NCBI GenBank assembly: GCA_944388965.1
Contig: CALXKL010000014.1
Span: 1-36,180, forward strand
Length of the DNA: 36,180 bases
From: an uncultured Spirochaetales bacterium
GTDB taxonomy: Bacteria > Spirochaetota > Spirochaetia > Sphaerochaetales > Sphaerochaetaceae
Direction of reading: 5' to 3'
Shown: positions 1 through 36,180 of the stretch, piece by piece
How the letters are laid out: every line of letters begins with the position of its first letter
Position numbering within the stretch: the first letter of the stretch is position 1
Translations under genes and position numbers: made by a program
The notes under the pieces: model-generated
The model's database searches: none
The model's input: only the letters and a program-made list of their open reading frames with translations
What the model was told of the DNA's origin: nothing

Positions 1-32
1 GCCTAGAGGTTATGTCATAAGCAGATGGCTGT

Positions 33-350
33 TTGGGGCTGGTCAGGATTCAGAGACAACTGCTCCTAAATTCCGGCACGCTGGAACAGTGGCTGGCCGT
101 CGTCTCGGGAAGCGGAGAGGCTTCCCCATTCGATGCTCTCGCGATCCCTTCGTCCGACTGGGCCGTGTTCTCCGTGTGTGGAAGATTTCCCGATGCATTG
201 CAGGATGCCTGGGCCGCGGCATACGGACAGTGGCTTGCCACCTCCGGCTATGCCCTTACAGGCGGTCCCGAGATCCTGTGGAACGAGAGCGGGGATACCT
301 GTGGAGACGATCTGCACAGCGAGATATGGATTCCTGTGCGTCATCTGTGA
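33..350 (+). pseudogene. C-terminal remnant of AraC/GyrI-type effector-binding domain
   Basis: The 105-codon frame ends in a pattern typical of the C-terminal half of the GyrI-like/AraC effector-binding domain: a WAVF strand, then a helix rich in W and Y (DAWAAAYGQWL), SGY, and a closing SEIWIPV strand. Only about the last 88 residues of the usual ~150-residue domain are present, and no DNA-binding domain is seen. An in-frame TAA at 18-20 lies just upstream. The only possible start is a TTG at 33 without a Shine-Dalgarno sequence. This fits a truncated or frameshifted regulator whose 5' part lies outside the window. A genuine small stand-alone GyrI-like protein is less likely but not excluded. 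Confidence 0.45.
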
Positions 351-354
351 GGTC

Positions 355-384
355 TTGTCATCGTTCTTTCTTATGTGATAGTAT
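355..384 (+). promoter_or_regulatory. Promoter for tRNA-Arg
   Basis: TTGTCA (355-360), an 18-nt spacer and TAGTAT (379-384), preceded by TGA, which makes an extended -10 element. The predicted start near 391 is about 30 nt ahead of the tRNA. Confidence 0.5.
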
Positions 385-421
385 CCCCAAAGTGCTGCAG
401 ACGCGGCACATCATCACACAT

Positions 422-495
422 GCGCCCTTAGCTCACCTGGATAGAGCAACTGCCTTCTAAGCAGTAGGTGATTGGTTCGAATCCAATAGGGCGTA
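422..495 (+). tRNA. tRNA-Arg (anticodon TCT)
   Basis: The cloverleaf can be drawn directly. The acceptor stem is GCGCCCT (422-428) with AGGGCGT (488-494), with a G-T closing pair. The D stem is GCTC/GAGC and the anticodon stem is ACTGC/GCAGT around the loop CTTCTAA, giving anticodon TCT. The T arm is ATTGG-TTCGAAT-CCAAT, the discriminator is A495, and CCA is not encoded. The tRNA reads AGA codons. It is flanked by its own promoter and terminator, so it is probably a single-gene unit. Confidence 0.93.
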
Positions 496-502
496 TCCAC
501 AG

Positions 503-538
503 GCGTTCCGGACAGTGTCCTGGACGTCTTTTCTTTTC
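503..538 (+). terminator. Rho-independent terminator after tRNA-Arg
   Basis: GCGTTCCGGAC pairs with GTCCTGGACGT (some G-U pairs) and is followed by TTTTCTTTT. It lies 8 nt after the tRNA. Confidence 0.7.
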
Positions 539-583
539 TCCGCATCCTGTATCGATGTCCTGTGGAAGACGACAGGGGACAGG

Positions 584-592
584 TGGTATCAT
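584..592 (+). promoter_or_regulatory. Extended -10 promoter for the SMP-30-like gene
   Basis: TGG followed by TATCAT (587-592) makes an extended -10 element with no clear -35 box. The start would be near 599, about 33 nt upstream of the ATG at 632. Confidence 0.4.
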
Positions 593-631
593 CGTCATTG
601 CGGCTTTGCGCCACGTAAGGAGATTGCCGTC

Positions 632-1447
632 ATGGAAGGTATTGGAGATTTCAGGCTTGCAGAGGGTCCGAGGTATGATGTGCGTACCAGGACGTTGTAT
701 CTTGTGGATATAAACGGAAGGAGACTCCATGTCCGGCCGGATGGCGGGCAGGAGAGGAGCTTCGCCTTCGAGGATCATGTGACTTCTGTGAATCTGTGCA
801 GCGACTCTGACAAGGTGCTCGTGTCTGCCGGTTCATCCCTGTGGATCGTCGACGTGCATAGCGGACGGCGCACAATGATTCTCGAGATGGATCTCGGTGC
901 CGGGATGAGGTTCAACGATTCCGCACTCTCCCCGTCCGGCCATCTTCTGATCGGCAGCATGAGGATCGACCGCCCGCGTGTCGACGAGGGCCGTGTCTAT
1001 CTGGTCTCGCCCGAACTCGAGGTGAAGGAGGTCGCATCGGGCTTTGCGGTGCCCAACGGGGTGGCCTTCCTGGACGACGGGGAGTTCCTGCTCGTCGACT
1101 CCGGCCGTGACGTCATCAGGCGCTATGCCCTGTCCGGCGACGGAATCGAGGAGAGGGCGTGCCACTTCTTCGACAAGGGAGACAGCCCTGACGGCCTGTG
1201 CCTGGATGCCGAGGGTTCCGTCATGGTCGCACTGTGGAACAGGGGACAGGTGGTCAGCCTGGATGCATACAGCCTGGAGGAGAACTCTCCGAGGATGGAC
1301 GGCTTCCCGATTCCCCTGTCGGCAGTGGGGTTGTCCGAAGATGGAAGACTGTTCGTCACGAGCGGCGAAGGGGCTTGCGGTCCGGGCAGGCTGTTCGTGC
1401 TTGAGACGGCCATGAGGATGAAGGCGGGCACGTACTGGAGAGCCTGA
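632..1447 (+). CDS. SMP-30/gluconolactonase/LRE-family hydrolase
   Basis: This 271-residue protein looks like a six-bladed beta-propeller of the SMP-30/gluconolactonase family (PF08450). Members are metal-dependent lactonases acting on sugar lactones. The family's metal-site residues are recognisable: Glu11 in AEGPRYD, Asn95 in RFNDSALSPSG, Asn142 in VPNGVAF and Asp187 in SPDGLCLDAEG. There is no signal peptide, so it is cytoplasmic. I chose the ATG at 632 because AAGGAG (617-622) sits at correct spacing and the homology begins there; the upstream in-frame extension runs into the tRNA terminator. The actual substrate cannot be told from sequence. No sugar-catabolic genes adjoin it. Confidence 0.82.
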   Translation: MEGIGDFRLAEGPRYDVRTRTLYLVDINGRRLHVRPDGGQERSFAFEDHVTSVNLCSDSDKVLVSAGSSLWIVDVHSGRRTMILEMDLGAGMRFNDSALSPSGHLLIGSMRIDRPRVDEGRVYLVSPELEVKEVASGFAVPNGVAFLDDGEFLLVDSGRDVIRRYALSGDGIEERACHFFDKGDSPDGLCLDAEGSVMVALWNRGQVVSLDAYSLEENSPRMDGFPIPLSAVGLSEDGRLFVTSGEGACGPGRLFVLETAMRMKAGTYWRA

Positions 1448-1501
1448 TGCGGCCTCCTTCCCATCAGGCTCTGGCGAGGGTCGGCTTTCATCCCATTTCT
1501 G

Positions 1502-1530
1502 TTGACGCGCTCAGCAAGTGCAAATATCCT
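1502..1530 (+). promoter_or_regulatory. Promoter for the small membrane protein
   Basis: TTGACG (1502-1507), a 17-nt spacer and TATCCT (1525-1530). The predicted start is near 1537, just upstream of the AAAGGGGG ribosome-binding site at about 1541. Confidence 0.55.
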
Positions 1531-1552
1531 GAGAATCGGAAAAGGGGGTCGT

Positions 1553-1744
1553 GTGCTCAAGTTCATCTATGCAACCATAATCACCGCAATCGTGTCCGGA
1601 GTCTTCCTGACGTTCTTCCCGGTTCTGCTGGCCGAGGAGCTGACGCTCGCAAAGGTCCTCTTCTACGTGATCATGGTCATGGTCTGGACCTCTCTCGTGG
1701 CCTTCTTCGCCAGGCGTGACAAGAGGCGCGGTCAGCTTCATTGA
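1553..1744 (+). CDS. Small two-helix membrane protein, unknown function
   Basis: The predicted product is 63 residues with two hydrophobic segments (about residues 3-22 and 28-49) and a basic tail ending RRDKRRGQLH, suggesting an inner-membrane hairpin with its positive C-terminus in the cytoplasm. I chose the GTG at 1553 because AAAGGGGG lies just upstream and a good promoter precedes it; longer versions would begin inside the promoter. I do not recognise a family. It sits alone between the SMP-30-like gene and the Rnf operon, and a strong promoter separates it from rnfC. Confidence 0.6.
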   Translation: MLKFIYATIITAIVSGVFLTFFPVLLAEELTLAKVLFYVIMVMVWTSLVAFFARRDKRRGQLH

Positions 1745-1757
1745 GGCCCGTCCTCGA

Positions 1758-1786
1758 TTGTGTTTCCACTATGTGTGGTGTATTAT
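1758..1786 (+). promoter_or_regulatory. Promoter of the rnf operon
   Basis: TTGTGT (1758-1763), a 17-nt spacer and TATTAT (1781-1786). The predicted start near 1793 leaves a leader of about 45 nt carrying GGAGGAG before the rnfC ATG. No operator is obvious. Confidence 0.6.
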
Positions 1787-1837
1787 TGTCCTATTCATCC
1801 AACACAGTGAATGGAATGATGGAGGAGTGAGATATAT

Positions 1838-3145
1838 ATGTTGCGCATTTCCACCTTCAGACGTGGTGGTGTCCATCCTCATGACAGGAAGGAGCTGTCG
1901 AAGAACTCTCCGATAGAGGTTCTTCCGATGCCCTCGTCCCTCGTCGTGCCGATGTCTCAGCACCTTGGTGCTCCGGCCAGGCTGGTCAAGGCCAAGGGCG
2001 ATGTCGTGCAGCGCGGCGAGATGATCGGGCAGGCGAGCTCGTTCGTCAGTGCGGATGTGCATTCCCCTGTCTCCGGTACGATCACGGAAGTGACACGGAT
2101 CCGACTGGCCAACGGCGCCTCCTGCGAGGCGGTCGTCATCAGACCGGACGAGATACAGGGCGAGATGTTCACCGTACGCCATGATTGGAAGAGCGAGGAC
2201 CCGAAAGCTCTTCTCGACACAATAAGACGCATGGGCATCGTCGGAATGGGCGGAGCCACCTTCCCCGCGCATGTGAAGTTCGCCATTCCGGAGGGGCGGA
2301 AGGTCGAGGCCCTGGTCGTCAACGGAGTCGAGTGCGAGCCTTATCTGACAAGCGACTACCGCTCGATGATGGAGAGGGCGGACGAGACGCTCGAGGGCAT
2401 CATGATCCTCTCCCGCATCCTTTCTCCTGCCAGGATCGTCATCGGGATCGAGGCCAACAAGATGGATGCGGCCAGGCTGCTGGACGACAGGGCCAGGGAG
2501 CATGGCTATCCCATCGAGGTCCAGCCGCTGAAGATGAAGTACCCCCAGGGAGATGAGAAGCAGCTCATCAAGGCCACCACAGGTCGCGAGGTGCCATCGG
2601 GCAAGCTTCCGATCGATGTGGGGGCCGTCGTATGCAACATCGGCACGGCCTATGCGATATACGAGGCATGCGTGTTCCACAAGCCGTTGATCGAGCGTGT
2701 GGTGACCGTCTCCGGAGAGGGCATCGCCCATCCAAGGAACATTCTCGCTCCGATCGGTGCAAAGGCTGGCGACCTGATCGCCTTTGCCGGAGGCTACAGC
2801 CGCGATGACGTGGACAGACTGGTCAGCGGAGGACCGATGATGGGCTTCTCGTTCGCCGACGAGGATGCACCTGTCACGAAGGGCACCAGTGGAATACTCG
2901 CCCTCGTCGACGAGCCTGTCGAGACCGGAGTATGCGTCTCGTGCGGCAAGTGCGTCAGCCATTGTCCCATGGGACTGATGCCGAACAGGATGTTCCGCAA
3001 CATAAAATATGGAAACTACCAGGCGGCGCTCGACATGGGGCTTCTCGACTGCAAGGAGTGCGGTTGCTGCGCATTCATCTGTCCGGCACATCTGCCTCTG
3101 GTGCAGGGTTTCAAGCTGGGCAAGAAGATGGGAAGGAGGAAGTAG
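1838..3145 (+). CDS. rnfC: Rnf complex subunit RnfC
   Basis: RnfC is the peripheral, cytoplasm-facing flavoprotein/iron-sulfur subunit of the ion-pumping ferredoxin:NAD+ oxidoreductase and is thought to be where NAD(H) reacts. The 435-residue length fits the family. A biotinyl-like N-terminal region (about 30-90) is followed by a Complex I 51-kDa-like nucleotide/FMN region with GMGGATFPAHVK and VNGVECEPYLTSDYR. Two [4Fe-4S] motifs close the protein (Cys366, 369, 372, 376 and Cys405, 408, 411, 415). It is the first gene of the C-D-G-E-A-B operon, the order seen in Clostridia, Thermotogae and spirochaetes. One nucleotide separates it from rnfD. Confidence 0.96.
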   Translation: MLRISTFRRGGVHPHDRKELSKNSPIEVLPMPSSLVVPMSQHLGAPARLVKAKGDVVQRGEMIGQASSFVSADVHSPVSGTITEVTRIRLANGASCEAVVIRPDEIQGEMFTVRHDWKSEDPKALLDTIRRMGIVGMGGATFPAHVKFAIPEGRKVEALVVNGVECEPYLTSDYRSMMERADETLEGIMILSRILSPARIVIGIEANKMDAARLLDDRAREHGYPIEVQPLKMKYPQGDEKQLIKATTGREVPSGKLPIDVGAVVCNIGTAYAIYEACVFHKPLIERVVTVSGEGIAHPRNILAPIGAKAGDLIAFAGGYSRDDVDRLVSGGPMMGFSFADEDAPVTKGTSGILALVDEPVETGVCVSCGKCVSHCPMGLMPNRMFRNIKYGNYQAALDMGLLDCKECGCCAFICPAHLPLVQGFKLGKKMGRRK

Positions 3146-3146
3146 G

Positions 3147-4211
3147 ATGAAGATAGTATCCGCAAGTCCTCATGTCCACACGACGATGGACATAAGAAGG
3201 AGCATGCTTTTCGTCATCATCGCATTGCTGCCTTCCTGCCTGTGGGGCGTGTATGCATTCGGACTCAGGGCTCTTGTAGTGCTTCTGGTCTCTGTCGCAT
3301 CGGCCCTGCTGTCCGAGTACCTGCTCGGTCTTATTGACAAGAAGAACACGTTGCCGGACCTTTCGGCGACGGTCACGGGGCTGCTGATCGGCATGAACAT
3401 GCCGCCTGCGATTCCGCTGTACATCCCTGTGATCGCCTCCTTCTTCGCGATATTCGTGGTCAAATGGACATTCGGAGGCCTTGGGTGTAACTGGATGAAC
3501 CCGGCCCTTGCGGGAAGAGTCTTCGTGTTCTTCTCGTTCTCGTCCGCCATGAGCACGTTCAGCGCACCACGGGCGCTGGCCGCAGATGCTCTTGCATCCG
3601 CCACTCCTCTGTCCGCCGTCAAGACGGCGATATCAGGAGGGATGCAGAATCTCGACTACCAGGGGGTGATGGACCAGCTTGGATACGGCACGACGTCGAT
3701 TGCCCAGAGCATCGGAGGAGCGCTGGGTATCTCCCCGTATACGGTCGATGCGTTCCTAGGCAACGTCGGCGGCTGTATCGGCGAGGTCTCCGCACTGCTT
3801 CTGCTCGTCGGCGGCATCTTCCTGATCGCGACGAAGGTCATCACCTGGCACATTCCCGTCGTCTATCTGGGGTCGTTCGCACTGCTGTCCTGGGTCTTCG
3901 GCGGAATCCGTTCCGGCATGGGCCTGTTCAGCGGTGAGGTCCTCATGCCGCTCTTCACGGGCGGCCTGATGCTCGGTGCGTTCTTCATGGCCACCGACTG
4001 GGTGACGACGCCCACGACGAAGAAGGGCGAGGTGATATTCGCCATAGGCTGCGGATTCTTCACCTTCCTGATCCGCTATTTCGGCTCTCTTGCCGAAGGC
4101 GTATCCCTGGCGATCATACTGATGAACATCCTCACGCCGACGATCGACAGATACGTCAGGCCGAGGAGATTCGGCTATGTGAAGCCGGTCAAGGAGGCGA
4201 AGAAGAAATGA
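3147..4211 (+). CDS. rnfD: Rnf complex subunit RnfD
   Basis: This 354-residue polytopic membrane protein belongs to the NqrB/RnfD family. It carries covalently bound FMN and forms part of the membrane ion and electron path. The predicted flavinylation site is Thr153 in ALASATPLS, slightly degenerate from the usual SGAT. Aromatic-poor hydrophobic helices fill the protein, and GCNWMNPALAGR is a family signature. The start at 3147 follows GGAAGGAGG and begins MKIVSASPHVH, as expected; longer in-frame versions overlap rnfC heavily. Its stop overlaps the rnfG start (ATGA), which suggests translational coupling. Confidence 0.95.
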   Translation: MKIVSASPHVHTTMDIRRSMLFVIIALLPSCLWGVYAFGLRALVVLLVSVASALLSEYLLGLIDKKNTLPDLSATVTGLLIGMNMPPAIPLYIPVIASFFAIFVVKWTFGGLGCNWMNPALAGRVFVFFSFSSAMSTFSAPRALAADALASATPLSAVKTAISGGMQNLDYQGVMDQLGYGTTSIAQSIGGALGISPYTVDAFLGNVGGCIGEVSALLLLVGGIFLIATKVITWHIPVVYLGSFALLSWVFGGIRSGMGLFSGEVLMPLFTGGLMLGAFFMATDWVTTPTTKKGEVIFAIGCGFFTFLIRYFGSLAEGVSLAIILMNILTPTIDRYVRPRRFGYVKPVKEAKKK

Positions 4212-4756
4212 GACAGTATCTGAAGGTTGCATTCATCCTCTTCGCGATCTGCGCAGTGGCCACGATTCTGCTGGCCGCGATCAACCAGATCACCGCACCG
4301 TATATCGCATACAACACCGAGCAGACCACTATAGCGACGCTTGCTGCGGTATCCGGAGGCTATGAGCAGGGAGAGCAGAGGAGTTCAGACGCCGATGGCG
4401 TCAACTACGTGGTCCCGCTGCTAGACGATGACGGTTCGCTCGTCGGATATATCCTCGAGCTGTCAACGACCGGCTACGGCGGTGAGATCGTCATGGCCAC
4501 CAGCTACTACACGGACGGAAGCGTCCTCTCGAGCAAGGTGATGAGCGACGACGAGACGCCAGGACTCGGCAAGAACGCCGAGGAGAGCTGGTACATGGAG
4601 ATGTTCGTCGGACTGGGCGGCGACGATCCGCTTCCGGCAAGCAAGAACGACCTTGCCGACCCGTCTGCGGTCTCCGGTGCATCCGTGACCTTCAACGGCG
4701 TCAGTTCCGCCATCAGGGCTGGAAGCGAGTATGTCAAGACTCTGGGAGGCAGATGA
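4208..4756 (+). CDS. rnfG: Rnf complex subunit RnfG
   Basis: RnfG is the membrane-anchored, extracytoplasmic flavoprotein that relays electrons through covalent FMN. The 182-residue protein has one N-terminal transmembrane helix (about 7-29) and an FMN-binding domain (PF04205). GYGGEIVM and ETPGLG (about 116-121) are typical of the domain. The flavinylation motif reads SGAS at 156-159 instead of SGAT, so the predicted acceptor is Ser159 rather than Thr. The flavin transferase ApbE needed for this step is not encoded in the window. The gene starts inside the rnfD stop codon and ends one nucleotide before rnfE. Confidence 0.95.
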   Translation: MRQYLKVAFILFAICAVATILLAAINQITAPYIAYNTEQTTIATLAAVSGGYEQGEQRSSDADGVNYVVPLLDDDGSLVGYILELSTTGYGGEIVMATSYYTDGSVLSSKVMSDDETPGLGKNAEESWYMEMFVGLGGDDPLPASKNDLADPSAVSGASVTFNGVSSAIRAGSEYVKTLGGR

Positions 4757-4757
4757 T

Positions 4758-5399
4758 ATGTCGCACATGAACGAGCTTACGAAGGGAATCTTCAAGGAGA
4801 ACCCCACATTCATAATCATGCTGGGCATGTGCCCGACGCTGGGTGTCACCACCCAGGTGTTCAACGCATTCGGAATGGGCGCAAGCGTCCTGTTCGTGCT
4901 GCTGGGCTCCAACATCTTCATCTCGGCGTTGAGGAAGATCATACCGGACTCCATCAGAATCCCGGCGTACATCGTCGTCATCGCGTCGTTCGTCACCATC
5001 GTCGAGATGGTGCTGCACGCCTTCGTTCCGGCTGTGTTCAATGCTCTGGGCGTCTATCTTCCGCTGATAGTCGTCAACTGCATCATCCTCGGCCGCGCCG
5101 AGGCCTTTGCGAACAAGAACACAGTGCTTGACAGCGCACTCGATGCGATCGGCATGGGCATAGGCTTCACTCTGGCACTCAGCCTCATCGCAGCCATCAG
5201 GGAGATCTTCGGCGCCGGCACGATCACGCTGTTCAACCTCAGCGAGACCCAGCGTCTGGTGATCACGCTGCCTGGAATCAGCGAGAGCCCGGTGCGGGTC
5301 CTGACGCTGGCCGCAGGAGCGCTGCTCGTGATGGGCTACCTCAAGGCGTTCTTCATATGGAACGGCGAGAGAAGGGCCGCCAAGGGAGGTCAGGCATGA
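4758..5399 (+). CDS. rnfE: Rnf complex subunit RnfE
   Basis: This 213-residue integral membrane protein of the RnfA/RnfE/NqrD/NqrE family has six predicted helices. RnfE and RnfA form the central membrane pair that holds an iron-sulfur centre and the ion path. Family signatures are NPTFIIMLGMCPTLGVTT near the N-terminus and PLIVVNCIILGRAEAFA in the middle; the cysteines within CPTLG and NCIILG are the expected ligands. I chose the ATG at 4758 because GGGAGG lies 8 nt upstream and it follows the rnfG stop directly. Its stop overlaps the rnfA start (ATGA). Confidence 0.95.
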   Translation: MSHMNELTKGIFKENPTFIIMLGMCPTLGVTTQVFNAFGMGASVLFVLLGSNIFISALRKIIPDSIRIPAYIVVIASFVTIVEMVLHAFVPAVFNALGVYLPLIVVNCIILGRAEAFANKNTVLDSALDAIGMGIGFTLALSLIAAIREIFGAGTITLFNLSETQRLVITLPGISESPVRVLTLAAGALLVMGYLKAFFIWNGERRAAKGGQA

Positions 5400-5989
5400 G
5401 CTACATCGGAATAATCATCACATATGTGTTCATCCAGAACTTCATCCTGGTGCAGTTCATGGGACTGTGCCCGTTCATCGGAGTCTCGAAGAACAGCGAG
5501 AGCGCCATCGGCATGGGCATGGCAGTCACCTTCGTCACCGCCGTCGCCAGTGTCGTATGCTACGCCGTGTACACATATCTGCTGGTCCCGTTCGACCTGA
5601 CATACCTGCAGACGATCTCCTTCATCCTCGTCATCGCGGCGCTCGTGCAGATGGTCGAGATGGTCATCAGGAAGATGAGCCCGTCATTGTACAAGGCACT
5701 GGGCATCTTCCTGCCGCTGATCACCACGAACTGCGCGGTGCTCGGCATCGCAATCATAAACATAGACGAGGGCTACAACATGCTCGAGAGCTTCCTCGCG
5801 GGACTCGCCGCAGGACTCGGCTTCACCCTTGCCATCGTGCTCATGAGCAATATCCGCGAGAAGCTCGAGATGACTCCTGTCCGCAGAGTGTTCAAAGGAG
5901 TTCCGATCGCGTTCATCAGCGCCGGCCTGATGGCTCTGGCGTTCATGGCCTTCGACAGCAGTCTGCTGACGAATCTGCATCTCGTATGA
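5396..5989 (+). CDS. rnfA: Rnf complex subunit RnfA
   Basis: RnfA, 197 residues, is the paralogous partner of RnfE with inverted topology. NFILVQFMGLCPFIGVSK and PLITTNCAVLGIAIIN are the matching signatures, again with one cysteine each (CPFIG and NCAVLG) for the intramembrane cluster. The start at 5396 is set by the GGGAGGT site and by the ATGA overlap with rnfE. A 13-nt gap containing GAGGA leads to rnfB. Confidence 0.95.
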   Translation: MSYIGIIITYVFIQNFILVQFMGLCPFIGVSKNSESAIGMGMAVTFVTAVASVVCYAVYTYLLVPFDLTYLQTISFILVIAALVQMVEMVIRKMSPSLYKALGIFLPLITTNCAVLGIAIINIDEGYNMLESFLAGLAAGLGFTLAIVLMSNIREKLEMTPVRRVFKGVPIAFISAGLMALAFMAFDSSLLTNLHLV

Positions 5990-6002
5990 GGAGGATCGAA
6001 CT

Positions 6003-6803
6003 ATGTTGACAGCGATACTTTCAGCGTTTCTCGTCATTGCCGGCATGGGACTGGTCCTCGGACTCGGACTTGCCATCGCCGATAGGAAGCTTGCCGTGGT
6101 CAAGGACGAGAAGCTCGTCCAGCTCGAGGAGATCATGCCGGGCGCCAACTGCGGCGGCTGCGGTTTTGCAGGGTGTAGCGCCTATGCCGAAGCCGTCTTC
6201 AAGGGAGAGGCCGAGATCGGACACTGTGCCCCCGGTGGAGCGGCTCTCGCCGAGAAGATGGGTCAGATCATGGGCCTGAGCGTGGACGTCAGCCAGGAGA
6301 AGATGGTCGCCTATGTCCACTGTCGTGGAAACGTCGACGTGACCGGACAGGAATTCACATACAAAGGGATGGACGACTGCAATGCCGCCTATCTGCTCCA
6401 GGCCGGGCCGAACGCATGCAAGGAAGGGTGTCTGCATCTTGGCTCCTGCATGAAGGTCTGCCCTGCCCAGGCGATCCATCGCGACGAGAAGGGATTCATC
6501 GTCGTGGATCCTGGAAAGTGCATAGGATGCAGGAAGTGCACCACAGTCTGTCCGACAGGCGTGATCAGGATGATTCCGGCAAGTGCGACGCACGTGGTCG
6601 CATGCAGCAACCATGAACCGGGCGGCAAGGTCCGTAAGGAATGTAAAGTCGGCTGCATCGGCTGCAGGATATGCGAGACGCGCTTCCCCTCATCCGGATG
6701 CCATGTCGTGGACTTCCTCTCCTCGATAGACTACGACGGTGTACATGACCAGATTGCGGATGCTGCACAGGCCTGCCCGCAGAAGTGCATAGTAGAGCGC
6801 TGA
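6003..6803 (+). CDS. rnfB: Rnf complex subunit RnfB, with a reduced C-terminal ferredoxin domain
   Basis: RnfB is the ferredoxin-accepting iron-sulfur subunit. The 266-residue protein has one N-terminal membrane helix (about 3-25), a [4Fe-4S] domain (Cys50, 53, 58, 75) and a first ferredoxin-like pair (Cys139, 143, 149, 153; Cys173, 176, 179, 183). The C-terminal domain keeps Cys218, 221, 224 and 258, the four ligands of one cluster. The four ligands of its partner are missing: the Cys expected at 228 is Phe, and no CxxCxxC follows SIDYDG. The reading frame is open and ends with the usual CP...CIVER, so this looks like evolved loss and not a frameshift. Confidence 0.94.
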   Translation: MLTAILSAFLVIAGMGLVLGLGLAIADRKLAVVKDEKLVQLEEIMPGANCGGCGFAGCSAYAEAVFKGEAEIGHCAPGGAALAEKMGQIMGLSVDVSQEKMVAYVHCRGNVDVTGQEFTYKGMDDCNAAYLLQAGPNACKEGCLHLGSCMKVCPAQAIHRDEKGFIVVDPGKCIGCRKCTTVCPTGVIRMIPASATHVVACSNHEPGGKVRKECKVGCIGCRICETRFPSSGCHVVDFLSSIDYDGVHDQIADAAQACPQKCIVER

Positions 6804-6814
6804 GGAGCTGAACC

Positions 6815-8644
6815 TTGAAGTTCGTTCTGGGCTTGTATACACAGCTTTCGCACAACGCACCCACGCCGGTCCTGGCGAGGGTGCTCTCGTGCATATTCAA
6901 GCCCGTGCTCACGTATATCCACGACAACCGCGACTGCAGGGTCTCGATCGCCCAGGGCAGCGCGATGACGAGCCACCTCTCGTGGCATTTCCCAGAAATC
7001 AACCTGCTGCTGTCTTCTCTGGCGAAGAGCGGTTCCATAGAGCTCGTGACCAGCGCGTACAACAACACCGTGCTCCCGCTCGTGCCTCACAAGGACCGCT
7101 CAAGCGCTGTGGACCGGACGACGACGCTGATCCGCAAGACATATGGCGTCAGGGCGACGAGCCTGTGGTGCTATGGCCAGATCTGGGCCCCCAGCCTGAT
7201 CGCGATGATGAAGACGGTCTCCCTGGACCGGATAGTCATATCCTCATATGATGCACTGACCCAGAAGGCCTCACGCATCAGCTCTTTCCGCATGAACGAG
7301 CTCGGCCGCAGGATAGATGTGATACAGTCCGACGACCGCTTTTCACGTCTTGTGAGCTCCTATGCCCAGAACGAAATCACGCTCACCGAACTCCGTTTCG
7401 CCCTGGTGGAGCATGTCAGGACGTCCAGATGCGATGACGACATGGTGTGCATGATCAATCTCGACCAGTTGTGCCAGGGCGCCAGCTACAACCGGGAGGA
7501 CGATGAAATGCTATACACCGTCTTCACGGATCTGCTCAACGTCGCCAGGGAGTGCGGCTATACGCTCTCTCTTCTTCGCGACATCCAGCCGCGCAAGGTG
7601 GGCTATCTGCCATCCGGCTGGTATGGACGGGACGCCTATGCAGGCATTCTGGGGTCGTTCAACGAGCTCTTCGTGCGCTGTGAGGACTACAGGTATTTCC
7701 TCGGCCGCTATCTTTCTCTCGGATCGTTCGTTGACGATTCCCGCAAGGACCGGGTGCTGCGCAGGCGTCTGCAGGACATGCTCTCGACACTGCCTTCCGG
7801 CAATCTCTTCCTTTGCGACACGCATGCATCGTGCCTTTCGCTGTCAGAGCACAGACAGTTCTTCCGCACCGTGATCGAGGCGGAGGCGAGCCTGGCGGAG
7901 AACGGGCTGAGACAGGTGAGCGCGGACGTCGACGACGACGGCATCGAAGAGGAGTTCTGCTACGGCAAGACCAACACCGCCCTGCTTTCGCATGTCGGCG
8001 GATCCGTGTACGAGTTCAATTCGCGTGAGCTCGGCGTCAACATCTTCGATACCATCTGCCCATGGCAGAAGGCCTTTCCCGACCAGAGCCGGAGAAGAAG
8101 CTTCTGCGACAGCTATGAAGTCGACGGACAGACGTACGACCTGTCCCGCTGCATCTATTCGCTGGACAGCGTCAACAGGGCGCGCAACGAGTTCGTCTTC
8201 TCCTTCGAGGACGACGTGATGCCGTTCTCGGTCAGCAAGCACTACAGACTGGCCAACCAGAACCTGTACATGTCGCACACGATCGTGAACCGCAGCGACA
8301 GGATGCTGGACGTCGGCTATGTCACGAGCGTCTACTTCACGCTTCCGGATGCCAGCGCCTTCGCCTACGACGCACACAGGGCGCCGCTTGTCGGACAGTC
8401 CCTCTCCGGCATAAGGAATGTGCGCTTCAACGACTCCTCGCGCTCGATGCAGCTATCGTTCACCAGCACCGACGAGTTCTCCGTCCAGGAGGAGAACCGC
8501 TACCAGAGCGAAGTGACCACCCTTGGCTCTCAGCAGTTTTATCTCTATACTAGGGTCAGGTTGCGTTTCAGCCTCCATGTGGCACCGCAGAGTGCCTCAA
8601 GCCTCAACATAGTGACCCGTATCGCGAGCACGAAGGAGAAATAG
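6815..8644 (+). CDS. GH57/4-alpha-glucanotransferase-like protein lacking the catalytic nucleophile
   Basis: The 609-residue protein aligns by eye with GH57 4-alpha-glucanotransferases: an N-terminal (beta/alpha)7 domain (about 1-330) and a C-terminal beta-sandwich of the DUF1925/DUF1926 type (about 370-605). The family hallmarks are altered. HNHQP becomes YTQLS (8-12). The WLTERVW block, whose Glu is the nucleophile, becomes WCYGQIW (118-124), with Gly121 in the Glu position. In the HDDGEKFG block only one Asp (about Asp217) and the last Gly remain. It probably does not hydrolyse or transfer glucans; a carbohydrate-binding or regulatory role is a guess. It starts with TTG after GAGGAG, 11 nt after rnfB, and is probably in the same transcript. 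Confidence 0.75.
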   Translation: MKFVLGLYTQLSHNAPTPVLARVLSCIFKPVLTYIHDNRDCRVSIAQGSAMTSHLSWHFPEINLLLSSLAKSGSIELVTSAYNNTVLPLVPHKDRSSAVDRTTTLIRKTYGVRATSLWCYGQIWAPSLIAMMKTVSLDRIVISSYDALTQKASRISSFRMNELGRRIDVIQSDDRFSRLVSSYAQNEITLTELRFALVEHVRTSRCDDDMVCMINLDQLCQGASYNREDDEMLYTVFTDLLNVARECGYTLSLLRDIQPRKVGYLPSGWYGRDAYAGILGSFNELFVRCEDYRYFLGRYLSLGSFVDDSRKDRVLRRRLQDMLSTLPSGNLFLCDTHASCLSLSEHRQFFRTVIEAEASLAENGLRQVSADVDDDGIEEEFCYGKTNTALLSHVGGSVYEFNSRELGVNIFDTICPWQKAFPDQSRRRSFCDSYEVDGQTYDLSRCIYSLDSVNRARNEFVFSFEDDVMPFSVSKHYRLANQNLYMSHTIVNRSDRMLDVGYVTSVYFTLPDASAFAYDAHRAPLVGQSLSGIRNVRFNDSSRSMQLSFTSTDEFSVQEENRYQSEVTTLGSQQFYLYTRVRLRFSLHVAPQSASSLNIVTRIASTKEK

Positions 8645-9743
<1,099 letters not shown>

Positions 9744-9750
9744 CTGGGCT

Positions 9751-10965
9751 ATGAGGAAGGCTCTGGGGCTGTTCATCATGCTCGTCGTCATGGCATCGTC
9801 GCTTGCCGCCGGTACGCTTGATGTCGGGCTGATCGCATCCCCGTCCCTCTCCACCTTCGCGCATGATGCGCTTGAGGTGTTTCTGGATCTTGCAGGCCCA
9901 TCGTCCAGGCTCGAGGAGATCGAGCGGCTTTCCGGCATCCGTCAGGACCGGCGTCGACTTGACATCGCCTATCATGAGTCCCTTGCAAAGGAGAGGCCCA
10001 TGAGCGAGCAGGAAGGGTCCGTATACGAACCATACTGGCTCTGCGACGAGCCCTTCTCCATAGCCGAGATCGAGTGCGATGAGGGCTTTGCCGTGAGACG
10101 GGACGAATCGATGCTTGAGCATGTCATGCTCTCATCCTCGCTCGACATCGTCTTCGTATTTCTCGGCGAGGATGATGGGCAGATAGCCTCCATCGACATC
10201 TACTGCTATGCACAGGGACAGGTGGAAGACCTGTATTCTACGCTTTATCTTTCGGGCGACCTTGATGAGAGGGCCGTGATCGCCGCGTTTGTGCGCGCCT
10301 TTTCGGACGAGGACCTGGTCGTGCTGGACCTTGGCTCGTTCCCGTCTTCGAGTTTTGTCGACTCTTCCACGGGAGAGGAGATTCCCTTTTCAGGCGGATT
10401 TTCGCTCGTCGAGCCTTCCGTGACGTCTCTGGTCATACGGCGGGAGGGCTATCTTGACCTGGAGGTTCCTGTGGTCGCACAGGATGGAGTCGCCGTGCTT
10501 TCCGGCAAACAGGATGAGGAGGACATCGGTCTGTTCACCCTTGTCGTCAATCCATCCGGCTCCAGGGCAAGTCTCTTCGGTGTGGATGTCGCCACGCTTC
10601 CGCTCGTCACGTCCTTCGACATGGGTGCCGTGCTCATGACCGTCTCCAAGGACGGTTTCAGGAATGAGAACCTCCAGATAGGGCCTGGCGAGCACTTCCG
10701 CTCAGTCATGCTCCGTCCGCAGTGGATGGCAGACGACGGGCGACTCAAGGAGGCCAAGGACGAGATGTACCGCTCGATGCGCAACACGATCCTCTCGTTC
10801 GGCCTGTATGTCCTGATGTCGACTCTCGGGGACATATTCCCGGAAAGTGCATCCTGGACCGGCGTAGCCGGCACCGTCACGGCTGGCATCAGCATAGTCA
10901 ATCTGATAGATTTCCTACATGACTGTCTTTCCTATTACGATACGGCAAGACAGACGTATCTGTAA
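9751..10965 (+). CDS. Exported protein with PEGA-like domain, unknown function
   Basis: The 404-residue protein begins with a signal peptide (hydrophobic about 4-18, likely cleavage near SLAA). Two stretches resemble PEGA-type surface beta-domains: about 212-250, ending IRREGYLDLEVPV, and about 268-325, with VVNPSGSRASLFGVDVATLP and VSKDGFRNENLQI. Near the C-terminus there are hydrophobic segments (about 348-380) that could be membrane helices. I do not recognise the N-terminal 200 residues. It lies between prfB and ftsY with short gaps (7 and 12 nt), so it is probably in the same operon. An envelope-associated role is the most that can be said. Confidence 0.65.
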   Translation: MRKALGLFIMLVVMASSLAAGTLDVGLIASPSLSTFAHDALEVFLDLAGPSSRLEEIERLSGIRQDRRRLDIAYHESLAKERPMSEQEGSVYEPYWLCDEPFSIAEIECDEGFAVRRDESMLEHVMLSSSLDIVFVFLGEDDGQIASIDIYCYAQGQVEDLYSTLYLSGDLDERAVIAAFVRAFSDEDLVVLDLGSFPSSSFVDSSTGEEIPFSGGFSLVEPSVTSLVIRREGYLDLEVPVVAQDGVAVLSGKQDEEDIGLFTLVVNPSGSRASLFGVDVATLPLVTSFDMGAVLMTVSKDGFRNENLQIGPGEHFRSVMLRPQWMADDGRLKEAKDEMYRSMRNTILSFGLYVLMSTLGDIFPESASWTGVAGTVTAGISIVNLIDFLHDCLSYYDTARQTYL

Positions 10966-10977
10966 GGAGTACATGGT

Positions 10978-11853
10978 ATGTTCAACAAGTTCAGACAGAA
11001 GCTGAAGGACCTCTTCTCATCCAGAAGGATAGACGACGCGTTCTTCGACGATCTGGAGGATACGCTCATAGAAGGCGACCTGGGTGCAAGGCTCACCGAC
11101 GAGGTCATAGAGACGCTGCGCAGGGAGGCCAAGGCGGAACGTGCGACGAGTGTGGAGGATCTGCAGAGGATCATGAAAGGTCTGCTGTCCCCATATGTGA
11201 AGACGGCCGACGTCGATCTGGCTCCCGGGGGGCTGAACGTCTTCCTGATCCTCGGCGTAAACGGAGTCGGAAAGACGACCAGCATCGCCAAGATGGCCTC
11301 GTGGTACACGAGGCATGGCAACAGGGTCCTTCTGGCTGCGGCCGATACGTTCCGAGCCGCGGCTGTGGATCAGCTGGATATCCATGCAAAACGTCTGGGC
11401 ATGAGGATCGTCAAGCAGTCGACGGGAAGCGATCCGGGGGCTGTCGTCTATGACGCCCTGTCATCTGCGCTCGCCCAGGGCGACGACCTGATACTGGCGG
11501 ACACGGCCGGAAGGATGCACAACAAGGAGAACCTGATGAAGGAGCTCCAGAAGATCGACAAGATCATCTCCAACAGGGGCATCCCTCAGGAGCGCTACAG
11601 GAAGTATCTGGTGATTGATGCGACGACCGGTCAGAACGGCCTGTCGCAGGCGATGCTCTTCAACAGCGCGGTGAAGCTCGATGGAGTGATCCTCACGAAA
11701 TACGATTCGGCTGCAAAGGGCGGGGCCCTGGTCCAGATCGGACAGCAGCTTGGGCTCCCTATAGTCTTCGTCGGAACCGGGGAAGGCTATGATGACATCC
11801 ATCCGTTCGACAAGGACGAGTTCCTCGACGCACTGGTGGGCATGGAAGACTAG
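10978..11853 (+). CDS. ftsY: Signal recognition particle receptor FtsY
   Basis: FtsY docks SRP-ribosome complexes at the inner membrane for co-translational insertion. The 291-residue protein has a short N-terminal helical N domain, the GTPase P-loop GVNGVGKTT (93-101), DTFRAAAVDQL (123-133), DTAGR (175-179), and TKYD (240-243) in place of the usual TKLD, followed by AAKGG. The long acidic A domain of E. coli FtsY is absent, as in many bacteria; the N-terminus is a basic amphipathic helix. The ATG at 10978 follows AAGGAG (10964-10969), which overlaps the upstream stop. Four nucleotides separate it from the next gene. Confidence 0.95.
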   Translation: MFNKFRQKLKDLFSSRRIDDAFFDDLEDTLIEGDLGARLTDEVIETLRREAKAERATSVEDLQRIMKGLLSPYVKTADVDLAPGGLNVFLILGVNGVGKTTSIAKMASWYTRHGNRVLLAAADTFRAAAVDQLDIHAKRLGMRIVKQSTGSDPGAVVYDALSSALAQGDDLILADTAGRMHNKENLMKELQKIDKIISNRGIPQERYRKYLVIDATTGQNGLSQAMLFNSAVKLDGVILTKYDSAAKGGALVQIGQQLGLPIVFVGTGEGYDDIHPFDKDEFLDALVGMED

Positions 11854-11857
11854 CCTG

Positions 11858-12805
11858 ATGCGTCGCCTTCTTCCGTCTGCGCTGCTGGCCTTATGCTGCA
11901 CCATTCCATGTCTTTGTGCATCGATGTATTCCAGCAATGCGATGATGCAGAGGCTGGATGCAATCACCGCCATTCCCGAGACCGGGTATTTCATCGTCGA
12001 AGATGGGGACGAGAGCATCCTCTATCTCGATGGCGAAGAGGTGCGACGCGTGGTGCAGCGTGCTGACGAGGTCGTGACCAGCGACGACAATGGCGTGAAT
12101 GTGGTCAGACTGCAGGATGGAAGACCAATAGGCGAGACGACATCTGACGGTATTGATATCTCATATGAATATGCCGAAAACGGCACTTTGTATCGTGCTG
12201 TATATTCCAAAGACAATCAGATTCTCCGCGTCGTACAGTACCTCGTGACGCCATCCGCTTCTCTGGCCGGCCATTTCGACCTGAGCGGCGACGCTGCGGT
12301 GTTCTATTCCGGTTCCCGGTTCTCCTACAGGACAGCGGACGGTGTACAGACCACATCCGGTGTCGATGTTTCGGCATTCGATGACGAAGACGCCACACTT
12401 CCCATCGCAGATGCAATCCGGCTCGACGACGGTACGAGTCTGCTGGTCGAGGAGTCCGACGACGGGGTCGTCGAATCGCTTTACGACCAGTCCCTCCATC
12501 TCATCCACAGGAAGGTGACCCGGGATGGAGAGCTGGTCTCGCAGACGTCCTGGAGCTACGACGAGAATGGGCATGTGGTCTCCATGGAGGTCGTCGAGGA
12601 CGATGTGAGGACAGTATACGAATACAATGAGGACGGAGAAGTCCGCTGTCAGAGCGAATACGTAGACGGACAGCTGCGTGAGGTCCGCATGAACCGGGAT
12701 GACGACACTGTCCTTGCGACGAGGTATCGTGACGGAGCGCAATACGCCCGTATCGTCTACGACCGCGACGGTAGCCGCGTCCTGTCGCTGGAGATGCTCA
12801 GGTGA
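11858..12805 (+). CDS. Exported protein with MORN/YwqK-like repeats, unknown function
   Basis: The 315-residue protein starts with a clear signal peptide (hydrophobic core about 4-19, cleavage probably after CLCA). The C-terminal part (about 215-315) consists of short repeats of the kind SYDENGHVV, EYNEDGEVR and VYDRDGSRV, like MORN_2/YwqK or RHS-type beta repeats. No catalytic motif is visible. It starts 4 nt after ftsY and its stop overlaps the start of the following ABC permease, so translation is likely coupled to the LolCDE-like genes; it may be a periplasmic partner or substrate of that exporter. I chose the ATG at 11858 because the signal peptide begins there. Confidence 0.65.
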   Translation: MRRLLPSALLALCCTIPCLCASMYSSNAMMQRLDAITAIPETGYFIVEDGDESILYLDGEEVRRVVQRADEVVTSDDNGVNVVRLQDGRPIGETTSDGIDISYEYAENGTLYRAVYSKDNQILRVVQYLVTPSASLAGHFDLSGDAAVFYSGSRFSYRTADGVQTTSGVDVSAFDDEDATLPIADAIRLDDGTSLLVEESDDGVVESLYDQSLHLIHRKVTRDGELVSQTSWSYDENGHVVSMEVVEDDVRTVYEYNEDGEVRCQSEYVDGQLREVRMNRDDDTVLATRYRDGAQYARIVYDRDGSRVLSLEMLR

Positions 12806-13902
12806 ATGTCCTTCGCATGATTCTCTTCCGATATCTCTTCTCGAGGCAGAACAGGCACCGCGGCCGCACTGTGAGGATCATGGTCGGGCTCGTCATCTCC
12901 AGTGTCCTGATGATGTGCATACTCTCCATCATGGACTGGCTTCAGGCAGGCCGCATGGATGTGCTGCGCCAGGTCCGCTCGTTCCCGGTGACGGTGGAGG
13001 TCGAGGACGAGACGGAGGCCCTCGCCCTTGCCGAGGAGTATGGAGACAAGGCCCACGTGTTCGCATATCGCCAGAGCCAGGGCCTCCTGGTCGCATCGGG
13101 CCAGAGCAGGGGCGTTGTCGTCAGATACATCGACGATGGATATGATGGGGGACTCTATTGCCTGACGGATGCACCGGTCGATGGCATTTGGCTGCCTTAC
13201 CGCATCTACGGGGGCCTTGGCGGCAAGGTCTCGCTCACTGCTCTTGAAGAGGGCGAGGCCGTACGTCTTGCTCCCAGGACGCGCGAATACGTGATAGAAG
13301 GCTATTACCAGACACGCGTGTCGGACTTCGACTCCTCCACCGTCTTCCTGCCGCTTGATGCGGCACCTGAGGGGATTCCATGGACCGTCGCCTTCACCCG
13401 GCTGGAAGTTGACGAGCAGATGCTGCATGACGAGCTTTGCCTATCCGGCTACGACGTCGAGATGTGGTACGAAGGCGAGAGCCTTCTGTATTCGGCACTG
13501 CAGCTCGAGAAGACGGTCATGACGCTCATGCTCTCCTGCCTGTATCTGATCGTCGCCGTCCAGATCGTGCAGAGCGCATCGATGCTTGCATCGACGAAGA
13601 GCCGCGAGTGCGTGGCGCTCCACCTGATGGGAATGGACAGGCGCACTCTCGTGACGATATTCGCCCTGACGGGACTGGTCCTGTGTCTGGTCTCGCTTGC
13701 TCTGGGACTGGTTGCGGCGCGGCTGGTGCTGTGGCTTCTGCCTGCATCCGTGCCGATGCTTTCGGGCGCGTCGTTCACATTGGACATCGGCTCATTCTCG
13801 GTGATTTCGCTTGTAATGCTGACGCTCTCGTCACTAAGCTATGCATATGCATTCGACAGGAATCTGGACGGACGATCCGTCATGGAGGGGCTTGGAACAT
13901 GA
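12802..13902 (+). CDS. LolC/LolE-like ABC transporter permease (first subunit)
   Basis: The 366-residue protein has the FtsX/MacB/LolC layout: one N-terminal helix (about 25-47), an extracytoplasmic domain of about 180 residues, then three C-terminal helices (about 243-262, 285-312, 328-350). The first cytoplasmic residues (RMILFRYLFSRQN) resemble the LolC/E start. With the following ATPase and second permease it forms a complete LolCDE-type set, which in double-membrane bacteria extracts lipoproteins from the inner membrane; MacB-like export is the alternative. The GTG at 12802 overlaps the upstream stop (GTGA); ATG 12817 is possible. Its stop overlaps the ATPase start. Confidence 0.78.
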   Translation: MNVLRMILFRYLFSRQNRHRGRTVRIMVGLVISSVLMMCILSIMDWLQAGRMDVLRQVRSFPVTVEVEDETEALALAEEYGDKAHVFAYRQSQGLLVASGQSRGVVVRYIDDGYDGGLYCLTDAPVDGIWLPYRIYGGLGGKVSLTALEEGEAVRLAPRTREYVIEGYYQTRVSDFDSSTVFLPLDAAPEGIPWTVAFTRLEVDEQMLHDELCLSGYDVEMWYEGESLLYSALQLEKTVMTLMLSCLYLIVAVQIVQSASMLASTKSRECVALHLMGMDRRTLVTIFALTGLVLCLVSLALGLVAARLVLWLLPASVPMLSGASFTLDIGSFSVISLVMLTLSSLSYAYAFDRNLDGRSVMEGLGT

Positions 13903-14579
13903 AAAGGATACTGGGACTTGAAGGCGTGTCCAAGAGCTTCGACGGACCTCTCGGGCATGAAAGACTCGAGATACTCCATGATATCGACCTCGAGATAGGA
14001 GAAGGCGAAAGCATCTCCGTGACGGGACGCAGCGGCAGTGGAAAGAGTACGCTCCTGTATGTCGCCTCCCTGATCGAGAAGCCGAGTGCGGGACGGGTGT
14101 TCTACGACGATGTGGATACAGTGGCCTGGGATGACCGGCGCATCGCCGCCTTGAGACGTGACAGGATGGGATTCGTCTTCCAGAACAGCCTTCTGCTTGA
14201 GGATTTCAGCGCGCTCGAGAACGTGATGCTTCCTCTTCTCAACAAAGGCCTGCCCAAGGCCGAGGCGCACCGCCAGGCCGCCTGCATGCTCACGCAGATG
14301 GGCCTCGGGGACAGGCTCGACCACCGCCCGATGATGCTCTCCGGTGGAGAGAGACAGCGTGTAGCCATAGCAAGGGCCGTATGTCCACGTCCGTCCATAC
14401 TCTTCGCGGACGAACCGACCGGAGCCCTGGACGAGGAGAGCCAGAGCCTCGTGGAGGACCTGCTGTTCTCCCTTGTCGAGGAGCATGGCATCGCACTCAT
14501 GCTCGTCACGCATGACCGGACCTTCGCGGACCGCTGCTCGAGAGTGCTCACCCTGTCCCACAAGGAGCTGAGCCGGTGA
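13899..14579 (+). CDS. LolD-like ABC transporter ATPase
   Basis: The 226-residue ATPase belongs to the LolD/MacB/FtsE group. It has Walker A GRSGSGKST, Q-loop VFQNSLLLEDFSALENVMLPL, the signature LSGGERQRVAIARA, Walker B ILFADEPTGALD and the H-loop VTHD. The EPTGALD form and the lack of extra domains fit the LolD subfamily, which powers lipoprotein release or transmembrane signalling without substrate translocation. It lies between two permeases with 4-nt overlaps on both sides, so a heteromeric permease-ATPase-permease complex is very likely. I chose the ATG at 13899; a longer in-frame reading runs through the upstream permease gene. Confidence 0.9.
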   Translation: MKRILGLEGVSKSFDGPLGHERLEILHDIDLEIGEGESISVTGRSGSGKSTLLYVASLIEKPSAGRVFYDDVDTVAWDDRRIAALRRDRMGFVFQNSLLLEDFSALENVMLPLLNKGLPKAEAHRQAACMLTQMGLGDRLDHRPMMLSGGERQRVAIARAVCPRPSILFADEPTGALDEESQSLVEDLLFSLVEEHGIALMLVTHDRTFADRCSRVLTLSHKELSR

Positions 14580-15718
14580 GGACTCGTGACCTGGCGCTGT
14601 ACATCTCGAGGAAGAGCGGAAGAGGGCAGGCCTTGTCCTGGCGTGTCCGTGCCATGCTATCCACTCTTCTTCTACTGTTCATCAGCTTCGCCCTGGCGTT
14701 CAGCATCGTGCTGATCGAGTCCATGGCGAAGGGACTGGACGATGTGCTGCAGCTGCTGGGCGGCGGCAGCGTCATTGCATACGACAGGCCGGACGACGGA
14801 CTCTTGGGATCGGATGACCATGTCTTCCGCTTCCAGACCACATCAGCTCTGGCCTCTTCAGGGACGGACAGCGCACTGGTCACGCTGAGGGGCGTGGACG
14901 ATGACTACTTCTTTCCACGTCGAAGCCGTGCGCTTGATCTCGAAACCATCGACAACCCCACATCGCTTGAAGGTGTCACGATATCCCGGATGCTCGCCGA
15001 GCATCTGGCCGTGGATGCTGGCGACCGCATCGCAATGATGGTCTACGATGCATCGATAGGCAGGGTACGTCCTGTCCTGCTCTTCATCGAGGGAATCTAT
15101 TCCACCGGATACGGGGAATACGATGAAGTCCTCGCCTTCACCTCGACCGATGTAGTGAGGGGCGTGGATTTCTGGGAGTTGGTCACTCAAGGTGATCCGG
15201 ATGAGCTGGTCAGGAAGCTGCGTTCCTCCGCAATCGAGGCCTACAGCTACAGGGAGATGAACAGGAGCGTCTACGAGAACATTTCGGTCTCTGTGACCAG
15301 CCTCGATGTTATCGTCGCCCTGATCGCCCTCCTTGCGGGATTCTTCGCGGTGAGTCTAGGGGCCGAATACGTGGAACGGGACAGGAGGGACATCGCGCTT
15401 ATGATGCTGTGCGGACATGGGGATGCCGATATGGCGCACTGCTATGTCGCGATAACCATGAGACGCGTTCTGGCGGCGCTCGTCTGCGGCATGCTGATCG
15501 GCATCGGTGCGGCATGTGTGTTCATCCCGTTGCTGTCACGTCTGGATGCCTGGAGCATCCCGGCGCTGCAGAGCTATGTGACGAACATGGATGTCCACGT
15601 CCCTGTCACGACTATTGTCCTGGTGGGTGCGGCATTGGCCTTGTCTGCATACGTATCGCTCAGGATCAGCCTGCACAGGGGCGTGGGGGTCTCCCTATAT
15701 AGGGCCCTTGTATCCTGA
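14576..15718 (+). CDS. LolC/LolE-like ABC transporter permease (second subunit)
   Basis: The 380-residue protein has the same layout as the first permease: one N-terminal helix (about 24-46), a periplasmic domain (about 50-240), and three C-terminal helices (about 242-265, 297-320, 345-365). RDRRDIALMMLCGHGDADM corresponds to the conserved cytoplasmic loop after helix two that contacts the ATPase in FtsX-type permeases. It starts at a GTG overlapping the ATPase stop. It is the last gene of the packed cluster; a new promoter for RNase Z overlaps its final codons. Confidence 0.78.
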   Translation: MRTRDLALYISRKSGRGQALSWRVRAMLSTLLLLFISFALAFSIVLIESMAKGLDDVLQLLGGGSVIAYDRPDDGLLGSDDHVFRFQTTSALASSGTDSALVTLRGVDDDYFFPRRSRALDLETIDNPTSLEGVTISRMLAEHLAVDAGDRIAMMVYDASIGRVRPVLLFIEGIYSTGYGEYDEVLAFTSTDVVRGVDFWELVTQGDPDELVRKLRSSAIEAYSYREMNRSVYENISVSVTSLDVIVALIALLAGFFAVSLGAEYVERDRRDIALMMLCGHGDADMAHCYVAITMRRVLAALVCGMLIGIGAACVFIPLLSRLDAWSIPALQSYVTNMDVHVPVTTIVLVGAALALSAYVSLRISLHRGVGVSLYRALVS

Positions 15719-15737
15719 AGAAGAGAAAAGCTATACT
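15708..15737 (+). promoter_or_regulatory. Promoter of rnz, suggesting a leaderless transcript
   Basis: TTGTAT (15708-15713), an 18-nt spacer and TATACT (15732-15737). Only 8 nt separate the -10 box from the GTG at 15746, so transcription would begin at or next to the start codon. Confidence 0.5.
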
Positions 15738-15745
15738 CTCGAATT

Positions 15746-16669
15746 GTGAATTTCGAAGTGTTCAGCCTCGGTACCAGCGGCATGATGCCGCTTCCGGGAC
15801 GCAATCTGACAAGTGCGCTGGTCAGGCGCGAGGGCGAGATGTTCCTCTTCGACTGCGGAGAAGGTACGCAGGTGTCGCTGAAGATGCTGAATCTCAGCTG
15901 GAAGAAGATCGGCCGGATCTTCATAAGCCACATGCATGCAGACCATGTGACGGGACTGCCCGGTCTACTCATGCTCTCCAGCCAGGTGGACAGGGACGAA
16001 CCTCTGTACATCTACGGACCGACGAGGCTGGGCGAGTACATCGACTCGTCGAGGCGCATTCTGGACATGTACATCAACTACGACATCCACTTCATCCCGG
16101 TGGAGGAGGGTGCCATCTATGAAAACGACGAATTCACGGTCAACTGCTTCATGCTCCGCCATACCAAGATCTGCTACGGCTACTCGCTTGTCGAGAAGCA
16201 GCGTGCCGGTGCGTTCAGCGTCGAGGCCGCTTTGGCCCACAGGGTGCCGCGCGGGCCTCTGTGGTCGAAGCTCCAGCATGGTCTGAGCGTGGTGAACGAA
16301 GACGGTCTCACCGTCACTCCTGACATGGTCCTGGGACCGAAGAGGGACGGACGCAAGTTCACATACATCACGGACACAATGTACTTCCCGGAGCTTTCGG
16401 ACTACGCCCACGATTCCGACATACTCTTCTGCGAAGGGATGTTCGACTCGTCGCTGGAGGACGATGCAAGGCAGAAGAAGCATATGACCGCAGCCCAGGC
16501 CGCGATGGTCGCAAGGGACGGGAACGTCGGCAGGCTTTGCCTGCAGCACTACTCCCCACGCTACAGCGACAGGGAGCTCAAGACTCTGGCCGCAGAGGCC
16601 AGGGCGATCTTCCCGGAGACGGTCCTTACACGAGACCGGATGTCCTTCGGAATCCCTCTGAAGGACTGA
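15746..16669 (+). CDS. rnz: Ribonuclease Z
   Basis: RNase Z removes the 3' trailer of tRNA precursors by zinc-dependent cleavage. The two tRNAs in this window lack encoded CCA, so they need this kind of processing before CCA addition. The 307-residue short-form enzyme has FDCGEGTQ (35-42) and the metallo-beta-lactamase motif HMHADH (62-67), followed later by FMLRHT, ITDT and LQHYSPRY, which supply the other metal ligands. It starts with GTG; no Shine-Dalgarno sequence lies within 15 nt. It ends head-to-head with the TPR gene with no intergenic base. Confidence 0.92.
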   Translation: MNFEVFSLGTSGMMPLPGRNLTSALVRREGEMFLFDCGEGTQVSLKMLNLSWKKIGRIFISHMHADHVTGLPGLLMLSSQVDRDEPLYIYGPTRLGEYIDSSRRILDMYINYDIHFIPVEEGAIYENDEFTVNCFMLRHTKICYGYSLVEKQRAGAFSVEAALAHRVPRGPLWSKLQHGLSVVNEDGLTVTPDMVLGPKRDGRKFTYITDTMYFPELSDYAHDSDILFCEGMFDSSLEDDARQKKHMTAAQAAMVARDGNVGRLCLQHYSPRYSDRELKTLAAEARAIFPETVLTRDRMSFGIPLKD

Positions 16670-17743
16670 TCAGGATCCCTGGTGGCGTCTCAGCCACTCC
16701 TCGTCGTCCGCATTGAGCTCGGTGTCCGGCTCCTTGTCGTCCAGATCCGCATCCACTTCTCCAGGGCTCTCGAGCGCGGCCTGTTCGGCCATCTCGAGCT
16801 CCTCCTGCGGTGCGAACCGGTGCCCCTCGGGGGCGTGTGCAGGCATCCAGCCGTTTATTATGCTGACGGGGTCGCTATCGCAGTCGGCCATGGTCTGCAC
16901 CCTGGTGGATTCGTCACACAGTGCGTCGCGGAGATTCTGGATGAAGTCCTTCGAGATTATCGTGACGGGGCGGAATGAGACCTTCTCGAGCGCCTCGTCC
17001 AACATCTTCACCGCCTCGTCGGACTTCCCGTAGTGCATCCAGACCTGTGCCATGTGGACATAGGGGTCCGCAAAGCCGAATGAGGAGGCCTTGTCGAACA
17101 GCGTCCTGAGCATGACATAGGCGCCTTTCCAGTTTCCACCGAGCATCTCGTAGACGATCTGGAGGTCGAGAAGTGCAGGCGAGGTCACGCGGCTCTGGCT
17201 GAACTCGCGCACAGTGCGTCTGAAGTCCTTCACGCGGCCCAGTGCGAGGTAGTATGTGCAGATGTTTATGTATAGGACATTGTCCCGGTACTTCGTCTTC
17301 ATGACCTCCTCGCACAGCGACAGCGCCCTTTCGTAGTCGCGATCGATGTAGAAGGCAAGCGAGAGGGCGCTCTTGGCCTGGCCGAGTATGACCTCGTCCT
17401 TGACGCTTCTGGATGTCACGAGCTTCTCCAGCGCCCACCTGCCTTCACAGGCATGACCCTCCTGGATGAGGATCGTCGCCGCGAGGACCGTGTATTTCGG
17501 GCTGATGCCGGCCTTCAGCGTCCTGGCATACCATGCCATGGCTTCTGGATACCGTGACCGGTCCTTCGCGCTGTATATCCTGTTGGCCTTGATGAAGAAG
17601 AAGTACGCCCTGCGTGCCCACAGTATGGTGGCAAGGGCGAGCAGCAGGACCACCGCCTGGCTGGCGAGGTCCAGGTTTCCGAATAGTATCGTGAGGACTA
17701 TGACCATTGCGGCCACGTAAGTCATGACTCTGTTCTTATCCAT
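16670..17743 (-). CDS. Membrane-anchored TPR protein, unknown function
   Basis: The 357-residue protein has two adjacent N-terminal helices (about 7-24 and 28-48) followed by tetratricopeptide-like helical repeats (about 65-265; for example ALSLAFYIDRDYERALSLCE and AQVWMHYGKSDEAVKMLDEA). The C-terminal 70 residues are acidic and low in complexity, ending DDEEWLRRHQGS. This suggests a cytoplasmic scaffold on the inner membrane. I do not recognise a named family. The ATG at 17743 has AGGG 5 nt upstream, and the gene is divergent from queH. Its stop abuts that of rnz. Confidence 0.72.
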   Translation of the reverse strand: MDKNRVMTYVAAMVIVLTILFGNLDLASQAVVLLLALATILWARRAYFFFIKANRIYSAKDRSRYPEAMAWYARTLKAGISPKYTVLAATILIQEGHACEGRWALEKLVTSRSVKDEVILGQAKSALSLAFYIDRDYERALSLCEEVMKTKYRDNVLYINICTYYLALGRVKDFRRTVREFSQSRVTSPALLDLQIVYEMLGGNWKGAYVMLRTLFDKASSFGFADPYVHMAQVWMHYGKSDEAVKMLDEALEKVSFRPVTIISKDFIQNLRDALCDESTRVQTMADCDSDPVSIINGWMPAHAPEGHRFAPQEELEMAEQAALESPGEVDADLDDKEPDTELNADDEEWLRRHQGS

Positions 17744-17774
17744 AAAAACCCTTGATGAAGAAATATATGTTTCA

Positions 17775-17783
17775 TGATAGTAT
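17775..17783 (+). promoter_or_regulatory. Extended -10 promoter of queH, suggesting a leaderless transcript
   Basis: TGA plus TAGTAT (17778-17783), the same extended -10 sequence that precedes tRNA-Arg. The ATG at 17791 follows after 7 nt with no Shine-Dalgarno sequence between. Confidence 0.45.
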
Positions 17784-17790
17784 TTCCATC

Positions 17791-18327
17791 ATGGAAAAGG
17801 AAGATAGGCGACTGCTGCTGCACTGCTGCTGCGGTCCCTGTTCCACGGCCTCGATAGAACGCCTGCTGGAAGAGGGGATCACTCCCGTGCTCTTCTTCTC
17901 CAACAGCAACATCCATCCCTCGTCGGAGTTCGACAAGCGCTATGGGGAGCTGCTGAAGGTCGCCAGACACTACGGTCTGGAGGTGATCAGGGAGGAGCAG
18001 GACCACGATGCCTGGAGGAATGCGGTGAAGGGGCACGAAGACGACCGGGAGGGCGGAGAGCGATGCAGCCTCTGCTTCCGCTACAATCTTCTGCGTGCCG
18101 CCGCCAAGGCACGTGAGCTCGGTATACCTTCATTCGCCACCACGCTCACAGTCTCGCGTTTCAAGAACAGCGCCAGGATCTTCGCCCAGGGCGAGGATCT
18201 CGACGGCTTCGAGCCCATCGACTTCAAGAAGAGGGACGGTTTCAACCGTTCACTCCGGCTGTCGAAGGAGCTTGACCTGTACAGGCAGGACTACTGCGGC
18301 TGCGAGTTCTCGATGAGGAAGGGATGA
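17791..18327 (+). CDS. queH: Epoxyqueuosine reductase QueH
   Basis: QueH (former DUF208) reduces epoxyqueuosine to queuosine in the wobble position of certain tRNAs, replacing the unrelated cobalamin enzyme QueG. The 178-residue protein shows the expected metal-binding cysteines: HCCCGPC (Cys12, 13, 14, 17), ERCSLCF (Cys92, 95) and DYCGC (Cys169, 171). TTLTVSRFKN is another family block. I prefer the ATG at 17791, where homology starts; an in-frame TTG at 17752 and ATG at 17755 would add 12-13 residues overlapping the promoter. Its stop overlaps the next start (ATGATGA). Confidence 0.9.
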   Translation: MEKEDRRLLLHCCCGPCSTASIERLLEEGITPVLFFSNSNIHPSSEFDKRYGELLKVARHYGLEVIREEQDHDAWRNAVKGHEDDREGGERCSLCFRYNLLRAAAKARELGIPSFATTLTVSRFKNSARIFAQGEDLDGFEPIDFKKRDGFNRSLRLSKELDLYRQDYCGCEFSMRKG

Positions 18328-19841
18328 TGAGAAAGCTGTTCAGGCTGCTGTCCTCCAGACTGTTCTGGTTCGCACTGCTGATGCTGATGCAGTTCGTCCT
18401 GCTCGTCGTCGGAGTCTTCTACATCTCGAACAATTACTATGTGCTCCTGTTCTTCCTTGCCACCAGCCTTTTTGCGGCCCTCTTCGTCGCCACCCGGGAC
18501 GAGAGCCCCGACTACAAGCTTGCCTGGATGCTCATAATAGTGGTCTTCCCGCTTGCCGGAGGCGTTCTGTATCTGATCTTCGGAAAGAAGAAGATCGGAC
18601 GCGTGGCGGTCAGGAAGATCCTCCTCACGCGTGACATCGCCCGCTACAAGGAGGACATGGAGCTGGTGGACGGACAGGAGGACCTGGCCCGCACAGAGAG
18701 CCGTCAGATGTCGTATATTCACTCGATGACCGGCTTCGCCCCGTGGAGGGATAGCGGGGTCAGATACTACGCCTATGGCGACGACTTCATGAAGGACCTC
18801 ATCGACGACATACGCAGTGCTAGGAACTTCATTTTCATCGAGTACTTCATAATAGGAAGGGGGCTGATGTGGGAGACGATCCTGGAGGAGCTTGCCAGGA
18901 AGAGGGCCGAGGGCGTCTCCATCAGAATCATCTACGACGACCTGGGCTCCATCAGCGCCGTGCCGATAAACTATTTCCGTACTCTGCGTTCCATGGGCTT
19001 CGAGGCATACACGTTCAACCCGATAGCCCTGCACATGAACCCAAGGCTGAACTACCGCGACCACAGGAAGATATTCAACATCGACGGCAACGTATGCTAC
19101 ACGGGAGGGCTGAACCTGGCCGACGAGTATGTGAACGCCAAGGTCCGTTTCGGATACTGGAAGGACAACGCGGTCAGGATAGAGGGGCCTGCCGTGTGGA
19201 ACTTCACCCTGATGTTCCTGTCCGTCTGGCGCGGTCTGAGCCGTAGGGATGAGGACTACGAATCATACCGGCCGACGGTGAAGATGCCCTCGGACGGCTA
19301 TGTCCAGCCGTTCGCAGACAGCCCGTTCGATGACAACGCCGTGGCCCGCAACGTGTACATCCAGGCGATCAACAACGCCCGCCGCTATGTCTGGATCGTC
19401 ACGCCGTACCTGATACTCGACAGCGACATGACGACGGCGCTGTCGATATCCGCCGCATCCGGAGTTGACGTGAGGATAGTCTGCCCGCACTACGCAGACA
19501 AGAAGAGCGTCCACGAGGTGACCAGGAGCGTATACCGCAAGCTTGTGGCCTCCGGCGTGAGGATTTATGAATACTGGCCGGGGTTCATCCATTCCAAGAC
19601 ACTGGTCGCCGACGACAGGATGGCTCTTGTCGGAACGGCGAATCTCGACTACCGTTCCTTCTTCCTGCACTTCGAGCTGAGCGTCCTGTTCATGGGCGGC
19701 AGCGTCGTGGACGAGGTGAAGAGGGATACGCAATACGCATTGCAGCGCAGTGTGGAGCAGACCGAGGAGGAACTGATGAAGGTGTCGTTCGTCAGACGCC
19801 TGGTGAGGACGTTCTTCGGTTTCTTCGCACCGGCGCTGTGA
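18324..19841 (+). CDS. cls: Cardiolipin synthase (PLD family)
   Basis: The enzyme condenses phospholipids to form cardiolipin at the inner membrane. The 505-residue protein has two N-terminal helices (about 13-34 and 38-56), a third hydrophobic stretch (about 67-86) and two phospholipase-D HKD motifs: His247-Lys249-Asp254 in DHRKIFNID, and His423-Lys425-Asp430 in IHSKTLVADD. Each is followed by the expected GG or GTANLDYRS block. This is the normal ClsA-type size and layout. Two adjacent ATGs (18324 and 18327) are both served by GAGG at 18315. It overlaps queH and is probably co-transcribed with it. Confidence 0.93.
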   Translation: MMRKLFRLLSSRLFWFALLMLMQFVLLVVGVFYISNNYYVLLFFLATSLFAALFVATRDESPDYKLAWMLIIVVFPLAGGVLYLIFGKKKIGRVAVRKILLTRDIARYKEDMELVDGQEDLARTESRQMSYIHSMTGFAPWRDSGVRYYAYGDDFMKDLIDDIRSARNFIFIEYFIIGRGLMWETILEELARKRAEGVSIRIIYDDLGSISAVPINYFRTLRSMGFEAYTFNPIALHMNPRLNYRDHRKIFNIDGNVCYTGGLNLADEYVNAKVRFGYWKDNAVRIEGPAVWNFTLMFLSVWRGLSRRDEDYESYRPTVKMPSDGYVQPFADSPFDDNAVARNVYIQAINNARRYVWIVTPYLILDSDMTTALSISAASGVDVRIVCPHYADKKSVHEVTRSVYRKLVASGVRIYEYWPGFIHSKTLVADDRMALVGTANLDYRSFFLHFELSVLFMGGSVVDEVKRDTQYALQRSVEQTEEELMKVSFVRRLVRTFFGFFAPAL

Positions 19842-19856
19842 CATGAGGGGACTGAT

Positions 19857-20177
19857 ATGGCAAGAAAGAGCGAAGATGTGAAGATCGACCTGACACCATG
19901 GTACGACGACATGGTCAAGCTGTTTACGCAGGTGGAGAGCGAAGAGGACATGAAGGCGCTGTTCGACGACATGTTCACCCAGGCCGAGATCAGGGACTTC
20001 ACCATCAGATGGAAGCTCATGAACGACCTGTACGAGCATGTACCGCAGCGCACGATCGCCCAGGAGCTGAGGATAAGCCTGTGCCGCATAACCCGTGGCA
20101 GCAGGATGCTCAAGAAGAAGGACGGCTACGTCAGGAGACGGCTGAGTGAGCGTTATGACGACCATCTGCACATCTGA
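19857..20177 (+). CDS. TrpR-family transcriptional repressor
   Basis: The 106-residue all-helical protein matches the TrpR/YerC family. The helix-turn-helix at about 64-86 ([20 protein letters not shown]) is very close to the TrpR recognition region, including the ITRGS signature. An upstream [14 protein letters not shown] corresponds to the core helices that form the intertwined dimer. No tryptophan genes lie nearby, so the effector and targets are unknown; it could be a YerC-like regulator with no tryptophan binding. The ATG at 19857 follows GAGGGG (19845-19850), 15 nt after cls, so it may share the cls transcript. Confidence 0.85.
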
Positions 20178-20179
20178 GC

Positions 20180-20208
20180 TTGCCAAGGACGGAGTTTAAT
20201 GATATTTT
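20180..20208 (+). promoter_or_regulatory. Promoter of the rubredoxin gene
   Basis: TTGCCA (20180-20185), a 17-nt spacer and TATTTT (20203-20208), directly after the trpR-like stop. The leader of about 30 nt contains GAAGGAG. Confidence 0.6.
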
Positions 20209-20245
20209 ATTGATAACGATTCTTGATAAGAGAAGGAGAGAAGCC

Positions 20246-20362
20246 ATGAAGTACAGATGTGTCCTGTGTGGTTATGAATACGAGGGGGACAGCCTCCCTG
20301 ATGATTTCGTCTGCCCGGTGTGCGGAGCAGGCCCCGAGGACTTCGAGGTCGTCGAGGAGTGA
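20246..20362 (+). CDS. Short rubredoxin
   Basis: This 38-residue protein consists of one rubredoxin fold: YRCVLCGY (Cys5, Cys8) and [18 protein letters not shown] (Cys23, Cys26) bind one iron with four cysteines. It is about 14 residues shorter than classical 52-residue rubredoxins because the loop between the two knuckles is shortened to [11 protein letters not shown]; the tail is otherwise canonical. It probably carries single electrons in oxygen or peroxide detoxification with reductases or rubrerythrins encoded elsewhere. The ATG at 20246 follows AAGGAG. Promoter and terminator flank it closely, so it is monocistronic. Confidence 0.88.
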
Positions 20363-20371
20363 ACATGATGA

Positions 20372-20403
20372 CGGGCCCGGAGTTTCCGGGCCCGGTTCTT
20401 CTT
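20372..20403 (+). terminator. Rho-independent terminator after rubredoxin
   Basis: A perfect 10-bp GC-rich stem, CGGGCCCGGA (20372-20381) and TCCGGGCCCG (20385-20394), with a 3-nt loop, followed by GTTCTTCTT. Confidence 0.88.
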
Positions 20404-20404
20404 A

Positions 20405-20434
20405 TTGACTAAGGTGGTCGATTCCTCTTAGGAT
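20405..20434 (+). promoter_or_regulatory. Promoter for tRNA-Leu
   Basis: TTGACT (20405-20410), an 18-nt spacer and TAGGAT (20429-20434). The start near 20441 lies about 7 nt ahead of the tRNA. Confidence 0.5.
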
Positions 20435-20447
20435 TCGACACTGTCAT

Positions 20448-20531
20448 GGCCGCATGGCGGAATTGGTAGACGCAGTAGACTCAAAATCTGCCGGCAGCAA
20501 TGCCATATCGGTTCGATCCCGATTGCGGCTA
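20448..20531 (+). tRNA. tRNA-Leu (anticodon CAA)
   Basis: A class II tRNA with a long variable arm. The acceptor stem is GGCCGCA (20448-20454) with TGCGGCT (20524-20530). The anticodon stem GTAGA/TCTGC encloses the loop CTCAAAA, giving CAA, which reads UUG. The T arm is ATCGG-TTCGATC-CCGAT, the discriminator is A20531, and CCA is not encoded. Confidence 0.93.
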
Positions 20532-20536
20532 TCAAG

Positions 20537-20567
20537 GCCGGGTTCCCTGTTTAGGAATCCGGCTTTC
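20537..20567 (+). terminator. Rho-independent terminator after tRNA-Leu
   Basis: GCCGGGTTCC (20537-20546) pairs with GGAATCCGGC (20554-20563) with one G-U pair, followed by TTTC. The U-run is short. Confidence 0.65.
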
Positions 20568-20591
20568 ATCTTCTCCCTCAGCGCATTTACG

Positions 20592-20620
20592 TTGAAACTT
20601 CCCCATTCATCCGCTATATT
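20592..20620 (+). promoter_or_regulatory. Promoter of the patatin gene
   Basis: TTGAAA (20592-20597), a 17-nt spacer and TATATT (20615-20620), close to the sigma-70 consensus. The leader is about 37 nt and contains GGGGGAA ahead of the ATG at 20664. Confidence 0.65.
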
Positions 20621-20663
20621 GACTTCACGGGCGCATCAGTGCGCCTGCGGGGGAATAGACAGC

Positions 20664-22790
20664 ATGTTCAGGAGACTTCTCATAGCATTGTCGCTTGTAC
20701 TGGCCATCGCATCCGCACTCATGGCGCAGGATGCCGCCGATATCGGGATCATAGGTGGTGCCGATGGTCCGACGGCAATCGAGGTGGTTGAAGGACAACC
20801 GGCCCTGACTGCCGACGACCTGCTGCTCGCCGATGTGCCTGTGCTCTATGGTGAGGATGGCTTCAGACAGAGGATTCTCGAGCGTACGAACGGCGAGAGG
20901 GACCCGATCGGACTTGTTCTCACAGGAGGATCTGCCCGTGCCTTCGCCCATCTGGGAGTCCTGAAATATCTTGAGGAGAAGGGCATCGAACCAGACTACA
21001 TAATCTCCAATTCGATGGGCTCTATCATAGCAATGCTGTATGCCGCCGGTCTCTCGAGCGACCAGATCATGTCGGTCATAACCTCCGGCGACCTGTCCAC
21101 GTTCTTCAAGATGACCATACCCGTTAACGGCGGTCTGCTGGACCCCACCGGCTTCAAGGGGCTCGTCGAGTCCGTCGTGGGTCCAGAGACGCAGATAGAG
21201 GATCTGGAGATTCCTGTCATGGTCATCTGCCAGGATCTGGTGACCAAGAGGGAGATACGCATCATGGAAGGCGATTTCAGCGATGTGCTTCTCGCCTCGT
21301 TCGCCATCCCTGCATACTTCCCTCCGCAGGAATACAGGGGACATCTGCTGATCGATGGGGGAATCGTGAACCTGGCGCCCATCGCCGTCGCCTACGAATA
21401 CAGCGACACGGTCATCGTCTCCACGACTTTCTATGACAACGACCAGCTCAATCTGAAGAATCTGCTGAACATACTCAACGTCTCCTTCGAGGTCAGCAAG
21501 AGACAGAACGCGGCAAGCGAGCTGAGGACCTATTCCGACAGGATGATCTGGATCAGATGCGCCGTTGAGCAGTTCAGCTTCATGGACTTCGGGGCGGCCG
21601 CCGAGATGGCCGAGATCGGCTACCAGAGCGCAGCTGTGGTGGAGGATGAACTTGACGGGCTATACAGGCATGGCATCTCGCCAGGGATTCTGGAGCGGCG
21701 GCAGCAGCTGCAGGTCAACATAGACAAGGCGATCAGGAACCAGTACTACTTCTCCCGCGTCGAGCAGCCTCAGCTGTCCAACACGCTTTCACTGGGGATG
21801 TACACGTTCCAGACGAACGACTATCCGTACTATCTGCGCAACACGTTCGATATCGGTCTTGAGTACCGCCTGGCGACACGCTCGTTCGAGCTGTCGCTGC
21901 TGATGGGAGGCGCATTCGATGCCACGTACAACAAGGACAGCAGGGCGGATTTCCTGATATCCGCATCCATGATGTACTTCCCTGTCAGTCCGCTCAGGCT
22001 CAGTCTGTACACGGCCCTGACGTTCGAGGGCCAGCCGAAGTGGTACATCCCCACGATCTATGCCCGCCAGGGACTGGACTACAAGATCTTCTCCTCCCAT
22101 GTCTTCACCGTGGAATTCAATCAGGCCATGGAGATCTACCAGGACTTCGGCGACCAGAAGGACGAGGACCAGTACATGCTCACGGCCCAGTTCAAGGGCT
22201 ATCTGAACATGTGGGACTACGCAAGGCTCAACCTCCGCTTCGGCTATATGCTCACGACACCCCTGTTCGACGACATCCCACACCATTACCTACAGGCGGG
22301 TGCCGACACGAGGCTGTATGTCGTCCCCGATGCGACGACCTTCTTCCTCGACATCGGCTTCTTCTCCCGCTTCTCCGTCGACGGTACCGGCGTGCCGATC
22401 TATTCGGCCGACGGCTTCCTGACCAACTCGGACTACCTGAACAACGGACGCAAGTACACCAATCCCGTCGACCAGGCGACTCCTGGTTTCAACGATGCCG
22501 AGGATCCGCCTCGCCAAGGCTACTTCGTGCTGCTGCCGATCTCGTTCGGCTACGCGTTCACCGCAGCCCCGTCCTTCGGCGAGCTGCTGATGGCCGACTA
22601 CCTGGAGCTGAGTCTCTATTGCGATCTGCTGTTCTGGGACGGAGTGGTGCCAGCGTACTCGACGGGTGTGGAGCTGCAGTTCGAGCTGTCTCTTATCGGA
22701 CTGCAGAACGTGCCGATGACCATAAGGGTCGGTTACGACAGTCTGGAGGAGGACATCATCTGGTCGCTTCGCTTCACGGTCACCAGATGA
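20664..22790 (+). CDS. Secreted patatin-like phospholipase with C-terminal outer-membrane barrel
   Basis: The 708-residue protein has a signal peptide (1-21, cleavage near ALMA). A short segment with DIGIIGGADGPTAIEV (26-41) is followed by a patatin domain (about 82-275): the oxyanion block TGGSAR (87-92), the nucleophile Ser117 in SNSMG (normally GxSxG; the first Gly is Ser) and Asp231 in DGG. Residues about 385-708 show alternating aromatic/hydrophobic strands ending in IIWSLRFTVTR, like an Omp85/autotransporter-type barrel. The overall plan resembles PlpD-type (type Vd) phospholipases, but no clear POTRA domain could be assigned between the two parts. It probably hydrolyses phospholipids at or outside the outer membrane. 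An in-frame extension upstream overlaps tRNA-Leu and is not real. Confidence 0.85.
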   Translation: MFRRLLIALSLVLAIASALMAQDAADIGIIGGADGPTAIEVVEGQPALTADDLLLADVPVLYGEDGFRQRILERTNGERDPIGLVLTGGSARAFAHLGVLKYLEEKGIEPDYIISNSMGSIIAMLYAAGLSSDQIMSVITSGDLSTFFKMTIPVNGGLLDPTGFKGLVESVVGPETQIEDLEIPVMVICQDLVTKREIRIMEGDFSDVLLASFAIPAYFPPQEYRGHLLIDGGIVNLAPIAVAYEYSDTVIVSTTFYDNDQLNLKNLLNILNVSFEVSKRQNAASELRTYSDRMIWIRCAVEQFSFMDFGAAAEMAEIGYQSAAVVEDELDGLYRHGISPGILERRQQLQVNIDKAIRNQYYFSRVEQPQLSNTLSLGMYTFQTNDYPYYLRNTFDIGLEYRLATRSFELSLLMGGAFDATYNKDSRADFLISASMMYFPVSPLRLSLYTALTFEGQPKWYIPTIYARQGLDYKIFSSHVFTVEFNQAMEIYQDFGDQKDEDQYMLTAQFKGYLNMWDYARLNLRFGYMLTTPLFDDIPHHYLQAGADTRLYVVPDATTFFLDIGFFSRFSVDGTGVPIYSADGFLTNSDYLNNGRKYTNPVDQATPGFNDAEDPPRQGYFVLLPISFGYAFTAAPSFGELLMADYLELSLYCDLLFWDGVVPAYSTGVELQFELSLIGLQNVPMTIRVGYDSLEEDIIWSLRFTVTR

Positions 22791-22795
22791 ATGGA

Positions 22796-22824
22796 GAAGG
22801 GCAGCCCTGTCGGAGCTGCCCTTC
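22796..22824. terminator. Bidirectional hairpin between convergent genes
   Basis: GAAGGGCAGC (22796-22805) pairs perfectly with GCTGCCCTTC (22815-22824) over a 9-nt loop. It lies between the patatin and helicase stop codons. U-runs are poor on both sides. Confidence 0.6.
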
Positions 22825-22846
22825 ATAGTCATGAGCCGCCGTGCGG

Positions 22847-24697
22847 CTACTTCCGCTTCTTCGTGTTGTATTTGCCGTGTTCCTTCTTCCTGCCCTTGGA
22901 GGCGGATCTGGAGGGGATGTAGTCGTCGTACGAATCGCGTCCGTAGAAACGTACCCCCTCCTCCCACTGGGCATGGCGTTCACGGCGTCTGCTGAACGAT
23001 GCCTTCACCTGCCTCCGGCCTGCATCGTTCCGCTTCTTCTTCCTGCCGTCCTGCTCGGCCCTGGCACGTGTCACAAGAGGCTTTCCGTCTTCGCCGTAAT
23101 CCTTGAACGTCGAGATTATCCGGCCGGCGAGATGACTGGGGACGTTGATGAAGCTGAAGTCCTCCATCACCTGGATGTCCTGCAGGTCTCCGTCCCTGAC
23201 ATTGCATGCATCGATGATCAGGTCGGCAAGCTTCCTCTTCGTGAGGTGGCTGTTGCGTCCCCGTGCGAAGAAGAGGCGCGTGATTCCATCCTTGTCCTCC
23301 GTCTCGTCGTCATGCCATGGACGCTCATACCTCTCCCTCCTGCCTCTTCTCTCCTCTTTGGCCTCGATCGCCCTGATGTCGTTGTAGCGCTCACGCTCGA
23401 GCTCATGGGGCCATTTCAGCTGGAGAAGTGCTTTGACCAGAAGATCGCTCTCGTATGAGGAAAGAAGCGTGGAGGCGATGTCGTCGTAGGCATCGTCCAG
23501 CTTGTCCATCTGAGAGGCGACAGCATCCGCCATGCGGTCCTTCTTGGCCTGGATCAGATCCGCAACCGTCGGGACCCTGTAGGGTTCTATCTCGCTTTTG
23601 TTGATGCGCTTGATGAAGGCGAACTTCCGCTTCTCCGACGGAGTGACGAATGTGATCGCGACACCGGTGCGTCCCGCTCTTCCGGTACGTCCTATGCGGT
23701 GCGTATAGACCTCCGGATCCCCGGGGATGGTGTAGTTGATGACATGGGTCAGCTCGCTGATGTCGATGCCGCGTGCCGCCACGTCGGTGGCGACGAGGAT
23801 TCCGATCTTGTGGTCGCGCATCTTCTGAAGGATGATCTCCCTCTGCTTCTGCGACAGATCACCATGCAGGGCCTCGGCGGGGTAGCCCTTCTCGCCGAGC
23901 TTGCGGCCGATCTCCTCGCACTGCACCTTCGTCTTGCAGAACACGATCGCGTAGAACTGGCTGCAGCTGTCGATGATCCTCGTGAGGACCTCCATCTTGT
24001 CGCTTTCGCGAAGAGCGACGAAGTACTGCTCGGTGAGGCTGGTGTCGACCTCCCCCTTTTTTATGCGGACGATTTCGTATTCCTTCATGAACTTCACCGC
24101 AAGGGCGAGGATCGGATCGGGCATCGTGGCCGAGAAGAAGAGCATCCTCTTGTCCTCGTTGGTCTGCGAGAGGATCTTCTCTATGTCCTCCACGAATCCC
24201 ATGTCGAGCATCTCGTCAGCCTCGTCCAGGACGGCGAACTTCAGATGGGTAAGGTCGAGTGTGCCGCGCTCCAGGTGGTCCTGTATGCGTCCGGGCGTAC
24301 CGACGACGATCTGTATCCCCTTCTTGAGCTTCTTGAACTGGGTCTCGTAGCTGGAGCCTCCGTAGATGGCCTCCACGGAGATCTTCCGCTCTCCCTTGAG
24401 CGAGGAGATCTCGTCCGCGACCTGCATGGCAAGCTCCCTTGTTGGCGCGAGCACCAGGGCCTGGGTGGACCTGTCCTCCACATCCAGCTTCTCAAGAATC
24501 GGAAGCGCGAATGCGGCGGTCTTGCCGGTTCCGGTCTGTGCCTGTCCCACTACGTCGACGTTCCTGCCCAGAAGGAGGGGTATGCACTCCCTCTGGATAT
24601 CGGTAGGCTCTGTGAAGCCTTTCCTCTCGAGCGCCTTCAGAGTGGTCGCGCTCAGTCCCAGGGCCTTGAAGGCCTCCAGGGCATCATATTCATCCAT
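22847..24697 (-). CDS. deaD: DEAD-box RNA helicase (DeaD/CsdA type)
   Basis: This ATP-dependent RNA helicase probably acts in ribosome assembly, RNA decay or cold adaptation. The 616-residue protein shows the ordered motifs: Q motif (about 27-36), AQTGTGKT (53-60), PTRELA (85-90), TPGR, DEAD (158-161), SAT, and HRIGRTGRAGR. A C-terminal DbpA/CsdA-type RNA-binding domain (about 460-540; ITRLFFARGR, VMEDFSFINVP) and a lysine/arginine-rich tail follow. The ATG at 24697 follows AAGGAAA. It is convergent with the patatin gene and has its own promoter. Confidence 0.92.
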   Translation of the reverse strand: MDEYDALEAFKALGLSATTLKALERKGFTEPTDIQRECIPLLLGRNVDVVGQAQTGTGKTAAFALPILEKLDVEDRSTQALVLAPTRELAMQVADEISSLKGERKISVEAIYGGSSYETQFKKLKKGIQIVVGTPGRIQDHLERGTLDLTHLKFAVLDEADEMLDMGFVEDIEKILSQTNEDKRMLFFSATMPDPILALAVKFMKEYEIVRIKKGEVDTSLTEQYFVALRESDKMEVLTRIIDSCSQFYAIVFCKTKVQCEEIGRKLGEKGYPAEALHGDLSQKQREIILQKMRDHKIGILVATDVAARGIDISELTHVINYTIPGDPEVYTHRIGRTGRAGRTGVAITFVTPSEKRKFAFIKRINKSEIEPYRVPTVADLIQAKKDRMADAVASQMDKLDDAYDDIASTLLSSYESDLLVKALLQLKWPHELERERYNDIRAIEAKEERRGRRERYERPWHDDETEDKDGITRLFFARGRNSHLTKRKLADLIIDACNVRDGDLQDIQVMEDFSFINVPSHLAGRIISTFKDYGEDGKPLVTRARAEQDGRKKKRNDAGRRQVKASFSRRRERHAQWEEGVRFYGRDSYDDYIPSRSASKGRKKEHGKYNTKKRK

Positions 24698-24748
24698 TGT
24701 ACGTATTTCCTTGCATGTAGATGGTTTTTTCAGATTTCAAACCGCTTG

Positions 24749-24777
24749 AATATATATTGTTTGTCCCAAAAGCTCAA
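24749..24777 (-). promoter_or_regulatory. Promoter of the DEAD-box helicase gene
   Basis: On the minus strand TTGAGC (24777-24772), a 17-nt spacer and TATATT (24754-24749). The -35 box overlaps the stop codon of the DUF2804 gene. The leader is about 45 nt. Confidence 0.5.
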
Positions 24778-25778
24778 GGCCCGACCATTTCGACCCATCC
24801 CGGCATATCGTTGATGGGAAGAACCGTTCCGTCTTCCAGTGTGAAACGGCCAGTGAACGTGCCATACGTCCGCATCATGCCCTTGGCCTTCTGCTCAATG
24901 CCCTGTGCAAGCGGGGTGAAGCGGACTAGATGGGCATCGTCCTGGGAGTGCATGGTCATCTCCTCGTCACCGCAGGACGACATGGGAGGAAGCTTCGTGA
25001 TCCTTCCGTCCAGACAGAATGCGTTCTGTATGCCGTCTCCTGAGTAGCCGAGATTGAATCCCGCCATGTGTCCATCCACGAGGGCGGCTGCAGTCGCTCC
25101 GATTGAAGGGATGTGGCCGGAAGGTGTGCCCCGACCCCAGTCGAGGATGGCCAGAGCGATGCCGTCCTTCATCATGTCCTTGTCCATTCCACGGCGGATG
25201 AAGCCGTCTACGACTCTCATGCCGAGCACCTTCTCGCCCAGTATGAATGCCTTGGAACCTGTCCCATCGCTGAATAGGAAGTTCATGCTTTCGCCTTCTT
25301 CGTCCTGGGCCATAGAGAAGTCGCCCAGAAGACCTTTCCTTCCATCGGGAAGTTCGAGCGACGGGGCGTTGAAGATGATATGCCTCACTCCGCCGCGCTT
25401 CATGAACGTCAGAGTGAGCCTTCCGTCCTTGTCCTGATACGTCGCCTGACTGTCCAGGGCGCTGGAGGTGGAAAGGTCCAGACAGTGTCCAGAAAAGAGG
25501 CGAGGAGACCGTATGCAGGCGCTCTGCCTCCTGTCCATGTCGATGAACGTCACCGAGCAGACGGAACGCCAACTGCCATCCATCATCTCCAGATCGACGA
25601 TGAACCGTCTGGAGAAGTCGACCACTACGTAGTGCTCCCATTCCTTCAGCGACGAAAACCTTCTGCGAAGCGTCTGGCGGTTGTATGCGAAGTAGGGGTG
25701 GCGTGCCCATCCGGCGGGCTGTACGATGCCCGACCGGTCGAACAGGGCAGTCGTCCTGGTGATCTCTCTGGCGTCCAT
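24774..25778 (-). CDS. DUF2804-family protein
   Basis: The 334-residue soluble protein resembles DUF2804 (PF10974), large beta-rich proteins of unknown function found in many bacteria. Recognisable blocks are GWARHPYFAYNR near the N-terminus, KEWEHYVVVD, and later ILDWGRGTPSG followed by GFNLGYSGDG. No signal peptide or membrane helix is present. The family fold may resemble lipocalin/carotenoid-isomerase-like barrels, but the role is unknown. The ATG at 25778 has no Shine-Dalgarno sequence and sits 8 nt after a TATAAT box, so the mRNA may be leaderless. Confidence 0.72.
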   Translation of the reverse strand: MDAREITRTTALFDRSGIVQPAGWARHPYFAYNRQTLRRRFSSLKEWEHYVVVDFSRRFIVDLEMMDGSWRSVCSVTFIDMDRRQSACIRSPRLFSGHCLDLSTSSALDSQATYQDKDGRLTLTFMKRGGVRHIIFNAPSLELPDGRKGLLGDFSMAQDEEGESMNFLFSDGTGSKAFILGEKVLGMRVVDGFIRRGMDKDMMKDGIALAILDWGRGTPSGHIPSIGATAAALVDGHMAGFNLGYSGDGIQNAFCLDGRITKLPPMSSCGDEEMTMHSQDDAHLVRFTPLAQGIEQKAKGMMRTYGTFTGRFTLEDGTVLPINDMPGWVEMVGP

Positions 25779-25786
25779 GGTTAAGG

Positions 25787-25792
25787 ATTATA
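25787..25792 (-). promoter_or_regulatory. Consensus -10 box of the DUF2804 gene
   Basis: A perfect TATAAT on the minus strand, 8 nt ahead of the ATG; no good -35 box at 16-18 nt. It lies just downstream of the terminator of the preceding minus-strand gene. Confidence 0.45.
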
Positions 25793-25802
25793 GCGCCGCA
25801 TA

Positions 25803-25830
25803 AAGGAAAAGCACAGCCATGTGGCTGTGC
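25803..25830 (-). terminator. Terminator of the PpiD/SurA-like gene
   Basis: On the minus strand GCACAGCCA pairs with TGGCTGTGC (25811-25830) over a 2-nt centre, and TTTTCCTTT follows. Confidence 0.78.
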
Positions 25831-25857
25831 CTTCCTCTCTCTCCGGTCGACCGGGCG

Positions 25858-27345
25858 TCACTGGTTCTGGATCAGACGCTCGATGAGCACGGTGTAGAAG
25901 TCGTCCTCGAACAGGTCGCTGGTCAGGATTGCGTTCTGCAGGTCGGACTGTGCCAGAGATGACGAGAGATAGTCGTAGAAGGTGGAGACGAAGCCGGCTT
26001 GGCTCGAATCCTCTCCCATGGCTCCGGTACGTGTCACGATGTATGCATCACCTGCCGCCTGTGGTGCGAGGACGCTGTAGTCCGCACTTGTGAACAGGCT
26101 CCTGTTGTATGCCTCGTCTGCGCTGGCCGCGCTGTACAGAAGTCCGTATGCGTCGGTGGACTGGAATCCTGCAAGAAGTGCGGAGGCACCGTTGCCTGCA
26201 GGTGTGAAGGAGACACTCTGGACGCCGTAACCGTACTGGCCAAGCGCCGCGTCGAAGTCCTCCTGGGCCGCGGTGTAGAAGTCCTGAGCCGCCTGTGCCG
26301 CCCATTCACTCACCACCTCAGGTGCGTTCTGCCCGATGTATTCGCGCACCTTGGCGAGAATCTCCCCATCGCTGAAATCGGGCACGGACGGACTGCTCTC
26401 GATACGATAGACCTCATACGAGGAACCGTTGAGATAGGGACCGGCAAGCTCGCCCTGTGCTGTGGAGAAGAGCAGGTTGGCGTTCTCCTCCCCAAGACCC
26501 TCGAGTTCGTAGAAGCAGAACGTCCTTGCCGCATCTTCCTGCTCGGCGAGGGTGCTGTCGAAGAGCGCGCTGTCCGCCTTGATGGAATCGGCCTCCTCCT
26601 GGGTGGATGCGCTCACGACGCTGGCCGTGATCAGGGTGAATGGCTGCGGATTGCTGTTGGCATAACCGATGCACAGGTCGTCGGGGTAGATGGAGGAATC
26701 GAAGGCGACGTACTCGAATGTGCGTCCTTCGCTGGCCATCGCGGCGACGAAGTCCTCCTCCGCCTTGGACGAGAGCACGCTGGAGATATCGCCGACGACC
26801 GTGGTCGTCGGAAGCTGCTGTCTGACGGAGTTGTAGACGCCGGTGCGCTCGCTGACGCCCGTGGCCTCGTATAGAGCCTCGTCGAAGAGACCGTTCTCGT
26901 CATTGTAGTAGCCGGACTCGATGATGCCGCGGTTGACCATCTCGTCGGAGACGTAGAAGCCGACCTTCTCGGCCTTCTGCGTCAGGGCGAGGTTGAGCAC
27001 GGCGTTGTAGTAGGCCTGGTAGAGAAGGGAGTTGGAGTCCATGTATCCGCCGTACTGGGTGTAGAGGTTGATGTACTGGTTGTACATGTAGCTGCCGTTC
27101 TCGTATGCGATGGGCTCGCCGTCATAGCGGCCGAACTCTATGCTGTCGTCCATGAACAGGAACGATATGCCGGTCGCAGGTAGGATGAAGGTTATGGAGA
27201 TGAGGATCAGGATGATGACTCCTGCCCACCAGCCGAAGCTCTTCTTCGAATGAGGCTTCTTCGCCTTGGCCTCCCTGGTGTCCTTCTTGTCGAGTTCCGC
27301 CTTGGCCTTGTTGAAGTCTATGTCCTTGTTTTCCGTATCAGCCAT
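25858..27345 (-). CDS. Membrane-anchored PpiD/SurA-like periplasmic chaperone
   Basis: The 495-residue protein has a charged cytoplasmic N-terminus (1-36), one membrane helix (about 39-64) and a large periplasmic part. The PpiD-like order is a SurA_N-type helical region (about 80-215), then a segment reminiscent of a parvulin domain (about 235-320, ending GELAGPYLNGSSYEVYRI), then a helical C-terminus. The conserved parvulin catalytic residues are not evident, so it is more likely a chaperone for exported proteins than an active prolyl isomerase. The ATG at 27345 follows GGAAGGG. It has its own promoter and terminator. Confidence 0.68.
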   Translation of the reverse strand: MADTENKDIDFNKAKAELDKKDTREAKAKKPHSKKSFGWWAGVIILILISITFILPATGISFLFMDDSIEFGRYDGEPIAYENGSYMYNQYINLYTQYGGYMDSNSLLYQAYYNAVLNLALTQKAEKVGFYVSDEMVNRGIIESGYYNDENGLFDEALYEATGVSERTGVYNSVRQQLPTTTVVGDISSVLSSKAEEDFVAAMASEGRTFEYVAFDSSIYPDDLCIGYANSNPQPFTLITASVVSASTQEEADSIKADSALFDSTLAEQEDAARTFCFYELEGLGEENANLLFSTAQGELAGPYLNGSSYEVYRIESSPSVPDFSDGEILAKVREYIGQNAPEVVSEWAAQAAQDFYTAAQEDFDAALGQYGYGVQSVSFTPAGNGASALLAGFQSTDAYGLLYSAASADEAYNRSLFTSADYSVLAPQAAGDAYIVTRTGAMGEDSSQAGFVSTFYDYLSSSLAQSDLQNAILTSDLFEDDFYTVLIERLIQNQ

Positions 27346-27378
27346 CTCTTGCCCTTCCTTCTAGGTTGATGAAAATGA

Positions 27379-27398
27379 GCCCTCCCTGTCGGAAGGGC
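27379..27398 (-). terminator. Terminator of the lipoprotein gene, within the next gene's leader
   Basis: GCCCTTCC...GGGAGGGC hairpin on the minus strand followed by TCATTTTCATC. It lies downstream of the PpiD-like promoter and could also attenuate that gene. Confidence 0.5.
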
Positions 27399-27412
27399 GC
27401 AATCCGCTAAAG

Positions 27413-27442
27413 AAAATAGCATTTATGGAAAGGCGCTGTCAA
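27413..27442 (-). promoter_or_regulatory. Promoter of the PpiD/SurA-like gene
   Basis: Consensus TTGACA (27442-27437), an 18-nt spacer and TATTTT (27418-27413). It lies a few bases after the lipoprotein stop codon. Confidence 0.6.
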
Positions 27443-27446
27443 CGAT

Positions 27447-28142
27447 TCAGACCCACTGCACGCTGAATGCAAGCGGCTGGGCGAGGAGCAGGAAGTCTAT
27501 GAGGGGGAAGGAGAACGTGAAGCTGTCGCTTCCCGTCTGCTCGGCCCCCGTGATGGAGGTTATTGTGCCGGGCACGGTGACGTTGACGGTGATCCTGGAT
27601 GTCCTGAGCGCCTCCGGAGCCTCCTCGCCTATGGCGAACATGATCATGTCCATGTAGTCCTGCTCGCTGTAGCCGATGTTGTATTGCGCAAGGTATACCG
27701 AGATGCTCGGGTCGGCCAGGAACGGGACGATCCTCTCCAGCTGGGTGTAGTTGTCGATGTTGCAGTCGAACGACAGGCTTCCCTCTTCCTGCCTTATGAT
27801 GGTCTGCTCTTGACCTCCCATCTCCTGGGCGAGAAGTGCGAGGTCTGTGAACGAGAACGAGAGCACATATTCGTTTTCCCCTGTCCTGATGGAGAGCGTG
27901 TCGTATCCCTGGTCGGTGGCCTCCACCTGGTCGGCGAAGGTGGCGACGGCACTGTCCATGATGCTCTGGCTGCCGGATGGCATGAACTCGGAGTAGTCCT
28001 CGAGCACATCGACGAAGAACTGCTGGACATGTATGTCCGTATTTGATGTAGATGAGGTGGAACCGAACTCCAGATTCTCCGTTACCGTACAACTTGACAG
28101 CAAAGTGATCAATAAAATTGACAAGGGAAGTAGTTTTCGCAT
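27447..28142 (-). CDS. Predicted lipoprotein, unknown function
   Basis: The 231-residue protein starts MRKLLPLSILLITLLSSC, a signal peptide ending in a lipobox (LLSSC), so Cys18 should be lipid-modified after cleavage. A low-complexity Ser/Thr/Asn linker (about 27-35) separates it from a beta-rich domain without recognisable motifs; the C-terminus ends FSVQWV. A LolCDE-like system in this window could sort it. It starts 41 nt from the divergent Fn3-like gene. The -10 box ends 6 nt before the ATG and there is no Shine-Dalgarno sequence. Confidence 0.72.
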   Translation of the reverse strand: MRKLLPLSILLITLLSSCTVTENLEFGSTSSTSNTDIHVQQFFVDVLEDYSEFMPSGSQSIMDSAVATFADQVEATDQGYDTLSIRTGENEYVLSFSFTDLALLAQEMGGQEQTIIRQEEGSLSFDCNIDNYTQLERIVPFLADPSISVYLAQYNIGYSEQDYMDMIMFAIGEEAPEALRTSRITVNVTVPGTITSITGAEQTGSDSFTFSFPLIDFLLLAQPLAFSVQWV

Positions 28143-28148
28143 ACGTTA

Positions 28149-28177
28149 AGGATATATTAACAACTACAGACGGACAA
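28149..28177 (-). promoter_or_regulatory. Promoter of the lipoprotein gene, suggesting a leaderless transcript
   Basis: TTGTCC (28177-28172), a 17-nt spacer and TATCCT (28154-28149), 6 nt before the ATG. ATCCTTAAC just ahead of the start codon is shared with the DUF2804 gene. Confidence 0.5.
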
Positions 28178-28182
28178 GTGAC

Positions 28183-29004
28183 ATGTACAGTAGAAGAACC
28201 GTATCCATAATCATCGCGCTGGCAGCGCTTCCGGCGCTGCTGTTCTCCTCGTCGCTGGACCTGGAGGCCGAGTGCAGAGTCAACACCGTGACGCTTTCGT
28301 GGAGCGGCGTTGACGGTGCATCGTGGTACGACATATATAATGGCGACCAGTTCATTGTGCGCCTCCCTTCCGATGCGCGCAGCTACACGATGGAGCATCT
28401 GGCCCAGGACACCGACTACCGTTTCGTCATGGGGGCCCGCGACAGGTCGAATGCGGATCTGGATGCCGAGGCGGTGCGGGTGCACACCGGGGACTACGGC
28501 GGGACCTATGTCTGGACCAATCCGACGGATGATGACAACGACGGCATGATGAAGGAGGTCGTATACAGCGCAAGGCTGATGAGCGATCCGACATACGGGC
28601 AGTATCTTCAGATATCCATAAGTGAGGACGGACAGGAGCATGTCGTCTTCCCCCTGGTCGCGTTCGATTCCAGCTGGGACTGGATAGACTACGACTCGGA
28701 CGAGCCGACGGCGGTCGCCTACAGACTGAACTGCGAGAAGTTCAATTCCCTTGGAATATCCCCCAGCCGCTTCCGCGTGGAGTCGGTGAACATGACCAAC
28801 GACAGGATAGAGGTCTCGATCCGCTCCAGCGCCTTCGGGATCGGCGTCAGCACCGTGAGCATCTACGAGTTCGGATGCGACGACGAGGGACGCTATGTGA
28901 AGTTCACCACGACCGGCAGCGGTCTTGCCGAGGCTGCGCTGTTCAGGAATCCGACCGATCCGGAAAACCCATACACGTATATGCTGAGGAACATCGAGGA
29001 CTGA
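28183..29004 (+). CDS. Exported protein with fibronectin-III-like domain
   Basis: The 273-residue protein has a signal peptide (hydrophobic about 8-22, cleavage near FSSS). An Fn3-like beta-sandwich follows (about 30-95), with NTVTLSWSGVDGASWYDIY and LAQDTDYRFVMGARD as typical first and last strands. Residues about 105-273 form an unrecognised second beta-rich domain. It is probably periplasmic or surface-exposed and may mediate protein or carbohydrate binding. It is divergent from the lipoprotein gene and monocistronic, judged by the strong terminator after it. Confidence 0.68.
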   Translation: MYSRRTVSIIIALAALPALLFSSSLDLEAECRVNTVTLSWSGVDGASWYDIYNGDQFIVRLPSDARSYTMEHLAQDTDYRFVMGARDRSNADLDAEAVRVHTGDYGGTYVWTNPTDDDNDGMMKEVVYSARLMSDPTYGQYLQISISEDGQEHVVFPLVAFDSSWDWIDYDSDEPTAVAYRLNCEKFNSLGISPSRFRVESVNMTNDRIEVSIRSSAFGIGVSTVSIYEFGCDDEGRYVKFTTTGSGLAEAALFRNPTDPENPYTYMLRNIED

Positions 29005-29009
29005 CTTTT

Positions 29010-29027
29010 TTATTACATATGTAATAA
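29010..29027. repeat. 18-bp perfect palindrome
   Basis: TTATTACAT followed immediately by ATGTAATAA is perfectly symmetrical with no loop, 5 nt after the Fn3-like stop codon and upstream of the topA promoter. Symmetry without a loop suits a dimeric DNA-binding protein better than an RNA hairpin. The binding protein is unknown. Confidence 0.6.
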
Positions 29028-29036
29028 CGCATCAAG

Positions 29037-29089
29037 GGGTGCCGTGCATGACTTGACAAAGCTTTCACGGCACCCTTATTTTCTCTTTC
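29037..29089 (+). terminator. Terminator of the Fn3-like gene, overlapping the topA promoter
   Basis: GGGTGCCGTG (29037-29046) pairs perfectly with CACGGCACCC (29066-29075) over a 19-nt loop, followed by TTATTTTCTCTTT. Confidence 0.75.
29053..29082 (+). promoter_or_regulatory. Promoter of topA
   Basis: Consensus TTGACA (29053-29058) in the terminator loop, an 18-nt spacer and TATTTT (29077-29082) in the terminator U-run. GAGAAGGA follows before the ATG at 29112. Confidence 0.6.
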
Positions 29090-29111
29090 CGAGAAGGATT
29101 TCACGACGCAT

Positions 29112-32102
29112 ATGGCACAGGAAAGGAAGACTCTGGTCATCGTCGAGTCGCCTACGAAGGCGGAGACGATCAGAAGATATCTTGCGAAGGACTATGTCGT
29201 CATGGCCAGCAAGGGCCATGTCAGGGATCTGCCCGAGGACCGCATCGGCATCGACATCGAGCACGGCTTCGAGCCCGAATATGTGGTCACGGAGGGCAAG
29301 GGCCGTCTGATCGAGGACCTCAGAAAGAAGCTGAAGGGCTGTGACGAGCTGCTGCTCGCGACCGATGAGGATCGTGAGGGAGAGTCCATCTCCTGGCATC
29401 TGCTGGAGCTGCTCAGACCCTCCGTGCCCTACAGGAGGATGGTGTTCCACGAGATCACCCGGTCGGCCATCACGGAGGCGCTCAAGGGCGGACGCGACAT
29501 CGACATGAATCTGGTGAAGGCCCAGGAGGACAGGAGGATAGTCGACCGTCTCTACGGCTACGAGGTGTCTCCTGTGCTGTGGCGGAAGCTCTCGAACAAG
29601 AAGCTGTCCGGAGGCCGTGTCCAGTCCGTCGGACTACGTTTCATCGTCGAGAAGGAGATGGAGAGGCTGAACTACAGGTCCTCCAGCTACTATGACGTCA
29701 AGGCCGACTTCCCGTCGTTCACGGCCGTGCTTGAGAGCGTGTCCGGCGAGAGGGTGGCGACCGGCAAGGACTTCGACTCCATCACCGGGGCGTTCGACAA
29801 CAGGGCCCGTCTTCTGTCCAGAGGTGACTGCGACGCGATCATGCAGTGGTGCAAGGACCATCCGGAGTACGAGGTCACGAGCGTCGTCATGAAGCCAAGC
29901 GTATCGAATCCCCAGCCGCCTTTCACGACGTCGACGCTGCAGCAGGCAGCCTCCAGCCGCCTGCACCTGTCCTCCCGCGAGACGATGCGCATCGCGCAGT
30001 CCCTGTTCGAGAACGGTTTCATCACATACATGAGGACGGACAGTGTCAACCTGTCAAAGGAGTGCATCGATGCCGCCCGCAGCCAGATAGAGACCGAGTT
30101 CGGTGCCGAATACCTGAGCGAGAAGGTCCGCACTTTCCGCAACAGGAGCAAGAACGCCCAGGAGGCCCATGAGGCCATCCGTCCGGCTGGCGACACGTTC
30201 CGCCGTCCCGAGCAGACGGGACTCAAGGGCAAGGACCTGGCGCTGTACACGCTGATCTGGATGCGGACCATAGCCACGCAGATGGCAAGCGCAAGGAAGA
30301 GCACCACTACGGTCAAGATCGTAAACGGGGAGTACGTCTTCTCCTCATCCGGCACAGTCGTCCTGTTTCCCGGCTATCTCAAGGTGTACAGCGACGACAG
30401 GGATGAGGACGAGAAGCTGCAGAGTCTTCCTTCGCTCAAGGAAGGCGACAGGCTCTCCGACGCCGTCCTGTCCGCGAGCGAACATGTGACGACGCCGCCT
30501 TCGCGCTACAGCGAGGCCAGTCTCATCAGGAAGCTGGAGGAGCAGGGCATCGGAAGACCCAGCACCTATGCGACGATCATCTCCACGCTGCTCGACAGGG
30601 GCTATGTCAGGGAACAGGACAGGGCCATGATCCCGACGTTCACCGGCTTCGCCGTGAACGCCTGCATGAACAGCACGTTCAGCCAGCTGGTCGACTATTC
30701 CTACACTTCGGACATGGAGGACGAGCTCGACAGGGTGGCACAGGGGAAGGAGGACAGCCTGGTCTACCTCAACACCTTCTATTACGGAGACGGCGAGGGC
30801 AAGGGTCTGAAGGCCATGGTGGAGGAGGCCAGGGCATCCCAGGCCGACTACAAGACGCTGCATCTGCCCAACTTCAGCGGCAGTGCCACTCTGCGCGATG
30901 GCAGGGTGTGCACCTATTCGGTCAAGATCGGTCCCTACGGAGCATATCTGGCCACGGACCTCAGAAAGGACGATGGAAAGGCGCTTCTGGTCAACATCCC
31001 CTCGTACGAACTTCCTGGACTGATGGATGACGATGACATCCGTACGCTTGTCGAGGATGCCGTCTTCGGAGGAGATGACGTCCAGGATGACAGAATCGTG
31101 CTCAAGAAGGGTCAGCGTGGAGAGTACTGGCAGAAGGGCGACCAGCGCTGCAGCGTACCGCGCGGCAGGAAGAAGGCCGAGGACTACAGCCAGGAGGAGA
31201 TCGAGTACATGTTCTCGCTCCCCCGTACCGTAGCCACTGACGAGGATGGAAACGAGGTCGTGCTGAACAAGGGGCCGTACGGCTTCTATCTGAAGTACAG
31301 GGATGCCAACTACAAGGTCTTCTCAGTACCGTTCAACATGACGGGTGACGAGGCCCTGGCTCTGGTCGGAAGCAAGAAGCCGTCCACTGCATCCTCACTG
31401 AAGGGCTTCGACGACTACGAAGGGCTTCCTCTGACGATCAGGAAGGGCCGGTACGGAGCCTATCTCAAATGGGGGTCCACGAACATAAGACTGCCACGCA
31501 AGGATGTCGAGTCGTTCACGCAGGAGGAGGTTGAGCAGCTGTGCCGCGCCTCGGTTGCCTCGAACTCGGCAAAGGGCGGTGCGGTGATAGGATCCTGGGA
31601 AGGCGGAGACGTGACGCTGCACGACGGGCGCTATGGACAGTACGTGAAGTGGAACGACACGAACTACAGACTTCCACGCGGCTTCGGCGAGGTGACGCTG
31701 GACAAGGTCGTCGCCCTGATCACGCAGGCCAGGAGCGACGCTCCCGTCTCCCTGGGCGACCACGAAGGACGCCCGGTTCTGATCGCGAACGGCCGTTATG
31801 GCGCATATCTGAAGTGGGGGGACGAGAACTTCCGCCTGCCACGCAGCGTGGACACATCGTCGCTTACTCTCGATGATGCCATCGGCTTCATACGCACCCA
31901 GAGCGAACAGAAGGCCATAAGGCCTGTCGTCCTGGGTCAGAGCGAAGGCAAGGACGTCGTCGTGGCCCACGGCCGCTACGGCTACTACCTGAAATGGGAC
32001 GGTTCCAACATCGCTCTTCCGATGAAGTACCGCAACGACATATCCTCCCTGACGCTTGAGCAGGCCGTGGAGCTCATCCGCAGAAAGAAAGGAGAGCCCT
32101 GA
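29112..32102 (+). CDS. topA: DNA topoisomerase I
   Basis: This type IA topoisomerase relaxes negative supercoils. The 996-residue protein opens with the Toprim domain (LVIVESPTKAETI, then TDEDREGE). The active-site tyrosine is Tyr306 in FITYMRTDS. The core ends near residue 560 with the GIGRPSTYATII block at about 478. The C-terminal third contains seven topoisomerase C-terminal repeats (PF13368 type, pattern GRYGAYLKW...LPR) instead of the four-Cys zinc fingers of E. coli TopA; no CxxC pair is present there. This domain form is common in several phyla. A terminator follows. Confidence 0.96.
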   Translation: MAQERKTLVIVESPTKAETIRRYLAKDYVVMASKGHVRDLPEDRIGIDIEHGFEPEYVVTEGKGRLIEDLRKKLKGCDELLLATDEDREGESISWHLLELLRPSVPYRRMVFHEITRSAITEALKGGRDIDMNLVKAQEDRRIVDRLYGYEVSPVLWRKLSNKKLSGGRVQSVGLRFIVEKEMERLNYRSSSYYDVKADFPSFTAVLESVSGERVATGKDFDSITGAFDNRARLLSRGDCDAIMQWCKDHPEYEVTSVVMKPSVSNPQPPFTTSTLQQAASSRLHLSSRETMRIAQSLFENGFITYMRTDSVNLSKECIDAARSQIETEFGAEYLSEKVRTFRNRSKNAQEAHEAIRPAGDTFRRPEQTGLKGKDLALYTLIWMRTIATQMASARKSTTTVKIVNGEYVFSSSGTVVLFPGYLKVYSDDRDEDEKLQSLPSLKEGDRLSDAVLSASEHVTTPPSRYSEASLIRKLEEQGIGRPSTYATIISTLLDRGYVREQDRAMIPTFTGFAVNACMNSTFSQLVDYSYTSDMEDELDRVAQGKEDSLVYLNTFYYGDGEGKGLKAMVEEARASQADYKTLHLPNFSGSATLRDGRVCTYSVKIGPYGAYLATDLRKDDGKALLVNIPSYELPGLMDDDDIRTLVEDAVFGGDDVQDDRIVLKKGQRGEYWQKGDQRCSVPRGRKKAEDYSQEEIEYMFSLPRTVATDEDGNEVVLNKGPYGFYLKYRDANYKVFSVPFNMTGDEALALVGSKKPSTASSLKGFDDYEGLPLTIRKGRYGAYLKWGSTNIRLPRKDVESFTQEEVEQLCRASVASNSAKGGAVIGSWEGGDVTLHDGRYGQYVKWNDTNYRLPRGFGEVTLDKVVALITQARSDAPVSLGDHEGRPVLIANGRYGAYLKWGDENFRLPRSVDTSSLTLDDAIGFIRTQSEQKAIRPVVLGQSEGKDVVVAHGRYGYYLKWDGSNIALPMKYRNDISSLTLEQAVELIRRKKGEP

Positions 32103-32109
32103 ATGACAC

Positions 32110-32146
32110 AATCCCCGCTTTGAGCTATCATTGCGGGGATTTTCTT
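32110..32146 (+). terminator. Terminator of topA, close to the next ribosome-binding site
   Basis: AATCCCCGC (32110-32118) pairs with GCGGGGATT (32133-32141), then TTCTTC. The Shine-Dalgarno CAGGAGG of the following gene begins 2-3 nt later. Confidence 0.72.
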
Positions 32147-32160
32147 CAGGAGGCATCCAA

Positions 32161-32673
32161 ATGGCTAGAAGCAACAGTGCTGTGAGACTCGCGACGCTTG
32201 CCGTCGCCATAGCCCTGGTATGTGTTTTCACCATGGTGGTCCGCATCCCTCTCGGGGCGGGGTATCTAAATCTGTGCGATGTGGCGATCGCGTTCTGTGC
32301 ATATGCTCTTGGTCCTGTCACGGCTCTCGTGGCCGGAGCCCTGGGTCCTGCATTCGCGGACCTCGCCGGAGGCTATGCCCAGTGGGCGCTTGTGAGCTGT
32401 ATCGTGCATGGGCTTGAAGGCCTGCTGATGGCCCTGGTGCTGAAGGCGATGAAGCACAGCATGGCTTCGAAGATTCTCGCTGCGGCGATCTGCATCCTCA
32501 TCGTTCCGGTCGGCTACTATGTACTTTCGGGTCTGTTTCTTGTAGGATTCGAAGCGGCTCTTGCGGACATCCCCGGAAACTTCATCCAGAGCATCGTCGG
32601 AGCCATCGTGGGCTTCGCTCTCAGCGAAGCGGTCATCAAGGCATATCCACCGGTGAAGTCGTTCGCCTGGTGA
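32161..32673 (+). CDS. ECF transporter substrate-binding (S) component
   Basis: The 170-residue membrane protein has five to six helices and matches the PF07155-type S components of energy-coupling-factor vitamin transporters. The signature GYLNLCDVAIAFCAYALGP is followed by AGALGPAFADLAGGYAQWA and HGLEGLL. It would bind a vitamin or similar compound and dock on a shared EcfAAT module encoded elsewhere; the substrate cannot be read from the sequence and no riboswitch is visible in the short leader. I chose the ATG at 32161 because AGGAGG precedes it. It lies 23 nt before guaA and is probably co-transcribed. Confidence 0.82.
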   Translation: MARSNSAVRLATLAVAIALVCVFTMVVRIPLGAGYLNLCDVAIAFCAYALGPVTALVAGALGPAFADLAGGYAQWALVSCIVHGLEGLLMALVLKAMKHSMASKILAAAICILIVPVGYYVLSGLFLVGFEAALADIPGNFIQSIVGAIVGFALSEAVIKAYPPVKSFAW

Positions 32674-32696
32674 ACAGAGAGGAAGAACCATAGCCT

Positions 32697-34250
32697 ATGG
32701 CAGACAACAGACACGAATGCATCGTAGTCCTCGATTTCGGTGCCCAGTACAGCCAGCTGATCGCCAGAAGGGTCAGGGAGCTGGGCGTCTATTCGCAGAT
32801 CCTGCCTTTCAACGCGACTCCTGAGGAGATTCTCGCCACGGGTCCGGTGAAGGGCATCATATTCTCAGGCGGACCGGCATCCGTGCCGCAGGAGGGGAGT
32901 CCCAGACCCGACTACAGGGTGTTCTCCATGGGACTGCCGATCTTCGGCATCTGCTACGGCCTTCAGGTCATGAGTCAGATGCTCGGTGGCCAGGTCGAAT
33001 GCCCTGAGCACAAGGAGTACGGAATCGCCAACATAGACATAATCGCCAAGTCTCCGCTGTTTGAGGGTGTCAGCCGCAACTCCCAGGTCTGGATGAGCCA
33101 TGGCGACAGGGTTGCAATGATGCCGGAAGGCTTCACAGTGACGGCACAGACCCCGAGCTGTCCATATACGGCCATAGAGGACAGGAAGCGTGATTTCTAC
33201 GGAGTCCAGTTCCACCCCGAAGTGGTCCATTCGCTCGAGGGGCAGAAGATGCTTGGCAACTTCGTTCTGAACATCTGCCATGCAAAGGCCGACTGGAACA
33301 TGGGCTCGTTCATCGACGAGGCCGTCGAGGCCATCCGCGCCGAAGTCGGTGACAGGAACGTGCTGTGCGGCCTTTCCGGCGGGGTCGACTCGTCCGTGGC
33401 GGCGGTCCTGATCCACAAGGCCATAGGCGACCAGCTTGTATGCGTCTTCGTCAATAACGGAATGCTGCGCAAGGGCGAGGCGGAGAGCGTCCTTGAACTG
33501 TTCGGAAAGAACTTCAACATGAGGCTTCAGTACGCCGATGCCGAAGAGGCGTTCCTATCAGCACTTAAGGGCAAGACCGACCCCGAGGACAAGAGGAAGA
33601 CGATCGGCAAGCTATTCGTCGACACTTTCTATTCAGAGGCCCGCAAGTGCGGTGACATATCGTATCTTGCACAAGGGACGCTCTATCCGGACATCGTGGA
33701 GAGCAGGAGCCCCTTCGGCGGCCCCACGTCTACAATCAAGTCGCATCACAATGTCGGAGGTCTTCCAGAGGACCTGAAGTGGAAGCTTCTGGAACCGCTC
33801 AAGGACCTGTTCAAGGACGAGGTCAGAGCGCTCGGCAGAGAGCTCGGTCTTCCCGAGGAGCTGGTCGACCGTCATCCCTTCCCCGGTCCCGGCCTTGGTG
33901 TCAGGTGCATCGGAGAGGTCACGAAGGAGCGCCTGGATTCCCTTCGTGAAATCGATGCGATCTTCATCGACGAGATACGCAAGGCCGGACTGTATGGACA
34001 TATCTGGCAGGCGCTTGCCGATCTGCTTCCTGTCAAGAGCGTAGGAGTGCAGGGCGACGAGAGGACCTACAGGGAGGTCTGTACGCTACGTGCGGTGACC
34101 AGCGCGGACGCCATGACTGCGGACTGGTACAGGATGCCGTACGATGTGATGCAGAAGTGTGCAAGCCGTATCTGCAACGAGGTGGGTGCGGTCAACAGAG
34201 TGCTGTACGACATCACGAGCAAGCCGCCTGCGACCATCGAGTGGGAATGA
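32697..34250 (+). CDS. guaA: GMP synthase (glutamine-hydrolysing)
   Basis: GuaA converts XMP to GMP with glutamine and ATP. The 517-residue protein has an N-terminal class I glutaminase (nucleophile Cys86 in GICYGLQ; His173 and Glu175 in FHPEV), the ATP-pyrophosphatase P-loop SGGVDSS (227-233) and the C-terminal dimerisation domain ending KPPATIEWE, all intact and of normal length. The ATG follows GAGAGGAAG. This gene is the last GC-rich gene before the AT-rich island; its 3' end is complete and unaltered in frame. guaA 3' ends are known elsewhere as genomic-island insertion points. Confidence 0.96.
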   Translation: MADNRHECIVVLDFGAQYSQLIARRVRELGVYSQILPFNATPEEILATGPVKGIIFSGGPASVPQEGSPRPDYRVFSMGLPIFGICYGLQVMSQMLGGQVECPEHKEYGIANIDIIAKSPLFEGVSRNSQVWMSHGDRVAMMPEGFTVTAQTPSCPYTAIEDRKRDFYGVQFHPEVVHSLEGQKMLGNFVLNICHAKADWNMGSFIDEAVEAIRAEVGDRNVLCGLSGGVDSSVAAVLIHKAIGDQLVCVFVNNGMLRKGEAESVLELFGKNFNMRLQYADAEEAFLSALKGKTDPEDKRKTIGKLFVDTFYSEARKCGDISYLAQGTLYPDIVESRSPFGGPTSTIKSHHNVGGLPEDLKWKLLEPLKDLFKDEVRALGRELGLPEELVDRHPFPGPGLGVRCIGEVTKERLDSLREIDAIFIDEIRKAGLYGHIWQALADLLPVKSVGVQGDERTYREVCTLRAVTSADAMTADWYRMPYDVMQKCASRICNEVGAVNRVLYDITSKPPATIEWE

Positions 34251-34269
34251 TTCTAGTATATATATAATA

Positions 34270-34319
34270 AGAAAATCGTTGTAATACAATGAATTGTATT
34301 ATGACGATTTTCTGTTTTT
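34270..34319 (+). terminator. Long AT-rich terminator hairpin after guaA
   Basis: AGAAAATCGT (34270-34279) pairs with ACGATTTTCT (34304-34313) and, inside it, GTAATACAAT pairs with ATTGTATTAT. This gives a stem of about 20 bp with a tetraloop-sized tip, followed by GTTTTTA. It ends guaA transcription but has the island's composition, unlike the GC-rich terminators elsewhere in the window. Confidence 0.75.
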
Positions 34320-34644
34320 ATGTCAGCTATCGCTATTATTTCAGATTTTTCCTTCCAAATTCCTACCAGCGGAAAATCCTTAAAACTGATATACGTATTA
34401 TCTGTATTAATTATCGAAGCCATGATAATAAATATTTACGTTGCAATGATTTCGTGACGATGAGATTTCACATCAGATTTTTAATTCATGATTCCATCAT
34501 CACTACTAATAGGATACAAGCGAGTTCCTCAAGATTGTTTTCTATACACATAAATCCTGTACCAGATTCCATATTTTACTTTATTATTAATACCTAGTTG
34601 GACAAGGAAACGAAGACGTTAACAAATGAGAATTTTGAACAATA
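34320..34644. other. Gene-poor AT-rich stretch
   Basis: Between the guaA terminator and the caspase promoter I see no convincing gene, RNA or repeat. An open frame of about 100 codons exists here but starts within the hairpin, has no ribosome-binding site, and translates to an unstructured-looking Ile/Arg/Phe-rich sequence. It may be decayed DNA or contain an unrecognised small RNA. Confidence 0.5.
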
Positions 34645-34653
34645 TGGTAAAAT
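34645..34653 (+). promoter_or_regulatory. Extended -10 promoter of the caspase-TIR operon
   Basis: TGG plus TAAAAT (34648-34653) with no good -35 box. The start near 34660 is followed by AAAGAGG and the ATG at 34677. Confidence 0.55.
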
Positions 34654-34676
34654 AGATGTTAAAGAGGTCGTAGTAA

Positions 34677-35645
34677 ATGAAAAAGGCACTAATAGTTGGA
34701 TTAAATGATTATCCTAATTGCGAATTAGAGTGGTGTGATAATGATGCTATTGCTATGAAAGGGCTAATTGAAACTAATGGGGATGGATCACCTAATTTTG
34801 ATGTAATCTTAATAACTAAAAGTTGTACAAAACATGATTTAAAAGAACGCATTAAAATTTTATTTTCAGGTGATGCTGATGTGGCACTTTTATACTTTTC
34901 AGGACATGGTGCAGATTTAGATGGGGGATATCTTTGCACTACAGATTTTTCTGAAGACGATTATGGCGTTAAAATGGCAGATGTATTAGAGATGGCCAAT
35001 AACTCACGTTGTAAAAATAAAGTTATTATTTTAGACTGCTGTTTTGCCGCTAAGATGGGTACGTCTATATTACTCAATAATAAATCTGTGTTAGGAGAAG
35101 GTGTAACAATAATAGCAGCCAGTCAATCATGGCAAACTTCAGCAGAAGATGCTTCAATCCAACATGGAGTATTTACGGAATTACTCATTCAAGGACTGCA
35201 AGGTGGTGCGGCAGATATTGGTGGTAATATTACTCCAGCAGGTCTATATTCATTTGTGGATCAATCTTTAGGAGCATGGCAGCAACGTCCAGTTTTTAAA
35301 ACAAATATTTCCCAATTCTTACCAGTGAGGACTATACAAGCAAAAGTAGAAAAATCAAAACTCAGAAAATTGAGTACATATTTTAAAAATCCTACAGATG
35401 AGTATAAATTAGACCCCTCATTTGAATATACAAATGAACCAAATGTAGAGCATCAAATTATTGAACCTTATGCTCAGCAAGAACATGTGGCAATATTTAA
35501 AGATTTACAGTTGTTTGAAAGTGTTGGATTGGTCGAACCTGTTGGAACGGAACATATGTATTTCGCGGCAATGGAAAATAAGTCATGCAAATTAACTGCT
35601 TTAGGATTGCATTATTGGAGACTATCTAAGGATAAGAGATTTTAA
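34677..35645 (+). CDS. Caspase-like (C14) protease, predicted Thoeris effector
   Basis: The 322-residue protein begins with a caspase/metacaspase p20-like domain (1-215): the opening strand KKALIVGLNDY, His77 in YFSGHGAD and Cys122 in ILDCCFAA form the catalytic dyad, and acidic residues around Asp120 could favour basic P1 residues as in metacaspases. ASQSWQTSAE and GVFTELLIQGL are further family blocks. Residues about 220-322 are a separate domain whose last part (LQLFESVGLVEPVG...CKLTALGLHYWRL) looks winged-helix-like and may sense the signal. There is no signal peptide, so it acts in the cytoplasm. With the TIR gene 22 nt downstream it matches TIR-caspase (reported as type IV) Thoeris, where the TIR product activates an indiscriminate protease and aborts infection. 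Function is inferred. Confidence 0.85.
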   Translation: MKKALIVGLNDYPNCELEWCDNDAIAMKGLIETNGDGSPNFDVILITKSCTKHDLKERIKILFSGDADVALLYFSGHGADLDGGYLCTTDFSEDDYGVKMADVLEMANNSRCKNKVIILDCCFAAKMGTSILLNNKSVLGEGVTIIAASQSWQTSAEDASIQHGVFTELLIQGLQGGAADIGGNITPAGLYSFVDQSLGAWQQRPVFKTNISQFLPVRTIQAKVEKSKLRKLSTYFKNPTDEYKLDPSFEYTNEPNVEHQIIEPYAQQEHVAIFKDLQLFESVGLVEPVGTEHMYFAAMENKSCKLTALGLHYWRLSKDKRF

Positions 35646-35667
35646 AATAATATGTGGAGGTTTGCTA

Positions 35668-36081
35668 ATGTCAAAAACATATCATCTTTTTATTAGTCAC
35701 TCATGGACGTATTCAGACGCTTATGAAAAACTTCTCGCTTTATTAAATAAAGATGCATATTTCAGTTACAAAAATTATTCTGTGCCACAAAATGATCCTA
35801 TTCATAATGCGGGCACCGATAAAGAATTATATGCTGCCATAAAATCACAGATTACTCAGGCAAGCGTTGTACTTATTTTGGCTGGAGTTTATTCTACATA
35901 TAGTAAATGGATAAACAAGGAAATCAAGATCGCAAAAACAGAATTTTGGATACCCAAACCTATTATTGCAATCGAGCCTTGGGGCGCAGAAAGAACATCT
36001 AAAGTAGTTAAAGATGCAGCGGATAAAATAGTGGGTTGGAATAGTTCTTCTATTATAAATGCTATAAAGGAGCTAGGCTGA
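35668..36081 (+). CDS. ThsB-like TIR-domain protein, predicted NAD-derived signal synthase
   Basis: The 137-residue protein is a single ThsB-type TIR-like domain (former DUF1863, PF08937). It opens with YHLFISHSW, then YKNYSVPQNDPIHN, VVLILAGVYSTYSKWINKEI with the putative catalytic Glu85, and PIIAIEPWG, ending GWNSSSIINAIKEL. ThsB proteins sense phage components and convert NAD+ to cyclic ADP-ribose isomers that activate the partner effector. The ATG at 35668 is preferred because GTGGAGG lies 7 nt upstream; a TTG two codons earlier is possible. It is the last gene of the two-gene operon; no clear terminator follows. Confidence 0.88.
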   Translation: MSKTYHLFISHSWTYSDAYEKLLALLNKDAYFSYKNYSVPQNDPIHNAGTDKELYAAIKSQITQASVVLILAGVYSTYSKWINKEIKIAKTEFWIPKPIIAIEPWGAERTSKVVKDAADKIVGWNSSSIINAIKELG

Positions 36082-36123
36082 TTTTACTATTTTTAAAATT
36101 CCATATTTGGGATTTGGTGACAT

Positions 36124-36180
36124 TCAGCTTGCGGCGACCCATTCGATGTCCTGAGGTGTGAACAGCCTGTAGGTCTGGAC
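36124..36180 (-). CDS. 3' end of a minus-strand gene (partial)
   Basis: Reading leftwards from the window edge gives 18 codons, VQTYRLFTPQDIEWVAAS, then TGA (36126-36124). The return to GC-rich codons and a sensible amphipathic ending support a real chromosomal gene converging on guaA. Too little is visible to name it. Confidence 0.5.
   Translation of the reverse strand, partial: VQTYRLFTPQDIEWVAAS

Follow-up and report, generated by a model that had tools for sequence, protein, structure and literature searches.

A one-cluster form of the third ferredoxin module of RnfB is widespread among spirochaetes

The window examined here, which is the whole 36,180-nucleotide stretch of contig CALXKL010000014.1 from an uncultured Spirochaetales bacterium of the Sphaerochaetaceae (assembly GCA_944388965.1), encodes an RnfB protein whose third ferredoxin module (FdIII) contains the ligands of one [4Fe-4S] cluster, and this one-cluster FdIII is a trait of the genus, the family, and most of the families read in the phylum Spirochaetota. 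The one-cluster RnfB is a stable, widespread, and probably old variant of a known subunit and not the fluke of one genome. From the ligand sets, their conservation, the predicted fold, and the distribution described below, we infer an account that as a whole we hold to be very probable: FdIII is a one-cluster module that would have lost its outermost cluster, the two-cluster form would be ancestral, and the change would be old.

Reading of open reading frames together with profile matches revealed a complete rnfCDGEAB operon on the forward strand (positions 1838-6803). The rnfC gene (1838-3145; TIGR01945) encodes an FMN domain and a complete two-cluster ferredoxin domain, and is followed by rnfD (3147-4211; TIGR01946; open from 3009, start at 3147 inferred), rnfG (4208-4756; PF04205, with TIGR01947 at 80.1 bits, under its cut-off of 102), rnfE (4758-5399; TIGR01948; open from 4731, start at 4758 inferred), rnfA (5396-5989; TIGR01943; open from 5357, start at 5396 inferred), and, as the last gene, rnfB (6003-6803), which encodes 266 residues. 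Besides being encoded together with rnfC, D, G, E, and A, this protein was identified as RnfB by the PF04060 FeS domain (48.6 bits against a cut-off of 23), by TIGR01944 (87.2 bits, above the cut-off of 68.7), by an N-terminal transmembrane helix at residues 2-29 of the structural model, and by matches to the solved RnfB structures 7zc6_B (E 3.6e-55) and 9eri_B (E 4.9e-47); narrower equivalog models matched strongly yet under their cut-offs (NF005503, 192 against 252). In the same genome, the POR_N domain typical of 2-oxoacid:ferredoxin oxidoreductases occurs in one protein and the large-subunit domain of [FeFe]-hydrogenases in three, which makes ferredoxin chemistry likely in this organism. 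RnfB would serve as the subunit that oxidises ferredoxin within a complete Rnf pump. Downstream of rnfB lies an open reading frame (6815-8644) with a modest match to glycosyl hydrolase family 57 (PF03065, 40 bits), followed by a gene at 8645-9743 that we take to be prfB, encoding release factor 2; an in-frame CTT TGA C occurs at 8711-8717, 22 codons past the ATG and directly after GGAGG, and the gene then continues in another frame, which is a classic programmed frameshift. The window also contains tRNA-Arg (TCT) at 421-499 and tRNA-Leu (CAA) at 20447-20533. FlaA (PF04620) was present in 78 of 80 genomes sampled from the phylum and in none of 14 controls, which supports the assignment of the phylum to Spirochaetota. 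It is absent from the window's own genome, an absence that would fit a non-flagellated, Sphaerochaeta-like spirochaete.

RnfB contains 22 cysteines, 16 of which belong to FdI, to FdII with its neighbours, and to a linker pair, while four form the FdIII set and two are extra. Alignment, together with PF04060 for the flexible FdI domain, places the FdI ligands at C50, C53, C58, and C75 (6150-6227) and, further along, C107, C126, and the FdII cysteines C139, C143, C149, C153, C173, C176, C179, and C183 (6321-6551). The linker cysteines C201 and C214 (6603-6644) follow from the assignment in the accessible part of PMC9588780 and from an internal repeat, and are predicted to bind, jointly with two upstream cysteines, the linker cluster known as RnfB-4 in C. 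tetanomorphum. Positions 6642-6803 encode residues 214-266 and the stop codon in an intact frame. Within FdIII, one complete ligand set is formed by C218, C221, and C224 (6654-6674) with C258 (6774-6776), so that exactly one [4Fe-4S] set is present with its fourth cysteine in the second half of the module. Phenylalanine occupies residue 228 (6684-6686), the place of the fourth cysteine of the first motif; relatives have F, S, V, Y, A, T, D, or H at this place, which indicates that no conserved ligand resides there. No second CxxCxxC occurs within residues 229-257, and FdIII does not have the two CxxCxxCxxxC motifs of the six-cluster C. tetanomorphum type, such that this RnfB probably carries five [4Fe-4S] clusters as opposed to six. 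The residue numbers that the original prediction gave for the four cysteines and for Phe228 are exact, and the second motif is absent as it stated. Beyond what it described, two further cysteines, C233 (6699-6701) and C262 (6786-6788), lie inside the module, and the C201/C214 pair just upstream belongs to the separate linker cluster.

The predicted structure is consistent with an intact module. An AlphaFold2 model of RnfB (pLDDT 93.4, pTM 0.79) features a helix at residues 251-257 (6753-6773), where the two-cluster form has its second CxxCxxC loop. Residues 97-266 of the model superimposed on 7zc6_B by VIA-align with a Z of 23.5 and 1.5 A over 168 residues at 38% identity, and the model superimposed on A. 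woodii RnfB with a Z of 24.6 and 6.7 A over 264 residues, a deviation that probably reflects the mobile FdI domain. With an open reading frame of 266 codons and this fold, the earlier statement that a complete ligand set is absent while the frame is intact holds. When isolated FdIII was searched in Pfam, the only matches were Fer4_13 (19.5 bits against 24.5) and Fer4_15 (7.6 against 22.4), single-cluster families whose curated cut-offs it does not reach and to which it therefore bears a likeness only. A profile search with FdIII returned the two solved RnfBs first; the further matches include D. africanus ferredoxin I, with T. maritima ferredoxin lower; the match extends to the fourth ligand in both ferredoxins and ends before it in PsaC. 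Both of these ferredoxins are one-cluster proteins, in which a helix stands where two-cluster forms have the second ligand loop. Convergence of FdIII on a one-cluster ferredoxin architecture is therefore probable.

The pattern recurs far beyond the window. Among the nearest relatives, 145 of 150 genomes gave a match, and 130 RnfB loci from 128 genomes were read after 17 genomes with fragments, weak ferredoxin matches, or near-copies were left out; 109 of these loci were one-cluster, 18 two-cluster, and three unassigned at that stage. In a phylum-wide sample, the FdIII profile matched 241 of 392 genomes, and 60 further loci were read. A script initially sorted all rows into 144 two-cluster, 143 one-cluster, 11 odd, and one incomplete, and inspection by eye reassigned three odd rows to the one-cluster class (L048, L052, L077) and seven to the two-cluster class (L266, L267, L269, L274, L304, L328, L333). 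In these seven, the second FdIII motif is a wider C-x3-C-x4-C-x3-C instead of CxxCxxCxxxC. Two rows were left unclassed: L064, which is cut short, and L120, whose second motif is without its middle cysteine. The latter may have a three-cysteine cluster, and the same genome (G117) also has a one-cluster locus (L124).

The original prediction proposed comparing RnfB from spirochaetes with RnfB from Clostridia, and in this comparison, which spans the two phyla Spirochaetota and Bacillota, 145 of 190 spirochaete loci, from 187 genomes, are one-cluster, with 43 two-cluster and two unclassed, while 108 of 109 RnfBs from Bacillota and Clostridia are two-cluster. All 80 Clostridia loci are two-cluster in a sample biased by its selection for likeness to a two-cluster query; two of them (L185, L190) were missed by the pattern of the script and have both motifs by eye. 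The 29 Bacillota loci are a fairer sample, comprising nine of the ten best scorers against a one-cluster profile and 20 spread over the remainder of the 206 matching genomes, and 28 of them are two-cluster, with one exception (L324 in genome G840). These counts also bear on the concern that the pattern was produced by an error in sequencing or assembly, or by displacement of the second motif. The same pattern occurs in an RnfB that is 92% identical from another genome of the genus (L004 in G002) and in 109 of the 130 nearest loci, and the stretch between residues 229 and 257 is devoid of CxxCxxC, so both of the ways in which the original prediction might have failed are refuted.

We also evaluated how strictly the module is conserved. 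Each of C218, C221, C224, and C258 is cysteine in 146 of 146 one-cluster RnfBs, as the original prediction of a retained set would have it, and the same is true of all 16 cluster cysteines from C107 to C258, which are likewise cysteine in 151 of 151 two-cluster rows. The FdI ligands are each cysteine in 142-144 of 146 one-cluster rows, where gaps in two or three rows per column account for most of the exceptions, and in all 151 two-cluster rows. Column 254, which corresponds to the third cysteine of the second motif, is alanine in 118 of 146 one-cluster rows, and this bias, together with the invariance of the ligands, indicates that the one-cluster pattern is not chance. Column 228 varies freely, with cysteine in a single one-cluster row (L077) that itself has no second CxxCxxC; this row and L120 are the rare intermediates. 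At core column 233, isoleucine, valine, leucine, or methionine is found in 150 of 151 two-cluster rows, and phenylalanine or tyrosine in 72 of 146 one-cluster rows versus one of 151 two-cluster rows, which suggests that the aromatic residues fill the cavity left by cluster II. The change in FdIII may accordingly be pictured as the conversion of the module into a one-cluster ferredoxin in which cluster I (C218, C221, C224, C258) is kept and a short helix with bulkier packing would take the place of cluster II, whose ligands are at position 228 and in the second CxxCxxC.

Cysteine itself occupies column 233 in 45 of the 146 one-cluster rows. We considered C233 and C262 as new ligands or a disulphide that generally replaces the cluster and rejected this possibility, as 101 of the 146 rows lack C233. 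C262 accompanies C233 more often than expected, in 38 of 45 one-cluster rows, compared with 51 of 101 rows without C233 (Fisher p 9e-5, uncorrected for kinship). The net charge of columns 225-257, the docking face, averages -2.2 among one-cluster rows and -0.8 among two-cluster rows in a comparison made with no control for kinship.

That FdIII is decaying, with its last cluster on the way out, is very unlikely. Such degeneration would fit the freedom of column 228 and the observation that FdIII is under weaker constraint than FdI and FdII and evolves faster in most comparisons. However, the invariance of all four retained ligands across rows from many families, with no broken retained set among the 146, largely refutes it, and the confident fold and the packing substitutions at column 233 argue in the same direction. 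So does the dN/dS of FdIII, which was 0.09-0.28 against three relatives in the genus, rough values given that dS is near saturation (a fourth relative was saturated); the region appears to be under purifying selection. The original prediction had read the pattern as selective simplification, and of this reading the absence of a complete set and the purifying selection stand, whereas a loss by this RnfB alone does not, the trait being shared through the genus, the family, and most of the families read in the phylum.

Which of the two clusters is missing determines what the change would mean for electron transfer. In C. tetanomorphum, according to the accessible text of PMC9588780, segments 91-140 and 190-214 each contribute two cysteines to the linker cluster RnfB-4, FdIII holds two clusters, and RnfB-6, the most distant from the membrane, is put forward as the site at which electrons from ferredoxin enter, to pass on to 5, 4, 3, 2, and 1. 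Our reading of that description is that RnfB-5 and RnfB-6 are the two FdIII clusters. In all 146 one-cluster and all 151 two-cluster rows, linker residue C214 stands four residues ahead of C218, and the arrangement C201-x12-C214-x3-C218 mirrors C126-x12-C139-x3-C143 with small variation. This adjacency and the repeated spacing suggest that the first-motif clusters of FdII and FdIII flank the linker cluster, which in turn would place the second-motif clusters at the two ends of the arc. Sequence adjacency and the published order point to the outermost cluster, which is RnfB-6 in C. tetanomorphum, as the one most likely lost, and this suggests a chain that is shorter by its first step and not interrupted. 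Electrons would enter one hop further in, at RnfB-5, and then proceed 5-4-3-2-1 to the membrane as usual. The alternative, in which the kept ligands bind the outer cluster and the linker-side cluster was lost, would open a gap near 20 A in the wire and render FdIII vestigial or regulatory. It draws on the fact that the cluster order inside FdIII is derived from adjacency and from the published order, but the constant position of C214 in all 297 rows opposes it, and invariant retained ligands would be unexpected for an unwired cluster; we therefore regard it as quite unlikely. With the outermost cluster as the one that was lost, the wire would probably run over five clusters instead of six, shortened and not cut. 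The original prediction that the electron wire changes is thereby upheld in a milder form than it implied.

A further observation concerns modules beyond FdIII. Extra C-terminal modules are found in none of 146 one-cluster rows versus seven of 151 two-cluster rows (p 0.015, uncorrected), a difference that loss of the outer cluster would account for. Every one of the seven carriers belongs to Bacillota, however, and kinship explains the difference equally, such that we give it no weight.

We also investigated the origin of the one-cluster form. A free tree of 202 rows calculated without the FdIII columns required five state changes, of which strong branches force at least two, and a 93-row tree likewise required five. 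In an AU test on the 93 rows without FdIII, a set that omits the divergent one-cluster rows L130, L280, L285, L290, and L300 and both unclassed rows, placing the one-cluster rows in a single clade was not rejected (p 0.59), which suggests that there may have been one old origin, or else more than one. On an unrooted tree this outcome fits gain as well as loss, and the second cluster could thus have been gained by a one-cluster ancestor, as grouping the one-cluster rows in one clade carries no likelihood penalty. We consider such a gain unlikely. The fourth ligand of the kept cluster sits in the second half of the repeat, which is the arrangement of a two-cluster module; FdII, which is part of the same protein, keeps its full complement of eight cysteines in 297 of 297 rows; and the two-cluster form is present in Clostridia and, judging by the number of motifs, in Methanosarcina. 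With the two-cluster form as the putative ancestor, the change would be old in the phylum, possibly of single origin, and kept since, apart from being overwritten at times by operons of clostridial type.

Candidates for such overwriting are found in the window's own family, where genera g8 (in part), g9, and g19 carry two-cluster RnfBs. RnfC, D, E, A, and B of one g8 operon (L110) are 54-90% identical to those of three Clostridia loci, as compared with 36-58% identity to native operons of the same genus. In the g8 and g19 genomes tested, the genes adjoining the two-cluster rnfB are also of clostridial type, with RnfC, D, E, and A compared. The whole rnf operon is clostridial-type in some genomes of these two genera (L110, L111, L113, L115) and native in other g8 genomes (L043, L054). 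Each of 15 genomes from g8, g9, and g19, five of them at least 90% complete, has one full-length FdIII, and one has an extra partial match, which suggests that in these genera the native operon was displaced by the clostridial one as opposed to being supplemented by it. More tentatively, and with less than even confidence, spirochaete Rnf may constitute a separate electrical class with a one-cluster docking face and entry at cluster 5, fixed early and matched to its own ferredoxins, while some relatives would have exchanged the whole pump for one of clostridial origin, in which the outer cluster is present.

Should much of a phylum indeed manage without the outer cluster, then the pump as such does not need it, and its dispensability, if true, narrows its role to docking, capacity, or tuning. 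The swap of pumps among relatives, if true, is a natural exchange experiment on the purpose of the entry cluster, and close relatives with either form make the role of the outer cluster testable by gene exchange.

The variation in RnfB described so far is of a different kind. In the accessible parts of the respective papers, the size of RnfB differs with the number of fused modules (PMC9588780), and its C-terminal domain holds two to seven clusters, varying by whole ferredoxin modules (PMC12174285), whereas here a single cluster inside a module has changed. Spirochaetes are among the groups tabulated in a survey of Rnf and Nqr (PMC4014512, as far as its text was available), and the portions of the open-access literature consulted yielded no description of a one-cluster FdIII or of a spirochaete RnfB. 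C. tetanomorphum RnfB (PDB 7zc6, PMC9588780) has the same order of transmembrane helix, FdI, FdII, linker cluster, and FdIII, but its FdIII binds the two clusters RnfB-5 and RnfB-6, for six in all, as opposed to one here and a predicted five in all. A. woodii RnfB (PDB 9eri, PMC11889175) shares the modules up to FdIII, and ferredoxin is described as docking at its membrane-distal end; it differs in a two-cluster FdIII and a further C-terminal two-cluster module, for a total of eight clusters. Azotobacter vinelandii RnfB (8ahx) has FdI and the FdII-like module as here, but its 174-residue chain stops before FdIII, and the three clusters listed for it in the available text of PMC12174285 indicate that Rnf works with fewer. 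Three CX2CX2CX3CP motifs are reported for M. acetivorans RnfB in the part of PMC4023990 that was accessible, a count that fits the two-cluster form. Finally, the single-cluster ferredoxins, including D. africanus ferredoxin I, T. maritima ferredoxin, Fer4_13, and Fer4_15, resemble FdIII in having CxxCxxC and a distant CP cysteine, but they are small free proteins, whereas FdIII is the fused terminal module of a polyferredoxin.
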